DNA from: Chryseobacterium foetidum
Lineage (GTDB): Bacteria; Bacteroidota; Bacteroidia; Flavobacteriales; Weeksellaceae
DNA length: 64,000 nucleotides
Reading direction: 5' to 3'
Assembly: GCF_025457425.1 (NCBI RefSeq)
Contig: NZ_JAMXIA010000001.1
Coordinates: 3,348,001-3,412,000, forward strand
In this document: positions 1 through 64,000 of the stretch, piece by piece
How positions within the stretch are numbered: the stretch's first letter is position 1
Layout: each line of letters begins with the position of its first letter
Program-made: the position numbers and the translations under genes
The notes under the pieces: model-generated
Told to the model about the DNA's origin: nothing
Databases searched by the model: none
The model's input: the letters and a program-made list of their open reading frames with translations, nothing else

Positions 1-996
1 TTTTCAGTATTCAGTATCGTTTTATATTCATGTAAAAAAGAAAAACAAGAAGTTTCAGACCCAAAAGATCAAAAAATTATTTCCAAAGAAATAGCCGAAG
101 TTGCCAAAGATCCCGATTCTGCTGTTGTAAAACCCGTAAAGGAATCTGTAGCGCCGATGATTCAGGAAAATGGTTTTTACAGCGGAATTATTTTTCCAAA
201 AGATAAAAAACTCAGAGATTCACTTTACGCAGACTTTGAGAAGAAATACAGTGCAAAAGACAGGTATACCATTTTGGCACTCAACAGATTGGATTCCAAA
301 TTCAAAAGAAGTGCAGATACTTTGGTGATTCCTGCAACGATAGATTCTACTTTGATGTCTTATTCGCCATTTCCTTTGCAGCTTGATTTACTTTCAAATG
401 TGAAAAAATTTGTGATATTCTCATATCCGATTCAGGCTTACGGAGTTTATTCCAATGGAAATCTGGTGAAATGGGGACCAACGAGTATGGGAAAAAAATC
501 GGCTCAGACAACGAGAGGATTAACCTTTGCCAACTGGAAGAAAAAACTGGCCATCTCCACAGTAGACAGCGAGTGGAAACTTCCTTATAATTTTAATATT
601 CACAATTCCGGCGGTATCGGATGGCATCAGTATGAGCTTCCTGGCTATCCCGCTTCGCATTCGTGTTTAAGACTGCTGATGAAAGATGCTCAGTGGCTGT
701 ATTCCTATGCAGATACCTGGATTTTAAATCCTGGAGGAGCTACAACAAAAGCAAAAGGAACGCCTGTAATGGTGTATGGCGATTACAAATGGGGCGGACA
801 AAAACCGTGGAGAAAACTTCTTACAGATCCCAATGCCAATAATATTTCCGTTCAACAGATGGAAGCTTTGCTGAGTCCTCATGTCGAAAAAATGGTGAAA
901 GAGCAGGCCAACAGGGAAAAAGTAGCAGATTCTATCTCTCAGTCTAAAGCGATAGAGGCTCAGAAAATTCAGGAGTCTGGAGAAATTGGGAGCTGA
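1..996 (+). CDS. L,D-transpeptidase family lipoprotein, 5' end outside window
   Basis: The frame is open from base 1. A hydrophobic stretch ending in a lipobox-like LYSC followed by charged residues lies before the first ATG at 157, so the real start is upstream of the window and the protein is probably an exported lipoprotein. The central part has the YkuD-type L,D-transpeptidase signature: a conserved HNSGG segment followed by SHSCLRL, in which the cysteine is the expected nucleophile. Family members cross-link or anchor peptidoglycan in the periplasm. The C-terminal 60 residues are charged and likely helical. The 3' end overlaps the convergent gene by 28 bases. Confidence 0.85.
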   Translation, partial: FSVFSIVLYSCKKEKQEVSDPKDQKIISKEIAEVAKDPDSAVVKPVKESVAPMIQENGFYSGIIFPKDKKLRDSLYADFEKKYSAKDRYTILALNRLDSKFKRSADTLVIPATIDSTLMSYSPFPLQLDLLSNVKKFVIFSYPIQAYGVYSNGNLVKWGPTSMGKKSAQTTRGLTFANWKKKLAISTVDSEWKLPYNFNIHNSGGIGWHQYELPGYPASHSCLRLLMKDAQWLYSYADTWILNPGGATTKAKGTPVMVYGDYKWGGQKPWRKLLTDPNANNISVQQMEALLSPHVEKMVKEQANREKVADSISQSKAIEAQKIQESGEIGS

Positions 997-1517
997 TCTT
1001 TATTTTCAAACGGAAGTGTAGATTCTTCAGCAAATTTTCTCAGTTTCAGCATTTCTTCCTTTCCCTTGAACTGCCCGAATCTCGCCGCAGTATAAGTTAA
1101 ACCAATAAAAAATAACATAACAAAAGACAAAGTGAGTGCCCACGGGTACTCATTTGTTTTTATCTGCTGTTCTACGTAATACATCGTAAAAAACGTCATC
1201 CAGAAAATCGTAAAAAGAAAATACAGAAACATAAAGAAAGTCCAGACCGCAGAACTTGGCCCGAAAACTCCCCGTATAACGGTTTTTTCGTCTTCAGCTT
1301 CCACTCGCAGAGCCAGCTGTGGTTTCCAGTAATTGTCGTCTTCGGTTTTCACGCAGATCGTTGCTACCTCTTTGTTTACATTTCCCTCAAATTCTCCGGC
1401 ATGGGAAGAGAGATATTCTTTAAGGTTGACCGCATAATCCTCCTTCGAAAGAAGCGTAAACATCTTAAATCTTGGTCTGTTTCTTATTTTGTCTAAGGTA
1501 GTTTCTTCTGTATTCAT
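969..1517 (-). CDS. Hypothetical membrane protein with two transmembrane segments
   Basis: This is a 182-residue protein of unknown function. The first 85 residues are soluble and charged. Two hydrophobic segments follow, at about 88-113 and 124-146, then a short cytosolic-looking tail, so the topology is a helical hairpin in the inner membrane. It starts one base downstream of the protease gene at 1519 in the same direction, so the two are probably co-transcribed. I recognise no catalytic motif and assign no function. Confidence 0.7.
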   Translation of the reverse strand: MNTEETTLDKIRNRPRFKMFTLLSKEDYAVNLKEYLSSHAGEFEGNVNKEVATICVKTEDDNYWKPQLALRVEAEDEKTVIRGVFGPSSAVWTFFMFLYFLFTIFWMTFFTMYYVEQQIKTNEYPWALTLSFVMLFFIGLTYTAARFGQFKGKEEMLKLRKFAEESTLPFENKDQLPISPDS

Positions 1518-1518
1518 G

Positions 1519-2841
1519 CTATTCCTGATAAGGTATTGGGTCTTCTAAAATAAATTTGATTTTCATCGGTTTAAACTTTCTCTCAATATCCATTTCTATA
1601 GATTTTCCATCTTCAGATTTCATCAGATCTACAATTTTCTGCATCGTCATTTCAGAAGTTTTTTTTCCGTTGATTTTTAACAGAACATCGTCTTTCTGTA
1701 AGCCTGCAAGTGCTCCGGGAGAATCTTTTCTTACTCCGGCAATCGAGAAAATTGGTTTTAAAACAAATTTATACTGTAAAGTATTTGCTACCACCTCTGT
1801 GCTTTGAAGATCCAGACTTTTCTTAGTTTCTATACGCATCAAATCCTGTTCCCATTGCATTCCATCCTGCTTAAAATCTATGCCGCTCATGTTGAAATGA
1901 AAGGGGTCATCAAAATCACGGTTTTTTTTCAGATAAAGTTTTTCATCCTGATAATCAAAAGCCACAGTAAATCTTCTCAGGATTTCACTCCCTATCGAAC
2001 CTTTTCGGTCTTTCACGAGATTTAAATTCTGAATGGAATACTCGTCTGGCATTGCAATCAAGGGTTTTTCAAATTTAAATTTCCCTAAATACAAATTGTG
2101 AATACGGCTTCGCTTGCCGAAAATATCTCCATTAAATCCACGTCCCAAATAATCATCAATATTCGGGCGGTTGTACACAAAATCCTTAATCAGTTTAGGA
2201 AAAAGCCATATCGCATCGGTGTTTCCCAAATCTATGAGCAACTTTGAACTTTTAGCTTCGTTGGTCATTTCAACATCTGCGAGCAGGTAGGGCTTTGCTT
2301 TTTCTATGGTGATGGGCAGTTCGCTGAATGTTTTGATTTTATTCCTAAAGCTTATTTCATCTGGATAAATTGTTAATTTTTTTGATTCATAATTAATTAT
2401 GATTTTATGATTTTTAAAAAAATGATAGCCAATAATTCCGTTCACAGGAATTCCGATGTGTGAAGAAATATTAAAATCAGGATCTGAAATAATGTAAAAA
2501 GAAAAATCGTTGTTAACTAAATTTTTGCCGATTTTAGCAGTGTTCCCTTCAGAATTAAAGCCTTCAATACTTCCGCTGGCTCCCAATCCTGTGAAAATGG
2601 TCTTCTCCAGATTGCTCAGTTTAATTTCTTTGTTTTCAAGACTGAAAATTGTAGTCTCATTTACACCGGTATCCACTAAAAATGTAAGTTCCACACCATT
2701 GACCTCAATCGGAATAAAAATTAAATTATTAATCAGCTGAAAAGAAAGTACCACTTTTTTGGGCTCGCTCATCTCAAAAGTGTTTTGAGCATTAGAAAAA
2801 ATGCTCATCAGCAGAAAGATAAATAGCCCGACCGATTTCAT
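1519..2841 (-). CDS. Secreted retropepsin-like aspartyl protease with C-terminal PDZ domain
   Basis: The 440-residue protein begins with a signal peptide (about 18 residues, ending in SNA). Two aspartyl-protease-like repeats follow: FLVDTGVNETT near residue 55 and LLIDLGNTDAIW near residue 200. The first has the classic D-T-G triplet. The second has D-L-G, so it may not be a canonical active-site half. A PDZ domain occupies about 355-430, with the carboxylate-binding-like segment and a KINGKK loop. Such proteins are common in Bacteroidota and are thought to act in the periplasm, but the substrate is unknown. It leads a two-gene unit with the membrane protein downstream. Confidence 0.8.
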   Translation of the reverse strand: MKSVGLFIFLLMSIFSNAQNTFEMSEPKKVVLSFQLINNLIFIPIEVNGVELTFLVDTGVNETTIFSLENKEIKLSNLEKTIFTGLGASGSIEGFNSEGNTAKIGKNLVNNDFSFYIISDPDFNISSHIGIPVNGIIGYHFFKNHKIIINYESKKLTIYPDEISFRNKIKTFSELPITIEKAKPYLLADVEMTNEAKSSKLLIDLGNTDAIWLFPKLIKDFVYNRPNIDDYLGRGFNGDIFGKRSRIHNLYLGKFKFEKPLIAMPDEYSIQNLNLVKDRKGSIGSEILRRFTVAFDYQDEKLYLKKNRDFDDPFHFNMSGIDFKQDGMQWEQDLMRIETKKSLDLQSTEVVANTLQYKFVLKPIFSIAGVRKDSPGALAGLQKDDVLLKINGKKTSEMTMQKIVDLMKSEDGKSIEMDIERKFKPMKIKFILEDPIPYQE

Positions 2842-2936
2842 TTAATGAATTTAATAAATTAATCGTTCGATTACGTAAAAAAAACATCTTCTGGATATGA
2901 AAATGTTTTGGATGAGTGTAATTTGTTGCCTGTGAA

Positions 2937-3575
2937 TTATTTAGCAAAGAAATCCATCAGATCAATATAATTTTTTTGATTGACACCATGACCGTTCATA
3001 TATTCTCTGAAAGAAAAATAACAACTTAAGTCATACAGCATATCTGCTGCTTTTCTGCCCCATTCTAAAGGTATAATTGCGTCGTCTGTTCCGTGAGAAA
3101 TAAAAAATCTCAGATTTTCAAGCTTCTTTTTGTCTTTTACAATGTCTGTAAGAAGTTTTTCTTCAGGATAGGTGCTCATTAGGGCTACTTTATTGAAAAG
3201 TTCGGGATGCCTCAGTGCCAAAGCATAAGCAAGAATTCCACCCTGACTAAAACCGCAGAGATGTGTTTTACTTTCTGTTAAACCATAATGATTTATGATT
3301 GTCATTATATTCTCAATAAGAACCTGAACCATATCATTAGCCTGATCAGTATCGATAAAGTTTTCAGGACTGTTAAAATTAATGTCAAACCATGAAAAAC
3401 CTTCATATTCTGTGCTTCCCGGCGCTCTGAAACTTATTAAAATCCAGTCTTTAGGAAGATCTTCTCTGAAACTGAAAAGATCCTGCTCATTGCTGCCGTA
3501 ACCATGTAACATAAACAGGACAGGGGTGGAAGGGGTGATCTGCTCGGGTTCTCTAACGATGTAATCTAAATTCAT
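2937..3575 (-). CDS. Alpha/beta hydrolase, phospholipase/carboxylesterase family
   Basis: The 212-residue size fits the small carboxylesterase/thioesterase family (PF02230 type). Visible motifs are the oxyanion region LHGYGSNEQD near residue 24, the nucleophile elbow GFSQGG near 108, an acidic residue in SHGTDDAIIPL near 160, and a late histidine (NGHGV near 195). No signal peptide is apparent, so it is probably cytosolic. Substrate is unknown; short-chain esters are typical of the family. It is a single gene with its own intergenic regions on both sides. Confidence 0.85.
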   Translation of the reverse strand: MNLDYIVREPEQITPSTPVLFMLHGYGSNEQDLFSFREDLPKDWILISFRAPGSTEYEGFSWFDINFNSPENFIDTDQANDMVQVLIENIMTIINHYGLTESKTHLCGFSQGGILAYALALRHPELFNKVALMSTYPEEKLLTDIVKDKKKLENLRFFISHGTDDAIIPLEWGRKAADMLYDLSCYFSFREYMNGHGVNQKNYIDLMDFFAK

Positions 3576-3761
3576 AAAGCAAAGATAATCAAATATTCAT
3601 TTTTATGATGACAAGGAACGTTTGGGATGAAAGCAAATGAATAAATTTTAATTTTGACGAATTGATAGCTTTTAATGGGCATTCTTGGAAAATTTTCATA
3701 AAAGTTATTTTTATATTGATAAAAATCCTATATTTGAATCATTAAAAATTTATCTGGAGAA

Positions 3762-4217
3762 ATGAAGCATTTTTACACATCAAAAAGTCTACTCAAATTT
3801 TCTTTTTTATTCTTATTTGTTTTATCTGTATTTTCATTAACAACATCTTGTAAAAATGATGACGATGATGAAGAATTCACAGATCACCTGGTACAGTTTC
3901 AGGTAAGAGGAGTAAAAGGAGGGGCACCTGCCGGAACAGAGAAAGTAGTTATTAAAACCATAGTTACCCAGGTTGGTACAGTTCAGGATACTAAATTTGA
4001 TCCCGTTCAGCCGGGAGTTTTGAATTGGGCAAGCGAAGAGTTTTTTGTAAATTCAAGCCAGGCTCAGCTTAATCTTGATGCAAATGCTATTTTGCCAAAC
4101 GGTGACTCAGAATTAATTGTGAGTATTATCGTAGATGGTGAAGTTGCGGTAACAAAAAAAGTAGTGGGATCGGGTAACCAAAACGTTTCTGTAGATTTCA
4201 GCTTTTTAGAACTGTAA
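3762..4217 (+). CDS. Small lipoprotein with acidic patch, unknown function
   Basis: The 151-residue protein starts with a long hydrophobic signal peptide ending in TTSC, a lipobox, followed by KNDDDDEE. The acidic run directly after the cysteine is typical of the surface-export signal in Flavobacteriia lipoproteins, so surface exposure is plausible (inference). The mature part is beta-rich and has no motif I recognise. A GGAG-type ribosome binding site sits close before the ATG. It shares a bidirectional terminator with the convergent tyrS gene. Confidence 0.75.
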   Translation: MKHFYTSKSLLKFSFLFLFVLSVFSLTTSCKNDDDDEEFTDHLVQFQVRGVKGGAPAGTEKVVIKTIVTQVGTVQDTKFDPVQPGVLNWASEEFFVNSSQAQLNLDANAILPNGDSELIVSIIVDGEVAVTKKVVGSGNQNVSVDFSFLEL

Positions 4218-4250
4218 TTTAAAGTTTATTAAAATTTTCAAGCATAAAAA

Positions 4251-4274
4251 AAACCGCCGTCTGGCGGTTTTTTC
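4251..4274. terminator. Bidirectional intrinsic terminator between lipoprotein gene and tyrS
   Basis: An 8-bp GC-rich stem (AAACCGCC / GGCGGTTT) closes a 4-base loop. It is flanked by an A-run on the left and a T-run on the right, so it can end transcription from both convergent genes. Confidence 0.9.
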
Positions 4275-4282
4275 GTTTTCAT

Positions 4283-5578
4283 TTATATTGCTTTTACAAT
4301 AAAATAATTTTTCTTTCCCTTTTGTAACAGAAGAAATTTTCCATCAATCAAATCCTTTTCAGAAGCTGTGTATTGATCATTAATCTTATCTTTATTTACT
4401 GAAATAGAATTTCCTTTGATTTCTCTTGTAGCTTCACTTTTAGATTTTAAAAAGCCGGATTTTTCTGAAAGTAGCTCAACAATATTTACACCGAGTACAT
4501 CAGATTTAGCGATTTCTTTTTGTGGAACTCCGTCAAATACTTCCAGGAAAGTTTCCTCGTCAAGACTTACCAAATCTTCAGCTGTAGATCTTCCAAAAAG
4601 AATTTCAGATGCTTTTACAGCCTTCTCGAATTCTTCTTTTCCATGAACCCAAACCGTAACTTCTTCCGCCAGTTTTTTCTGGAGTTTTCTTTCGTGTGGA
4701 GCCGTTGCATGCTCTTGAATTAAATTTTCAATTTCTACTTTTGGTAAAAAAGTATAGAATTTAATAAATCTTTCAGCATCGGTATCCGTTGCATTCAGCC
4801 AAAACTGGTAGAATTTGTAAGGAGACGTTTTCTTTTTATCTAACCAATAGTTTTCGCCACTTTCAGACTTTCCAAACTTTGAGCCGTCAGCTTTTGTAAT
4901 CAAAGGAACTGTCAAAGCGAATGCTGTTCCCTGCGCTTTTCTACGGATTAATTCAGTACCTGTTGTGATGTTTCCCCACTGGTCTGAACCGCCCATCTGA
5001 AGCTTTACCCCGTTGTTTTGGTATAAATGTAAAAAATCGTAACCTTGAATTAACTGGTAAGTAAATTCAGTGAAACTCATGCCATCCGCTCCGGCTTCTC
5101 CCGAAAATCTTTTCTTCACGGAATCTTTCGCCATCATATAGTTCACAGTAATATTTTTCCCCACATTTTTAGCAAAATCCAGGAAAGAAATATTCTTCAT
5201 CCAGTCGTAATTGTTCACCAGTTCAGCTTTGTTGGCTTCGTTTCCATCAAAATTTAAAAATCTTGACAATTGGTTTTTCAGACAGTCAACATAATGAAGA
5301 AGCGTTTCTTCGTCCAATAGATTTCTCTCGGCAGATTTCCCTGATGGGTCACCAATCATACCTGTAGCACCGCCTACCAAAGCAATCGGCTTGTGACCGT
5401 GTTGCTGGAAGTGAGCCAAAATTTTAATCTGAATCAAACTTCCGATATGCAAAGAATCTGCGGTAGGATCGAAACCGATATAGGCAGTCGTCATTTCCTT
5501 ATCAAGTTGTTCATCCGTTCCGGGCATCATGTCTGCAAAAAGACCGCGCCATTTCAGTTCTTCAATAAAAGAGTTCAT
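4283..5578 (-). CDS. tyrS: Tyrosyl-tRNA synthetase
   Basis: This class I aminoacyl-tRNA synthetase charges tRNA-Tyr in the cytosol. At 431 residues it has the full bacterial length. The HIGS motif is at 44-47, the KMSKS-equivalent KFGKS is near residue 235, and the tyrosine-binding region has the usual QGYDFLHL and GGSDQWGN segments. The C-terminal 70 residues form the S4-like RNA-binding domain. The start is the ATG with [12 protein letters not shown], the usual beginning of the family. It is transcribed alone and ends at the bidirectional terminator. Confidence 0.97.
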
Positions 5579-5691
5579 TATTTTCGGGTTTAAAATTTAA
5601 TTGGCAAAGATAGAAAAATTACAGTTTAAGGTTCAGAGTTTGATGTCTAAAGTTTTGAGTTTAAATTTAAAATCATTTATATTTGTTAGTA

Positions 5692-6249
5692 ATGAACGAC
5701 GAACAATTATTTCTGCTCATTTCCAAAGCCAACGATAAAGATCAGAAGGCTCAGACGAGGCTCATCAACATTTTTTGGGTTGATGTTTTTTCTTTTGTGA
5801 TGAAAAAAGTGAGGGACGAAAACGATGCCGATGAAATCACAGTAAATGTTTTCTCTAAAGTTTTGTCGAAGCTGGATATGTACGATCCTCATTTTCAGTT
5901 TAAAACATGGATTTTGACGATTGCTCAAAACACCATTATCGATTTTTGGAGAAAGAAAGCCCGTGAGAACCAGGATCCTACGGAAAATTTAGATGAAGTG
6001 AAAAATCAGTTTGCAAAATCACCGGAAGAACTGATGATTTCTGATGAAGAGCAAAAGAAAATCATAAAAACAATAGAATCTCTCGACAAAAATTATCAGG
6101 ATATTTTAAGGCTTAGATTTTTTGAAGAAAAAAGCATTAAGGAAATCGCTGATGAACTGGGAATTTCTGTTGCCAATACCAAAGTTCGTGTGATGAGAGC
6201 AAAAAAAGTTTTGGCAGAACTGCTTAAAAATAATGATTTTGAAGAATAA
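5692..6249 (+). CDS. RNA polymerase sigma factor, sigma-70 family (ECF type)
   Basis: The protein has a sigma region 2 (about 20-90, with VMKKVRDENDADEI and the FKTWILTIAQN segment) and a sigma region 4 helix-turn-helix (about 125-175, with YQDILRLRFFEE and IKEIADELGIS). It is a short two-domain sigma factor of the extracytoplasmic-function class. A TTG nine bases upstream would add three residues. I choose the ATG at 5692 because it gives the normal MNDEQLF start. No anti-sigma gene follows directly; the next genes are a dioxygenase and a membrane protein, so the signal it responds to is unknown. Confidence 0.85.
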   Translation: MNDEQLFLLISKANDKDQKAQTRLINIFWVDVFSFVMKKVRDENDADEITVNVFSKVLSKLDMYDPHFQFKTWILTIAQNTIIDFWRKKARENQDPTENLDEVKNQFAKSPEELMISDEEQKKIIKTIESLDKNYQDILRLRFFEEKSIKEIADELGISVANTKVRVMRAKKVLAELLKNNDFEE

Positions 6250-6258
6250 TACTTTGTA

Positions 6259-6972
6259 ATGAATTTAGAAAATAAAAAATCTGAAATTTCAGTTGAAGGA
6301 TTCACAGTAATCAACAATGTTTTTTCAGATTCTGAAATAGAAAAAATAAGTGAAGTCATTCAAAGCATTGACACTTCTAAAGAAACGTTCAGAAAATCGG
6401 AAGATCTTTTTGCCATCCGTCAGTTTTTGAAGGAGATTCCGGAAGTGAAAGATTTAATTTTTAATGATAATTTAAAAACGATTATTAAAGAAATTTTCGG
6501 TGAAAACTATTTTGTGGTGAAAAGCATTTATTTCGATAAACCTGAAAAATCGAATTGGTACGTTGCATACCATCAGGATTTGACAATTTCTGTTAACAAG
6601 AAAATTCAACTGGAAAATTTCGGACCGTGGACAACGAAACAAAATCAGTTTGCCGTTCAGCCGCCTTTAGATATTCTTGAAAATATTTTTACGATAAGAA
6701 TTCATTTGGATGACACTGACGAAAATAATGGTGCTTTAAAAGTTGTTCCAAAATCCCACGCGAAAGGAATTTACAGACCCGAAACTATCGACTGGAAAGT
6801 GGAAACAGAAAATATCTGCAGCGTGGAAAGAGGCGGAGTGATGATTATGAAACCATTGCTTCTCCACGGTTCAAACCGGACGATCAACGGGAAGAAAAGG
6901 AGAGTGATTCATATTGAATTTTCTGACATGATATTGCCTGAAGAGTTGCAGTGGTCGGAGAAGATGGTTTAA
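6259..6972 (+). CDS. Phytanoyl-CoA dioxygenase (PhyH) family protein
   Basis: This is a 237-residue member of the non-haem Fe(II)/2-oxoglutarate dioxygenase superfamily. The iron-binding motif is visible as HQD (in YHQDLTI near residue 112) and a later histidine in LLHGSNRT near 200, followed by an arginine in KRRVIHIEF that would bind 2-oxoglutarate. The substrate cannot be told from sequence. It starts 10 bases after the sigma factor gene, so the two may form one transcript. Confidence 0.8.
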   Translation: MNLENKKSEISVEGFTVINNVFSDSEIEKISEVIQSIDTSKETFRKSEDLFAIRQFLKEIPEVKDLIFNDNLKTIIKEIFGENYFVVKSIYFDKPEKSNWYVAYHQDLTISVNKKIQLENFGPWTTKQNQFAVQPPLDILENIFTIRIHLDDTDENNGALKVVPKSHAKGIYRPETIDWKVETENICSVERGGVMIMKPLLLHGSNRTINGKKRRVIHIEFSDMILPEELQWSEKMV

Positions 6973-6983
6973 AAAAAATACAA

Positions 6984-7571
6984 ATGATAAAAAGAAATTG
7001 GCTTATAGTTCCATTAGTGATTATTGGCTTTTATTATAATTTTTGGAGAATTAAAAATGCAGATACGGAAATGATTTTTCAGGAAATATTTTTCGGATTT
7101 CTTCTTTTCTTATTTTTGATTTTTCTTGGTTTTAGTCTCAATAAAGATTTTAAAAAATTTAAAATTTCCAAATCATGGAAAAGCTATTTTCCTTCCTTGA
7201 TTGGACTTTTAATTTTGGTTTCTTTTGGTGTTACTTCTTTAGTTTTGGATATGAGAGATAATTCTCCAACGATAATTCATGCAGGTTACGATGGGGATTT
7301 CAATGGTGCCTGGTTTGAATTCAGGGAAGACGGAACTTACAAATTTGTTGACCATGCAGGAATAGGAGCCGATATTACAAGAGGAAATTATCAGATGAAA
7401 GATTCAATAATTATTCTTGACAAAAGCACTATTGGAAATGTAATCGTTTCAAACAAACTGGCTATCAGGATAGATTCAACAGGTGAAAAAAAAATGTTTC
7501 AAATAGATGAAAAGCATTCTGTTGTAAATGATAAATTTAAATTAATAATCAATGACAATATTGAAAATTGA
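6984..7571 (+). CDS. Hypothetical membrane protein with three transmembrane segments
   Basis: The frame is open from 6951, but the ATG at 6984 gives a start directly before a hydrophobic segment and avoids overlap with the dioxygenase gene, so I use it. The 195-residue protein has hydrophobic segments at about 4-20, 33-56 and 75-97. A soluble C-terminal half of about 95 residues follows, whose pattern (GAWFEFREDGTYKF, GNYQMKDSIIILD) resembles small lipocalin-like beta-barrel folds. Function is unknown. The 8-bp target duplication of the first insertion sequence begins four bases after its stop, so the gene itself is intact. Confidence 0.7.
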   Translation: MIKRNWLIVPLVIIGFYYNFWRIKNADTEMIFQEIFFGFLLFLFLIFLGFSLNKDFKKFKISKSWKSYFPSLIGLLILVSFGVTSLVLDMRDNSPTIIHAGYDGDFNGAWFEFREDGTYKFVDHAGIGADITRGNYQMKDSIIILDKSTIGNVIVSNKLAIRIDSTGEKKMFQIDEKHSVVNDKFKLIINDNIEN

Positions 7572-7582
7572 TGTTTGAAATT

Positions 7583-8565
7583 AATGTATATCCGTTTTTA
7601 ATCATACCGCTGTAATATTAGCAATAATGAGCCTTTCGAAGAGTTGGTCGCCGAAATATCTCCGATTTAGTTTGTAGATAAATTCATTTAAATACAGTTG
7701 AAGGTATTTTCTTTTGATTTTATGATAATTTCCCAATAAATTCCGTTTTGCATTACTAATGGTAATATGAACCCATTTTAAGGTTTCATTTGTGGTTTCT
7801 TTATCCGATTTCTCTGTGATATGAAGCTCTACAAAATCAGAGATATCAACGTACGAGGTACTTTTATCAGTGAAAACAATACTTTGATTATCGATCGATT
7901 CCTTAATGGTTTCGTTGATTTCAAGGGAAAGATGCGTTTCTAAAACTTTAGCTTTAAAGTATCTGCAGGATTTTGATTTTTCACCAGTCTCTATATTTTC
8001 CAAAGGCGTAGATTCGGCCATTACAGCAACATTTTGTTTGCCCGCTGCACCTCTGCCGCGGACTCCTTTTTCCTGCTCAATCTCACTGGATTCTACTGTA
8101 AAATAGCCTTCATCAAATTCAATCATTCCTTCTAAAGTATATTTTTCGTCCCGTGTTCCCATTGCTTTTCTTAGCTTATGAACCATTGCCCAAACAGGCT
8201 CATAGCGTTTCAATCCCAATTGCTTCTGAATTTCTTTAGACGAAAATCCTTTTTTTGTAACGCTCATTAAGAACATTGTCTTATACCAAATTAAAAATGA
8301 AAGATTAGAGTTCTGCATAATGGTGCCGCTTTTCAAAGAAGTCCTTTTACGGCATTTTTTGCATTCGTAGCTCCAAATGCTCTTAATCCAGAAATGTTCT
8401 TTATGACCACATTTGCATGCCACGCCAATCTTATCTCTCTGTTTCTTAAAATGAATTCTGCAATCTTCCTCTGTCCCAAAATGAGCGGTAAAGCTAAATA
8501 TATCCATCTAATTATTTAAATTACAGATAAATATACGAAATTATTACGAATTACGGATATACATT
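7583..8565 (-). mobile_element. IS1595-family insertion sequence, copy 1 (983 bp)
   Basis: The element starts with AATGTATATCCGT and ends with its inverted repeat. It is flanked by the perfect 8-bp duplication TTGAAATT (7575-7582 and 8566-8573), the usual duplication length for IS1595. The single transposase gene lies on the minus strand. The second copy at 22205-23187 has the same length and an identical encoded protein, in opposite orientation. Confidence 0.95.
7602..8507 (-). CDS. IS1595-family transposase, copy 1
   Basis: The 301-residue DDE transposase has an N-terminal zinc ribbon (CKCGHKEHFW, then CKKCRKRTS, residues about 31-60) followed by the ISXO2-like catalytic domain. The first acidic residue lies in EFDEGYFTVES near residue 130, and VFTDKSTSY near 211 holds the second. 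Full length and free of interruptions, it is probably active. The protein is identical to that of the second copy. Confidence 0.93.
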   Translation of the reverse strand: MDIFSFTAHFGTEEDCRIHFKKQRDKIGVACKCGHKEHFWIKSIWSYECKKCRKRTSLKSGTIMQNSNLSFLIWYKTMFLMSVTKKGFSSKEIQKQLGLKRYEPVWAMVHKLRKAMGTRDEKYTLEGMIEFDEGYFTVESSEIEQEKGVRGRGAAGKQNVAVMAESTPLENIETGEKSKSCRYFKAKVLETHLSLEINETIKESIDNQSIVFTDKSTSYVDISDFVELHITEKSDKETTNETLKWVHITISNAKRNLLGNYHKIKRKYLQLYLNEFIYKLNRRYFGDQLFERLIIANITAV

Positions 8566-8655
8566 TTGAAATTTAACTTATGAATATGTAGCAAATTAAG
8601 CAGAGATAAAAAATCAGCTTAATCCGTAAAATCAGCGTGATTTGAATTAAAACAA

Positions 8656-8690
8656 AAACCTCTTCCAAATCGAAAGAGGTTTCATTATTT
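8656..8690 (-). terminator. Intrinsic terminator of the GH92 gene
   Basis: A 9-bp stem (AAACCTCTT / AAGAGGTTT, 8656-8664 with 8674-8682) lies just past the stop of the minus-strand mannosidase gene. It is followed on that strand by a T-rich stretch. Confidence 0.8.
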
Positions 8691-8704
8691 TAAGTTTAAA
8701 ATTC

Positions 8705-11506
8705 TTACTTCACGGAAATCTCATCCACAAAAATATAAGCTTCACCACCTGCACCCTGATGCCATTGCGGAAGTTTTCCAAAATGATAAGCTTTTACTTT
8801 CAGATAACGGGCTTCGGTAGGAAGAATTTCAGTTGAAAAATCTTTTACCTGAATGGTCTCGTCTCTGGCGTCGATGTTATTTTCCAGTGTTTTCAATAAA
8901 ATGAAAGTTTTCCCATCCATTGAAGCGTAATATTCTACTTTTTTTGGCATTAAAATCCACGCACGGCTGTCCTGAAGGTAGGTTGAAGAGATCTGTCTCA
9001 TCTGCTGCGGAGATTTAAAATCAATAATTGCTTCCACGGTTTGTCCCTGATAGCCTTGCCATTCGCCTTTTCTCCAGTTCACATCACCGTTGATTCCATC
9101 GATGATTGCCAGTTTCCCACCTGCTGTGTATTGCGGATTTGCCGTTGCATTAATCGTCACATCCCAATGATTTGGTCTTTTATTGAATTGAGCAGTTGTA
9201 ATTCCGCTTTTTTCACCGTTTCTCTCGCAGTAAGCTGAAACCTGCGTTGTTTTGTTAATCGTTAACGGACCTTTGTAAACTTTAAATGATTTTTTTGCGT
9301 TTTTGTCGTCTTCATCCAAAGTCATGTAGTATACTTTATCCTTTTCGTTAAGTGCGGTAATTTCTACCTTCGAAGTAACATCAAAAAGCCTGTCTGCAGC
9401 GATAACAGGAGAAGCAGTTTGTTCTTTATATTTTAATTCCTTAGCAACCTGTACATTTTCAAAACCAAGTTTTTTAAGTTCACTTTTAGGAGTGTTTTTG
9501 GTAATGATTTTCGTCGTTCCGTCTTCCAGATGAAGTTTAATTTCATCAAAATATGGCGTTACCGTTTCCCATTCAGGTTTTCCCGGAGTAACAGAATAAA
9601 TTCCCATTGAACTTAAAATATACCACGCACTCATCTGTCCGCAATCTTCGTTTCCAATCAAGCCATCCGGAGCATTTTTATAGAAATTATCGAGAATATA
9701 TTTGATCTTTTCTTCCGTTTTTTGAGGTTTGTCAACTAAATTATAGAGATAAGCAATGTGATGACTCGGCTCATTTCCCTGAGCGTATTGTCCCATCAAA
9801 CCTGTTATATCCACCTGTTCTCTTCCCGTTGTTTTGTCTGGAGCTGAGAAAATAGCGTCGATGAACTGTTCAAATTTTTCTTTTCCGCCATGCGCCTGAA
9901 TTAATCCCGGAATGTCTTGTGGCACAAAGTAGGAATAATGCCATGAATTTCCTTCTGTATAATTATTATTAACTTCTCTCGGATCGAACGGCTCATACCA
10001 GTTTCCGTTCTTTCTCGCCTGCATAAAACCGTTCTTTGGATTGTAAAGGTTTTTCCAGTTTTGAGAACGTTTCATAAAGTAGGCGTAATCTTCTTTTTTA
10101 TTTAAAATTTTCGCCATTTGAGCGATACACCAGTCGTCATAAGCGTATTCGAGAGTTTTTGAAACACTTTCGTGCTCATCATCAATACTGATGTAATTTT
10201 TGTTCTTGTAAGCATCAAGCCCGAAAATATCAAGCATTGCAGAATTTTTGGAAGCCTCGTAGGCTTTTTCATAGTCAAAACCGGTAATTCCTTTTGCCAT
10301 CGCATCAGCGATTACAGAAACTCCGTGATAACCGATCATGCATTCTGTTTCATTGGAAGCCAGTTCCCATACAGGAATTTTTCCACCCTGTTCACGCTGT
10401 TTGATGAAAGTATTCACGAAATCTGCCGTTCTTTTTCTGTCGATAAGAGTCATCAAAGGATGTGCTCCTCTGAAAGTATCCCAAAGTGAAAAGACGGTGT
10501 AGAAATCAAAATCTTTGGCATAATAAAACTTATTGTCTCTGCCACGGTATATTCCGTCAACATCCATATTGATATTGGGCTGTGTGAAAACGTGATACAT
10601 TGCGGTGTAGAAAACGGTGAGTTTATTTTTATCGTCAGATTTTACTTCAATTTTCGAAAGTTCTTTGTTCCATGCAGTTTCCGCTTCTTTTTTTACGTCA
10701 TCGAAATTATCAGACTTGCCTTCGGTTAGGAAATTTTTGGCAGCTCCGTCGTAATCTGTTGGTGAAAGTGCAACTTTTACATTAATTTTTTCTCCCTTTT
10801 TCACATTAGTACTAAACGCTAAAGCGAGCTGAGTTCCTGAATACAAATTGCTTTCCTGAGTTCCGTTAGCGAGGGTTTTTGAAATCTTCATCGGTTTTGA
10901 AAACTCAATTCTGGCGTACACAAACTGATTGGTCGCCCAGGCTTCACTTCTTCTTAAAACTTCGATGGTTTTAGCATCAATAATTCTTACTTCGCCCTGT
11001 AAAAGTTTGTCGCGATGGTTTAAATCTAAAACTATATTTGCAACTCCGGCATTATTGAATTTATATTCATGATAACCGACTCTTTTTGTTGTCGTTAAAC
11101 GAACGTCGATGTTGTGTTTGTCTAATTTAACGGAATAAAAACCTGCTGTCGCCTTTTCGTTTTTATGAGAAAATTTGGAAGAATATTCCTTAGAGCTGAA
11201 ACTGGCTTTTCCCATCGTCGGCATCAGCATAATATCTCCGTAATCTGAAACTCCTGTTCCGTTCAAATGCGTATGTGAAAATCCGTAAATCACTGAATCT
11301 GAATAATGATATCCGCTGCAGCCGTCCCAGCTTCCGTCAATTCTGGTGTCCGGAGAAAGCTGAACCATCCCGAAAGGTACAGTGGCGCCGGGAAATGTGT
11401 GTCCGTGACCTCCCGTTCCGATGAAAGGATTAACGTATTGAGAATAGTTTTGAGAAAATAAATTATGACTAATCAATCCGATAAGGATAAAGATTATTTT
11501 TTTCAT
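8705..11506 (-). CDS. GH92 family glycoside hydrolase (putative alpha-mannosidase), secreted
   Basis: The start at 11506 gives a clean signal peptide (MKKIIFILIGLISHNLFSQ), while the frame extends further upstream without one. The mature N-terminus carries the GH92 hallmark FIGTGGHGHTFPGA with VPFGMVQLSPDTR. The catalytic (alpha/alpha)6 domain spans roughly 250-720 and includes NEDCGQMSAW near 650, the conserved segment around the catalytic acid/base. The last 200 residues look like a chitobiase-C-like beta domain plus an F5/8-type C carbohydrate-binding domain. GH92 enzymes are calcium-dependent exo-alpha-mannosidases acting on N-glycans or yeast mannan. The linkage preference is not readable here. 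It stands alone, without susCD neighbours. Confidence 0.92.
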   Translation of the reverse strand: MKKIIFILIGLISHNLFSQNYSQYVNPFIGTGGHGHTFPGATVPFGMVQLSPDTRIDGSWDGCSGYHYSDSVIYGFSHTHLNGTGVSDYGDIMLMPTMGKASFSSKEYSSKFSHKNEKATAGFYSVKLDKHNIDVRLTTTKRVGYHEYKFNNAGVANIVLDLNHRDKLLQGEVRIIDAKTIEVLRRSEAWATNQFVYARIEFSKPMKISKTLANGTQESNLYSGTQLALAFSTNVKKGEKINVKVALSPTDYDGAAKNFLTEGKSDNFDDVKKEAETAWNKELSKIEVKSDDKNKLTVFYTAMYHVFTQPNINMDVDGIYRGRDNKFYYAKDFDFYTVFSLWDTFRGAHPLMTLIDRKRTADFVNTFIKQREQGGKIPVWELASNETECMIGYHGVSVIADAMAKGITGFDYEKAYEASKNSAMLDIFGLDAYKNKNYISIDDEHESVSKTLEYAYDDWCIAQMAKILNKKEDYAYFMKRSQNWKNLYNPKNGFMQARKNGNWYEPFDPREVNNNYTEGNSWHYSYFVPQDIPGLIQAHGGKEKFEQFIDAIFSAPDKTTGREQVDITGLMGQYAQGNEPSHHIAYLYNLVDKPQKTEEKIKYILDNFYKNAPDGLIGNEDCGQMSAWYILSSMGIYSVTPGKPEWETVTPYFDEIKLHLEDGTTKIITKNTPKSELKKLGFENVQVAKELKYKEQTASPVIAADRLFDVTSKVEITALNEKDKVYYMTLDEDDKNAKKSFKVYKGPLTINKTTQVSAYCERNGEKSGITTAQFNKRPNHWDVTINATANPQYTAGGKLAIIDGINGDVNWRKGEWQGYQGQTVEAIIDFKSPQQMRQISSTYLQDSRAWILMPKKVEYYASMDGKTFILLKTLENNIDARDETIQVKDFSTEILPTEARYLKVKAYHFGKLPQWHQGAGGEAYIFVDEISVK

Positions 11507-11631
11507 GGTGTTAAATTTAAATCGCCCTAAAATACACAAATTTTAGGTTCGCAAAAGAATTTATCTATGAGTCTGTTTATTGATTCTAAATAGCTAAAAT
11601 TTCCGTAAATTTGTGCTCAATTTATATTTTT

Positions 11632-12735
11632 ATGTTGACGAAAGAAAAGATTCAGGATTTCCTTAAAGAAATAGAAGTAGACGATTTGGTTTCCAACTTC
11701 CAATTGATGGGGAATGATGTATATATCGATATGACGGCGCACTCGCCGGCAATGCACGAAAAGAAAAAGCTTGAAGCAGCAATGAAACAAGCTTTCGCAA
11801 GTGAATTTGGAGAAGAAATTAATTTAAAACTAAAAATAGTTTCTCCCGAGCCTAGTGAAGTTCAGCTGAGTCAGATCAAAGGAAAACAAATCCCTGGAAT
11901 TCAAAATATTATTGCCATCGCATCCGGAAAAGGAGGTGTTGGTAAGTCTACCGTTGCTGCGAATCTTGCAGTAACTTTAGCAAAAATGGGTTTTAAAGTT
12001 GGAATCCTGGATGCCGATATTTACGGGCCGTCTGTTCCTACAATGTTTGACACAGAAGGCCAAAAGCCAGTTTCTGTTGATGTCAACGGGAAAAGCTTAA
12101 TGAAACCTATCGAAAATTACGGTGTGAAAATGCTTTCCATCGGATATTTTTCAGGAGCCAATCAGGCAGTGGTTTGGAGAGGGCCGATGGCTTCAAAAGC
12201 TTTGAACCAAATGATCAGAGATGCAGCCTGGGGTGAACTGGATTTCCTTTTAATCGATCTTCCTCCTGGAACGGGTGATATTCATTTATCTATTATTCAG
12301 GAAGTTCCGGTAACGGGAGCGGTGATTGTAAGTACGCCTCAACACGTTGCTTTAGCGGATGTGAGAAAAGGAATTGCCATGTTCAATATGGAAAGTATCA
12401 ACATTCCTGTGCTTGGACTGATAGAAAATATGGCTTATTTTACGCCGGAAGAATTACCTGACAATAAATATTATATCTTTGGAAACCAGGGAGCACAATA
12501 TCTGGCAGATGATTTAAATATTCCTGTGTTGGGAGAAATTCCTTTAATTCAGAGCATCAGAGAGGCGGGAGATGTGGGAAGACCTGCAGCACTTCAGGAA
12601 GACTCAAAGATTGCTGAGATTTATACGGAAACGGCAAGAAAAATGGTAGAGAGTCTGGTAGAAAGAAACAAATTTTTACCGCCTACAGAAGCCGTGAAAA
12701 TCACGACAATGGCAGGTTGCTCACCCAAAAAATAA
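11632..12735 (+). CDS. Mrp/NBP35-type Fe-S cluster carrier ATPase
   Basis: A P-loop ATPase of the Mrp (ApbC) family, thought to deliver iron-sulfur clusters to apoproteins in the cytosol. An N-terminal MIP18/DUF59-like domain covers about 1-80. The deviant Walker A GKGGVGKST lies at 99-107, with LIDLPPGTGD near 205. The CxxC found in many Mrp proteins is not visible at the usual place (ENMAYFTPEELPD instead). A lone cysteine sits in the C-terminal MAGCSPKK tail, so cluster binding may differ. I use the ATG at 11632 because the frame upstream begins only with TTG. A NifU-like gene follows 41 bases later. Confidence 0.9.
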   Translation: MLTKEKIQDFLKEIEVDDLVSNFQLMGNDVYIDMTAHSPAMHEKKKLEAAMKQAFASEFGEEINLKLKIVSPEPSEVQLSQIKGKQIPGIQNIIAIASGKGGVGKSTVAANLAVTLAKMGFKVGILDADIYGPSVPTMFDTEGQKPVSVDVNGKSLMKPIENYGVKMLSIGYFSGANQAVVWRGPMASKALNQMIRDAAWGELDFLLIDLPPGTGDIHLSIIQEVPVTGAVIVSTPQHVALADVRKGIAMFNMESINIPVLGLIENMAYFTPEELPDNKYYIFGNQGAQYLADDLNIPVLGEIPLIQSIREAGDVGRPAALQEDSKIAEIYTETARKMVESLVERNKFLPPTEAVKITTMAGCSPKK

Positions 12736-12776
12736 ATAATGATTTCAAATTAAATTTTGAAAAACCAAATTCAAAT

Positions 12777-13025
12777 ATGGAGACAAATATAGCACACGAA
12801 CAAACTGTAACCAAGGTAATGGAAGCTCTTGAAAGCATTCGTCCGTTTCTGAACAAAGATGGCGGCGATATCGAGCTTTTGGATGTGAAAGACAATACTG
12901 TTTTTGTAAAACTTTTAGGAAACTGTTCAGGTTGCTCTCTTAATTTCTCAACATTGAAGTTAGGGGTAGAAAATACCATCAAACAGCACGCTCCCGAAAT
13001 TGAAAAGGTAGTAAATGTAGAGTAA
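12777..13025 (+). CDS. NifU-like C-terminal domain protein (Fe-S scaffold)
   Basis: The 82-residue protein is a stand-alone NifU C-terminal domain with the ligand motif GNCSGCSL (CxxC) near residue 55 and the usual IRPFLNKDGGDIELL start. Such proteins hold a transient [4Fe-4S] cluster. It lies directly downstream of the Mrp-type carrier and before a terminator, so the pair is probably one operon for cluster assembly or transfer. The frame is open further upstream, but the METNIAHEQ start matches the domain. Confidence 0.88.
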   Translation: METNIAHEQTVTKVMEALESIRPFLNKDGGDIELLDVKDNTVFVKLLGNCSGCSLNFSTLKLGVENTIKQHAPEIEKVVNVE

Positions 13026-13048
13026 AAAATACGACGATATATTTTTTG

Positions 13049-13080
13049 AAGACAGACTTTTTGGGTCTGTCTTTTTTTGC
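13049..13080 (+). terminator. Intrinsic terminator after the Mrp/NifU operon
   Basis: A 9-bp stem (AAGACAGAC at 13049-13057 with GTCTGTCTT at 13065-13073) is followed by a run of T. Confidence 0.88.
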
Positions 13081-13181
13081 TTTAAATATGTAGGATAGGA
13101 AACCTTGACAAGGATAATCTTCATGCAGCTGATAAGGTTGACAAGGTTTTTCAGAATAGAATTGCTTCAAATATCAATAGG

Positions 13182-13199
13182 AACGGGCTTTAGCCCGTT
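13182..13199. repeat. Short palindromic intergenic repeat
   Basis: AACGGGCTTTAGCCCGTT is a perfect palindrome followed by T-rich sequence. This GGGCTTTAGCCC type is a familiar dispersed element in Flavobacteriia. It lies between convergent transcription units and could also act as a weak terminator. Confidence 0.6.
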
Positions 13200-13236
13200 T
13201 TTCTAAGTTGTAGATTTAAATGGCTTTAGCCAAAAT

Positions 13237-13770
13237 TTATTTTTTAGAAATAATGTATAATTCAATATCAGAAAGATTTTCATGAAATTTTTCAAGCCGG
13301 TGATTGTCATCCACTTCTATTAATTTCACATTATTCAGAGGCTTTTTAAATAGCCAGTTCTGATTTAAAATCGCATCCTTTTTAGTCGCAATGATCAAAG
13401 CATTTTCCGGATCATCAAATTTTTGTAATTGTGGAATCAATGTTTCAGGAAATTCAAAATCTGCAATTCGTTCATCAATATTCAAAAGCGGACTGCTTAA
13501 AATTAAAATTGAATTTTTACCTTTCTGGGATCTTCTTTCACGAAGTTGATAGGCAAAGTTGGCTCCGGTAGAATCTCCCACCAAAACTGGATTTTCAATA
13601 TCTTCCAGTTTCAATTCTGCCTGATCGAGAAGTTCGGAAATAATGCTGTCGTTTTTCCATTCAACAAAATCGTAATTGAATTGGTCTTTGAAATAATCTT
13701 TTAAATTGATAAATTTTCTGGAGTGCTGGTCTGAGCCGAGACCGTGGATGTAGAGGAGGGTGGGTTTCAC
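13237..13770 (-). CDS. Small alpha/beta-hydrolase fold protein (YqiA/RBBP9-like esterase)
   Basis: This 177-residue protein starts with the typical YIHGLGSDQHSRK strand and oxyanion region. The nucleophile elbow is GDSTGA near residue 67, and a late histidine appears in DDNHRLEKF near 158. That makes a complete Ser-Asp-His-type set in a minimal hydrolase without a lid. Family members are small cytosolic esterases of unknown natural substrate. It is a single gene, followed by about 620 bases with no gene upstream. Confidence 0.75.
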   Translation of the reverse strand: MKPTLLYIHGLGSDQHSRKFINLKDYFKDQFNYDFVEWKNDSIISELLDQAELKLEDIENPVLVGDSTGANFAYQLRERRSQKGKNSILILSSPLLNIDERIADFEFPETLIPQLQKFDDPENALIIATKKDAILNQNWLFKKPLNNVKLIEVDDNHRLEKFHENLSDIELYIISKK

Positions 13771-14338
13771 TGGATGTTATTATTTTAATTTAGATTTATT
13801 ATTTATTTAATCTATTACAAAAATCAGCATTCACTTTGTCATTCCGTAGGAATCTAAACTGCTTCATTTTTACTGTGTTGAGATTCCTACGGAATGACAA
13901 ACGAACTTTTAAAATTTAATTGTAGCCTATTATTTACATTTATAATTAGGTGTAAAGTACAATTTTTAGTTTTAAAACGAAAAAAAACAAATATTTAATT
14001 TTAAAATTTTACTTAAAGATAATTTGCGCCAAAAACTTTGTCAAGATTTTTCTTTTTTGCTTACTTTTCACTTTCACCTGATAAATTTTCGGTTTTTCTC
14101 ACCTGCTTTTCCAGGATCTATTTCAATCTCAAAAATGATCCTGATAATTTTTTCGGCTAAGAAAAAATGGAGTGTTTAATTTTTTATAATAGAATTTTAC
14201 TTTTTTATGAGCATAAAGCGATCATAAAGCGATCATAGAGCGATGATAGAGACGTAAATGGGGTAAAATCTTTTAAAATTTGAGAACTGTTTAATTTATT
14301 TTGAGAGCTAAAATGATTTTATTTTTTTAAACCAAACA
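13771..14338. other. Non-coding gap between two minus-strand genes
   Basis: I see no gene here. The stretch holds a 21-bp inverted repeat (separate entry), AT-rich sequence, and three or four imperfect tandem copies of an 11-base unit (cataaagcgat) at about 14212-14248. The latter could be a small simple-sequence expansion. Confidence 0.5.
13835..13901. repeat. 21-bp inverted repeat of the dispersed CATTCCGTAGGAATCT type
   Basis: Perfect 21-base arms (13835-13855 and 13881-13901) face each other across 25 bases. The arms contain CATTCCGTAGGAATCT and its complement. They form a strong hairpin in either strand and look like a dispersed intergenic element rather than a terminator, as no T-run follows. 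Confidence 0.75.
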
Positions 14339-14339
14339 A

Positions 14340-14366
14340 GAAGCCCCGAGAAAATCCCGAGGCTTC
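14340..14366 (-). terminator. Intrinsic terminator of the T9SS-secreted protein gene
   Basis: A hairpin with GAAGCC / GGCTTC at its base and two internal mismatches lies just beyond the stop of the minus-strand gene. T-rich sequence follows on that strand. Confidence 0.7.
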
Positions 14367-14390
14367 AAAAGTAAATTATTTAGTAAAAAA

Positions 14391-17300
14391 TTATTTCACG
14401 ATGAATCTCTTCACTTCGCCTTCTGAAGTTTTAAGTAAGTAAACTCCGGTGTTGAGCCTTGAAGTGTCGATGGTTAAGGCAGATTTTTCTTTTCCAAGAA
14501 GTTTTCCGCTCATGTCGTACAATTCGTAACCCTGAGCTCTGTTGAAGTATAAGGTATTTCCTTTGTTCACAGGGTTCGGGAAGATGTTGAATGTTGCTTT
14601 TTCAGTTTTTACTTCGCCTGTAGATAGAGTAGGATAAAGGTTAACTTCATACATCGACAGTGTTCCGCTGATCTCGTTGGCAACGATGACGTAAGCCTTT
14701 CCGTTGTTCATATTGGCAGCAGGAATGAAAGTAATTCCTTCCGGACCGTTGTCACCACCAAATGCAGACGTTGATCTTGAATGTTTGTAATCTGTAAATG
14801 TTACATTGTTTGGATCTGTTACATTATAAACCATCACACCTCCGGTTCTTTCCAAAGTGATGAATGCGAAAGTCTGACCGTTGATGGTTCCCAATGTTAC
14901 GCCTTCCGGTTCAGGACCTTTTGCACGGCTACGGGTTTTTGCTCCGTTGGCTTCATTATCAGCATTGAAAATCAATGGGTGATTGGCTGCAACGTGTCTT
15001 TCAAACTGATCTCCGCTGTCGAAAACCAATTGCTTTGTATCTGCATTGAAAATTGAGAATGATCTCGCTCCCAAAGCATGGATTTCTTCAAAATCTGCGT
15101 CTCCATCAGTATTTCCGTTCACATTGGTCACTCTGAATCTTCCTAAATTATGAGAAGCCTTTAAAATAGAAGCATTCGGGAAAATAGTTGAATCTAAAGT
15201 ATAACCGTTAGCTCCAACTGTTGTTCTTTCGCTGAAACCTCCCAAATCTTTTTCGTCACCTTCATTGGCTGTAACCAGATAATTCGTGTTTCCGATTTTA
15301 TATGAAGCCATTGCATCTGGGTTGTAGTAAGCTTTTACAGGCCAGTTGGCAATTAAAACTTCTCCGTTATTGTCTGATGCGTCGAAGCCGTTTCCTGGAA
15401 GACTCATGTCTTTTTTACCTAATCCCCAAATTCCGGTTAAAGCTTTTGTCATTAAATTAACTTCAATAATCGCATTGTTTTCCTGACACGATACCCAAGC
15501 TTTCTGGCTATCCGGACTGATTGCAATATATTCAGGTTCTAAATCCTGAGCTAAAGTGCTGGTAGATTTTACTTTTCGTCCTCCGGTTGCTGCTAAAGTA
15601 GCTTCCTGTCCGTTAAACTGGGTAAATCCAAGAGTCGTTACGTTAGCTTGCGTTAAAGCCTGAATTCCTGCAACTGTTAAAGTCGGAACATCAATAATAC
15701 TGATCGAACCTTCAGGATCTACCGTGTATGCATCATTCGGTTCGCCTTCGTTTGCGGTCATCACTTTTGTTCCGTCTGGGGTGAACGTGATCATATCGGG
15801 TAAAACTCCAACGTTAAGCTGTTTCAAAAAGACACCATTGATGTCGAAAAATACAACCGAACCATTTCCCTGAGGATTTGTTCCGTTGGGAGAGGCAACT
15901 GCAATAATTCCGTTCTTTACAGCGATGCTGGTAATTCCACCGTAAGGAGCCATGTTGACAGTCTGGATAACCGTTGGCGTGGTCGGATTTGAAAAATTAA
16001 TGATGTCAAAAACATCCGTTAAAGAACTGATGGTAAACAGCCTTTGTGTCGCCGCGTCGTGAACTACGATTTCTGTCGAACTTGTACTGTTTCCTGATGG
16101 ATCAAAACTTCCGATATAATTTAACTGAATTTGGTTCGATGCCACCGGCGCCGCTTTGTCATTGTCGATAATATAAACAGTAGAATTGGCATCTCCAGTA
16201 ATCGTTGCACCGACAGGATTTTCAAGTCCGACAACAAAATATTCTGCCTGCTGTTCTTCCAAAGTATCATCGATGATCGGAATGTTTACCGTAACGCTCG
16301 TCGTAGAAGGCGTAATGTTAATCGTTTGATTCGCCAAAGTAAAATCACTGCTGTTTGCGGTGTTGAAAGATGCTGGTTTTACCACCAAATTTACAGTCGC
16401 ATTGGAAGGATTGGTAACATTGATTTTAAATGCTAAAGTTCCTGCATTTTCATTGACCTTAATTAAGTTTTTCTCCAAAGCAATGCTTGTTCCAGCAGTT
16501 GTGAAAGTACTTGAAGTACTCGCAGTTACTGCGTTGTCACTTGTATCTTCAACTAAGTTTGGTTTTAAAGCCAAATAATAAGCCTGATTCGGAACCAAAC
16601 CAGCGGTTGGAATTACCGTGATTGTATTGTTCGCAAACGTTGTAGTAAAAGGAACCACGGTTCCGGTTGCGTTATTTAATCTCAATTCAACCAAATTCTG
16701 AGCACTGGCAGCAGTAATTGCAGAATTGTCGATTAATCTTACGTTTTCGTTGAACGTGATTGTAGGATTTACCGTTGTGGAAGCGTTATTTACATTGTTT
16801 GCAGGCAAATAAGCAACGGTTGGTGGAGTAGTATCAACACCTCCGGCTGGAGTTGCATCTACCGTGAAATTATCAAATCTGTTGTTTCCAACAGCACCTC
16901 CGCCACCTTGTGCGAATTCTACTTTTAGTTTGAAATTAGGATTATTTGCAACTCCCGCAACTGCAGAAAAATCAAATGTGATCAACTGCGGATTGGCATC
17001 CTGTGAAGTGACCGTCTGATAAGGAACAAAAGTAGTTCCGTCTAAAGAGTAAAACCAGTTCTGATTTCCTGCTCCCGATCCCGAACGTCTTGTTGTAAAT
17101 TTTACGACAACATTGTTATAACCTGTTGTAGGCAAAAGAAACTGTACATTTCCGTTGATTGGATAATTATATCTTAAATGTGTTCCGGAAGCGTCTCCGT
17201 TTCTGGCGTTTAAATTCTCAATATTGAAATTTTGGTTGACACCATTTGCAAAATCAATAAAAGTATCTGTGCTTCCTGTTCCTGTAGAAACTGCTGTAAT

Positions 17301-17459
17301 GGAGCCATTCAGTAGCGTTGTAGTGGGAGTGGTGAGTGCTGCAACGGATGTACTGTTATTAAAATTCCAGTAGTGAACCAGAGTGCTCTGTCCTGAAACT
17401 GAACCGTAAAATAATGTGGCAATCGGCAGTAAGCCTCTCAAAAGGTATTTGTTCTTCAT
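14391..17459 (-). CDS. Choice-of-anchor I family secreted protein with T9SS sorting tail
   Basis: The 1022-residue protein starts with a signal peptide ending in SVSGQ. In order I see a jelly-roll-like N-terminal module (about 25-205), an Ig-like SbsA type domain (PPTVAYLPANNV, about 210-320), a Calx-beta-like domain (about 325-430) and a long beta-propeller choice-of-anchor I region (about 445-930, with TPDGTKVMTANEGEPND and PEPEGVT). A type IX secretion C-terminal domain ends it (FNIFPNPVNKGNTLYF to the VKRFIVK end). The protein should cross the outer membrane by T9SS and be released or anchored. Its activity is unknown; related propellers are sometimes annotated as phytase or esterase-like. 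Monocistronic, with its own terminator. Confidence 0.88.
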   Translation of the reverse strand: MKNKYLLRGLLPIATLFYGSVSGQSTLVHYWNFNNSTSVAALTTPTTTLLNGSITAVSTGTGSTDTFIDFANGVNQNFNIENLNARNGDASGTHLRYNYPINGNVQFLLPTTGYNNVVVKFTTRRSGSGAGNQNWFYSLDGTTFVPYQTVTSQDANPQLITFDFSAVAGVANNPNFKLKVEFAQGGGGAVGNNRFDNFTVDATPAGGVDTTPPTVAYLPANNVNNASTTVNPTITFNENVRLIDNSAITAASAQNLVELRLNNATGTVVPFTTTFANNTITVIPTAGLVPNQAYYLALKPNLVEDTSDNAVTASTSSTFTTAGTSIALEKNLIKVNENAGTLAFKINVTNPSNATVNLVVKPASFNTANSSDFTLANQTINITPSTTSVTVNIPIIDDTLEEQQAEYFVVGLENPVGATITGDANSTVYIIDNDKAAPVASNQIQLNYIGSFDPSGNSTSSTEIVVHDAATQRLFTISSLTDVFDIINFSNPTTPTVIQTVNMAPYGGITSIAVKNGIIAVASPNGTNPQGNGSVVFFDINGVFLKQLNVGVLPDMITFTPDGTKVMTANEGEPNDAYTVDPEGSISIIDVPTLTVAGIQALTQANVTTLGFTQFNGQEATLAATGGRKVKSTSTLAQDLEPEYIAISPDSQKAWVSCQENNAIIEVNLMTKALTGIWGLGKKDMSLPGNGFDASDNNGEVLIANWPVKAYYNPDAMASYKIGNTNYLVTANEGDEKDLGGFSERTTVGANGYTLDSTIFPNASILKASHNLGRFRVTNVNGNTDGDADFEEIHALGARSFSIFNADTKQLVFDSGDQFERHVAANHPLIFNADNEANGAKTRSRAKGPEPEGVTLGTINGQTFAFITLERTGGVMVYNVTDPNNVTFTDYKHSRSTSAFGGDNGPEGITFIPAANMNNGKAYVIVANEISGTLSMYEVNLYPTLSTGEVKTEKATFNIFPNPVNKGNTLYFNRAQGYELYDMSGKLLGKEKSALTIDTSRLNTGVYLLKTSEGEVKRFIVK

Positions 17460-17749
17460 TTTTACAATTTATTATTTGTGCAAAAATGAACGTTGTAGGT
17501 TGTGAGGGTTTTACGAGAAGGTTATGGAATGGTTAAATGTTTGTGTTAAAAAGTAGGTAGTTTTAAATTATTGTTAAAGTTTGCAGCAATATTTGGGGAG
17601 TTTTTGTGCTTTATGAAGTGCTGTCAAAATAGGACTGTAAATTTTAAAAAATCCTTTTAAAAAAAAAGTTTTTTTAAGTCGAAATGCAAATAAGGCTATC
17701 TATTGTAGTTTCAACCCGACATCTAAGAAGTGCATTGCTCTGCGGTTTT

Positions 17750-18562
17750 TTATTTAAATCCAAACAAGGCTGTTTCCTTAAAATTTATAATATTTTTCTT
17801 TCGTAAGATTTCTGTGTATGCGTCAATTCTTGTTGCTATAAGCATATTTCGATTTGATTTTGACCACTCATTCATTATTCCAATTAATTTTGGGTTGTTA
17901 TCTAAATTAAATGGGTCAACGTACCAGAGTCCACATCCACTAATTCCAAATAAATCAGGACCGTAACTTAATGATTCTGATTTCAGATTTGGAGTATTTT
18001 TCCTGTCGTATTCAACAATTAAGTTCAAGTATTCGTTCCTATTGTGTTTTTTGTATTCATTTTTCGTAGCACATTTAGTAAAATTGAAAAATGGTGTGGA
18101 ATGAAATGAATTTTTACTCATTGATTTTTTTGACCAAGAAGTTGGATATCCAAAAATAATATATGTAAGTAAATTTATTGGAGGATGATTTAATTCAATA
18201 TCATCACATTCTAAAAATGTATACTCATTTTGCAGCTCTTTCACTGAAATTTCATCTAAAATGAGAATTCCTAAGTCTAATTCATCAAATTCTCTTAAAC
18301 CTTTAGGACTATTTCTAATAATTTCTCCACCTGGCTTAAACAATATATTACCTTCTTTTAGAGGAATAAATAAGTCGTTAAAATCGTCAAGCACATGAGC
18401 AGCAGAAAATAAAAAATATTTAGATTCTATTTTTACAAAAACTCCTGTACCATGTTGTTTATAATTACTTAAGTTTTTTAATAATGTGCAAGTATATTTA
18501 TCAATTTCTCGAATTGAATTAATTTGTTTTTGAACAATTTTTCTTATACTTATGTTTGTCAT
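17750..18562 (-). CDS. Trypsin-like serine protease domain protein
   Basis: The 270-residue protein has no signal peptide. A chymotrypsin-fold triad can be proposed: histidine in FSAAHVLDD near residue 54, aspartate in FDELDLGILIL near 98, and serine in FGISGCGLW near 207, where GISGCG resembles the usual GxSGGG/GDSGG box. It would be a cytosolic trypsin-like peptidase, a type found both in housekeeping roles and next to bacterial conflict genes. No partner gene is adjacent, so the role stays open. The gene is more AT-rich than its neighbours. Confidence 0.6.
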   Translation of the reverse strand: MTNISIRKIVQKQINSIREIDKYTCTLLKNLSNYKQHGTGVFVKIESKYFLFSAAHVLDDFNDLFIPLKEGNILFKPGGEIIRNSPKGLREFDELDLGILILDEISVKELQNEYTFLECDDIELNHPPINLLTYIIFGYPTSWSKKSMSKNSFHSTPFFNFTKCATKNEYKKHNRNEYLNLIVEYDRKNTPNLKSESLSYGPDLFGISGCGLWYVDPFNLDNNPKLIGIMNEWSKSNRNMLIATRIDAYTEILRKKNIINFKETALFGFK

Positions 18563-18707
18563 AATTTACATATAACATTTAAAGTTACGCATTGTCGAAA
18601 TGTCAATCATATCTACGGCTTAAATCTAATTTGAAAATTACTTTAAGTGTTTGATTTTAAATGAATTTAAATTGACGGGATTAATTGTTGTTAATTTTTA
18701 AAAAAAA

Positions 18708-19592
18708 TTATTCCTCCCCAGAAACCCTCTCATAAATATTATGAATCAACCCATCCGCAACAGAAATTTTCGGAACAAAAATCTTGTTGATATCTGCCCA
18801 GTGCATTACGAAATTGTAGATTTTCAGGGCGTGAACCAAAACGTCAGCTCTGTCCTGTCTGAAACCGTATTTGGTCATTCTTTCCTCAACCGTTAAGTCG
18901 TTGAATTCTTTGTAAGCCTTCTTCAGATAAGCGATGGACATCGGTTTGCCGTCTTTGGTTTTGCTCATCGAGAACACTTTGTTGATGTTTCCGCCTGAAC
19001 CGATGGCTACAATTTGCATTTTGCTGTTGATGTTGGTTTTTATTTCTTCTTTCATTTCCTTCCAGTTGTCTTCTGTCACGAGATTGTTGAGAAGACGGAT
19101 GGTTCCGATATTAAACGATTTTTCGTAGACCATTTTGTCATTTTCGTAGAAAGTCAGTTCGGTAGAACCACCGCCAACGTCTACATAAAGATAGGCGAAA
19201 TCTTTGTCAAGACCTTCTGCAACGTGGTTTTCATACACCAATGTTGCTTCTTCGTCTCCGGAGATAATTTCGATGGAAAGATCGGCGTGGTTTTTTACTT
19301 TTTCAATAATTTCCTTTCCGTTTTCAGCATCACGCATCGCACTGGTGGCGCAGGCTCTGTAGTGTTCAACTTTATAAACTTTCATCAGATCACTGAAAAT
19401 TTTCATTGAATCCAACACCATTTTTTCACGCTCTTCACCGATTTTTCCAAGCGTGAAAACATCCATTCCCAATCGCAACGGAATTCGCAGGAGATTTAAT
19501 TTAATAAATTCCGGTTTTCCGTTTTGAATTTTCACCTCGTTGATTAAAAGTCGGGCTGCATTACTTCCTATATCTATCGCTGCAATGATCAT
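18708..19592 (-). CDS. Ppx/GppA phosphatase family protein (exopolyphosphatase-like)
   Basis: An ASKHA-fold hydrolase of 294 residues. The phosphate-1 loop is AAIDIGSNAARLLI at the N-terminus, and the second glycine-rich segment YVDVGGGSTELTFY is near residue 138. The short form lacks the C-terminal HD domain of E. coli Ppx, as is common in Bacteroidota. It would hydrolyse polyphosphate or pppGpp. The next gene upstream is polyphosphate kinase on the same strand, about 330 bases away, so synthesis and breakdown of polyphosphate are encoded side by side. Confidence 0.9.
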   Translation of the reverse strand: MIIAAIDIGSNAARLLINEVKIQNGKPEFIKLNLLRIPLRLGMDVFTLGKIGEEREKMVLDSMKIFSDLMKVYKVEHYRACATSAMRDAENGKEIIEKVKNHADLSIEIISGDEEATLVYENHVAEGLDKDFAYLYVDVGGGSTELTFYENDKMVYEKSFNIGTIRLLNNLVTEDNWKEMKEEIKTNINSKMQIVAIGSGGNINKVFSMSKTKDGKPMSIAYLKKAYKEFNDLTVEERMTKYGFRQDRADVLVHALKIYNFVMHWADINKIFVPKISVADGLIHNIYERVSGEE

Positions 19593-19747
19593 TTTTAGAT
19601 TGTATTTTATTGAATTACAGTTGTTTAATTTAAAATATAAAAATTTTAAGATCCGAATTTACAAAAATTAATTCTTAATCGCTGATTTGACGCATTTAAT
19701 AGCAATTTTACCTTTGATTTCAAAAGATAAGTTTAATTCAAAATGGG

Positions 19748-19810
19748 GCTTCTACAAGCTCAGCCTGACACTGTTTATCTCAGTTTTGTCACGCTGAGCC
19801 TGTCGAAGCG
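19748..19810. repeat. Dispersed inverted-repeat element (TTCGACAAGCTCAGC type)
   Basis: Two roughly 23-base arms (19748-19770 and 19787-19810) face each other across about 16 bases. The arms are near-complementary: the left contains AAGCTCAGCCTGACA and the right TGTCACGCTGAGCC followed by TGTCGAAGCG. The same arms occur twice more upstream of dnaK. Confidence 0.85.
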
Positions 19811-19921
19811 TTGTGAGAGTTATATTGATTTTATCGTTGAGCTTAATGAGTTTACTCTGTAAACCTTAAAAATCTAAAGCCTTTTTGTCCTTAAAAATTT
19901 AATAAACTTAATGTTTCAAAA

Positions 19922-21994
19922 TTACTTCACACCCGTTTTCGCTTTCAGATATTTATACGTTTCAATCTGCGAGCGGCAATCTTTTTCATCATTGCTGATG
20001 TATTCATTGCTGAGTTTTTTGTCTAAAATTCTCGCTTTTACATTATCTCTCAATTGAATATCCAGAATATCCTTCAGCTCTTTTTTCAGATTTTTATCGG
20101 TGATTTTTGCGGCGGCTTCAATTCTGTAATCCAGATTTCGGTTCATCCAGTCGGCAGACGAAATGTAGATGTCTTCTGCGCCTTTATTGTAAAAATACAT
20201 CACTCTGGCATGCTCAAGATACTCATCTACAATGCTGATAGCCTTTATTTTTTCTTTAAATTCTTTCTGATTAATTGCACAGTAAATTCCTCTCACAATA
20301 ATTTTAATAACCACTCCGGCACCTGCAGCCTCGTACAGTTTGGTAATCAGGGCACGGTCACTTACCGAGTTGGCTTTGATGATCATCTGGGCTTTTCTTC
20401 CGGCTTTGGCTTCCTCAATTTCCTTATCGATATGATGCACAATTTTTTCACGCATAAACTGCGGACAAACCATTAGATTTTTGCATGTTTTCAGCACAGA
20501 AAGATAGTCTTCCTTTGGTTTTTTAAGAACGGTGAAAACTTTATTGATATCTGCCATAATGCCTCGGTCTGAGGTCATAATCAAATGATCGCCGTAGATT
20601 TTAGCCGTCTTTTCATTGAAATTTCCTGTGCTTACGAAGCCGTACTGAAGAGTTTTGTTGTGAACTCTTTTTTTGATAACGCAAAGTTTAGCATGAACTT
20701 TTTTGTCAGGAATTCCTATTAAAACAGTGATTCCTTCAGGTTCAAACATTTCTTTCCATTTTAAATTGGATTCTTCATCAAATCTCGCCTGAAGTTCGAG
20801 CATCACCGTCACATCTTTCCCGTTTCTCGCAGCATAAATAAGAGCGTTGCTTATTTTTGAATTGCTTGCCAAACGGTAAGCCGTAATCTGAATTGATTTC
20901 ACATCCGGATCCATCGCCGCTTCACGCAAAAGGTCAATCACCGGTGTGTAAGTATGATAAGGGAAACTCAAAAGCACATCCTGCTTCAGAATAACATCAG
21001 TCACTCTTTCGCCGTGTTCAAAAGCCTGATGGGTAAATGAAGTACGCTCAACCGGTTTTTTATAATATTCAAAAACGTCAGGAAAATCCATAAAATGTTT
21101 AAAATTATGAATCTTTCCGCCAGGAATAATGCTGTCTTTTTTGCTTAGATTTAATTTTCGGATCAGCAGTTCGAGCATTGCTTTGTCCATATCTTTATCA
21201 AAAACAAAACGGGTTGGCTTCCCTTTTCGTCTGTTTTTCAGGCCTTTCTCTATTTTTTCGGCAAAATTGGTTTTGATGTCATTGTCGATATCCATTTCTG
21301 CGTCTTTAGTGACTTTGAATGAGTGTGAGGCAAATTCATCATATCCAAAATAGGAAAAAATATGCGGCAGATTGAATGTAATCACGTCTTCAAGAAGCAT
21401 TACATTTTTTTCTTCTAAATCTTCTGTCGGTAAAAGCACAAACCTTCCCACAAAACGCGACGGAATCTCAATAATTGCGTAGTTGCTGTGGTAATTCCAG
21501 TCTTTTTTTCTCATCGCAACGCCCAGATAAAGACTTTTATCTCTGAGATAAGGCATTGGCGTGTTTTCATGCAGAAGAATCGGGATCACGTTTGATTCTA
21601 CCACTTCATCAAAATACTGTCTCACAAAATTTTTCTGGATGGCTGTCAGATTTTTTGAAGTTTTAATGAAAACTTTTTGTTCTGCCATTTCAACCTGAAT
21701 TTTCTTCCACGTTTTATCAAAATCGGCCTGTTGGGTAATCACAATTTCATTAATTCTCTGAAGAATTTTTGAAGGTGGCTGATAAAATGATTCGGCGATT
21801 ACTTTTTCCTTAAAATCCATGGCACGTTTCAAACCGGCAACACGCACTCTGAAAAACTCATCCAGATTATTTGAAAAAATCCCTAAAAAACGAATTCTGA
21901 GGTGCAGAGGTACGTTTTCGTCCATTGCTTCCTGTAAAACTCTTTCGTTAAATGCTAACCATGTAACATCTCTGGGATTAAAATGTAAAGACAT
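19922..21994 (-). CDS. ppk1: Polyphosphate kinase 1
   Basis: The 690-residue enzyme polymerises the gamma-phosphate of ATP into polyphosphate at the membrane. The N-terminal domain begins with FNPRDVTWLAFNERVLQEA, typical of PPK1. The C-terminal phospholipase-D-like domains carry the autophosphorylated histidine in VHAKLCVIKKR near residue 430 and a second conserved site in SADWMNRNLDYR near 610. Length and motif order are complete. The ppx-like gene lies downstream on the same strand, separated by an inverted-repeat element, so co-transcription is uncertain. Confidence 0.95.
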   Translation of the reverse strand: MSLHFNPRDVTWLAFNERVLQEAMDENVPLHLRIRFLGIFSNNLDEFFRVRVAGLKRAMDFKEKVIAESFYQPPSKILQRINEIVITQQADFDKTWKKIQVEMAEQKVFIKTSKNLTAIQKNFVRQYFDEVVESNVIPILLHENTPMPYLRDKSLYLGVAMRKKDWNYHSNYAIIEIPSRFVGRFVLLPTEDLEEKNVMLLEDVITFNLPHIFSYFGYDEFASHSFKVTKDAEMDIDNDIKTNFAEKIEKGLKNRRKGKPTRFVFDKDMDKAMLELLIRKLNLSKKDSIIPGGKIHNFKHFMDFPDVFEYYKKPVERTSFTHQAFEHGERVTDVILKQDVLLSFPYHTYTPVIDLLREAAMDPDVKSIQITAYRLASNSKISNALIYAARNGKDVTVMLELQARFDEESNLKWKEMFEPEGITVLIGIPDKKVHAKLCVIKKRVHNKTLQYGFVSTGNFNEKTAKIYGDHLIMTSDRGIMADINKVFTVLKKPKEDYLSVLKTCKNLMVCPQFMREKIVHHIDKEIEEAKAGRKAQMIIKANSVSDRALITKLYEAAGAGVVIKIIVRGIYCAINQKEFKEKIKAISIVDEYLEHARVMYFYNKGAEDIYISSADWMNRNLDYRIEAAAKITDKNLKKELKDILDIQLRDNVKARILDKKLSNEYISNDEKDCRSQIETYKYLKAKTGVK

Positions 21995-22204
21995 ATTTGT
22001 GTATAAAATTTCTCAAAAATACTAATAAAACCAGTCTTTTTTTTGATTCTTACGTTAATTCTTAATTAAATTTTTAGTTGAAGGAAAATGTGGTTTAAAC
22101 AGGAATTTGTTTTAATTAAACTTAGAAACATTTTTGTTATTGAATACGTCGAATCTTCGATTTCTGAAAAAAATATACGCATTTAAATATCACAAGAATG
22201 TTTT

Positions 22205-23187
22205 AATGTATATCCGTAATTCGTAATAATTTCGTATATTTATCTGTAATTTAAATAATTAGATGGATATATTTAGCTTTACCGCTCATTTTGGGACAGA
22301 GGAAGATTGCAGAATTCATTTTAAGAAACAGAGAGATAAGATTGGCGTGGCATGCAAATGTGGTCATAAAGAACATTTCTGGATTAAGAGCATTTGGAGC
22401 TACGAATGCAAAAAATGCCGTAAAAGGACTTCTTTGAAAAGCGGCACCATTATGCAGAACTCTAATCTTTCATTTTTAATTTGGTATAAGACAATGTTCT
22501 TAATGAGCGTTACAAAAAAAGGATTTTCGTCTAAAGAAATTCAGAAGCAATTGGGATTGAAACGCTATGAGCCTGTTTGGGCAATGGTTCATAAGCTAAG
22601 AAAAGCAATGGGAACACGGGACGAAAAATATACTTTAGAAGGAATGATTGAATTTGATGAAGGCTATTTTACAGTAGAATCCAGTGAGATTGAGCAGGAA
22701 AAAGGAGTCCGCGGCAGAGGTGCAGCGGGCAAACAAAATGTTGCTGTAATGGCCGAATCTACGCCTTTGGAAAATATAGAGACTGGTGAAAAATCAAAAT
22801 CCTGCAGATACTTTAAAGCTAAAGTTTTAGAAACGCATCTTTCCCTTGAAATCAACGAAACCATTAAGGAATCGATCGATAATCAAAGTATTGTTTTCAC
22901 TGATAAAAGTACCTCGTACGTTGATATCTCTGATTTTGTAGAGCTTCATATCACAGAGAAATCGGATAAAGAAACCACAAATGAAACCTTAAAATGGGTT
23001 CATATTACCATTAGTAATGCAAAACGGAATTTATTGGGAAATTATCATAAAATCAAAAGAAAATACCTTCAACTGTATTTAAATGAATTTATCTACAAAC
23101 TAAATCGGAGATATTTCGGCGACCAACTCTTCGAAAGGCTCATTATTGCTAATATTACAGCGGTATGATTAAAAACGGATATACATT
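22205..23187 (+). mobile_element. IS1595-family insertion sequence, copy 2 (983 bp)
   Basis: Same length, ends and encoded transposase as copy 1, but on the plus strand. It is flanked by the perfect 8-bp duplication AATGTTTT (22197-22204 and 23188-23195). Different duplications at the two copies show two separate transposition events. Confidence 0.95.
22263..23168 (+). CDS. IS1595-family transposase, copy 2
   Basis: Residue-for-residue identical to the 301-residue transposase of copy 1 (zinc ribbon at about 31-60, then the ISXO2-like DDE domain). It has no frameshift. Identity between the copies points to recent movement within this genome or to gene conversion. Confidence 0.93.
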   Translation: MDIFSFTAHFGTEEDCRIHFKKQRDKIGVACKCGHKEHFWIKSIWSYECKKCRKRTSLKSGTIMQNSNLSFLIWYKTMFLMSVTKKGFSSKEIQKQLGLKRYEPVWAMVHKLRKAMGTRDEKYTLEGMIEFDEGYFTVESSEIEQEKGVRGRGAAGKQNVAVMAESTPLENIETGEKSKSCRYFKAKVLETHLSLEINETIKESIDNQSIVFTDKSTSYVDISDFVELHITEKSDKETTNETLKWVHITISNAKRNLLGNYHKIKRKYLQLYLNEFIYKLNRRYFGDQLFERLIIANITAV

Positions 23188-23380
23188 AATGTTTTAAACA
23201 CATCAGTCACATTAGTTTTAAAGTTAAAATGTTTGAAAACAATAGAACACATCAGTTTTGAAAATCAAAGATTTTCTGTGAGAAAATTTATGCAAATTTT
23301 AAATATTTTTAAAAATTCAAAAACCTGTTTTTTCAGAGAGAATTTCAGCAGTAAAACTTTAAATTTCTAAAGAAGGAAAA

Positions 23381-23515
23381 GTCTTCGACAAGCTCAGCCT
23401 GACACTTGAAAACTTTGTAATATTTATTCATATCTTAATTAAACTGAAAATTTCTTTTACATATTAATCCAATACCATTTAGTATTAGCGATGTCACGCT
23501 GAGCCTGTCGAAGCG
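23381..23515. repeat. Dispersed inverted-repeat element upstream of dnaK, first pair
   Basis: The left arm at 23381-23405 (TTCGACAAGCTCAGCCTGAC) and right arm at 23492-23515 (TGTCACGCTGAGCC then TGTCGAAGCG) face each other across 86 bases of AT-rich sequence. They match the element at 19748-19810. Confidence 0.85.
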
Positions 23516-23608
23516 TTTTTCAATAAACAATAATTAGAATTAAATTCGAAAACACCAAAAGTTTAGTTTCATTACTTTACAAACTCTAAATTTCTCAAAA
23601 AAGAAGAG

Positions 23609-23744
23609 GCTTCGACAAGCTCAGCCTGACACGTTTTAACTTTTAGATCTGTATTTGCATTTTAATATTTTTTAACGGGAATCTTTTTTAAACTAATCAG
23701 ATAGCAGTCAGCATCAGCGATGTCACGCTGAGCCCGCCGAAGCG
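23609..23744. repeat. Dispersed inverted-repeat element upstream of dnaK, second pair
   Basis: The left arm at 23609-23632 and right arm at 23721-23744 repeat the first pair with nearly the same spacing (88 bases). The right arm reads GAGCCCGCCGAAGCG, two changes from the other copies. The flanks (gtcagcatcagcgatgtcacg here, tagtattagcgatgtcacg in the first) are also similar, so the whole unit seems duplicated in tandem. Confidence 0.85.
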
Positions 23745-24040
23745 TTTTTCAATAATCAATGATTGACTTTAAAATTCAAATATTTCTAAGCGCAAAAGTT
23801 TAAGTCAAACATTTAAAGAACTTTTGAACAACTAAAAATCAAATCAAAATCTTTTTGTCTCTTTTGCGGTTTTAAAACAGCGTCATCACTGTCATTTTAA
23901 ATCAAATCCATTTAAAATTTGTCTCAATTTAAATTTAAAAAATTCAAAACTGTCAATTTGTCATAAAAATTCCCTTGGTACAGATATTGAGAAAGTGAGA
24001 GTGTTATTACAATTTAAAAATTAGAAAAAATATAAATATT

Positions 24041-25930
24041 ATGAGTAAAATAATCGGAATCGATTTAGGTACAACAAACTCTTGTGTTGCCGTAATGGAA
24101 GGTAAAGATGCTGTTGTAATCCCTAACGCAGAAGGTAAAAGAACGACGCCGTCTATCGTGGCTTTCACAGAAGACGGAGAAAGAAAAGTAGGTGATCCTG
24201 CAAAAAGACAGGCCGTAACCAATCCTAAGAAAACGGTTTATTCTATCAAGAGATTTATCGGTACCCACTTCAAGGAAGATGCGAAAGAAATTTCAAGAGT
24301 TCCTTATGAAGTGGTAGCAGGACCAAACGATACTGTAAAAGTAAAAATCGACGACAGAGAATATACACCTCAGGAAATTTCTGCAATGACGCTTCAGAAA
24401 ATGAAGAAAACTGCTGAAGATTACCTTGGTCAGGAAGTAACAAGAGCGGTAATCACTGTTCCGGCTTACTTTAATGATGCTCAGAGACAGGCTACAAAAG
24501 AAGCTGGTGAAATTGCCGGTCTTACTGTAGAAAGAATTATCAACGAGCCTACAGCAGCTGCTTTGGCTTATGGTATGGACAAGTCTCACAAAGATCAGAA
24601 AATTGCTGTTTACGATTTAGGTGGTGGTACTTTCGATATCTCTATCCTTGATTTGGGAGACGGTGTATTCGAAGTATTGTCTACAAACGGAGATACGCAC
24701 TTAGGTGGTGATGACTTTGATGATGTAATTATCAATTGGATGGCAGACGAGTTCAAAGCTGAAGAAGGTGTTGAACTGAAATCTGACGCAATCGCACTTC
24801 AGAGATTAAAAGAAGCTGCTGAAAAAGCAAAAATCGAATTATCTGCTTCTCCTCAGACAGAAATCAATCTTCCTTATATTACAGCTACAGCTACAGGTCC
24901 TAAGCACTTGGTGAAGACTTTAACCAAAGCTAAATTTGAGCAGTTATCTGCAGATTTGGTAAGAAGATCTATGGAGCCTGTTGCAAAAGCATTGAAAGAT
25001 GCAGGTTTATCTACTTCAGATATCGACGAGGTAATCTTGGTAGGTGGTTCTACAAGAATCCCTGTAATTCAGGAAGAAGTTGAGAAATTCTTCGGTAAAA
25101 AACCATCAAAAGGTGTGAATCCGGATGAAGTTGTTGCCATCGGTGCAGCTATTCAGGGTGGAGTTTTAACAGGAGATGTGAAAGACGTACTTTTGTTAGA
25201 TGTTACACCACTTTCTTTAGGTATCGAAACAATGGGTTCTGTTTTCACAAAATTAATTGATGCGAACACAACAATCCCAACTAAAAAATCTGAGGTATTT
25301 TCTACAGCGTCTGACAACCAGCCTGCAGTAAGCATCAGAGTAGGACAGGGAGAAAGACCAATGTTCAACGACAACAAAGAAATCGGTAGATTTGATTTAA
25401 CAGATATTCCACCGGCACAAAGAGGAGTTCCGCAAATCGAAGTAACTTTCGACATTGATGCGAATGGTATCTTAAGTGTTTCTGCTAAAGATAAAGGTAC
25501 AGGTAAAGAGCAGTCTATCAAAATTCAGGCTTCTTCTGGTCTTTCTGACGAGGAAATCGAAAGAATGAAAAAAGAAGCTCAGGAAAACTCTGCAGCAGAC
25601 AACAAGAGAAAAGAAGAAGTTGAAATCTTCAACAAAGCCGACGGATTGATCTTCCAGACTGAAAAGCAATTGAAAGAATTCGGTGATAAATTATCTGCAG
25701 ACAAAAAAGCAGCTATCGAAACTGCTCACGCAGAATTGAAAACCGCTTTCGAAGCTAAAAACGGAGACGATGTAAAAGCAAAAACTGAAGCTTTGGATGC
25801 AGCGTGGATGGCAGCTTCAGAGGAAATGTATGCTCAGGGTCAGGGTGCTGATGCAGGAGCTCAGCAGACTCAAGGTAATGCAGGTGGTGCAGAAGATGTA
25901 CAGGATGCAGATTTTGAAGAAGTCAAGTAA
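24041..25930 (+). CDS. dnaK: Molecular chaperone DnaK (Hsp70)
   Basis: Complete 629-residue Hsp70. The ATPase domain starts [14 protein letters not shown], with [12 protein letters not shown] near residue 190 and [10 protein letters not shown] near 335. The substrate-binding domain has [13 protein letters not shown] near 390. A helical lid and a C-terminal tail ending DADFEEVK follow. It folds proteins with DnaJ and GrpE in the cytosol. The last codons are the attachment site of the mobile element that follows: the reading frame is kept intact because the element supplies GAAGAAGTCAAGTAA, while the displaced original version lies at 57799. Confidence 0.98.
25916..25930 (+). other. Left attachment site (attL) of the integrated element in dnaK
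   Basis: GAAGAAGTCAAGTAA at the dnaK stop is repeated as GAAGAAGTCAAATAA at 57799-57813, 14 of 15 bases identical with an unbroken 11-base core. An integrase gene begins about 0.8 kb inside. This identifies the 3' end of dnaK as the target. Confidence 0.8.
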
Positions 25931-25972
25931 GTAGCAATTATCATCGATTAATATCGATTGAAATAAATTAGT

Positions 25973-26010
25973 AAATCGCTGTAAATGTAATGTTTACAGC
26001 GATTTTTTTT
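25973..26010 (+). terminator. Intrinsic terminator after dnaK, supplied by the element
   Basis: A perfect 13-bp stem (AAATCGCTGTAAA at 25973-25985 with TTTACAGCGATTT at 25993-26005) is followed by a T-run. It lies inside the element, so dnaK now uses a terminator carried by the insert. Confidence 0.9.
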
Positions 26011-26168
26011 GTTTTTGTATTTTTTATTAATTGTTGATTTTAATCGATTTTTGTTGTAATTTTGTATCGTACTTGTACCGCGTGTTATTTGGGTAGTATG
26101 TGCGTCTTATGCGCCTTAAATATAAAAAAAACTCAAAAAACGGAAAATGTTCAGGATGTTATTTCAGA

Positions 26169-26738
26169 ATGGGATTTAGTAAATTGAAAATACCTAGGGT
26201 GTGTGAGCAGTGTTCCAAACCCTTTGAAGCAAAAACAGTTATGACTCGTTTTTGCTCTTTATCTTGTAATAATAAAGCATTAAAAGAGAAGAAAAAACTT
26301 GAAAAAGAAAAAGTAGAAAGAGACACTCTTTTACAAAAATATAAAAACAAGATTGCCGAAGTTCAGAATCGGGAATTTATTTCAGTTGCAGAAGCGACTG
26401 TTATGTTTGGACTTTCCAAAGATACTGTGCACAGATGTATAAAACGAGGAATCATTACTGGAATTAATCTAGGCTCAAGATTGACTCGTGTGAAGCGATC
26501 AGATCTGGAAAATTTATTTTCAGCAGTTGAAATACAGGAAGAAAAGGAAGTAATAATTGAGAAACCCAATTTTGAAGTTGGTAATTGTTACACAATTTCC
26601 GAAATTAGTTCGAAATTCCACGCTGATCCAGGAACTGTAACAAACCTAATTAAAAGAAACAAAATTCCGACAAAGAAAGTTGGAAGTTTCGTGTATGTTC
26701 CTAAAAATTTAATTGATAAAATTTTTGACGGAAAATGA
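26169..26738 (+). CDS. Zinc-finger and helix-turn-helix protein, probable excision/integration factor
   Basis: The 189-residue protein has an N-terminal zinc-finger-like pair (CEQCSKPF and CSLSCNNK, residues about 11-37), a charged coiled-coil-like stretch, and two excisionase/MerR-like helix-turn-helix units (ISVAEATVMFGLSKDTVHRC at about 71-90 and YTISEISSKF near 140). The frame is open from a GTG at 26100, but the start MGFSKLKIPRVCE places the zinc finger at the N-terminus as in similar proteins. It overlaps the integrase gene by four bases. Position and domains suggest a directionality or repressor role in integration (inference). Confidence 0.75.
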   Translation: MGFSKLKIPRVCEQCSKPFEAKTVMTRFCSLSCNNKALKEKKKLEKEKVERDTLLQKYKNKIAEVQNREFISVAEATVMFGLSKDTVHRCIKRGIITGINLGSRLTRVKRSDLENLFSAVEIQEEKEVIIEKPNFEVGNCYTISEISSKFHADPGTVTNLIKRNKIPTKKVGSFVYVPKNLIDKIFDGK

Positions 26739-27976
26739 AAGAGTTATTAAAAACCAAAGTTACCGTACGATTGCGAAAATCCGAATTCCGAAAAGAATGG
26801 TTTATTTATTTGGAAAGTTATCCTGTGATGATTCCTGGTAAAGATAAAGTTCAGAGAATCCGGGAATATTTGAACCGAAGCGTCACAACCGTAGATTTTG
26901 ATAAGAAAAGACCTGCAAGAACAACCCAAGAATCCGTTTCATTTAAACCTAAAAGAGATGACAATGGTATTATCGTTTGCAAAAGCGAAAATGATCGGGA
27001 AACAATGTTCTATGCAGATTCTATGCGTAAATTACGTCAGAGAGAATATGATAATATTGAACTTTACAGCGAACTCGATAAAATTCAAGTAGAACAAAAA
27101 GAAAAATCGCAGGAAAATTTTGTGAGATATTTTGATTTGTTGGTTAATAAACGACATAAGAATAATTCCGAATCTATTCAAATAAATTGGTATCGCTCAA
27201 TAGAATTTCTAAAAGATTTTGGAGGCGAAAAAATTATGTTTTCGCAGATCACCACAAAATTCTGTGAAAACTTCAAATCATATTTGTTGACTGCAAAAAG
27301 TGGTAGCAATAAGAAGGAAATTATTTCTCAAAATACGGCTTCAACTTATTTTTCTGTATTCAAAGCTGCATTAAAACAATCTTTTATTGACGGATATTTT
27401 ACGACTGACATTTCTGCTAAAATTAAAGCGATTCCGCACGAGGAATCAAGACGAGAATATTTAACACTTGATGAACTTAATACTTTAGTTAAAACGCCTT
27501 GCGAACTTGAAGTTCTTAAACGTGCAGCACTTTTTTCAGCTTTAACAGGTCTGCGACATTCCGATATTCAGAAACTAACGTGGAACGAGATAAGTATTGA
27601 AAACGATCAGGCAAAAATAAATTTCACACAAAAAAAGACAAAAGGTGTAGAATATATGCCTGTGTCTAAACAAGCATTACAACTTTGTGGTGAAGTAGGT
27701 CTTCCAACTGATTTAATTTTTAAAAATCTGACTGATCCTGCTTGGATTTCCCGACCACTCAAGAAGTGGATTGAAAGTGCTGGAATTACTAAAAAAATAA
27801 CTTTTCATAATTTCAGACACACTTTTGCAACACTTCAACTTTCGAGTGGAACTGATATTTACACAGTTAGTAAAATGCTTGGTCATACGAACGTAAAAAC
27901 TACGCAGGTTTATGCAAAGGTTGTTGATGAAAAGAAAAATAAAGCTTCTACAGCTATTCAATTAAAAAACTTATAA
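26735..27976 (+). CDS. Tyrosine-type site-specific integrase
   Basis: The 413-residue integrase has an N-terminal SAM-like core-binding domain (about 125-225) and a C-terminal catalytic domain. All main catalytic positions are present: R274 in TGLRHSD, H358 and R361 in HNFRHTF, H384 in LGHTN and the nucleophile Y393 in QVYAKV. It resembles integrases of Bacteroidota integrative elements. Its place beside the attL site in dnaK implies that it recognises the dnaK 3' end. It is translationally coupled to the upstream helix-turn-helix gene (ATGA overlap). Confidence 0.93.
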   Translation: MKELLKTKVTVRLRKSEFRKEWFIYLESYPVMIPGKDKVQRIREYLNRSVTTVDFDKKRPARTTQESVSFKPKRDDNGIIVCKSENDRETMFYADSMRKLRQREYDNIELYSELDKIQVEQKEKSQENFVRYFDLLVNKRHKNNSESIQINWYRSIEFLKDFGGEKIMFSQITTKFCENFKSYLLTAKSGSNKKEIISQNTASTYFSVFKAALKQSFIDGYFTTDISAKIKAIPHEESRREYLTLDELNTLVKTPCELEVLKRAALFSALTGLRHSDIQKLTWNEISIENDQAKINFTQKKTKGVEYMPVSKQALQLCGEVGLPTDLIFKNLTDPAWISRPLKKWIESAGITKKITFHNFRHTFATLQLSSGTDIYTVSKMLGHTNVKTTQVYAKVVDEKKNKASTAIQLKNL

Positions 27977-27977
27977 A

Positions 27978-28769
27978 ATGCACTTTAAATATTTCGAATA
28001 TATTGTCATCTACCTTTCCGTTTTAGTAGTATGTGTAATAGGGGGAGCATTAGCAAGAATTTCTTTTCTTGGAAAAGGTGGTGACGAATATACCGCAAAT
28101 ATTGTATTTTGGTCAATCACAGCATTAAGTATATTATTTTATGCACTTATCATTTTATTTCTCGATGGTATAATTGTCTTATTCAGAAAGATTTTCCCTA
28201 AAAAAGGCAGTTCCGAAAATTCTACTGAAGATTTGATCCCATCTGAAAATCCTGAGAATGTAGGGGAGAAGCAAAAACAAATAATTGATGAAAATACGCC
28301 AATCTATTTAGTCGAAAATTCGGAGGAAAGTATTGTGAATCAAACTACAGAATCCGTAAATCTGGAATCTATAAGAAAAACTCAACTCCAGCAAAAGCAA
28401 CAGAATGAAAGTGTAAAACTACAAATCGCTCTGGATTATACTCGGAATCAATTTGCATTATATGTAACAGATGAAGATCTAGATGCACTTTGTAATGCCG
28501 TAAGTTTTTACTCAAAAAAAGAAGAGATTCCTAACGGTATTTCTGTCCATACCAAAGAATTATCTAATCTAAACCTTTATCATTTTGGATGGAATATTTG
28601 GAATTATTTTAGACCAATAAAACAGGAAGAAATTTCAAAATTATTAAAAACTGTATTTGTTTCGCTTGATGATGTTGATTTAGATAGTATCAAGTCACAT
28701 TTGAAAGATGAACCTCAAAAAGGTAATATTAAAATTCAAGAAAACTTGGCAGACTACCAAAAAACATAA
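27978..28769 (+). CDS. Membrane protein of unknown function next to the integrase
   Basis: The 263-residue protein has two hydrophobic segments at about 8-28 and 44-72, then a long soluble, glutamine- and glutamate-rich region that is probably cytosolic. It starts one base after the integrase stop, so it is co-transcribed. I do not recognise a family. A role in element maintenance or entry exclusion is possible but has no direct support. A hairpin with a T-run follows. Confidence 0.6.
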   Translation: MHFKYFEYIVIYLSVLVVCVIGGALARISFLGKGGDEYTANIVFWSITALSILFYALIILFLDGIIVLFRKIFPKKGSSENSTEDLIPSENPENVGEKQKQIIDENTPIYLVENSEESIVNQTTESVNLESIRKTQLQQKQQNESVKLQIALDYTRNQFALYVTDEDLDALCNAVSFYSKKEEIPNGISVHTKELSNLNLYHFGWNIWNYFRPIKQEEISKLLKTVFVSLDDVDLDSIKSHLKDEPQKGNIKIQENLADYQKT

Positions 28770-28795
28770 AAAATCACAAAATCAAGTGTATGTTT

Positions 28796-28850
28796 AGTGA
28801 TTCCTCTGTGATTGCGTGTTTATAGCGATCACAGACGAATCACTTTTTTT
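28796..28850 (+). terminator. Hairpin with T-run after the integrase operon
   Basis: The outer arms AGTGATTC / GAATCACT and inner arms TCTGTGAT / ATCACAGA form a long imperfect stem closed by a loop, followed by seven T. It would end the integrase transcript just before the next gene's promoter region. Confidence 0.75.
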
Positions 28851-28881
28851 CTTTGCACCATAACAATCAAAAACAATAGTT

Positions 28882-29259
28882 ATGGATAGCAATGACATTT
28901 CATTTGAAAATCTTCCAAGAGCAGTTGCGCACCTGGTTAGCGAAATAGCCGAAATTAAATTTCTGGTAGAAAGGAAAGAACCTCCGATAATTCCCGTAAA
29001 GAGAATTCCGATTGATATTATAGAAGCTTGCCAAATTATAGGTAAGGCAAAACCTACTGTATATACTCTTGTGCGGAAAAGATTGATTCCTTGTTACAAA
29101 AATGGTAAGAAACTCTACTTTTTTGAAGATGAATTATTGGATTGGATTTCTAAAGGAAAGAAGAAAACCTTACAGGAAATTCAATGTGAAGCGGAAGCCA
29201 GTTTCAGAAAAAATTCAAGGAAGGCAAATGTGGATTCTAACCAAAATCTACAAAGATGA
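28882..29259 (+). CDS. Excisionase-family helix-turn-helix protein
   Basis: The 125-residue protein carries a single MerR/excisionase-like DNA-binding unit at about 40-95 (IDIIEACQIIGKAKPTVYTL, then KNGKKLYFFEDELLDWI). This is the common small helix-turn-helix protein found before the helicase/primase pair in Bacteroidota mobilizable elements. It overlaps the next gene by four bases (ATGA), so the two are coupled. It may control replication or excision. Confidence 0.8.
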   Translation: MDSNDISFENLPRAVAHLVSEIAEIKFLVERKEPPIIPVKRIPIDIIEACQIIGKAKPTVYTLVRKRLIPCYKNGKKLYFFEDELLDWISKGKKKTLQEIQCEAEASFRKNSRKANVDSNQNLQR

Positions 29260-30485
29260 GCCAAAAAATCCCCTACATCCGAGTTGGAACCACCTATTAT
29301 AAAGTGATAGAAAAGCCATTAATTTCTGGCGATAAAACTTCAGTTTTGGTTCGCTGGAATCGAGAAACAATTGTGAGCGATCACGGAAAAAGTTATGTTT
29401 CAAATGTTCCAAAATTTGACGGTTTCTGTTGTATTCCGGAGCATTTAAATTATCAACAAATCGTTCAGGGTTTCTATAATATTTACAATGAAATTCCCTT
29501 TGCTCCTTCATCTGAATCGGAAGATTTAAAAACTAAAATTCAATTTTCTTTGAATTTTGTAGCGCACATTTTCGGTGAACAACTGGAAATGGGTTTGGAT
29601 TATTTAAAAATTCTCTTACAATTTCCTACGCAAATTCTACCGATTTTATGTTTGGTGTCCAAAGAACGGGCTACCGGAAAATCAACATTTATCAAATGGC
29701 TGAGAGAGATTTTCGGATTGAATATGACTTACATCAAAGGCGATTCTTTCGGAAGTCAATTCAACAGCGATTGGGCAGCAATGTTGTTGGTAGCAATCGA
29801 TGAAGTTTTTTTTGATAAAAAAGAAATTACAGAAAGACTCAAATATCTATCTACGACCAATAAAGATAAGTTGGAAGCCAAAGGTAAAGACAGAGAAGAA
29901 ATCGATTTTTTCGCCAAGTTTATTCTTTGTTCCAATAACGAAGAGAATTTTATTCAAATCGATGAAAATGAAATTCGATTTTGGATTCTGAAAATCAATC
30001 CAATCAAAACGGAAAACACTGAATTTTTGAATAACCTGATTTACGAAATCCCTTATTTTCTTCGGTTTTTAATCGAAAGACCATTTTCAACGGAGAAGAA
30101 AACAAGAATGTGGTTTTCCGCCGATGAGATCAGAACAAAGGCACTTCAGAAATTAGTTTTCAAAAACAACAATAAACTCGAATCTAAAATAATAGAATTG
30201 CTTTATGAGTTTTTTGAAAGCAACAATGATGAAGAAATTAATGTCGTTCCGCAAGACTTGCTGAATATGATAAATAGGATGTTTCGCCCAACTTATTGGA
30301 CAAGAAATGATATCCGAAATCTTTTAAAGGAAACTTGGAAATTGAATCCACAAAATAATGGTTTGACCTACATCAGATACGACCTTGATTTTGCAGGAAT
30401 TTTCTATCAAAACAATTCGGTGGGTCGCTATTTCACCATAAAAAAGGATTTTATTCTTAATAAACGTGTTGAAATGTTGAATTGA
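29256..30485 (+). CDS. Primase-helicase-like AAA ATPase of the element
   Basis: The 409-residue protein resembles DUF5906/D5-like helicases. Walker A is KERATGKST at about 137-144 and Walker B is LLVAIDEVF at about 178-185. LCSNNEENF near 230 fits a sensor-1 position, and a winged-helix-like C-terminus follows. It would unwind DNA at the element's origin. The iteron-like cluster starts 34 bases after its stop and a toprim primase follows, so the three make a small replication module. Confidence 0.8.
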   Translation: MSQKIPYIRVGTTYYKVIEKPLISGDKTSVLVRWNRETIVSDHGKSYVSNVPKFDGFCCIPEHLNYQQIVQGFYNIYNEIPFAPSSESEDLKTKIQFSLNFVAHIFGEQLEMGLDYLKILLQFPTQILPILCLVSKERATGKSTFIKWLREIFGLNMTYIKGDSFGSQFNSDWAAMLLVAIDEVFFDKKEITERLKYLSTTNKDKLEAKGKDREEIDFFAKFILCSNNEENFIQIDENEIRFWILKINPIKTENTEFLNNLIYEIPYFLRFLIERPFSTEKKTRMWFSADEIRTKALQKLVFKNNNKLESKIIELLYEFFESNNDEEINVVPQDLLNMINRMFRPTYWTRNDIRNLLKETWKLNPQNNGLTYIRYDLDFAGIFYQNNSVGRYFTIKKDFILNKRVEMLN

Positions 30486-30518
30486 ATGATAATGAATAGA
30501 AAATCAAACACTTTAAAC

Positions 30519-30670
30519 TCAACAAAATCCTCAACAAACTTTTAAACCCAACTTTTTGTTGAATGTTTGTTGAGCGGAAAAACTCTAGTTTGTTGAATTG
30601 TTGAGCTTTTGTTGAGGAATTAAAATCTTATTAATCAATAAGGTATATGCTTTTCTCAACAATTCAACAA
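30519..30670. repeat. Iteron-like cluster of nine TTGTTGA motifs
   Basis: Exact TTGTTGA lies at 30556, 30567, 30590, 30598 and 30609, and its complement TCAACAA at 30519, 30531, 30656 and 30664. Nine copies in 152 bases between the helicase and primase genes suggest an origin of replication or a multi-site operator. Confidence 0.7.
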
Positions 30671-30706
30671 AATATATCTCACCCAAAACACGGAAAATTT
30701 ACAGCT

Positions 30707-31690
30707 ATGAATTGCAAACAATTTAATACAATCCCGTTGGAAGAAGTCCTCCTTTCTCTCGGACACCTTCCAACGAAACAAAATGAAAAAGAAGCTTGGT
30801 ATCTCAACCCTTTTGCCAGCGAATCCCGAGCCTCTTTCAAATTGGATAAAAGAATTAATGCCTGGTATCTTCATTCAGAAGGTGTCGGTGGGAATAACAC
30901 CGACTTTATGAAGAAGTATTTAAATACCTCGGTCAATGAAGTTCTGGATTGGGCGGAAAAACAAAATTTTTCTTCTTTTCATCAGCAACGACAGATTAAA
31001 AAGTCGGAACCAAATTATGCAATTGATGAAATACTGGATCTCCAGAATCCAAATCTGAAACAATATTTACGGGGACGTGGATTAAGTCCTAAAGTCTATG
31101 ATTATATAAGAGAGGTACGATTTACCATCGGAAACAAGAAACTTTACGCCATTGGTTTTGAGAACTTATCTGGCGGTTTTGAATTGCGTAATGCTTTTTA
31201 TAAAGGTTCATTGTTGAAAAAGGATGTTTCCATAATTGATCTCAGCTGCAATGGTCAGAGTAAATCAAATATTCAAGATAGATATGTCAGAGGTGTAGCA
31301 GTTTTTGAAGGTTTTATGGATGCGCTGTCTTTTATCGAATTGCAAAAGTCTTTTGCAGGAGATATCCTTGTGATGAATTCCATTGCTCTTTTAAATAAAT
31401 CGATAGAACACTTAAAAAACTATTCTGATGTCAATCTTTTTCTGGACAACGATAATGCAGGAATTAAATGTAAGTCTGAGATTATAAAATCTTTTCCGGA
31501 AGCAAAAGATCATTCCGGAATATATTCCGACCATAAAGATCTCAACGAATTTTTGATACACATAATCAAGAATGATGTAGCAAATAAGTCAGGAAAGCAC
31601 TCTGAAAAATCTCTAGAGTCGAATAAACTACATGCAAGAAATCAGGAACAGGAAATCAAAAATACAAATGTTTTTAAAAGGAAACGCTGA
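30707..31690 (+). CDS. Toprim-domain DNA primase of the element
   Basis: The 327-residue protein starts with a CHC2-like region without an obvious zinc site (ASFKLDKRINAWYLHSEGVG). A toprim domain follows, with the glutamate in VFEGFMDALSF at about residue 201 and the acidic pair in LFLDNDNAG at about 247-249. The frame extends 60 bases upstream into the repeat cluster, but the MNCKQFNTIP start fits the family and leaves the repeats free. It probably primes replication or transfer of the element. Confidence 0.85.
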   Translation: MNCKQFNTIPLEEVLLSLGHLPTKQNEKEAWYLNPFASESRASFKLDKRINAWYLHSEGVGGNNTDFMKKYLNTSVNEVLDWAEKQNFSSFHQQRQIKKSEPNYAIDEILDLQNPNLKQYLRGRGLSPKVYDYIREVRFTIGNKKLYAIGFENLSGGFELRNAFYKGSLLKKDVSIIDLSCNGQSKSNIQDRYVRGVAVFEGFMDALSFIELQKSFAGDILVMNSIALLNKSIEHLKNYSDVNLFLDNDNAGIKCKSEIIKSFPEAKDHSGIYSDHKDLNEFLIHIIKNDVANKSGKHSEKSLESNKLHARNQEQEIKNTNVFKRKR

Positions 31691-31976
31691 TAATGCGTGC
31701 TGTATGTTTTTACCAACTACCTGCAGAAGTTAGGAGCGCATTCGCAACTTTGAAGGTCGTGCCTCCCAACAAAGTTTCTAATACGCTCTGCGAGGCTTTT
31801 AACCTGAGTAAAATAATATATGGTTGGTTTTATTGACCTGTGTAAAAAAACTCAGGTCATTTTTATCGAAGGTGTGTAAAATAAACACAGGTAAAATGTA
31901 AAGCTGAAAAATATGACTTCATCAAATTTAAAAGCATAAAACTATAAAAGTATAAAACCTTAAAGATGTAAAAGCA
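31691..31976. promoter_or_regulatory. Candidate transfer origin with interleaved palindromes before the relaxase gene
   Basis: Four 8-base half-sites are visible: ACCTGAGT (31802-31809), ACCTGTGT (31836-31843), ACTCAGGT (31850-31857) and ACACAGGT (31885-31892). The first pairs with the third and the second with the fourth, so the two inverted repeats interlock. GACCTG / CAGGTC also makes a local hairpin. The position directly upstream of a MobV relaxase is where oriT usually lies. No gene was seen in the stretch. Confidence 0.5.
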
Positions 31977-33137
31977 ATGAAGACCTCTATTAATTTCAAA
32001 GCAGTTAAATCCGATTCTGAAACTCATAATTTCAGGAAGAAAACTTTCGATTACATCCGCAAAGATCTGACGCCAAAGAATGAATATTGGATGGAACAGA
32101 AGATAGCTGACAGAATTCAAAAAATTGAAGCGTACTGCAAAGAAAAATCCGGAAGAAAATTACAGAAGAATGCAATGCCTGTTCGGGAAGCTGTTGTTGT
32201 TATCAAAGAAAACACAACGATGCTGGAACTTCAAAACTTAGCCGAGAGACTAGAAGAAGAATTGAACATCCGTGTTTTTCAGATCGCTATTCATAAAGAC
32301 GAAGGGCATAACGATAAAGACACTAAAGAATGGAAACCAAATTACCACGCTCATTTGGTAGCTGACTGGCAGGATCTGAAAACAGGGAAAACACTTAAAC
32401 ACCAATCCTTCCATTATTCAAAAATGCAAGATCTGACAGCAGAATGCCTGAATATGGAAAGAGGGATTTCCGGCTCCAGAGGGAGATTGGAAGCCATTGA
32501 GTTTAAGATCCAGCAGAAAGAAGAAGATCTTAAAGTTTTGGAAGAAAGGTATGACACAATGAAATCTGAAATGAGTTCGACAAAATCGGAGGAGCTGGTT
32601 GTAAAGGAAAATGATTTTCTAGGTTTTAAAAAAATTAAGACTGACAAGACCATTGAGAATTATGAAAAAGCATTTCGGACTTACAAAAGCACAATTCTAA
32701 AAAATAAAACCGAACTAGAATCCAAATCAAAACAAATTACTGAGCTCAATACAAAGGTTATTGATTTACAAAAGCAAGTACTTCTATTCAAAAACAAAAA
32801 CGCTGTTCTATTGTCCAACCCAACAGTTTTTGCTTCTGAAAAGAAAAAATATCTCGATTCGGTTATTAATGTTGTTGAGAGGGAAATCAAATTTTCAAGA
32901 TTCAGAAATCCACACTTAGATAGGACAGATAAGCAAAAGCTCATATCGGAAATGGAAAAAATAGCACAGAAAATTTCGCAAGAAAATAAGGTTCCATTTT
33001 CAGCCTTCAATGAGATTTTTAAAGATAATGAGATAACAAATCAGCTTTTCTCTCTGTTACAATTAGGTAATAACACTACAAATTATGAGGCTGAGGATAT
33101 TCCAATTCAAAATAAAAGAAAGAGAAAAAGACTCTAA
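31977..33137 (+). CDS. MobV-type relaxase (Mob/Pre family)
   Basis: The 386-residue protein nicks and binds the transferred DNA strand. The N-terminal relaxase domain has the histidine/acid motif IHKDEGH (H106 to H111) and the metal-binding pair NYHAHLV (H124, H126), as in Mob_Pre proteins. Residues about 165-280 are strongly coiled-coil, followed by a positively charged C-terminus. It is the only transfer gene found, so the element is mobilizable rather than self-transmissible. It faces the Cas12f-like gene across a 300-base gap. Confidence 0.85.
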   Translation: MKTSINFKAVKSDSETHNFRKKTFDYIRKDLTPKNEYWMEQKIADRIQKIEAYCKEKSGRKLQKNAMPVREAVVVIKENTTMLELQNLAERLEEELNIRVFQIAIHKDEGHNDKDTKEWKPNYHAHLVADWQDLKTGKTLKHQSFHYSKMQDLTAECLNMERGISGSRGRLEAIEFKIQQKEEDLKVLEERYDTMKSEMSSTKSEELVVKENDFLGFKKIKTDKTIENYEKAFRTYKSTILKNKTELESKSKQITELNTKVIDLQKQVLLFKNKNAVLLSNPTVFASEKKKYLDSVINVVEREIKFSRFRNPHLDRTDKQKLISEMEKIAQKISQENKVPFSAFNEIFKDNEITNQLFSLLQLGNNTTNYEAEDIPIQNKRKRKRL

Positions 33138-33358
33138 TAACCGCAACGTATTGCAGAGTATTTTCTTTCGATTGATAGCAATTAAGGAAACAAGAATTCA
33201 AGAAAGCAAGGAAGCAACCAATCAAGCGAGCAATCTCGCTAGATTGATTGGTGAAACCTTTTATGGTTTAGGATTCTCCTATTTGCAATACTTTGCTTTT
33301 TTGATTATGCTTTCTTCATTTTTGAAAAAAAAGAAACCCACGCCGTTGTATATACCAG
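33138..33358. repeat. Gap between relaxase and Cas12f-like gene with a strong hairpin
   Basis: The arms at 33217-33230 (ACCAATCAAGCGAG) and 33235-33252 pair with one 4-base bulge around a CAAT loop. No T-run follows on either strand, so a plain terminator is unlikely. The stretch also has a T-rich region that could end the minus-strand transcript. No coding gene is convincing. Confidence 0.6.
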
Positions 33359-33437
33359 AAAAAGTATTCAGTTTCCAGTATTTAGTGAGTGTTCAAAACC
33401 TCACCCTACGGGTTTACAAGCACCCTCATTTTTTTAG
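33359..33437 (-). ncRNA. Candidate guide RNA 3' region downstream of the Cas12f-like gene
   Basis: Directly after the Cas12f-like stop, the minus strand reads into a short hairpin ACCCGTAGGGT (33413-33403) followed by GAGGTTTTGAAC. This resembles the end of TnpB/Cas12f-type guide RNA scaffolds. The next 27 bases (33390-33364) would be the guide, and a run of five T follows. TnpB-type guide RNAs commonly overlap or follow the 3' end of their nuclease gene. This is an alternative to the upstream candidate at 35451-35618; neither can be proven from sequence. Confidence 0.4.
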
Positions 33438-34532
33438 CTATCCGATGATCAATTCGATACCGGCTTTTTCTGCTTTGTATTTTATTTTGGTCTGCAATTC
33501 ATAATAGCTCCAGTTGCGAAGTACAAATTCCTGTTCTTTTGCAATCCCTATTTTGTCTTCCTGATTTTTCAAAATAAGAGTGCCCGCCTGTTGTTGAATG
33601 CAGAAATCAATCAGCTTCCGACTGTAAAGATGAAGATGATGACTGACAAAACGGTTTTCCAGATTCTCTGTTTTGTGCAGTGCCTTCTGTTTCCGTTTAG
33701 ATCCTTGTCCTGAACGGGAATACGCGACTCCGGCTCGAATCCTTTTATTACTGGCCTGAATCGCCAGCCTGCGGTAGAGGAATTCCTCTTTCGAACCAAT
33801 ATTCATTCGCACATTGTTGGCTTTTACCACGATCGGATGTTCCAGAGACAAAGAAGCTTCTGCAATGATTTCGGGTTTTAAACCGTGGTTTTCCTTTTCA
33901 AATTCAAAGACGGCCAGCCAAAAGATCTTACCGTCTTTCAGTTGGACCTGTGAGTTGCACAGCTTGATCTCTTCTCGTAAGAGGCGTCCCAGGACCAAAT
34001 GTTTATCAGAGAAATCTCTGCCTAAGTAAGTTTTGACCGGAATCGCAAACATATTGAAGCTGAACGCTTTTTTTTCAGGATCGTACTTCATTTTGCTGAT
34101 ACATTTGACCGGAAGCGGAATGGGAATGTCTTTTTTAAAGTTCATTAAGGATTTTGATCCCTGCCAATATTCGGCTTTGTTTTTGGAAAAGGTGGACTGA
34201 ATTGTATTGTTTAGGCATCCCAGAATGTCGGTGGGGATTTCTCCCTTGAAACGGTCAAAGACCAGGCGTGCCGTGGTGTTTGTTTTAGAACGGTTGAATA
34301 TTCCCATTTGATCTTTTTTTTCATCAGCCAGCTTGTATTGGATTTCTTCGGTGAGATAAAAGAAATCCTTGATCATCTCTTGTACATAAAGATGGGAAAC
34401 AATCAAATTAGCCGCTCTGAAACAGCGGTTCTGATACCGATAGAGTTTTTCCCACATCAGGCTTTTATCATCGGATGGAACATCAATCACCAGCTGAATT
34501 TTTCGGGTCAGGGTTATCGTAGACTTTTCCAT
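33438..34532 (-). CDS. Nuclease-dead Cas12f/TnpB-like protein linked to a sigma factor
   Basis: I use the ATG at 34532, one base after the sigma factor stop (TGATATG); the frame further upstream lies inside the sigma gene. The 364-residue protein keeps the Cas12f/TnpB backbone: GSKEEFLYRRLAIQ, SGQGSKRKQKAL, NRFVSHHLHLYSRKLIDF and LRNWSYYELQTKIKYKAEKA. The RuvC catalytic positions are lost. The expected VDLG aspartate aligns with S229 in ASLSLEHP, the RuvC-II glutamate with K322 in LILKNQ, and the protein stops right after GIELIIG, so the zinc-finger and RuvC-III aspartate are absent. It should bind a guide RNA and DNA without cutting. Nuclease-dead Cas12f proteins paired with ECF sigma factors have recently been reported to drive RNA-guided transcription in Bacteroidota; this pair fits that class. 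Confidence 0.85.
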   Translation of the reverse strand: MEKSTITLTRKIQLVIDVPSDDKSLMWEKLYRYQNRCFRAANLIVSHLYVQEMIKDFFYLTEEIQYKLADEKKDQMGIFNRSKTNTTARLVFDRFKGEIPTDILGCLNNTIQSTFSKNKAEYWQGSKSLMNFKKDIPIPLPVKCISKMKYDPEKKAFSFNMFAIPVKTYLGRDFSDKHLVLGRLLREEIKLCNSQVQLKDGKIFWLAVFEFEKENHGLKPEIIAEASLSLEHPIVVKANNVRMNIGSKEEFLYRRLAIQASNKRIRAGVAYSRSGQGSKRKQKALHKTENLENRFVSHHLHLYSRKLIDFCIQQQAGTLILKNQEDKIGIAKEQEFVLRNWSYYELQTKIKYKAEKAGIELIIG

Positions 34533-34533
34533 A

Positions 34534-35349
34534 TCAAACCGGTATTTTAGAGGTGTTTTGATTTTGCAGATGCTGATAGGCGTACAGAAATTCCCGATGG
34601 ACTTCCTTTTCAGGTAGTTTGAGTTCTTTTGCAATTACCGCAAATGAAGATTTCTGTTCAAACCGTCTTTTGATAATCTCGAGCTGCTGACTGCTGAGTT
34701 TTTCTGACTGCTCTTCTTTATCAACATTTTTTTCGTGTGGTTTCTCAAAAGTTGTCACCTTAAGAATATTCCTAAGCTCATCTATGGCTTTACTCACCTC
34801 CGTGCTAATGCCTGTCACACTGCTTCCCATAGCTTCTGCGATGGGTTTATACTGAAAGCCATATTCCAGGCAGAGTTCTATCAGGTGTTTTCTTTTGGGG
34901 TTTAAAACGGGTAAGACCTTTGTGATTTCATCGAATTTTTTTTGATCGGATTCTTGGCTATGTAAATAATCTTTATCTTTCAAAGGATCGTAACCTGCAA
35001 GATAATCTTGATAGTTCTCAAAACTGTCAAGAGAAGCCATTAAGCGGCTGAATTTATTCCGGGGAGCAGTAACATACGCTATACAATCCCTTTTCATCAC
35101 AAACCGTAAAAAGCCTGTAACATGATCAGGTGTCTCAATGGTGTCGCGGTGCAGCCACAATTTTAGGAAGGTATCCTGAACAATAGTGTTCACTACAAAA
35201 TCATCCTTAAGCACCTGCCATCCAACCCAAAAAAGAAGTCTTTTGTAACGCAGATGAATATGTTCCAGAGCGGTCGGATTACCTTTTTTCAGTAGTTCGT
35301 ATAACTGAAGATTGCTCAATTTCCGAGGCAAAGAGTCTGTTCTTTTCAT
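34534..35349 (-). CDS. ECF-type sigma factor with extra C-terminal helix-turn-helix, partner of the Cas12f-like protein
   Basis: The 271-residue protein has sigma region 2 at about 24-92 (ALEHIHLRYKRLLFW, VQDTFLKLWLHRD) and sigma region 4 at about 140-195 (LNPKRKHLIELCLEYG, YKPIAEAMGSSV). A linker and a second helix-turn-helix-like segment follow at about 218-262 (SQQLEIIKRRFEQK, FAVIAKELKLPEKEV) that ordinary ECF factors lack. Its stop is one base from the Cas12f-like start, so the two are translationally coupled. A Bacteroidota promoter and a long structured leader precede it. By analogy with dCas12f-sigma systems it would recruit RNA polymerase to sites chosen by the guide RNA (inference). 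The extra domain may contact the Cas12f-like partner. Confidence 0.85.
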   Translation of the reverse strand: MKRTDSLPRKLSNLQLYELLKKGNPTALEHIHLRYKRLLFWVGWQVLKDDFVVNTIVQDTFLKLWLHRDTIETPDHVTGFLRFVMKRDCIAYVTAPRNKFSRLMASLDSFENYQDYLAGYDPLKDKDYLHSQESDQKKFDEITKVLPVLNPKRKHLIELCLEYGFQYKPIAEAMGSSVTGISTEVSKAIDELRNILKVTTFEKPHEKNVDKEEQSEKLSSQQLEIIKRRFEQKSSFAVIAKELKLPEKEVHREFLYAYQHLQNQNTSKIPV

Positions 35350-35450
35350 AAGCAGCGTATTTAGCTAAATTATTGCTGGAAGGAACTGCTTAGATAAATA
35401 AGATGAATCTCTGCCTCAAAATGCTAACTCACTACATATATTACCCAAAT

Positions 35451-35618
35451 GAAAAAGCGTGGAACTCAACTTATTGACTAGAGGTACTGGTATACCCGTG
35501 TACGATAAGAGAGCCCACGCCGCGGTCGTGAGCTAATTTACTTATCTTCTCGTACACATAAAAATTACCAGTTTTCTAGTCGAGAATCTAAGCAATAGCT
35601 TCGATTATTATTTTTGAA
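35451..35618 (-). ncRNA. Candidate guide RNA: long structured leader before the sigma/Cas12f-like operon
   Basis: Bases 35476-35581 fold into one rod. The base is a 16-bp stem with one bulge (GACTAGA / TCTAGTC plus ACTGGTA / TACCAGT). Above it come a 7-bp stem GTGTACG / CGTACAC, then ATAAG / CTTAT, and a top hairpin CACG / CGTG. A small hairpin (AAGC / GCTT at 35590-35601) precedes it on the minus strand. A promoter just upstream would start transcription near 35618 toward the sigma gene. After the rod come 19 bases (35475-35457, AATAAGTTGAGTTCCACGC) that could be the guide, then five T. The RNA is non-coding by eye. The role as guide RNA is inference. Confidence 0.55.
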
Positions 35619-35624
35619 GTATTG

Positions 35625-35657
35625 CAAAGTTACCTTTATTATAACTTATTTAGCAAA
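35625..35657 (-). promoter_or_regulatory. Bacteroidota-type promoter for the structured RNA and sigma/Cas12f-like operon
   Basis: On the minus strand a TTTG box (35657-35654) is followed after 21 bases by TAACTTTG (35632-35625), a perfect fit to the -7 consensus TAnnTTTG. The expected start is about 7 bases further, near 35618. It lies divergent to the XRE regulator gene at 35744. Confidence 0.7.
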
Positions 35658-35743
35658 TATAAAACATTTTTCTTTATGTAGGTTAATTCGACTACAAAAA
35701 TTTATTGAAATCTTATCACTTTGTCTATTCAAAGTTAACCACA

Positions 35744-35968
35744 ATGGATAAAATAGAATTTAGAATAGCATTTGGTAAAAGAATTGAGATGTTCAGAAAA
35801 AAACTGAATTTGAGTTATAGAGAGTTGGCTCAAAAATGCGATGTAGATCATAGTAATATTAGTAAAATAGAAAAAGGGGAAGTTGATCTTAGAATCTCTA
35901 CTATTCAAGAATTAGCAAAAGGACTAGATGTGCATCCATTGGAACTATTTGATTTCAAATTAAAGTAA
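35744..35968 (+). CDS. XRE-family transcriptional regulator
   Basis: The 74-residue protein is essentially one helix-turn-helix domain of the Cro/C1 type (KRIEMFRKKLNLSYRELAQK, then HSNISKIEKGEVDL). The frame is open 39 bases upstream, but the ATG giving MDKIEFRIAFGKR fits the domain. It is divergent from the sigma/Cas12f-like operon with about 395 bases between them, so it could regulate that operon or itself. Similar small regulators also serve as control proteins of restriction systems, and one such system lies 3 kb downstream. Which target is real cannot be decided from sequence. Confidence 0.8.
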   Translation: MDKIEFRIAFGKRIEMFRKKLNLSYRELAQKCDVDHSNISKIEKGEVDLRISTIQELAKGLDVHPLELFDFKLK

Positions 35969-36505
35969 AAAAGATTACTCTTAACAATTTTAAGCTCAGA
36001 AGTGAATATAATACCGACGACAGTTGGTATTTTTTATTTGTGAAAATGATGACATTATTTGGGATAGAATATTTTAATTAGTTTGGTTGAATGATTTAAG
36101 ATATTTTTAAAGTATTTGATAATACTAATATCAGGAATAGGCTAATATTTTTGATTGAACTTAGGAATAAACTAGTAACAAGAAACGATTAGTTGTAGTG
36201 CTCTTAATAAAATGGCAATTGAGATAGAGGGTAGTTTTAAAAAATATTCTTCATCTGTAGCCTCTTAAGCAGGACATTAAAATTATAGAATCAGTCTATA
36301 TATATTCAGTATAAATACGGATTGCCATAACATCAAATATTCTTATTATTACATTTATGAATTGATAAAGAAGTCACAAGAATACACTGTAAATATTATA
36401 TGGTATGCCAAGTAATATTGATACCACTCATTTATTAAATGAACAATTACAGTTTTTGAAAATCTTTCAGATAATTAGTAAAGCAGTACAATAATTTATA
36501 ATATA
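35969..36505. other. AT-rich gap without a clear gene
   Basis: There is no convincing gene in these 537 bases. A short palindrome-like stretch follows the XRE stop (ACCGACGACAGTTGGT near 36013), which may be a terminator. A 29-codon frame at 36405-36494 ends 11 bases before the next start and could be a leader peptide or a gene remnant. The composition suggests decayed sequence. Confidence 0.45.
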
Positions 36506-36826
36506 ATGGCACAAATAAGAATTTCGGGAGTTTGGAAAGATGGAAATGGTATAATTACTCATTATGCTTTTCATACTCACATTAAAAATACAACTTGGTC
36601 AAGAGTGGTTAAAACATCAAAAGCGGATGCAATCAAGCAAATTGAGAATACAGGAAATAGAGCCGTAACATGGGTCTGGAACTATACAACTTCCGCATTT
36701 GATGTTCAAGAAGAAGTGACAGTCGTCAATGGTTCTAGTGGAAAGTATTTAAGATCGAATCCTGATCGAAAAGTAACCGACAATTTGGCTCATCTAATTA
36801 ATTATGATTGGATAGTAGCACGATAA
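36506..36826 (+). CDS. DUF3892 family protein
   Basis: This small 106-residue protein matches the DUF3892 pattern: an N-terminal strand (QIRISGVWKDGNGIITHYAF), the KTSKADAIKQIENTG helix, the WVWNYTTSAFD strand pair and a C-terminal GKYLRSNPDRKVTDNLAHL. The function of this family is unknown. It often lies in accessory regions. It appears monocistronic, with a hairpin-like CCGCAGGTTGTTGCGG about 90 bases downstream. Confidence 0.75.
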   Translation: MAQIRISGVWKDGNGIITHYAFHTHIKNTTWSRVVKTSKADAIKQIENTGNRAVTWVWNYTTSAFDVQEEVTVVNGSSGKYLRSNPDRKVTDNLAHLINYDWIVAR

Positions 36827-37086
36827 AACAAAGTCTATCAGCTTCAAGCATATTTAGGGCTCCATTAAAGTTAATTAGGGGATTAACTGTTAGGCTATTC
36901 CCTTCTTAGTACAGATTTTACCGCAGGTTGTTGCGGTTTTATTTATTACATTTAAAATAATTTTATTATAAATTGATGATCGAAATTCTACCAAGATAAT
37001 TTTCTTGGAGTCATGTCAATTTTTCATTCAAATAATTTAAATCTTAAAAAAGGATAGTCATTATTGTAAATTACAGACAACGTAAA

Positions 37087-38694
37087 ATGAAGAAATATAA
37101 ATACATTGAATATTTTCCAAAACCCTTCTTAAAAGATTTAGTAAGCAATCGGTGTTTACCTATCATAGGTGCTGGTTTTTCAAAAAATGCTGAAATTCCA
37201 AAGAACAAAAAAATGCTTGATTGGGATGAGCTAGGTAAAGCAATTGCTCAAGACATTCAAGACTATAAATATACCAATGCTATTGATGCAATTTCAGCCT
37301 ACTGTCACGAGTATTCAAGAACCAATCTTGTTGAAAAACTAACAGAATTATTATTACTTAATTCTGTAAAACCTGGGAAGACACATAAAGCTTTTTGTGA
37401 GTTACAATTTGATATTGTTTGTACAACAAACTTTGAGTTCTTACTTGAACAAGGCTACGGATTAATTCCAAAATATTGCAGGCCAATTATTGACGAAGAC
37501 CAACTTTCAATATCGAATTTAAGTGATGGAATTACAATTCTTAAACTTCATGGCGACTTACATCATCCGACAAAATTAGTTGTCACCGAAGAAGATTATG
37601 ATAGTTTTTTATCTAAAAATCGTATGTTAGCAACTTATCTTGCTAATTTACTTATCACAAGAACACCTTTATTTATTGGCTATAGCTTAGATGATATTGA
37701 TTTTAGACAAATTTGGCAAGTAATAAAGGATCGTTTAGGGAATCTTAGACGACAAGCTTATGTTTTGAAAATAGATTGTTCTCCTCACGAAAAAGCTAGG
37801 TTTGAACGAAGAGGCGTTAAAGTGATAAATATTAAAGGAAATCCATCTGACTATCCGAAAATTTTAGAAGATGTTTTCCTTGAGTTAAAAGACTATTGGA
37901 ACGAGGAAGTTTTGAAATTGCCTACAGTAAGCGAAGAAGCCACGCTTGCAGAGTTAGCTCTTCCAGATGACACTAATAATAGGCTTTGCTTTTTCTCTAT
38001 TCCAATAAAACTATTGCCCTTTTATAAGAAATATATTTTCCCAATTGCAGCTGCAAAAGGATTAGTTCCAATTAGTGCAGACGATGTTATTTCTATCGGG
38101 GATAATTGGATAGCAAAGGTTTCAGCACTAATAAATAAAGCAGAGTTTATTGTACTTGATCTAGCAACTCAAAATACAATGTTTGAACTTGGACTTGTAT
38201 TAAGTCAAAGCAAGCATACAAATAGACTTTTATTAATTCGCTCTGAGAATTCTCCCATTCCAGCAGATATACAAAACCTACTTTACTTATCCAGACCTGA
38301 AAACCCATATGAGGCTATTGATGAGCTAAGTGAAAGAATTGAACATTGGTTTAGAGATGTAGTCGCACCATTAAAAACGACATATGATGAAGAACCAAAT
38401 AGGCTATTAAAGAAGAAAGAATATCGAGCTGCTGTTATTTCTGCAATGACTTTGTTAGAAGTTTATATGAGACAACGAGTCGAATTAATTAAAAATATCC
38501 CTTCAAAAACATCAGCACCATATGCAATTTATATTGCAGCTAAAGAATTTAATATCATAACACAAGAGGAATTTATTAAAATCAAAATGTGGTCTGAGAC
38601 AAGGAATAGACTCGTACATACAAAAGCAATTGTAAACGCAAATGACGCAAAGAGAATAGTAACTGGTGTATATGAACTTATTGAACAACAATAA
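37087..38694 (+). CDS. SIR2 / deoxyribosyltransferase-like / HEPN three-domain defence protein
   Basis: Three parts can be seen in 535 residues. A SIR2 domain (about 10-270) has PIIGAGFSKNA, VCTTNFEFLL with N115 and LKLHGDLHH with the catalytic H155, so NAD+ hydrolysis is likely. A nucleoside-deoxyribosyltransferase/TIR-like middle (about 300-425) has FIVLDLATQNTMFELGL and its conserved glutamate E367. A C-terminal HEPN-like helical domain (about 435-535) carries R506-x4-H511 in TRNRLVHTK. SIR2 proteins of this kind act in phage defence by depleting NAD+. The HEPN part could add RNA cleavage. No partner gene is adjacent on either side within 250 bases. Confidence 0.8.
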   Translation: MKKYKYIEYFPKPFLKDLVSNRCLPIIGAGFSKNAEIPKNKKMLDWDELGKAIAQDIQDYKYTNAIDAISAYCHEYSRTNLVEKLTELLLLNSVKPGKTHKAFCELQFDIVCTTNFEFLLEQGYGLIPKYCRPIIDEDQLSISNLSDGITILKLHGDLHHPTKLVVTEEDYDSFLSKNRMLATYLANLLITRTPLFIGYSLDDIDFRQIWQVIKDRLGNLRRQAYVLKIDCSPHEKARFERRGVKVINIKGNPSDYPKILEDVFLELKDYWNEEVLKLPTVSEEATLAELALPDDTNNRLCFFSIPIKLLPFYKKYIFPIAAAKGLVPISADDVISIGDNWIAKVSALINKAEFIVLDLATQNTMFELGLVLSQSKHTNRLLLIRSENSPIPADIQNLLYLSRPENPYEAIDELSERIEHWFRDVVAPLKTTYDEEPNRLLKKKEYRAAVISAMTLLEVYMRQRVELIKNIPSKTSAPYAIYIAAKEFNIITQEEFIKIKMWSETRNRLVHTKAIVNANDAKRIVTGVYELIEQQ

Positions 38695-38971
38695 AACAAC
38701 ACACAATTAACGTTGATTTGGTAATGTAGATAGCAAATATAGCTTTATGAAGGTTATAAAAATCATGCTTTGAGTATTGATGTGATGAATAAGGATGGAT
38801 TTTTAGATTGATCAGGGAGTTTATGAATTGATAAAAAAAGTGGAAATTATTTTAAAAAAGGGTAAAGAATCATTTCTTAAGTCTTCTCAACTTGAATAAA
38901 TTGATATATTTTTATAAATTCTAAGCAAAATTTCGCATAATGAATATTTGCTTGGTATTCAATAAATTAAA

Positions 38972-40570
38972 ATGACTCAAAAAAGTATAAAACAACTCGA
39001 AATAGAACTGTGGGAAGCTGCGGACGAATTAAGAGCCAACTCAAAACTGACTGCTGCGGAATACAAAGATCCTTTATTGGGATTAATTTTACTCCGTTTT
39101 GCTGAAAATAAATATGAAGAAGCCAAAGAACATTTGGCGGAAAGTTTACCCATCAACCCCCGAACTCAACAAAGACGTGAAGCTACCAAAGATGACTTTG
39201 CGCAAGCTGGTGCAATGCAATTGCCCGAAAAAGCACAATACAGTTATTTGGCTAGTCTGCCTGAAAGCGAAGATTTAGCTGAGGCCATCAACACGGCGAT
39301 GAAACTGATTGAAACTGAGTATGAAGATTTAGCGGGTATTTTACCTAAAAATTATCAGGAACTCACGCCCGAAGATGATTCTGATAATAACCTCTTAGCA
39401 AATTTGATTCGTATTTTCAACAGCGATTCGGTGCGCAATGCAAGAGGTGATGTGTTCGGTAGAGTGTACGAATATTTTCTGATGAAACTCTCGATGATGG
39501 GAGCTGGTGCGCAGGAAGGTGGCGAATTTTTTACACCGCCGTCTTTGGTACAACTAATTGTGAATTTTATTCAGCCAGATCACGGGATTATTCACGATCC
39601 TGCTTGTGGATCGGGCGGAATGTTCGTACAAACCGCACATTTTATTAAAGACACCCAAAACAAAAGTGTGAACCAAGCCGTAACGGTTTATGGTACCGAA
39701 TACAAAAGCAACAACACGCGTTTGGCGAAAATGAACTTAGCTATTCACGGAATTGAAGGAAAGATTGCTAATAACAATTCCTTTTATTCCGATCCGCACG
39801 AGTTGATTGGGAAATGTGATTTCCTGATGGCGAATCCGCCGTTTAATGTAGATAAAGTAGATGCTAAAAATAAATTTTTGGCAGAAGATAAACGTTTGCC
39901 TTTTGGTGCGCCGCTGACCGGAAAAGGAACGATTGGAAATGCCAATTATCTCTGGATTCAGTATTTTATGTCTTACCTCAACCCGACGGGTCGCGCAGGA
40001 TTTGTAATGGCTTCTTCTGCGACTGATGCAGGAAATGCAGAGAAAAGAATTCGCGAAGAACTGATAAAAACCGGCAATGTAGATTGTATTGTTTCGGTGA
40101 GCAATAATTTTTTCTATACCAGAAGTCTGCCTTGTCATCTTTGGTTTTTTGATAAAGGAAAACCGAAAGCGAACAAAGATAAAATCCTGATGATCGATGC
40201 CAGAAATGTGTATAGAAAAGTAAGCACCACCATCAATGATTTTTCTGAGGAACAGTTGGAAGGCTTAACTGCAATAATGGCGCTTTACCGTGGCGAAAAA
40301 CCTAAAGTTGCTAAAGACAATGCTTGGTTTAATGAATATTTCCCTGATGGAACGTATCGTGATGTAGAAGGTTTGTGTAAAGTGGTAGACTTGGAAGAAG
40401 TGGCAGAACAAGATTACAGCCTTACACCGGGACGATATGTTGGGGTAAATATCGACATTGATATGGATTTTGATTATAAAACCCGAATGCAGGAATTGCA
40501 CAGCGAATTAGCTGAGCTGAATACTGAAGCCAACCAATTGATGAATCAAATTCAAACTTTTAAGTTATGA
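38972..40570 (+). CDS. hsdM: Type I restriction-modification DNA methyltransferase subunit (HsdM)
   Basis: The 532-residue N6-adenine methyltransferase has the N-terminal HsdM helical domain, the S-adenosylmethionine motif DPACGSGGMF near residue 212 and the catalytic motif NPPFNVD near 290. It would methylate the host recognition site together with HsdS. It starts an operon whose genes all overlap or abut: HsdM-HsdS by four bases (ATGA), then two DUF262 genes, then HsdR. Confidence 0.95.
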   Translation: MTQKSIKQLEIELWEAADELRANSKLTAAEYKDPLLGLILLRFAENKYEEAKEHLAESLPINPRTQQRREATKDDFAQAGAMQLPEKAQYSYLASLPESEDLAEAINTAMKLIETEYEDLAGILPKNYQELTPEDDSDNNLLANLIRIFNSDSVRNARGDVFGRVYEYFLMKLSMMGAGAQEGGEFFTPPSLVQLIVNFIQPDHGIIHDPACGSGGMFVQTAHFIKDTQNKSVNQAVTVYGTEYKSNNTRLAKMNLAIHGIEGKIANNNSFYSDPHELIGKCDFLMANPPFNVDKVDAKNKFLAEDKRLPFGAPLTGKGTIGNANYLWIQYFMSYLNPTGRAGFVMASSATDAGNAEKRIREELIKTGNVDCIVSVSNNFFYTRSLPCHLWFFDKGKPKANKDKILMIDARNVYRKVSTTINDFSEEQLEGLTAIMALYRGEKPKVAKDNAWFNEYFPDGTYRDVEGLCKVVDLEEVAEQDYSLTPGRYVGVNIDIDMDFDYKTRMQELHSELAELNTEANQLMNQIQTFKL

Positions 40571-42441
40571 TGGAAGGTTGGAAAGAGGTAAAACTTGGAG
40601 AAATTTGTAATGTAATTAATGGGTTTGCTTTTAAGTCTAAAGATTTTGTTAGAGAAGGCATACCTCTTGTAAAAATCAAGGAACTAAAAGATAAAAGAAT
40701 TAATATAAATCATTGTGATTATTTACCTACAGATTTCATCGTTAATGAAAAATTTAAAGTTAATAAAGGAGATGTTTTAATTGCTTTAACAGGCTCTCAT
40801 ATAACATTACCCTCATCTGCTGTAGGAAGAGTTTGTAAAAGTTTAATAGACAAAACGCTATTTTTAAATCAACGAGTAGGCAGATTTGTTGCATTTGAAG
40901 ATAAATGTGATTTAAATTTTTTGTATTTCTTTTTAACTTCAGAAGATTTTTTTAATAATGTAGGATTGTTAGCAACGGGAGCTGCTAATCAAGCTAATAT
41001 TAGTGGTGAAGATGTAAAAACTATTTCTATTAATCTTCCACCACTTGAAACCCAGCGCAAAATTGCTAACATTTTATCAGGTTATGATGATTTGATAGAG
41101 AACAACCAAAAGCGTATAAAAATTTTGGAAGAAATGGCACAACAAACCTACGAAGAATGGTTTGTGCGGATGCGTTTTCCGGGTTATGAAACTGCGATTT
41201 TTGATGAGAATGGTTTGCCGAAGGATTGGAAGACAATGAAGTTAGGGGAATTTTTGGATTTTAAAAAAGGGAAAAAAATTGAAGAGTTTTTGGAAGTAAA
41301 CGAACAAGGAACTGAAAAGGTTCTATTGTTAGATTCAATAGAATCAGGAAATTTCAAATACACAAAAATTGGAAAGCACGAATTAGTCAAGAGAGGCGAC
41401 ATTTTAATGTTAATGGACGGCGCTAGAAGCTCATATGTATTTCAAGCTGATAATGGAATTATAGGATCCACATTAGCAAAAATAGAAACTAAAAAAATTC
41501 CTGCTAGTTTTATGTTCTTTTATTTTCAAAATAATTTAGAATGGCTGCAAATCAATAACACGGGAGCTGCTATTCCTCACGCTAATCCGAAGTTTATAAA
41601 ATCTATAAATTTTAAATTACCCAATGAAAAACTATTTGTTGATTGGCAATCTTTCACTGAACCTATTTTAAATAATATTTGGAATTTAAAAGATCAAAAC
41701 CAAAGCTTACGTGAGGCACGAGATATTTTGTTGCCAAGGTTGATGATGGGGATGATTGATGTTTCGGAAAGCTCGGAACAAGTGGGAAGTGTAGAATCAA
41801 AACCATCTGATGCTAAAGTAATTCCTTTAGAACAACCTAAAAAAGAAGCTTCCAAAGAATTTAAAGAAGCAGTTCTAATTGCTTGTTTAACTGAAAGATT
41901 TGGAAGTGAAAAATTTCCTTTAGGCAGAAAAAGATATACCAAGCTTTCTTATCTCTTTCACAGATATTCAGACAATAAAATTCAGGATTATCTGAGAAAA
42001 GCTGCAGGACCTTACAATCCAAAAACAAAATACGGCGGTCCTGAAAAAATTGCTCTAAACAATAAATACATTCAAAATTGGAAAAGCAATAATAAAATGA
42101 CTGGTTTTGTATCTGCCGAAAAAATAGAAGATGCTAAAACATATTTTTCCAACTATTGGCAAATCTCAGATTTAGATTGGCTGACTAAAGAGTTCAAATT
42201 CAAATCTAATGATGAATTGGAACTTTTGGCAACAGTTGATAATAGTTTGGTGGAGCTTTCTAAGAAGAATCTTGAGTTTACATCAGCTAATGTTTTGGAT
42301 ATTATAAAATCTGAAAAAGAATGGGAAGCAAAGTTGGAACGAACGATTTTTAGTGATTCGAATGTGGAGAGGGCGATTGGGTTTTTGAGGGGAGTTTTGG
42401 AGTATAATCAAAGTTTAGAAAATGGCAGAATTAATATATAA
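40567..42441 (+). CDS. hsdS: Type I restriction specificity subunit (HsdS) with C-terminal extension
   Basis: Two target-recognition domains are seen, each opening with the usual pattern (WKEVKLGEICNVINGFAF at the N-terminus and DWKTMKLGEFLDFKKGKK near 220). Conserved coiled-coil spacers follow them (PPLETQRKIANILSGYDDLI and LREARDILLPRLMMGMI). The classical HsdS part ends near residue 400. About 200 further residues (from KEFKEAVLIACLTERFGSE onward) form an additional domain of unknown role, which explains the 624-residue length. The extension is not a frameshift product, as it is in frame and well formed. The gene overlaps the following DUF262 gene by 20 bases. Confidence 0.9.
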   Translation: MMEGWKEVKLGEICNVINGFAFKSKDFVREGIPLVKIKELKDKRININHCDYLPTDFIVNEKFKVNKGDVLIALTGSHITLPSSAVGRVCKSLIDKTLFLNQRVGRFVAFEDKCDLNFLYFFLTSEDFFNNVGLLATGAANQANISGEDVKTISINLPPLETQRKIANILSGYDDLIENNQKRIKILEEMAQQTYEEWFVRMRFPGYETAIFDENGLPKDWKTMKLGEFLDFKKGKKIEEFLEVNEQGTEKVLLLDSIESGNFKYTKIGKHELVKRGDILMLMDGARSSYVFQADNGIIGSTLAKIETKKIPASFMFFYFQNNLEWLQINNTGAAIPHANPKFIKSINFKLPNEKLFVDWQSFTEPILNNIWNLKDQNQSLREARDILLPRLMMGMIDVSESSEQVGSVESKPSDAKVIPLEQPKKEASKEFKEAVLIACLTERFGSEKFPLGRKRYTKLSYLFHRYSDNKIQDYLRKAAGPYNPKTKYGGPEKIALNNKYIQNWKSNNKMTGFVSAEKIEDAKTYFSNYWQISDLDWLTKEFKFKSNDELELLATVDNSLVELSKKNLEFTSANVLDIIKSEKEWEAKLERTIFSDSNVERAIGFLRGVLEYNQSLENGRINI

Positions 42442-44185
42442 TGTAAAGAATTTATTTTCAAATGGCATAGATGGATGTCTATTAGATTATGAAGCAGAGT
42501 TTTATCATATTGCTTCTTACCAGCGTGGTTATAAATGGGGGTTTGATGAAAATGGAGCTGTAAGTATTTTATTGAGCGATTTGAAAAGTGCTTTCGTTAA
42601 ATCTTTAGACAGCAATAAACCTATTGATTATTATCTACAATATATCACGTTAAAGAAAATTGATGGTACTAACTATTTAGAAGTCATTGATGGGCAACAA
42701 CGTTTAACTACACTTTCCATAATGTTGTCTGTTCTTTCTTATTTAACAGATGTAGAAAACATAGCTAAAGACCGTTTAGATTATGCCGTTCGTTCTAATT
42801 TTTTTAAGAATTATATCTATCAAAATGATAAAATAGAACTTTTGTTGGCTTGCGAATGGGATAGAAATACGGGATTGACTATTGATGACGAGTATTTTAA
42901 TAATCAGGACACATATTACATATTCGGAGCTTTAAAAAAATGCCATTCCTTTTTTAGTGAATTTGATGAGGACGAACAAAAGAGGTTTTATAGTTTCCTA
43001 CTAAATCAAGTCCAAATAATTGTAAATGTGGTAGAACACGTAAGTAGTGAAAAAGTATTTTCAAATCTGAACAGTAATAAAATACCACTTACCGAAGCAG
43101 AACTAATCAAAGCCTTGTTCATAACAAAACAAGCTCGTACTACAACTGATTTGCAAAAAAAATCATTTCGAGAAATTCAAGAACAGCGCTTGATTTTAGG
43201 CAGACGTTGGGATGAGATTGAGAATTGGGTAAATGACAAAATGATTAGGAGTTTTTATTTCGGTTCGTTTAATGATCCTATGTTTGGTTTTCTTTCATTG
43301 GTTGCCAAAAACATTGAAGATATTACTTTTAAAGAACAAACAAGTCACCACGAATTGTTCAATTTCTTTAATCATCAAAATATTGCTATTATACAAAAAG
43401 AATTATATAATACCTTTTGGATTTTAAAAGATTGGATTAAAGATCCAATAATCCATAACAGATTGGGCTATTTGTTTTTTTACAAAGGTTCTAAAATCAG
43501 TATTTTAGATTTTGTCAAATATTTTAAATATAAATCTAAGGATAGCTTCTACAATAAATTACTGCAAAAAGTATTAGCAAATATTCCTATTGGATTAGAT
43601 ATCAATTACGAAGATAATCCAAGTGAAATACATAAAATTCTTTTAGCCTTAAATATATTTTCAACAAATGTAAAATTTGATTTTTACAGCTATATTAAAG
43701 AAAAATGGACGTTAGAACATATTTTCCCGCAGACACCAGAAGGTAAAAAAAATATTCTCACGGTTTCTGATAAAGAGAATATTATTGAAATGGTAAATGA
43801 AGATGATAAGGAAAAGGTGAAACGTATACTAAAGAAAAAAGAAAGGAATTCTGAGGAAAAAGAGATTTATACAGACGCTTTAAAAAGATCAGGATACATT
43901 CACCATTTAGGAAATATGTGTTTGCTTTCTAACGTAGATAATATTCTGAATGGATGCGGTTTTTATGATGAAAAAAGAACGAAAATATTAAAACGAATTA
44001 AAAATGGTGGATTTATACCATCGCATACGATTGAAATATTTACGAAATCTATTTTTGATGAAAATCCAGATGATTTTACCAGATGGAACAAAACAAACAT
44101 CGATAGTCACGCACAAATTATTCAAGATAAAATTTCAGATTTAACAAATTTATTAAAAGAAGAAGCTCAACATGAAAGCAGGTAA
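42422..44185 (+). CDS. GmrSD-like protein, DUF262 plus DUF1524 (HNH) domains
   Basis: The 587-residue protein has an N-terminal DUF262 ParB-like nucleotide-binding domain (YQRGYKWG near 33 and VIDGQQRLTTLSIM near 85). The C-terminal DUF1524 domain has the His-Me finger motif LEHIFPQTPEG near 435 and HHLGNMCLLSNVDN near 495. GmrSD enzymes are NTP-dependent type IV nucleases that cut modified phage DNA. Here the gene sits inside a type I restriction-modification operon, overlapping hsdS before it and a second DUF262 gene after it. Confidence 0.85.
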   Translation: MAELIYNVKNLFSNGIDGCLLDYEAEFYHIASYQRGYKWGFDENGAVSILLSDLKSAFVKSLDSNKPIDYYLQYITLKKIDGTNYLEVIDGQQRLTTLSIMLSVLSYLTDVENIAKDRLDYAVRSNFFKNYIYQNDKIELLLACEWDRNTGLTIDDEYFNNQDTYYIFGALKKCHSFFSEFDEDEQKRFYSFLLNQVQIIVNVVEHVSSEKVFSNLNSNKIPLTEAELIKALFITKQARTTTDLQKKSFREIQEQRLILGRRWDEIENWVNDKMIRSFYFGSFNDPMFGFLSLVAKNIEDITFKEQTSHHELFNFFNHQNIAIIQKELYNTFWILKDWIKDPIIHNRLGYLFFYKGSKISILDFVKYFKYKSKDSFYNKLLQKVLANIPIGLDINYEDNPSEIHKILLALNIFSTNVKFDFYSYIKEKWTLEHIFPQTPEGKKNILTVSDKENIIEMVNEDDKEKVKRILKKKERNSEEKEIYTDALKRSGYIHHLGNMCLLSNVDNILNGCGFYDEKRTKILKRIKNGGFIPSHTIEIFTKSIFDENPDDFTRWNKTNIDSHAQIIQDKISDLTNLLKEEAQHESR

Positions 44186-46247
44186 ATATAATATTAAAGA
44201 GCTGTTCTCTAATAAAAATATTGAGTCTGTTATTATTCCAGAAATCCAGAGAGATTATGTGTGGGGTACTGACCAGGTTAATGGGTTGTTACAATCAATA
44301 TTTGATGATTTTCTAAATTTTTTAGAAACGAAAGCCCAAATAAACATCACTATAAATGATGACAAATCTTTAGAAAAAACATTAAGTGAATATTATAAAA
44401 CAATAAAATACAATACGAGTATTGGGTTTATTTATGCTTACAGTGATTTTGAATATCCTGATAAATATTTTCTAATAGATGGACAACAACGTTTAACTAC
44501 TATATACTTGCTCCTTGTTGCAATTGCGTCAGAGGATGAACAATTTAGAAGTCAATTTTCCAAATTATATTTTAAAAACGGAAAATCTTTTATCGAGTAT
44601 CGTGTTCGTGAAGCAAGTTTGTTGTTTTTAAATCAGTCGATTACGCATACTATTGAAGAAAAAAAAACCTCATTAGAAGAGCAATATTGGTACTACAACT
44701 TTTATAAAAACGATAAGACTATACAATCCATTATTAACAACTTAAAAACGATTAAAGATTTTTTGAGTGAAAATATTAGTGATATAAATAGTTTTAAAGA
44801 CTATGTGCTGAACCACGTACAATTTTGGTATTTTGATACCAACATAAGCGAGCAAGGTGAGGAACTTTATATTTATATGAACGCCAGAGGAGAGCGAATG
44901 CAATCCAATGAGAATTTAAAAGCAGAATTACTTGCGAAGATTTCATATTTAGAGAAAAAAAATGAATGGGGTAGTAAATGGGAAGAATGGCAAAACTATT
45001 TTTGGATTATAAGAGGAAAACACGAAAATGCTGATAACGTATTTAATGAGTTTGTCTATTGTGTTGCAGGTTTAGAAAATCAAAAAAATAATGTTGGTAT
45101 CATTATTAAAAACATCGATAAAGTATTTTTAACTCCGACCAATAATCAGATTTTACGATGTTTTAATGATATTGCAGTAATAAAAAAACATATTGATTCT
45201 TTAAAAACTATATTAGGTAGCGAAATTTTAGAGTTTTGTAAAAGTAATAATATATCTCACAATTGGATTATTAAAACAAGAAATGAGATTCGCAGATTAC
45301 TAAATAATAATCAAACTAACTATTTTATAAAAATTGATGACACCAATAGAGGTACGGAACAAAATAGAATGGTACTTCTCTGGTCTATTTTGGAATTGTT
45401 TTTAGATATAAAAATTGTAGATCTAAATTTAATTATATCCTTAAGAATAATTTATAATCGTTACTATAATTACAATAGAGCTGTCCTGACAAATTTGAAT
45501 GATATTGAAAAATTCAAAAATAAAGGATTTGAGAGTGTGGTAAGAGAAAACAATAATGATGAAGAAAGCTTGAAATATAAATTTTTATCTGCTCGAAAAG
45601 ATAAAGGTTATTTTAATAAGATGCTTTCCCTAATTTGGGAGATTGAAGATCATCCTATTAATTTGGATGGAAGTTTTGCACAAAATATTAATAGTGCACA
45701 TCTATTAAATTATTCAAAAAACATTTCAATTGAGGAACTAAGACAAGTTAAAGACAAATTTTACGAGTTATTTCCTGTAAAACAAGATAAAAACGTTGAT
45801 TGGACAAATTATTCTAAAGTATTACGTTGTCTAATATCATATGGAAAATGTTGGAATGAGAAGGTAACAAATGGCTATGATAATTTGGATTTTGATAGTA
45901 AAAAAAGAATTTTACGAGATTTAGATTCAGAAGATGAAAGATGTTTTTCACGTTTTTTTAATGATTATTTAGTTGCTGATAATCTATCTCAGTTAGAAAG
46001 TGAAATCGTTGTAGAGCCACGATATAATGAGCAAACAGAAGATTGGCTTGAGGCAATACAATGGTATAACTATCATTTGAAAGAGAAAATGTGGTCTGAA
46101 GGTTTTTTTATCGCTGTTGGAGGATGGAATTTTAGAAAAAAAGACAGATATTTTCCCAATAGATTTCAGCTAGTAAATACAAAAGGGAATTTTCAAGGGG
46201 GAAATCCTATTGTACTCTCAAAAAAGGTTAAAGTCAAAAAAAATTAA
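44172..46247 (+). CDS. DUF262 protein, second GmrSD-like gene
   Basis: The 691-residue protein begins with a DUF262 domain (IPEIQRDYVWG near 22 and LIDGQQRLTTIYLLL near 102). It lacks the clear LEHIFPQ nuclease motif of its neighbour, so it may be a partner or specificity/NTPase half. The C-terminal 400 residues are helical with no motif I recognise. It overlaps the first DUF262 gene by 14 bases, and hsdR follows after one base, so the five genes are expressed together. Confidence 0.8.
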   Translation: MKAGKYNIKELFSNKNIESVIIPEIQRDYVWGTDQVNGLLQSIFDDFLNFLETKAQINITINDDKSLEKTLSEYYKTIKYNTSIGFIYAYSDFEYPDKYFLIDGQQRLTTIYLLLVAIASEDEQFRSQFSKLYFKNGKSFIEYRVREASLLFLNQSITHTIEEKKTSLEEQYWYYNFYKNDKTIQSIINNLKTIKDFLSENISDINSFKDYVLNHVQFWYFDTNISEQGEELYIYMNARGERMQSNENLKAELLAKISYLEKKNEWGSKWEEWQNYFWIIRGKHENADNVFNEFVYCVAGLENQKNNVGIIIKNIDKVFLTPTNNQILRCFNDIAVIKKHIDSLKTILGSEILEFCKSNNISHNWIIKTRNEIRRLLNNNQTNYFIKIDDTNRGTEQNRMVLLWSILELFLDIKIVDLNLIISLRIIYNRYYNYNRAVLTNLNDIEKFKNKGFESVVRENNNDEESLKYKFLSARKDKGYFNKMLSLIWEIEDHPINLDGSFAQNINSAHLLNYSKNISIEELRQVKDKFYELFPVKQDKNVDWTNYSKVLRCLISYGKCWNEKVTNGYDNLDFDSKKRILRDLDSEDERCFSRFFNDYLVADNLSQLESEIVVEPRYNEQTEDWLEAIQWYNYHLKEKMWSEGFFIAVGGWNFRKKDRYFPNRFQLVNTKGNFQGGNPIVLSKKVKVKKN

Positions 46248-46248
46248 T

Positions 46249-49200
46249 ATGTCCTACGAATACTCAGAAGATCAACTCATAGAGCAAGCAACCGAAGACG
46301 TTCTCAAAGAATTGGGCTGGACTGTAATAACGGCGTGGCAAAATGAGACTTTTGGGGAAAATGGTTTGTTGGGACGAGATAATAAAACCGAAGTTGTTTT
46401 AGAACGAGCTTTGCGAAAAGCGTTGCAAAAATACAATCCGGAATTGCCGGAGTTGGCTTACACGCGTGCGGTTGAAAAAATTGTACAGCGAGAAGCTGGC
46501 AAAACCATTGCACAAGAAAACAAAGCCAAATATCTGTTGCTGAAAAACGGTGTTGAGGTTGCTTTTACCAATGAAGAAGGCAAAACGATAAAGAAATCCT
46601 TGAAAATCTTTGATTATCAAGATTACGTTAATAATGATTTTTTGGCGGTAAGACAATTGGAAGTCACAGGGGAATTGCACAACCGCAGACCTGATGTAAT
46701 TGGATTTGTTAACGGAATTCCTTTGGTATTTTTTGAACTGAAAGCACACGCCAATGATTTGAGATCGGCGTATGATGATAATTTGAAAGATTATAAAGAT
46801 ACTATTCCACCTCTTTTTCATCACAATGCATTTGTCATTCTATCCAATGGTACTGATGCCAAGGTAGGAACAGTGACAAGCCCCTACAAATACTTTTTAG
46901 ACTGGAAAAGAATTACAGAGGATGCTGAAGGAGTTGTAAGTTTAGATACAATGCTTCGTGGTGTTTGTTCGCCTCACAACTTAATGGATATTTTTGAAAA
47001 CTTTTTGCTGTTTGACGAGAGCAGCGGAATTATCGTAAAGTTGATGGCTAAAAACCACCAATTCATCGGTGTCAACAGAGTTTTGGACAATGTTGAAAAT
47101 ATAGAAGACCTTGAGGGAAAACTAGGGGTTTACTGGCATACACAAGGTTCCGGCAAAACCTATTCTATGGTTTTTCTCTGTGAGAAGATTCACCGTAAAT
47201 TCGGTGGCTCGTACACATTTCTTATTGTTGTGGATCGGACAGAGTTAGAAAATCAGGCTTATGATACTTTTTCGGGAGTAGGAATTGTAAAGAATAAAAA
47301 TGTAATTGCAGGAAAAAAGAAAGGCATTTCAGGAAGAGAACATTTGAGGGAATTGCTGAGTGAAAATCACAGATATGTTTTTTCATTAATTCACAAGTTC
47401 TCCATCGATCCTAATCTGGAAACAGAATATCCTTTAATTACCGATAGAAAGAACATCATAGTTATTTCCGACGAAGCACACCGTACCCAAGGTGGAAAAT
47501 ATGCCAGAAATATGCGTTTCTTTGGTTTACCCAACGCTTCTTATTTAGGATTTACAGGAACACCAATCATCAAAGATGAAGAAGAGGTTACCAAGAATAT
47601 TTTTGGTGAATATGTTTCCGTTTATGATTTTAAAAGAGCTATTGAAGATGAGGCAACATTGCCGCTAAAATACCTTAACCGTGGCGAACGTTTGAATATT
47701 GAAAATCCTGCGTTAGATGAGCAAATGGCTGAAATTCTGGAGGAAGAAGATTTAGACGAAGATCAAAAAAAGAAACTGGCTTATCTGTTTAAAAAGGAAT
47801 ATCCAATCCTCACTTCAGAACATCGTTTGCGTGCCATTGCCAAAGATTTGGTTTGGCATTTTAATGAGCGAGGCTATCAGGGAAAAGCGATGTTTGTAGC
47901 TTTAGACAAACCGACTGCGGTTAGAATGTATGATTACGTAATGGAATATTTGCCGGAATATTTAATTGACTTAAAAAATCAAATTAAAAAATCGAAAGAT
48001 ATTCAGGAAGAACAGGAACTGCAAAGAAAATACAATTTGGTTTCCTCCACTGAAGTTTGCGTCGTGATAAGTTCAGAACAAAATGAAATGGATAAGTTCA
48101 GAAAAATGAACTTAAATATAGAGCCACATCGCAGAAGAATGGTGAGTAGTAATCTGGAAAAAGAATTCAAAGATGAAGATAATCCTTTTCGTTTGGCAAT
48201 CGTCTGTGCAATGTGGATTACAGGTTTTGACGCACCCTCAGTTTCCACTGTTTATTTAGACAAACCTATTAAAGGTCATACTTTGATGCAAACCATTGCC
48301 CGTGCAAACAGGGTTTATGATGATGAAAAGGAAAATGGGCTGATTGTAGATTATGGAAATGTATATCAGCAATTAGAAAAAGCATATTCCGTTTATGGTG
48401 AAGCTTCCAAGGGCGCAGGTGCAGGAAACGATAAAGATGATAAAAAACCTTTCGAGCAATTGGAGTCAATGGCAACCGAAATCAAAGAAGCCATCGATGA
48501 GGTTATTTTAATGTTGAAAGATTTGGATTTTGATATACTGACATTAATTGATGCTGTTCCGATGGGAAAAATTGCTGCTGTAAACAACGGAGCCAATGCT
48601 GTTTGTAGAAATGATGAAACTCGCGCGAAATTTGAAATTGCAGCTCGAAATGTGTTTCGCAAATACAAAGCTTTATTTCCTGAGAAGCAAGCAAAGAAAT
48701 TTACTAAGCAATACAATGCTATTGACGCCATTTATAATAAGCTTAATCAGAAAATAAAATCTGCCGATGTAACGGAAATTATCTCCAAATTACAAAGTGT
48801 AGTTAACAATTCTATAGTAATTGACAATGTAACTGCTGAACCAAAAAATATCGAAATCGATTTATCAAAATTAAATTTTGAGGAACTAAGAAAAGCTTTT
48901 GAGAAAGTTCAACGTAAAAACGAATTAGTGTATGATTTAAATAAAGCGGTTGAGCAAAAATTAGAGCAGATGCTAAAAGAAAATCCTTTGCGTTTAGATT
49001 TTTATGAGCGATACCAAGAAATAGTAGAGGCTTATAATAATGGTAAAAGTGAAGTAGAATTGAAGCGGAGCTTCGATAATCTAACAGCGTTTATAGCGAC
49101 TTTATCACAAGAAGAAAAAAGAGCTTACACTGAAAATTTAGATCAACCAACCTTATCAATTTTTGATTTGCTTATTCAAAATAAAGATTTAACAAAATCA

Positions 49201-49425
49201 GAAAGAGAAGAAGTGAAAAATGTAGCTCAAAAAACTTTAGAAACTCTTCAAAAAGAAAAACTAAATATTCCTAATTGGAAAGAAAGCCGCGAATTAAAAG
49301 CTGGAGTAAAAACTGCTATTTACGATCAGTTGTTATGGTTACCAGAACAAAAATATACTGACGAGGAAGTGAGTTTGAAAAGTATTGCGGTTTATCAGCA
49401 TGTATATTCATATACATTTTTGTAG
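46249..49425 (+). CDS. hsdR: Type I restriction endonuclease motor subunit (HsdR)
   Basis: The 1058-residue subunit has an N-terminal PD-(D/E)xK nuclease (RRPDVIGFVNGIPLVFFELK near 155-175) and a superfamily 2 translocase with Walker A GSGKT near 305, the DEAH box in ISDEAHRTQGGKY near 410, and motif VI in MQTIARANRVYDD near 690. A C-terminal helical domain binds HsdM. The frame is open from a TTG at 46210, but the ATG at 46249 gives MSYEYSEDQLIEQA and sits one base after the preceding gene. It appears intact. Confidence 0.93.
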   Translation: MSYEYSEDQLIEQATEDVLKELGWTVITAWQNETFGENGLLGRDNKTEVVLERALRKALQKYNPELPELAYTRAVEKIVQREAGKTIAQENKAKYLLLKNGVEVAFTNEEGKTIKKSLKIFDYQDYVNNDFLAVRQLEVTGELHNRRPDVIGFVNGIPLVFFELKAHANDLRSAYDDNLKDYKDTIPPLFHHNAFVILSNGTDAKVGTVTSPYKYFLDWKRITEDAEGVVSLDTMLRGVCSPHNLMDIFENFLLFDESSGIIVKLMAKNHQFIGVNRVLDNVENIEDLEGKLGVYWHTQGSGKTYSMVFLCEKIHRKFGGSYTFLIVVDRTELENQAYDTFSGVGIVKNKNVIAGKKKGISGREHLRELLSENHRYVFSLIHKFSIDPNLETEYPLITDRKNIIVISDEAHRTQGGKYARNMRFFGLPNASYLGFTGTPIIKDEEEVTKNIFGEYVSVYDFKRAIEDEATLPLKYLNRGERLNIENPALDEQMAEILEEEDLDEDQKKKLAYLFKKEYPILTSEHRLRAIAKDLVWHFNERGYQGKAMFVALDKPTAVRMYDYVMEYLPEYLIDLKNQIKKSKDIQEEQELQRKYNLVSSTEVCVVISSEQNEMDKFRKMNLNIEPHRRRMVSSNLEKEFKDEDNPFRLAIVCAMWITGFDAPSVSTVYLDKPIKGHTLMQTIARANRVYDDEKENGLIVDYGNVYQQLEKAYSVYGEASKGAGAGNDKDDKKPFEQLESMATEIKEAIDEVILMLKDLDFDILTLIDAVPMGKIAAVNNGANAVCRNDETRAKFEIAARNVFRKYKALFPEKQAKKFTKQYNAIDAIYNKLNQKIKSADVTEIISKLQSVVNNSIVIDNVTAEPKNIEIDLSKLNFEELRKAFEKVQRKNELVYDLNKAVEQKLEQMLKENPLRLDFYERYQEIVEAYNNGKSEVELKRSFDNLTAFIATLSQEEKRAYTENLDQPTLSIFDLLIQNKDLTKSEREEVKNVAQKTLETLQKEKLNIPNWKESRELKAGVKTAIYDQLLWLPEQKYTDEEVSLKSIAVYQHVYSYTFL

Positions 49426-49454
49426 TGGATTTGAAAAAAAATTAATTAAATTAT

Positions 49455-49742
49455 ATGTTGGATATCGTTGAAGTTCATGAAAAATTATATTTATTTCTGA
49501 TTGAGCAAAGAAAATATAATTCTGAACTAAACTTTACTTTTAGAAAAAGCAATATTGCACATAGACGAGAGGAAGTGTATTGGTTCTACGTAATGAAAAA
49601 TTATTTAGCAATATCATTTTGGCACTGAATGGATTGGAAAAATAGAAGTCCGAATATTTGTTTTATAATTGATAGCTTAGGAAAATGTATGTTGGAAATA
49701 AATATATCAGATTCTAGTTTAAAAAGAAAACAAAACAAATAG
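49455..49742 (+). pseudogene. Broken small gene of unknown function
   Basis: A frame starting MLDIVEVHEK runs 57 codons, meets a TGA after ISFWH, and continues in frame as MDWKNRSPNICFIIDS to a stop at 49742. Removing the TGA gives one coherent protein of about 95 residues. I do not recognise the family. It lies between hsdR and a dead transposase, which fits a decaying cargo gene. Confidence 0.5.
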
Positions 49743-49756
49743 CATAGTTTAGAATT

Positions 49757-50258
49757 ATGGATAATCAAGGTGTTAGATGGAGAAACAACCAATCATTAAA
49801 GGGATTTGACGGGAATAAAAAAGTAAAGGGAATTAAACGACACATAATGGTCGATAAAACTGATTTCTATTGGCAATCATGGTGACAGTAACAATATTCA
49901 TGATAGTAAAGCCACAGAGTTGTTAATTAGAACTTTAGTTTATTTTTTAAGTCATGTGAAAATTATTCTTGCCGATGGCGGATACAGAGGAGAGATCATA
50001 GAACATGTGAAAAAAAAGTTTGGATATTTAATCAATATTGTAATGAGAACTGATTATAAGAAAACAGATTTTATACCAGGCTCAAAAGATGGGTGATAGA
50101 GAGAACTTTCCTGGTTTGATAATGACAGAAGATTATGTAGGAATTATGAACTCCTAATGGAAAATTCTGAAATTATGGTCAAATTATCCACCATAAAAAT
50201 TTTAATGAATAAAATTCAAACAGGCTATAAGATTAAAAGAAAAAGGTCACTTTATTAA
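49757..50258 (+). pseudogene. Decayed IS5-family transposase
   Basis: Three frames together rebuild the C-terminal half of an IS5-like DDE transposase: SLKGFDGNKKVKGIKRHI, then NIHDSKATELLIRTLVYF with VKIILADGGYRGE, and finally WVIERTFLWFDNDRRLCRNY with ELLMENSEIMVKL. At least two frameshifts separate them, and the N-terminal part is missing. It cannot make an active enzyme. Confidence 0.8.
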
Positions 50259-50278
50259 AAAGTTACCTTTATAAAAAT

Positions 50279-51139
50279 CTAATGAAGAAATTTTTTGTCT
50301 AAAAATTCGACAGCCTCTCCCTTGGTTTCGAATAAATTGCGAAACATTTTGTTTTCTAACATGTATCTATAAAATGGTTCAAAGTATCCATTTATAGATT
50401 CAATGTTATTTTCTTCTAAGAACTTATTAGTATATGCTTCTAAGAACGCAGTCTGATTAGCTTCTCGAAGTGCCGCCCTAGCAGTATCAGACATTCCAGA
50501 TGTATGTTGGGGTAATACTTGCCTTTTCAAAAGATTAATTTGACTTTTTATTTCTTCTAGGCTTTTTACTAAATATTCATCTTTAGAAACTGAAACTTCG
50601 TCCAATGTAGCGACTTTAAAAGTGCCAAAATTGTGTAGGAACATAGAGTAATTTTCTGCCAAAGATTTTTTGTAAGTTGATTCAAGTTTTTTGGCTAAAT
50701 CTTCTTTAAATCTTAACATTTTACCCAACCTAAGGTCTCGTGGATATTCCAGATGTTCCAAAATACCTGTATCAAACGAATATCCCGTTACATCGTCTTT
50801 AATAATGACTGTTGCTTTATCAAATGCTAATCGCATTCCTAACTCAAACATTACATTCGGATTTTTGCAGCTAACGTCACAAATAATCACATCACTCTTA
50901 AAGACGTTTTGAACAATTGTTCTTTGGATTACATTAGTTTCGTCAGCTTGGCTGACAATTTCTGTTTTGAATCCTGCTTCAGTTGCAACGTCCTTTAGTA
51001 ACGCTCTTATTTCTTGCCAATGATCTGCCGTACAGTTTTCCATCGGTGAAATTGGCATTATAATTCCGCAGGTAAGTTGCGATGTTTTGACAGTCTTGTA
51101 CGGTGATTCTGGAAGTTCTACTGGTGTAATTTCTTTCAT
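50279..51139 (-). CDS. Deoxyribosyltransferase/TIR-like nucleotide-processing protein
   Basis: I choose the ATG at 51139: the upstream frame would overlap the next gene and has no good ribosome site, while AGAGAAG lies before this ATG. The 286-residue protein has an N-terminal Rossmann-like domain (about 20-150) with CGIIMPISPMENC, VIICDVSCKNPNVMFELGMR and its glutamate E99, the pattern of nucleoside 2-deoxyribosyltransferase-like and TIR-related effectors. The C-terminal half is helical. It is the last gene of a three-gene minus-strand unit and may cleave a nucleotide such as NAD+ (inference). Confidence 0.65.
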   Translation of the reverse strand: MKEITPVELPESPYKTVKTSQLTCGIIMPISPMENCTADHWQEIRALLKDVATEAGFKTEIVSQADETNVIQRTIVQNVFKSDVIICDVSCKNPNVMFELGMRLAFDKATVIIKDDVTGYSFDTGILEHLEYPRDLRLGKMLRFKEDLAKKLESTYKKSLAENYSMFLHNFGTFKVATLDEVSVSKDEYLVKSLEEIKSQINLLKRQVLPQHTSGMSDTARAALREANQTAFLEAYTNKFLEENNIESINGYFEPFYRYMLENKMFRNLFETKGEAVEFLDKKFLH

Positions 51140-51155
51140 TTTGCTTATTCTTCTC

Positions 51156-51578
51156 TTAAATAAAATATGATTCGATATAGGTCTCCGGATAATCACCTTT
51201 TTCAGATAAAGTATTGTCGAATTTTTCCTTGTAGATTCTTTTGACGAACTTGTCTGAGCTTTCGTAAAAATTATATGACGTTGAATCTTTATAAACTGAT
51301 ATAACAGACATTGATCTATTACTGCTTTTTTCAGCTTCTGTAAGTCCTTCCAGAAATATATTGAATACCATCAACTGATAGTTATTACCATTCTTTTTGG
51401 CGTTCTTTATAATATATTTGCAACGTTCGAAATTGTCTGAAAGATTTTCCCTTTCAAGTTTTAATGTTGCATTGTACAAGCTGATAACATCATTATAAGA
51501 TACTGTTTTAAAAAGTTGTTTATCTTGACCAAACAATAATCCAGATATTAAAACAAATAACATTAGGATTTTTTTCAT
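51156..51578 (-). CDS. Secreted protein of unknown function
   Basis: The 140-residue protein has a signal peptide (MKKILMLFVLISGLLFGQ) and a mature part that is charged and probably helical. No motif is recognised. It lies 16 bases before the deoxyribosyltransferase-like gene and one base after the small gene upstream, so the three are one transcript. An exported protein next to a cytosolic nucleotide enzyme is unusual, but the meaning is open. Confidence 0.65.
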   Translation of the reverse strand: MKKILMLFVLISGLLFGQDKQLFKTVSYNDVISLYNATLKLERENLSDNFERCKYIIKNAKKNGNNYQLMVFNIFLEGLTEAEKSSNRSMSVISVYKDSTSYNFYESSDKFVKRIYKEKFDNTLSEKGDYPETYIESYFI

Positions 51579-51579
51579 A

Positions 51580-51852
51580 CTATCTCTGTTGCTGTTTAAT
51601 TAATTCTATAGTCACATATAAATATACACCATCCTTTTCACTTTTTTTCCACTGCCTATCTGTAACTTTTCCAACCGGCTTAAATTCTTGTTCAAGAATC
51701 TTCGTAAAAACATCGCTTCGTTTCTTACCTGGGATTTCTTCCATAGCTACAATATCTACCGAGTCACCAACGATTGGTGATTCCGGAAACTCGTACATAC
51801 CTGTCCACAACTCAGATATATGTGGAATTCTAAAAGTAACTTTTACGCTCAT
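51580..51852 (-). CDS. Small hypothetical protein
   Basis: This 90-residue protein is beta-rich (VKVTFRIPHISELWTGMYEF, then a YLYVTIELI strand) with an NPxP-free basic loop in the middle. It has no signal peptide and no family I can name. It is first in the three-gene minus-strand unit that ends at 50279. Confidence 0.6.
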   Translation of the reverse strand: MSVKVTFRIPHISELWTGMYEFPESPIVGDSVDIVAMEEIPGKKRSDVFTKILEQEFKPVGKVTDRQWKKSEKDGVYLYVTIELIKQQQR

Positions 51853-52019
51853 TTTTTAATTTTTATCAAATATAATTAATCTTTAGTGAAGTAACCAAAC
51901 CAAAACAAATCCGTTGGATTTACTTTCATTCTTGCTTTCAAAGTAGATAAGATCTTTTCATCGCTTATAACTTTGTAGTTCCGGGATCTTGCAATCCCTT
52001 GAGTTTATTGTAACAAAAT

Positions 52020-52667
52020 ATGAAAATAGGATATGCATGAGTTTTGACCAAAGATCAAAATTTAGATAGATAAATTGAAGTCCTACAAAAAGCAGTTTGT
52101 GAAAAATTTATCAGTAAAAATTTCCGACACAACTAAAAATCGCCCGGAGCTCGATAAGATGATCGAGCAGTTTTAGAGAAAGTGATGAGCTGTATGTCTA
52201 AGGTATGACCGATTAGGTAGTAGTTTGAAAAACATTATTGATATTGTCTTAAGTTTGAGTGATAAAGGAATTATAATAAAAAGTCTGATGGATGGGGTCG
52301 ATACTTCAACCATCAATGGGCGATTATTTTTTAATCTCACGGCTTCCTTAGCTGAATATGAAAGAGAATTAATAAGAATAAGAACCAACGCACGATTGCA
52401 ATCTGCAAGAGCAAGAGTAAACTTGGTGGCAGACCGAAAGGTTATACTGCTAAAACAATTATAAAGCTACTTCTTCTACGGTCAATTTATAAAGATGCAA
52501 CAATGCGTCCTGAACAAATTTACAAACCTTTCGGATTGGCCAGAGCAACATTTTATGGATATGCTGAAATTCTGGATCATCATACAGATGAAGAAATAAA
52601 ATATGGGAAATTAAAAAATAAACGAGCATATTTGAGTATGTGCTATCTGAAATTAGATAATAACTAA
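52020..52667 (+). pseudogene. Decayed serine recombinase (resolvase/invertase)
   Basis: A resolvase-type protein can be rebuilt across frames: MKIGYA-stop-VLTKDQNLD, IIIKSLMDGVDTSTINGRLF, NLTASLAEYERELI and a C-terminal PEQIYKPFGLARATFYGYAE helix-turn-helix. Two early in-frame stops (TGA in place of an arginine codon, TAA in place of a glutamine codon) are single-base changes, and frameshifts follow. It is a dead remnant, perhaps of a transposon that carried cargo here. Confidence 0.85.
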
Positions 52668-52733
52668 AAACACCGTATTTTTACTGATGGTTCTAAACAT
52701 TTTATTTAATAAATTCCCACACAAAAATACCAA

Positions 52734-52780
52734 TTACGGATAACCGTAACTTAGATTTTTTTATTAAGACTATCTTAGTC
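52734..52780 (+). promoter_or_regulatory. Two palindromes upstream of the TIR-caspase operon
   Basis: TTACGGATAACCGTAA (52734-52749) is a perfect palindrome with a 4-base centre. GACTA and TAGTC (52768-52780) form a second. Both lie 30-76 bases before the first gene and could be operator sites or RNA hairpins in the leader. No matching regulator is identified. Confidence 0.4.
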
Positions 52781-52809
52781 GAGAAAAATTAAAATAAAAA
52801 CTGAAATTT

Positions 52810-53391
52810 ATGCCATTATATGATGAAGCCTACCTCAGAAATTTGAGTAGAAATCAACCTCTTTTTGAGAGCGATAAAATGTTTAGTGAAAGTAAAAAGA
52901 AAACTTCTTTCGATATATTTCTTTCTCACAGTTTTTTAGATAAGGAAGCTGTTTATGGATTATATTATGAACTCACAAACTTGGGTTTTTCCGTATATGT
53001 AGATTGGATTGTTGATTCTGACTTGGATCGGACAAATGTAACAAAGGAATCTGCAAAATTAATTCAGAAACGTTTAAGGTCTAGCAAAACATTATTGTTA
53101 GCAATTTCTCAAAATTCTGATTTGTCCAAATGGATACCATGGGAATTAGGCTATGTTGATGGACATACACAATTATGCGCTTTAATTCCGGTTGCAAAAA
53201 GTGGTGATAGTAGATATACTTTCACTAGGAGAGAATACTTGCTTTTGTATCCTTTTATAAAAAAAATTCCCGATAATTTTGGAATTAATAAATTATGGGT
53301 TGCCGATAGTAATACGAAATATATCGTATTTGAAGAATGGCTTAAAAATGAAAATCTATTTGAAAGAGATGTTAACATCGCAGAATTATAG
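52810..53391 (+). CDS. TIR-domain protein, first gene of the TIR-caspase operon
   Basis: The 193-residue protein is almost entirely one TIR domain (about 31-165): FDIFLSHSFLDKE at the start, VYVDWIVDSD in the middle and WIPWELGYVDG with the probable catalytic glutamate E112. TIR enzymes of defence systems turn NAD+ into a signalling nucleotide when phage is sensed. The gene is followed after 11 bases by a caspase-like protease, the pairing known from TIR-caspase (type IV Thoeris) systems, where the TIR product activates the protease. The trigger is unknown. Confidence 0.85.
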   Translation: MPLYDEAYLRNLSRNQPLFESDKMFSESKKKTSFDIFLSHSFLDKEAVYGLYYELTNLGFSVYVDWIVDSDLDRTNVTKESAKLIQKRLRSSKTLLLAISQNSDLSKWIPWELGYVDGHTQLCALIPVAKSGDSRYTFTRREYLLLYPFIKKIPDNFGINKLWVADSNTKYIVFEEWLKNENLFERDVNIAEL

Positions 53392-53402
53392 AAATTATAT
53401 TT

Positions 53403-54353
53403 ATGAGAAAAGCTTTAATAGTAGGAATAGATGATTATCCAAATGCACCACTAAATAGCTGTGTAAAGGATGCTATTAGTATGGAAAATATTCTAGAAAA
53501 AAATGGGGATGGATCTCCAAATTTTCATGTAAAACTATTAATAGACAAGCCAGAAGCTATCAATAAAAAAATATTAAGAAGCAATATTGAAAAACTATTT
53601 GAAGGCAAATCTGATATAGCTCTATTATATTTTTCAGGACATGGATTAGTAAAGTCTACGGGAGGGTATATTGTAACGTCGGATTTTGAGAAATATGATG
53701 AAGGAATTTCAATGAATGATATTCTGACACTTGCTAATAAATCTGAAGCGATTTACAAAATTATTATTCTTGATTGCTGTTATTCTGGAAAATTTGGTAA
53801 TATAGAAATAGGAGACTCTTCGGCAGCTTACTTAGGTGATGGGCTAACAGTTTTAACTGCCTGTAGTGATAAGGAAACTGCAATATCTATCAATGGCTCA
53901 AGTGTCTTTACGTCTTTACTTTTGGATGGTTTACAAGGTGGTGCTGCAGATTTAAGAGGAAATGTTACACCTGGACATCTTTACGCTTATGTTGATGAAG
54001 CATTGGGAGCTTGGGATCAGCGACCTATTTTCAAGACGAATGTTTCGCAATTTACCTCTTTAAGACAAATAACTCCCAGAGTATCCAAAGAAACATTGCG
54101 AATGATTACAACATATTTTATTCAAGCTGAAGATGAATTTAATTTGGATCCGAGTTTTGAATTTACAGAAGAATCTGCAGTTACAGAAAATGTTCATATC
54201 TTTAAAGATCTTCAAAAATTTCAATCAGTAGGTTTGGTTGTCCCTGTAGATGAAGAATACATGTACTATGCAGCCATAAATAGCAAGTCTTGCAGGCTTA
54301 CTGCTTTAGGATATCAATATTGGAGATTAGTTAAAGAAAATAAATTATCTTAG
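53403..54353 (+). CDS. Caspase-like protease with C-terminal sensor-like domain, copy 1
   Basis: The 316-residue protein has a p20-like caspase domain (about 1-220). It starts KALIVGIDDYP and has the catalytic histidine H80 in YFSGHG and cysteine C126 in ILDCCYSG. The last 90 residues (LDPSFEFTEES, LQKFQSVGLVVPV, LTALGYQYWRLV) form a separate winged-helix-like domain shared with the second caspase gene. In TIR-caspase defence the C-terminal part is expected to bind the TIR-made signal (inference). The gene lies 11 bases after the TIR gene. Confidence 0.85.
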   Translation: MRKALIVGIDDYPNAPLNSCVKDAISMENILEKNGDGSPNFHVKLLIDKPEAINKKILRSNIEKLFEGKSDIALLYFSGHGLVKSTGGYIVTSDFEKYDEGISMNDILTLANKSEAIYKIIILDCCYSGKFGNIEIGDSSAAYLGDGLTVLTACSDKETAISINGSSVFTSLLLDGLQGGAADLRGNVTPGHLYAYVDEALGAWDQRPIFKTNVSQFTSLRQITPRVSKETLRMITTYFIQAEDEFNLDPSFEFTEESAVTENVHIFKDLQKFQSVGLVVPVDEEYMYYAAINSKSCRLTALGYQYWRLVKENKLS

Positions 54354-54356
54354 ATT

Positions 54357-55133
54357 ATGATGGATTTTTACGAAGAAGAATTGTTTTTTGATGGAGATAT
54401 TGCTAAAGAAAAAGGTATTTTCGATCCTGATAAAACTACTGCAGAAGAAGAACCCGAATTGTTAGGACTAAAAACTAGAATAGGTAACAGACCCATTGTT
54501 TATAATCTACAACAGCTATTTGATTTGGCAAAAAAGAAATTGCCTCCAGAGTTGGAAGTTCAGTTTCAAACGCATAATATATATTTAATTACTCATGCGG
54601 TTGGGATAATGAGAACAAAAGGAAGTGCTAAAGTTGTAGAATTACAGTATAATGCTGAAATTACTAGTTCAATGGAAGCACAAACGATAGATTTATTTCC
54701 TAAAACTAAATTTATTGATCGATTTAAAATAGAAACCGGACTATCAGGAACAATCATGGCAGCAGGAAATTTTTCGGCAGAAGTTCCTGACGAACTAAAA
54801 AATTCTTTATCAGGAACTAGCTTGACATTAGGTGGTGAATTGAATTTAGAGCTTTCAACAAATACAAAGTTTGTTGGAAAGATTAATTATAGTATCAAAT
54901 TGCCTGTAGTACAATCTTCAGGAATTGCTTCTAATAAATGTAGTTGGGTATTAAAACCTGATGAAAACCCTTTACTAGGTGATCAACTTCTTATTCAAAC
55001 TATTGCAGTTCCCAAAGAAGTAAAAACTTTAAGCTACTCTGTAAAAGGACTTGTAAAAATAAGTAAAGGATGGCTTCGTAAGGTAGAAGAAAAAGAAACA
55101 ACAACACAAATCATAAATATAAAACTAACATAA
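54357..55133 (+). CDS. Unrecognised beta-rich protein between the two TIR-caspase pairs
   Basis: This 258-residue protein has an acidic N-terminal 40 residues, a short helical region (YNLQQLFDLAKKKLPPELEV) and then about 170 residues of alternating strands (VELQYNAEITSSM, GLSGTIMAAGNF, LGGELNLELSTN). I do not recognise a family. It has no signal peptide and no evident membrane segment. It starts three bases after the caspase gene and ends three before the second TIR gene, so it belongs to the same operon. It could be a protease substrate, an effector held inactive, or a scaffold; none is supported directly. Confidence 0.6.
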   Translation: MMDFYEEELFFDGDIAKEKGIFDPDKTTAEEEPELLGLKTRIGNRPIVYNLQQLFDLAKKKLPPELEVQFQTHNIYLITHAVGIMRTKGSAKVVELQYNAEITSSMEAQTIDLFPKTKFIDRFKIETGLSGTIMAAGNFSAEVPDELKNSLSGTSLTLGGELNLELSTNTKFVGKINYSIKLPVVQSSGIASNKCSWVLKPDENPLLGDQLLIQTIAVPKEVKTLSYSVKGLVKISKGWLRKVEEKETTTQIINIKLT

Positions 55134-55136
55134 TAT

Positions 55137-55547
55137 ATGGCAAATCCAAGAGCTTTTATAAGTTTCGATTTTGATAATAATGAAATGCAAAAGATGTATT
55201 TTATTGGACAATCAAAAAATTCCCGCACTCCATTTAATATTGAGGATTGGTCTTCAAAAACTGCATTGGCGCAATATAGTTGGCAGGACATAATAGAAGG
55301 TAAAATGAAAAAGTGTAATCTGATGATTGTTTTGGTAGGCAGAAGTATGAGTACTGCCACGGGAGTAAATAAGGAAATCCAGATGGCGCTTAAAAATAAT
55401 GTTCCTTTTTTTGGTGTCTATGTAGATGGCGCAAGCTCTTCATCAACTTTACCAATTGGATTACCTAGAAATAGAGTTATTCCATGGACTTGGGATGGAA
55501 TTGCTTCAGCAATTACACAAATGTTAGGTGAAGGAAAAAATCGCTAA
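55137..55547 (+). CDS. ThsB-like TIR protein (DUF1863 type)
   Basis: The 136-residue protein has the Thoeris ThsB-like TIR pattern: AFISFDFDNNEMQK at the N-terminus, FNIEDWSSK with the following SWQDII, NLMIVLVGRSMSTATGVNKE with a likely catalytic E80, and VPFFGVYVDGA. This family differs from the first TIR gene of the operon in both length and motif details. It would make an NAD-derived signal for the caspase gene that follows after two bases. Confidence 0.85.
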   Translation: MANPRAFISFDFDNNEMQKMYFIGQSKNSRTPFNIEDWSSKTALAQYSWQDIIEGKMKKCNLMIVLVGRSMSTATGVNKEIQMALKNNVPFFGVYVDGASSSSTLPIGLPRNRVIPWTWDGIASAITQMLGEGKNR

Positions 55548-55549
55548 AT

Positions 55550-56497
55550 ATGAGAGGAGCACTTATTGTAGGTGTTAACGAGTATAGTTTTGGAGAATTG
55601 CCTGGTTGTGTTAAAGACGCTCAAGACTTAGCTAAAGTTTTACATAGAGATGATTTCAATAAGAGAAATTTTGATATAGATTTGATGATATCTGATCAAG
55701 AACTAATAACTCAGAAGTCATTGAGAAAGCGAATTGAGACACTTTTTTCTACAAATAGTGAGGTTGCACTTTTTTACTTTTCAGGTCATGGAACTGAAAA
55801 TAATCTTGGGGGATATATTGTAACACAAGATGCAGAGAAGTACAATGAAGGAATTTCAGTTTACGAGATTTTACAAATTGCAAATGAATCAAATGCGAGA
55901 GATAAAATTATAATATTAGATTGTTGTAACAGTGGTCATATGGGAAATCTCCCACTTGTCAAAAATGACATGGCTTTGCTAAGTAAAGGTGTATCAATAA
56001 TTACAGCAACAAATGCTAAACAAAATTCTTATAATACCTCTTCTGGTAGTCTATTTACATCACTTCTTATACAATCATTACAAGGTGGTGCAGCAGATAT
56101 TTTAGGTAAAGTTTCGATTCCAGGAGTATTTTCTTATCTTGATCAAGCTCTAGGTTTTTTTCATATTCGTCCATTGTTCAAATCTCATGTAGAGTCATTA
56201 GTTTCTTTGAGAGATTGTAAGCCAGCTTTAGAGTTAGATATTCTTCAAAAAATAACTGAATATTTTCACACTGATGATTTTTTATTTCCCTTAGATCCTG
56301 AATTTGAGCCTACGTTTGATAATCATGTTATAGAGAAAGTTAAAGTATTAGAACACTTACAAAAATTTAGAGACGCCAGATTGTTGTTACCTATAGGAGA
56401 AAATCATATGTACGATGCCGTAATGCAATCAAAAAAATGTGGTTTAACAGCACACGGAAAATATTATTGGTTATTAGTTAAAAATGGATTAATATGA
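55550..56497 (+). CDS. Caspase-like protease with C-terminal sensor-like domain, copy 2
   Basis: The 315-residue protein is a clear paralogue of the first caspase. ALIVGVNEYS opens it, H80 lies in YFSGHG and C126 in ILDCCNSG, at exactly the same positions. The C-terminal domain is also shared (LDPEFEPTFDN, LQKFRDARLLLPI, LTAHGKYYWLLV). The pair TIR-caspase thus occurs twice in one operon, with different TIR types but the same protease design. It overlaps the next gene by four bases. Confidence 0.85.
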   Translation: MRGALIVGVNEYSFGELPGCVKDAQDLAKVLHRDDFNKRNFDIDLMISDQELITQKSLRKRIETLFSTNSEVALFYFSGHGTENNLGGYIVTQDAEKYNEGISVYEILQIANESNARDKIIILDCCNSGHMGNLPLVKNDMALLSKGVSIITATNAKQNSYNTSSGSLFTSLLIQSLQGGAADILGKVSIPGVFSYLDQALGFFHIRPLFKSHVESLVSLRDCKPALELDILQKITEYFHTDDFLFPLDPEFEPTFDNHVIEKVKVLEHLQKFRDARLLLPIGENHMYDAVMQSKKCGLTAHGKYYWLLVKNGLI

Positions 56498-56985
56498 TAC
56501 TAGGAATTACAGGTCATCAAAAACTGGAAAATTTTGATGAAAATTGGATTATTAAAGAAATTAGAAACTTTGTATTAAAAAATTCTGTAGATAAAGGAAT
56601 TTCTTGTTTAGCAATAGGAGCAGATCAGTTATTTTGTGAAGAGTTAGTTAATAATAAAATTGATTATGATGTAATCATTCCCTGTGAAAATTATTTATCT
56701 ACATTTAAAAAAAAAGAAGATATTTTAAAGTTTACCTCATTATTAGGCTTATCAAAAAATGTTTTAACTCTTAATTTTGAGAAGCCTAGTGAAGAGGCAT
56801 TTTATGCTGCAGGTCAAAAAATATTGGAATATTCTACGACAATTATTGCGGTATGGGATGGGAAACCAGCAAAAGGTTTAGGAGGTACTGGTGATATTGT
56901 CAAAGCTGCATTATCATTTGACAAGAAGGTTTACCATATTAATCCAGTAGAAAAAAACTCTAAATATTTAAACTGTAATGATTAA
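56494..56985 (+). CDS. SLOG-like nucleotide-binding protein
   Basis: The 163-residue protein looks like a stand-alone SLOG-superfamily (DprA/YpsA-like Rossmann) domain: MILGITGHQ at the start, LAIGADQLFCEEL near residue 40, DVIIPCENYLSTF near 60, and TIIAVWDGKPAKGLGGTGDI near 125. SLOG domains bind or process NAD-derived nucleotides and sit next to TIR enzymes in several conflict systems. It overlaps the caspase gene before it by four bases and the next gene by eight. A role in making, binding or removing the signal is inference. Confidence 0.7.
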   Translation: MILGITGHQKLENFDENWIIKEIRNFVLKNSVDKGISCLAIGADQLFCEELVNNKIDYDVIIPCENYLSTFKKKEDILKFTSLLGLSKNVLTLNFEKPSEEAFYAAGQKILEYSTTIIAVWDGKPAKGLGGTGDIVKAALSFDKKVYHINPVEKNSKYLNCND

Positions 56986-57496
56986 TGTATTTATATCTCA
57001 TCCAACTCCTTCCAATGATCAGCAGGATAGTTTCCTTATTCTACTTAAAGAACTTTTAGCCGCGGAAGGATTAAAGCCGGTTAACTTAGGTACGAGTAAC
57101 TATGATTTTAGAAAACCCTTAAAACCTATTAAAGAATTAATTGAAAGCTGTCATGGTGCTATAATTATTGGATTAGAACGTCATCATAGTTACATTGGTT
57201 ACGATAATGAACAGTCGGTTAGCAAAAAGGAAACTCTACATAAATTTACAACAAGCCCTTGGATTCATATTGAAGGAGGAATGGCTTATCAGGCTGGGCT
57301 ACCTTTAATTATATTGAAAGAAGAAAAGGTTTTTTCTGAGGGAATACTTGATCCTAACAATAGTGATTCATATATTTTTGATTTTATATTAGATAATAAT
57401 ATTGAAAAACTCTCAGAAAATATTAAAAAAATTATTGAAAGTTGGATCAAAGAATTAAATAAGACCGACCCTTATAATACAAATAAAAATTCTTAA
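56978..57496 (+). CDS. TIR/deoxyribosyltransferase-like protein, last gene of the operon
   Basis: The 172-residue protein starts MINVFISHPTPSNDQQD and has a TIR- or deoxyribosyltransferase-like fold. It has the helix KPIKELIESCHGAIIIGLER near 49-68, the segment WIHIEGGMAYQAGLPLIIL with a likely functional E99, and a helical tail. It may be a third NAD-processing enzyme of the operon or a partner of the SLOG-like protein, whose gene it overlaps by eight bases. Family assignment is tentative. Confidence 0.6.
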   Translation: MINVFISHPTPSNDQQDSFLILLKELLAAEGLKPVNLGTSNYDFRKPLKPIKELIESCHGAIIIGLERHHSYIGYDNEQSVSKKETLHKFTTSPWIHIEGGMAYQAGLPLIILKEEKVFSEGILDPNNSDSYIFDFILDNNIEKLSENIKKIIESWIKELNKTDPYNTNKNS

Positions 57497-57798
57497 ATAA
57501 AGATAAGGATCGATGAATAAACAAAATAAAGAAACAGTAAATATTACATTATACAATGTGATTTCTCTTTGGCAGAAAAATTATCGGTCTAAATTTAGAA
57601 TTGAAAACTGAATTATAAAATTTAGGTGAGCTAACTACATTTCTGAGACTGTTTATCAATGTTTTAAATAGAAATATGTAGGATAATAAATGATAGAAAG
57701 GTCAATGTTCAATATATATCCACAAATTACACTAGTAATCAGTACCTTATTTGTACCTTTAAATTATAACTAATTGGTTTTCAATAATGGTTATTTTC
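57497..57798. other. Right end of the element, mostly non-coding
   Basis: A 32-codon frame at 57513-57611 (MNKQNKETVNITLYN) follows the defence operon behind an AAGGA-type ribosome site and could be a tiny gene or remnant. Nearer the end, AGTACC and TTGTACC (57741-57757) may be integrase arm-binding sites. Nothing else was recognised. Confidence 0.45.
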
Positions 57799-57813
57799 GA
57801 AGAAGTCAAATAA
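57799..57813 (+). other. Right attachment site (attR), displaced dnaK end
   Basis: GAAGAAGTCAAATAA matches the dnaK stop region at 25916-25930 in 14 of 15 bases. It is followed within 50 bases by a strong terminator but by no gene of its own, as expected for the original dnaK 3' end pushed aside by the insertion. Confidence 0.8.
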
Positions 57814-57847
57814 TTATTGATTAATAATAATCAATAAAACATATTTA

Positions 57848-57880
57848 ACCGCTGTGGACGAAAGTCTGTAGCGGTTTTTC
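57848..57880 (+). terminator. Displaced original dnaK terminator
   Basis: A 12-bp stem (ACCGCTGTGGAC / GTCTGTAGCGGT, with three G-T pairs) closes a GAAA tetraloop and is followed by five T. It lies just past attR, at about the same distance from the repeat as the present dnaK terminator, and serves no other visible gene. Confidence 0.85.
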
Positions 57881-58120
57881 TTTTGTAGTTTGATTAGTGA
57901 CATTAAAATATTTATCCGTGAAATCTGGAGAAAAAATTTGAGAAACTAAACCATCTTCAGTGTGAAATATATATATATATGGATAAATATGTCTGTAATC
58001 TTAAATTTTTATCATTTTAGTAAAATTTACAGTTTTTTAACAGGTTTTTTTAACGATTCCGAAAAATAACCTTTTATATTTGTAAGCATATGTTTTTGTA
58101 AACATAATTTTTTTGAATCT

Positions 58121-58453
58121 ATGCTGACATTCAGAGTATTTATTATCATTTATCTCACGATTCTTTCTGCGCTCTTCAATTCCAGATGGGCAGATGAATC
58201 GTTGGATAATATTCCGCGCGTTCACCAGAATACAGAGGAGAATGGTATTAATTTTCTTGATCATTCGTACATGAATGTCAAAGCTGTACAGGTTGGTTCA
58301 GGCAGCATTAAAGTTTTTGCAGTTTGTAATGAACCTTTTGAAGCTTTTGCAGCATTTGATTTCAAAAACACTCTCACAAAATACTTTTCAGTAAACGCAG
58401 AACCCAAATTCTGTGCGGTCAAAGCCTATCTGCATCTTCTTCAAAAATTCTGA
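58121..58453 (+). CDS. Small hypothetical protein before the efflux operon
   Basis: The 110-residue protein starts with a hydrophobic segment (LTFRVFIIIYLTILSALF) that could be a signal anchor, followed by a soluble part with IKVFAVCNEPFEAFAAF. The family is not recognised. It lies 54 bases before the efflux genes in the same direction and could be read through with them. Confidence 0.5.
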   Translation: MLTFRVFIIIYLTILSALFNSRWADESLDNIPRVHQNTEENGINFLDHSYMNVKAVQVGSGSIKVFAVCNEPFEAFAAFDFKNTLTKYFSVNAEPKFCAVKAYLHLLQKF

Positions 58454-58507
58454 TTTACCGGTCAACTTAGATTTCAATTCGGTTTTTTAGTAATTAAATA
58501 TTCAATA

Positions 58508-59596
58508 ATGAATACAAAGAATGTCATATGGTGCAGTATTGCACTGCTATGCGCACTGTCATGCGGTGAAGGCAAACAAAATAAAACAGCAAAAAATAAA
58601 GAAGTTCCTGTACTTCAAATCTCAGAGAAAGATACACTGATCAGTAATGAATTTGTAACTGATATACAGGCCAAGCGAAATGTAGAAATGCGGGCGAGAA
58701 TTGGTGGCATTATACAGAAAATTTATGTGAATGAAGGTCAGTTTGTAAAGCGTGGTCAGCCTTTATTTAAAATTAATGATGCAGAGCTGCAGATGGATTT
58801 GCTGAAAGCCAATGCCACACTGAAGCAGGTTCGGGCTGATGTGAAAATCGCTGAAGTAGAATTAAGCCAGATCAAAAGTCTTCACAGTAAAAAGTTTGTA
58901 GCCTCCAACGAACTGGAACTCGTAAAGGCGAAATTATCATCTGCCAAAGCACGGAATGCCTTCGCAGAAGCGGAGAGAAAAACCGTTTTGCAGAAAATTG
59001 GTTTTTCTACCGTTGTCGCTCCTTTTGACGGCGTCATAGATGTTATCCCTCACAAAGACGGAAGTTTGGTTGAGAAAGGTACTCTGCTTACCACGCTATC
59101 TCAACTTGGAGAGGTGTATGCCTATTTTTCAATTCCTGAAAATAAGTATTTTGAACTTTTGAAGAACAATAAGTTAAAGAACCATCAGAAGATCGAACTG
59201 ACGCTTCCAAATGGTATGGTATACCAATTTAAGGGCTCTCTGCAACCTGCCGAAAGCGAGATAGACCGTGCAACTGGTTCTATACAGTATAAGGTATTAT
59301 TCCCTAATCCAGACAGATTTATAAAACACGGTACATCCGGAAAACTGAGCATTTCAGACACAATGGAAGATGCTGTAATCATCCCTCAGAAATCTACTTT
59401 CTCAATACAGGACAAAACCTATGTTTATCTGGTGGATCAGGAAAATAAAGTGAAAATGACCAACATCAAAGTCGGAGCAACGCTCTCTGATTCCTATATC
59501 GTTGACAGCGGACTTAAAAAAGGAGATGTACTGATTGCTGAAGGATCACAGTCTCTTAAGAACGGTGATGTAGTTAAAGTTAAAAATCAATTATAA
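58508..59596 (+). CDS. RND efflux periplasmic adaptor (membrane fusion) lipoprotein
   Basis: The 362-residue protein has a lipoprotein signal ending in LSCGEG. The mature part has the HlyD/AcrA order: a half-lipoyl domain (MRARIGGIIQKIYVNEGQFV), a coiled-coil hairpin of about 60 residues, the second half-lipoyl domain (VVAPFDGVIDVIP) and the beta-barrel and membrane-proximal domains (TGSIQYKVLFPNPDR, VIIPQKSTFSIQ). It bridges the inner-membrane pump and the outer-membrane channel. The pump gene follows after 18 bases. Confidence 0.93.
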   Translation: MNTKNVIWCSIALLCALSCGEGKQNKTAKNKEVPVLQISEKDTLISNEFVTDIQAKRNVEMRARIGGIIQKIYVNEGQFVKRGQPLFKINDAELQMDLLKANATLKQVRADVKIAEVELSQIKSLHSKKFVASNELELVKAKLSSAKARNAFAEAERKTVLQKIGFSTVVAPFDGVIDVIPHKDGSLVEKGTLLTTLSQLGEVYAYFSIPENKYFELLKNNKLKNHQKIELTLPNGMVYQFKGSLQPAESEIDRATGSIQYKVLFPNPDRFIKHGTSGKLSISDTMEDAVIIPQKSTFSIQDKTYVYLVDQENKVKMTNIKVGATLSDSYIVDSGLKKGDVLIAEGSQSLKNGDVVKVKNQL

Positions 59597-59614
59597 CCTC
59601 TAAATAATTTGATC

Positions 59615-62600
59615 ATGGTAGAAATGTTTATAAAGCGAAAGGTTCTTTCGCTGGTTATTTCCATTGTCTTTGTTTTAGTGGGAATATTGGCTTTAACGGG
59701 TATGCCTGTAACTCAGTTTCCAGATATTGTGCCACCATCTGTAACGGTCACGGCAAAATATACCGGTGCCAATGCAGAAGTGTCAGCAGATGCCGTTGCA
59801 CTGCCTCTTGAACGTGCAATAAACGGAGTTCCCGGCATGACTTATATGTCGACAGTCACTTCAAATGATGGGTTGACTTTGATTCAGGTATTTTTTGAAG
59901 TGGGAACAGATCCTGATCTGGCAGCTGTAAATGTACAGAACAGGGTAACGACTATTCTTGACGAACTGCCGGAGGAAGTCATCAGAGCGGGAGTTACAAC
60001 GGAGAAAGAAGTCAATAGTATGCTGATGTATCTGAATATTACAAGCAGTGATCCCAGTCAGGACGAACAGTTTATCTATAATTTTACAGATATCAATATA
60101 CTTCAGGAGTTAAAACGTCTTGACGGTGTCGGGCGTGCTGAAATCATGGGTCAGAAAGAGTATTCTATGCGGGTGTGGCTTGATCCTCAGAAGATGGCAG
60201 CTTACAGTATTTCTGCTGATGAGGTCACTTCAGCACTGCAGAAACAAAATATATCTGCTGCTCCGGGAAAGGTGGGAGAAACCTCAGGAAAAACATCCAG
60301 CCAGCGTCAGTATGTAATGAAGTACAGAGGTAAATTTAATGAGCCTGCTCAGTACGAAGAGATTCCCATAAAAGCAGAGGAAGACGGTACAATTTTGAAG
60401 CTGAAAGATATCGCTAGGGTAGAATTTGGTGCACTGACTTATGGAATGGTCTCAAAAACAGACGGTAGGCCTTCAGCATCAATAATGATGAAGCAGAGAC
60501 CAGGTTCCAATGCTTCGGAAGTGATAGAGAATGTAAAAAACAAAATGGCCGAACTGAAAGGAACTTCCTTTCCGCCGGGTATGGAATACAATATGGCGTA
60601 TGATGTCTCGCGGTTTCTGGATGCTTCGATCAGTTCGGTACTTCACACGTTGGTGGAAGCTTTTATTCTCGTGGCAATAGTCGTCTACCTGTTCCTGCAG
60701 GATTGGCGTTCAACACTGATTCCGGTAATGGCAGTGCCGGTTGCTTTAGTCGGAACATTTGCATTTATGGATATGATGGATTTTTCGGTCAATCTCCTTA
60801 CCCTTTTTGCCCTGGTTCTCGCTATCGGTATCGTGGTAGATAATGCCATCGTTGTGGTAGAGGCGGTGCATGTTAAAATGCATGAAGGCCATCAGCCAAT
60901 GGAGGCAACTGTTCTGGCAACCAAAGAAATAGCAGGAGCCATTATCGCCATTACGCTTGTGATGTCTGCTGTTTTTATACCGGTCGCCTTTTTAGATGGT
61001 CCTGTAGGAGTGTTTTACAGACAGTTTTCATTAACACTTGCCATAAGCATTGTTATTTCAGGAGTTAATGCGCTGACCCTCACGCCGGCCTTATGTGCCA
61101 TTATGTTAAAGCCACATGTTCATCATGCAAAAAAGGGTTTAACGGATCGTTTTTTTAATTCTTTTAATAATCTTTTAAGCAGGATTACGAATGGTTATGT
61201 GACGGTTCTTTCAAAATTTGCGCGCAGAACATATTTTACTTTCGGATTATTATTTCTATTCATAGTATTCACATGGGGAAGTTCCAGAATTCTTCCGGGA
61301 GGTTTTATTCCTATGGAAGATCAGGGAATGGCGTACGTAAGTGTTACAACTCCACAGGGAGCGACTGTTGAAAGAACAGAAAAGGTTCTGGACGAAATTA
61401 CCGTAATGGCTAAAGACATGGACGGCGTGGAAAATGTGACAACTCTGGCCGGTTACAATGTGATTACAGAAATTGCAGGTGCTTCCTACGGTATGGCGAT
61501 GATTAATCTCGCCGACTGGAAGGAGAGGGATATTTCTGTGCAGGATTTTATCGCAGATTTATCTGAAAAAACACAAACTATTTCTGATGCGGAAGTTGAG
61601 GTTTTTGCTCCTCCCACCGTTCCGGGTTTTGGTAATGCCAGTGGATATGAACTGCGACTTCTCGACAGAAGCGGAGGTGGAATAGAAAATATGGATCAGA
61701 TCACCAAAAACTTTGTTAAAAAATTAAATGATGCACCTGAGCTCAAAAACAGCTTTACAGGTTTTGATGCTACTTTTCCGCAGTATATGGTCAATATTGA
61801 TTACGATATGGCGGCAAAAAAAGGAGTTTCGGTTGATAATGCGATGTCTACATTACAGACAATGTTGGGATCATACTACGCTACAAACTTTATCCGTTTT
61901 CGTCAGATGTATAAGGTGATGGTGCAGGCCGGTCCGGAACACAGAAGCCATCCCGAAAGTATCCTGAATTTATACTTAAAAAATGACAAAGGTGAAATGG
62001 TTCCATTTTCAACCTTTATCACAATCGAAAAAGTGTACGGACCCGAAGTTCTCACAAGATACAACATGTATCTTTCTGCAATGATCAACGGGGAGCCTGC
62101 AGATGGCTACAGTTCCGGAGATGCCATCGCTGCGGTGGAAAGAATTGCAGGAGAAACCCTTCCCAAAGGCTTTGATATCGAATGGTCCGGTATGACAAGA
62201 GAAGAAATTCTGTCTGGGAATCAAACAGTTTATATCTTTTTGGTATGTCTTGTTTTTGTGTATCTCCTTCTCGCAGCCCAGTATGAAAGTTTCCTGCTTC
62301 CGCTGCCGGTTCTTCTCAGTTTGCCTACGGGAATATTTGGTTCTTATATCACCCTTTACATCTGTGGTCTCAATAATAATATCTATGCACAGGTTGCTTT
62401 GGTAATGCTCATAGGTCTTTTGGCTAAAAATGCCATTTTAATTGTTGAATTTGCGCTGAGCGCCAGTAAAGAAGGACAGGATGTTATTCCTGCTGCAATT
62501 GAAGGAGCCAAACAACGTCTGAGACCAATTTTAATGACGTCTTTTGCATTTATTGCAGGACTTATTCCGTTGTGTATTGCTTCTGGAGCTGGAGCGGTCG

Positions 62601-62737
62601 GCAACCGGTCGATAGGGACAGCTGCTGCCGGAGGAATGTTGATCGGAACTGTTTTCGGATTGATCATTATTCCAGGACTGTACATTTTTTTTGCAACCCT
62701 TGATAAAAAAAAGAAGAATGAAAAAACCAAAATTTAA
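59615..62737 (+). CDS. RND multidrug efflux pump, AcrB/HAE1 family
   Basis: The 1040-residue pump exports hydrophobic or amphiphilic compounds with proton flow. It has twelve predicted transmembrane helices and two periplasmic loops. The N-terminus is MVEMFIKRKVLSLVISI, and transmembrane helix 4 has the proton-relay acids in LAIGIVVDNAIVVVEAV. The C-terminal half has LIGLLAKNAILIVEF. A TTG six bases upstream is the alternative start, but the ATG at 59615 fits the family. The outer-membrane gene overlaps its end by 20 bases, so the three genes form an operon. Confidence 0.95.
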   Translation: MVEMFIKRKVLSLVISIVFVLVGILALTGMPVTQFPDIVPPSVTVTAKYTGANAEVSADAVALPLERAINGVPGMTYMSTVTSNDGLTLIQVFFEVGTDPDLAAVNVQNRVTTILDELPEEVIRAGVTTEKEVNSMLMYLNITSSDPSQDEQFIYNFTDINILQELKRLDGVGRAEIMGQKEYSMRVWLDPQKMAAYSISADEVTSALQKQNISAAPGKVGETSGKTSSQRQYVMKYRGKFNEPAQYEEIPIKAEEDGTILKLKDIARVEFGALTYGMVSKTDGRPSASIMMKQRPGSNASEVIENVKNKMAELKGTSFPPGMEYNMAYDVSRFLDASISSVLHTLVEAFILVAIVVYLFLQDWRSTLIPVMAVPVALVGTFAFMDMMDFSVNLLTLFALVLAIGIVVDNAIVVVEAVHVKMHEGHQPMEATVLATKEIAGAIIAITLVMSAVFIPVAFLDGPVGVFYRQFSLTLAISIVISGVNALTLTPALCAIMLKPHVHHAKKGLTDRFFNSFNNLLSRITNGYVTVLSKFARRTYFTFGLLFLFIVFTWGSSRILPGGFIPMEDQGMAYVSVTTPQGATVERTEKVLDEITVMAKDMDGVENVTTLAGYNVITEIAGASYGMAMINLADWKERDISVQDFIADLSEKTQTISDAEVEVFAPPTVPGFGNASGYELRLLDRSGGGIENMDQITKNFVKKLNDAPELKNSFTGFDATFPQYMVNIDYDMAAKKGVSVDNAMSTLQTMLGSYYATNFIRFRQMYKVMVQAGPEHRSHPESILNLYLKNDKGEMVPFSTFITIEKVYGPEVLTRYNMYLSAMINGEPADGYSSGDAIAAVERIAGETLPKGFDIEWSGMTREEILSGNQTVYIFLVCLVFVYLLLAAQYESFLLPLPVLLSLPTGIFGSYITLYICGLNNNIYAQVALVMLIGLLAKNAILIVEFALSASKEGQDVIPAAIEGAKQRLRPILMTSFAFIAGLIPLCIASGAGAVGNRSIGTAAAGGMLIGTVFGLIIIPGLYIFFATLDKKKKNEKTKI

Positions 62738-64000
62738 ATTTATATATTCGATTTCTGTTGTTGCCTTATTGAGTTCCTGTAATGTTCCGAAAGTGATGCA
62801 TGTACAGCAAATCAAAAAACTTCCTGAAGAAATTCAGGTAAACAGCAAAGATCTGAAAGGAAAATACAGTAGAATCACTCTTGAGCAATGGTTTAAAGAT
62901 CCAGATCTAAATTCATTGTTTAATAAAGTCACTCAGGCAAATCCTGATTTTCAGATTGCCAGAGAACGTGTAGACATGGCCAACAGCCTGCTTCGTAGAT
63001 CAAAGACTGCTCTGTTGCCCACTTTAGAGTTAGGAGCACTTATCTCTGCTGATCATTACGGAAAATATACCATGGAAGGTGTCGGCAACTTTGATACAAA
63101 CCTGTCATCAAATATTGGAGAAGATCAGAGAATCAGCACTGATATTACACCAAATTACTGGATTGGCGGTAGAAGTACATGGGAAATTGATGCATGGGGA
63201 AAACTCAAAAACAAAAAACTTTCTGCACAAAAGAAATTTCTGGCGTCGGGTGAGGGTCTCAGGTTATTGCAGATCGATTTAATTACAGATACTGCCAACC
63301 TCTATTATCAGTTGATTGCCTTGGATAAACGTCTCAAAATATATCAGGAAAATTTTAAACTTCAGCAAAGGGCTTTTGAAATTATAAAGGCTCAGAGAGA
63401 AGTGGGGAAAGTGACCGAACTTGCGGTACAGCAGTTTAAGGCTCAGAATAATAACTGGCTTGCAGAAATCGAACATATTAAAGTGGAAATTATTACCGTG
63501 CAGCAGGCACTTGCAACGCTCACCGGAGAATATGGCGGAGAAATAAAACGCGGTACAGATCTGCTGCCTACGAATTTTGAAATTCTCAATAAGGAAATTG
63601 ATGTGACTCAAGTGATTCATTCAAGACCTGATGTAGCATCAAACTACTTTACCCTGGAGGCTTCGCATGCAGATGCGAGAGCGGCTAGAGCAGCATTTTA
63701 TCCCAAAATTGATCTCAGCGCAACATTTGGATTAAATTCTTTTTCTGCCGAAACACTTTTTAAACCGGCGTCCCTTGCCGGTCAGCTTTTAGGCGGACTG
63801 ATGGTTCCTGTACTGAACAGAGGAAAAATTAAATATGAATTTAATATTGCTAACAGTCAGCAGGAAATTGCTTTCCTTAATTATCAGAAGAGTGTGACGT
63901 CAGCTTTTAACGAACTTCAGTCGGTTCTAAAACAAACCAAAATCTACCACAAAGTCCTGGAGCTTAAAACTGAAGAAGTACAGTTTCTGGATCGGGGGAT
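62718..64000 (+). CDS. RND efflux outer-membrane factor (NodT/TolC family lipoprotein), 3' end outside window
   Basis: The frame opens at the ATG at 62718, inside the pump gene's end, and stays open to the window edge (427 codons). A lipoprotein signal (IYSISVVALLSSC) is followed by the typical WFKDPDLNSLFNKV and the repeated helical barrel segments (ANPDFQIARERVDMANSLL, WEIDAWGKLKNKK, RPDVASNYFTLEASHADARA). It forms the outer-membrane channel of the tripartite pump. Only the last part of the second repeat is missing. Confidence 0.92.
   Translation, partial: MKKPKFKFIYSISVVALLSSCNVPKVMHVQQIKKLPEEIQVNSKDLKGKYSRITLEQWFKDPDLNSLFNKVTQANPDFQIARERVDMANSLLRRSKTALLPTLELGALISADHYGKYTMEGVGNFDTNLSSNIGEDQRISTDITPNYWIGGRSTWEIDAWGKLKNKKLSAQKKFLASGEGLRLLQIDLITDTANLYYQLIALDKRLKIYQENFKLQQRAFEIIKAQREVGKVTELAVQQFKAQNNNWLAEIEHIKVEIITVQQALATLTGEYGGEIKRGTDLLPTNFEILNKEIDVTQVIHSRPDVASNYFTLEASHADARAARAAFYPKIDLSATFGLNSFSAETLFKPASLAGQLLGGLMVPVLNRGKIKYEFNIANSQQEIAFLNYQKSVTSAFNELQSVLKQTKIYHKVLELKTEEVQFLDRG

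What the first reader, a model, noticed from the sequence alone, without database searches (positions are those of the whole stretch)
33438..35349. ECF sigma factor coupled to a catalytically dead Cas12f/TnpB-like protein: probable RNA-guided transcription system
Seen: the two genes are one base apart (TGATATG), so they are made together. The Cas12f-like protein keeps the guide-RNA/DNA-binding architecture (LYRRLAIQ, HLYSRKLIDF, LRNWSYYELQ), but the RuvC-I aspartate is S229, the RuvC-II glutamate is K322, and the protein ends before RuvC-III. Known: nuclease-dead Cas12f homologues linked to ECF sigma factors in Bacteroidota were recently reported to recruit RNA polymerase through a guide RNA, with transcription set by distance from the R-loop. 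Inference: this pair is such a system, here carried as cargo on a mobilizable element within a defence island, a setting that may mean it controls genes after transfer.
Basis: partly seen in the sequence, partly recalled or inferred. Interest (0 to 1): 0.95.

Follow-up and report, generated by a model that had tools for sequence, protein, structure and literature searches.

The report
RNA-guided sigma factor and its targets

Summary
The dCas12f is 65% identical to the Flagellimonas taeanensis protein solved as PDB 9N9C/9N9Q, and the sigma factor is 48% identical to its partner. The catalytic aspartate is replaced at S227 (not S229) and the glutamate at K322; the protein stops before RuvC-III.

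New here: the guide RNA lies directly 3' of dCas12f (33319-33428, minus). Every one of 80 compared loci has one; none of 5 tested genomes without dCas12f does. Its guide, GGCGUGGG plus wobble pairs, fits only two other sites in the 4-Mb genome: 158-172 bp upstream of its own sigma gene, and upstream of a SusC-SusD-S9-peptidase operon on the second replicon.

Both sites sit at the same place in a promoter-driven, covarying RNA element of about 200 nt with no Rfam match. In 60 of 61 Weeksellaceae loci this guide is kept, and in nine dCas12f genomes it matches every strong element copy at its 8-nt seed, at most one wobble.

Best explanation: RNA-guided transcription of operons sharing this element, including itself, carried on an integrative element. 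Binding and activation are inferred, not shown.

The parts
34534..35349 (-). ECF-type sigma factor, 271 aa: sigma2 (about 34-93), sigma4 (about 140-189) and a second sigma4-like helix-turn-helix (about 217-252)
   Evidence: 48% identical to RpoE of PDB 9N9Q
33438..34532 (-). dCas12f, 364 aa, nuclease-dead: RuvC-I D to S227, RuvC-II E to K322, no RuvC-III or zinc finger
   Evidence: 65% identical to PDB 9N9C
33319..33428 (-). guide RNA: scaffold GAGGGTGCTTG...GTATATACAAC, then guide and T-run; starts about 10 nt after the dCas12f stop
   Evidence: covariance model R2, 88.8 bits, the only copy in the genome; present in 80/80 loci. This sequence was in the model's training alignment
33325..33344 (-). 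guide segment GGCGTGGGTTTCTTTTTTTT (8-nt perfect seed, then wobble and mismatch, running into a terminator-like T-run)
   Evidence: starts exactly where guides vary between loci
35507..35521 (-). predicted target site GGCGTGGGCTCTCTT, same direction as the sigma gene, 158-172 bp upstream of its ATG
   Evidence: one of only two non-self wobble-compatible sites in the genome; the other is G000:C2:111226-111240 upstream of SusC-SusD-S9 peptidase
35380..35602 (-). structured RNA element (three-way-junction-like, about 200-223 nt; core 35458-35602) containing the target in the 3' arm of its terminal hairpin
   Evidence: model R1 173.7 bits (training member); no Rfam 15 match in the window
35625..35632 (-). 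TAACTTTG, Bacteroidota-type TAnnTTTG promoter of the element
   Evidence: 78 of 80 distinct elements carry TAnnTTTG within 70 nt upstream, mostly at fixed spacing; 5.7 expected
35744..35968 (+). divergent XRE/HTH_3 regulator, likely regulator of the element promoter (inferred)
   Evidence: HTH-type genes also sit divergently at most other element copies examined
26100..33137 (+). integrative, probably mobilizable element backbone: excisionase (26100), tyrosine integrase (26735), MAD1-like HTH (28882), DUF5906 (29256), Toprim primase (30647), mobilization-like protein (31977; no Pfam or NCBIfam relaxase hit)
   Evidence: homologues near dCas12f in many relatives

Best explanation
This is a mobile-element-borne sigma-dCas12f system for RNA-guided transcription. 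dCas12f binds the gRNA encoded just behind it. The GGCGUGGG seed pairs with the DNA of a conserved RNA-gene element, and the attached sigma factor recruits RNA polymerase to start transcription downstream of the R-loop without a normal promoter. Predicted targets in this genome are (1) the element upstream of sigma-dcas12f itself, giving autoregulation, and (2) the element upstream of a SusC-SusD-S9-peptidase operon on the 220-kb second replicon. Shown by computation: the proteins, the dead active site, the gRNA, the unique guide matches, the element structure, and the shared orientation of target and downstream genes. Inferred: gRNA loading, DNA binding, recruitment of polymerase, activation.
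For: Full-length homology to the solved dCas12f-RpoE pair. gRNA in 80/80 dCas12f loci and in 0/5 tested genomes without dCas12f. In the whole own genome, sites compatible with the guide including G-U wobble are exactly the gRNA itself and the two elements. In nine dCas12f genomes the guide matches every strong element copy with a perfect 8-nt seed or one wobble in it. In marine Flavobacteriia the guide GCGTGGGYTCTCTTAT matches element copies with 0-1 mismatch, upstream of SusC, sigma factors or the own operon. The C2 operon is SusC (PF07715), SusD (PF14322, PF07980) and peptidase S9. Nuclease-dead TnpB (TldR) works with guides as short as 6 nt (PMC13418256).
Against: The window guide is short: 8 perfect pairs, then U-G wobbles with a mismatch at position 12. 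Counted from the first G after ACAAC, the base 5' of the target is C or A rather than G, so the 5'-G TAM recalled for this family fits only if pairing starts one base later. The element also occurs in 26 genomes without dCas12f, so its conservation is not due to dCas12f, and the match partly reflects conservation of the element. The C2 target lies 517 bp from the susC start codon. A quarter of loci (20/80) lack a detectable upstream element. No expression data.
Confidence: 0.78

Rival explanations
1. dCas12f-gRNA acts mainly as a repressor or roadblock: by binding inside the RNA gene it stops transcription coming from the TAACTTTG promoter, in the manner of TldR.
For: The target lies roughly 100 bp downstream of a conserved promoter, and nuclease-dead TnpB homologues repress in this way (PMC13418256).
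Against: A sigma factor is encoded one base away and the pair matches a complex deposited with both proteins (9N9Q). Target and downstream genes share one orientation at the copies examined.
Confidence: 0.1
2. The guide-element match is an evolutionary relic: the guide was copied from the element, and the real targets are reached by other gRNAs or other sites.
For: Elements are abundant without dCas12f. Some marine loci carry several other guides. The solved F. taeanensis guide had no second site with up to 1 mismatch in 14 nt.
Against: No trans gRNA exists in the own genome. The guide is kept in 60/61 Weeksellaceae loci, including loci whose own upstream element is lost. The seed is intact at trans copies.
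Confidence: 0.07
3. The sigma factor works on its own regulon and dCas12f is a decaying passenger.
For: A few loci have broken dcas12f: 6 of 80 frames not intact by translation.
Against: 74 intact copies down to about 59% identity with conserved length; gRNA always retained; sigma co-solved with dCas12f.
Confidence: 0.03
4. The gRNA guide pairs with the element RNA (5' arm of the terminal hairpin) instead of with DNA, an antisense or sponge interaction.
For: The 5' arm of the terminal hairpin is complementary to the guide seed over about 7-8 nt (alignment).
Against: DNA pairing is longer, and this family is known to bind double-stranded DNA. RNA pairing would have to open a stable hairpin.
Confidence: 0.02

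Closest known systems
sigma-dCas12f RNA-guided transcription system of Flagellimonas (Allomuricauda) taeanensis, PDB 9N9C, 9N9M, 9N9O, 9N9Q
   Same: Same two proteins over full length (65% and 48% identity), same dead RuvC and truncation, same gene order, same gRNA scaffold 3' of dcas12f, and the same RNA element upstream of the sigma gene (L057, R1 138 bits)
   Different: The F. taeanensis guide (TTGTGGGATATACG) does not match its element. In Weeksellaceae the guide is nearly fixed and matches the element family. Here the system is integrative-element cargo.
TldR (nuclease-dead TnpB transcription factors)
   Same: Nuclease-dead TnpB/Cas12-type protein; a very short guide or seed is enough (PMC13418256)
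   Different: TldR represses and has no sigma partner; different family and hosts
Nuclease-active Cas12f (9NZO, 9NZR; AsCas12f1, Un1Cas12f1)
   Same: Homologous core, about 131 bits to 9NZO/9NZR
   Different: Catalytic residues and C-terminal region present there, absent here; no CRISPR array seen here

Membership tests
sigma-dCas12f RNA-guided transcription system | dCas12f homologous to the characterised protein | tested here: met
   533.6 bits, full length, to 9N9C; 65% identity
sigma-dCas12f RNA-guided transcription system | Adjacent ECF sigma factor homologous to the characterised partner | tested here: met
   261.9 bits to 9N9Q_C; genes one base apart
sigma-dCas12f RNA-guided transcription system | RuvC catalytic residues lost | tested here: met
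   D to S227, E to K322, C-terminal end before RuvC-III
sigma-dCas12f RNA-guided transcription system | Guide RNA encoded at the locus | tested here: met
   R2 hit 33319-33428; scaffold shared with L057
sigma-dCas12f RNA-guided transcription system | Guide matches DNA upstream of genes, in the direction of transcription | tested here: met
   two sites genome-wide, upstream of sigma and of susCD
sigma-dCas12f RNA-guided transcription system | 5'-G target-adjacent motif (recalled from the preprint, not checked) | tested here: inconclusive
   G precedes GCGTGGG at the sites, but C or A precedes GGCGTGGG at most
sigma-dCas12f RNA-guided transcription system | gRNA-dependent recruitment of RNA polymerase, start site set by distance from the R-loop | not testable with these tools
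   needs ChIP-seq or 5'-end mapping
Active CRISPR-Cas12f (type V-F) | Intact RuvC D-E-D | tested here: not met
6S-Flavo RNA (for the upstream element) | Match to RF01685 | tested here: not met
   the genome's only 6S-Flavo-like hit is elsewhere, C1:3755089, below cut-off; no Rfam hit at the element

The most novel reading that the evidence does not exclude
Probability: 0.5. Interest if true: 0.82.

Novelty: new member of a known kind. Interest (0 to 1): 0.66.

Why it matters
RNA-guided transcription by sigma-dCas12f is a very young field, and what natural guides aim at is a central question. Here the native guide has exactly two non-self candidate sites in the genome, which gives a directly testable regulon: self plus one susCD-peptidase operon. 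The targets are members of a structured RNA family with no Rfam match that lies in front of outer-membrane uptake operons in many related genomes, with or without dCas12f. That raises a clear question: does RNA-guided initiation replace, bypass or modulate an RNA-controlled leader?

Tried and rejected
6S RNA: rejected; the 6S-Flavo-like hit is a separate locus. Known Rfam family for the element: none in the window, only chance-level hits at other copies. Extra gRNAs in trans in the own genome: none. DNA cruciform instead of RNA: unlikely, because G-U pairs are frequent in the conserved helices and a promoter sits at fixed spacing. Plasmid, phage or viral copies of dCas12f: none found. Calibrating on the F. 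taeanensis guide: no second site with up to 1 mismatch. Papers: the primary sigma-dCas12f report is not in the library; statements about it rest on memory. AlphaFold2 on dCas12f gave a poor model (pLDDT 51), not used for a fold search; sequence homology to a solved structure makes it unnecessary.

Full report
Observation. The sigma gene (34534-35349) and the Cas12f-like gene (33438-34532) are on the minus strand, separated by one base (TGA-T-ATG). The sigma factor has sigma2, sigma4 and a second sigma4-like helix-turn-helix. The Cas12f-like protein matches guided_TnpB and Cas12f models weakly to moderately, but matches PDB 9N9C, 'Nuclease-deactivated Cas12f', over its whole length with 533.6 bits. 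The sigma factor matches 9N9Q chain C, 'RpoE', with 261.9 bits. The locus L057 of Allomuricauda (Flagellimonas) taeanensis encodes the 9N9C sequence exactly and contains the start of the matched RpoE sequence. The window proteins are 65% and 48% identical to these.

Active site. Among 74 intact relatives the first position is S in 70 and otherwise Y, T, C or F; the second is K in 55, with L, I, M or T in most of the rest.

Guide RNA. One scan of GTDB genomes gave 79 relatives, mainly Chryseobacterium and other Weeksellaceae, plus marine Flavobacteriia and Echinicola. Close behind the dcas12f stop there is a conserved scaffold, GAGGGTGCTTGTACACCCGTAGGGTGAGGT...ACACTCACTAAATGC..GCATATACAAC, followed by a segment that varies between distant loci. 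A covariance model (R2) finds it in 80/80 loci, once in the own genome at 33319-33428 minus, in all 8 tested relatives with dCas12f and in none of 5 without. One orphan copy exists in G011. Some R2 hits are training members, so their scores are not independent; the co-occurrence is.

Target. The window guide is GGCGTGGGTTTCTTTTTTTT. The same 8-nt start occurs upstream of the sigma gene. A pattern for sites compatible with the guide when G-U pairs are allowed, GGCGTGGGYYYNYYY, finds three places in 4 Mb: the gRNA itself, 35507-35521 minus, and C2:111226-111240 plus. The C2 site precedes a TonB-dependent receptor (SusC type), SusD and an S9 peptidase in the same direction, 517 bp before the SusC start. 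In eight other dCas12f genomes the guide matches every strong element copy with the perfect 8-nt seed or one wobble in it. In marine genomes GCGTGGGYTCTCTTAT matches element copies with 0-1 mismatch, upstream of SusC, sigma factors or the own operon. The guide type is kept in 60 of 61 Weeksellaceae loci and in 8 of 19 more distant ones.

The element. The target lies in the 3' arm of the terminal hairpin of a structured element. RNAalifold gives 38 pairs, 14 with changes on both sides; 98.7% of cells pair, against about 30-38% when the partner is slid, and 88 cells have double changes against 27 in shuffles. G-U pairs are common. Of 80 distinct copies, 78 have TAnnTTTG upstream, usually 28-33 nt away (5.7 expected), and 50 have an exact 7-nt closing helix, GCTTAGA/TCTAAGC or GCTTTGA/TCAAAGC (0.85 expected). 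The window copy folds better than all 200 shuffles (z -4.2). Rfam has no match there and 6S-Flavo is elsewhere. The element lies upstream of the sigma gene in 60 of 80 loci. It also occurs, 1 to 7 copies per genome, in 35 of 59 relatives, most of which lack dCas12f, typically between a divergent HTH regulator and a SusC gene or a small unnamed protein. It is therefore an independent RNA gene or leader whose DNA the guide uses as an address.

Setting. Left of the pair lie an excisionase, tyrosine integrase, primase and a mobilization-like gene (no family hit, so 'relaxase' is inference), beside dnaK. Right of it are a SIR2 protein, a type I restriction system with GmrSD-type genes, and TIR and caspase genes. 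Homologues of these mobility genes lie within 10 kb in many relatives. The right end of the element was not determined. No copy was found in plasmid, phage or viral collections.

Mechanism. Family membership is strongly supported. RNA-guided initiation is inferred from homology to a complex deposited with both proteins; the abstract-level facts recalled from the primary preprint (5'-G TAM, start sites set by the R-loop) could not be checked because the paper is not in the library. The short seed is plausible, since TldR needs only 6 nt (PMC13418256). The weakest points are the TAM register, the wobble-rich guide, and the absence of expression data. If transcription starts inside the element, it would yield a transcript lacking the 5' half of the RNA, a possible way past any control exerted by that RNA; this is inference only.

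Novelty. The protein pair is a member of a known, recently described kind. What I have not seen described, and could not check against the primary paper, is the near-fixed guide and its match to a family of structured RNA genes. I therefore file the locus as a new member and give the fixed-address regulon as the novel case.

Noticed in passing
window 35380-35602; C2:111147-111292; copies in 35 of 59 relatives: A covarying RNA element of about 200 nt, with its own TAnnTTTG promoter, without a match in Rfam 15 and common upstream of SusC-type operons, independent of dCas12f.
   Followed up: yes
L172 (reverse, 1331) and L177 (1330), Flavivirga: A transposase gene resembling IS110 (by eye, not tested) interrupts two element copies at the same place, just before the hairpin 3' arm, leaving GCGTGGGCTCTCTTAT intact; the element may be an insertion target.
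   Followed up: no
L123:2059-2640, L135:2083-2616 and other copies: A small conserved protein (about 180-190 aa, ...GLQLMETYFQFNDL...) with no Pfam match often lies first behind the element.
   Followed up: partly
window 52810-56494: Two TIR (ThsB-like) genes and two caspase-domain genes, resembling a TIR-caspase Thoeris-type defence cluster.
   Followed up: partly
G000:C1:1655244-1655401 (L119): Weak third match to the element model (37 bits) without GGCGTGGG, possibly a diverged paralogue of the RNA.
   Followed up: partly
L024 and L043: Loci with three tandem gRNAs, of which only the last carries the element-matching guide; targets of the others not found.
   Followed up: no
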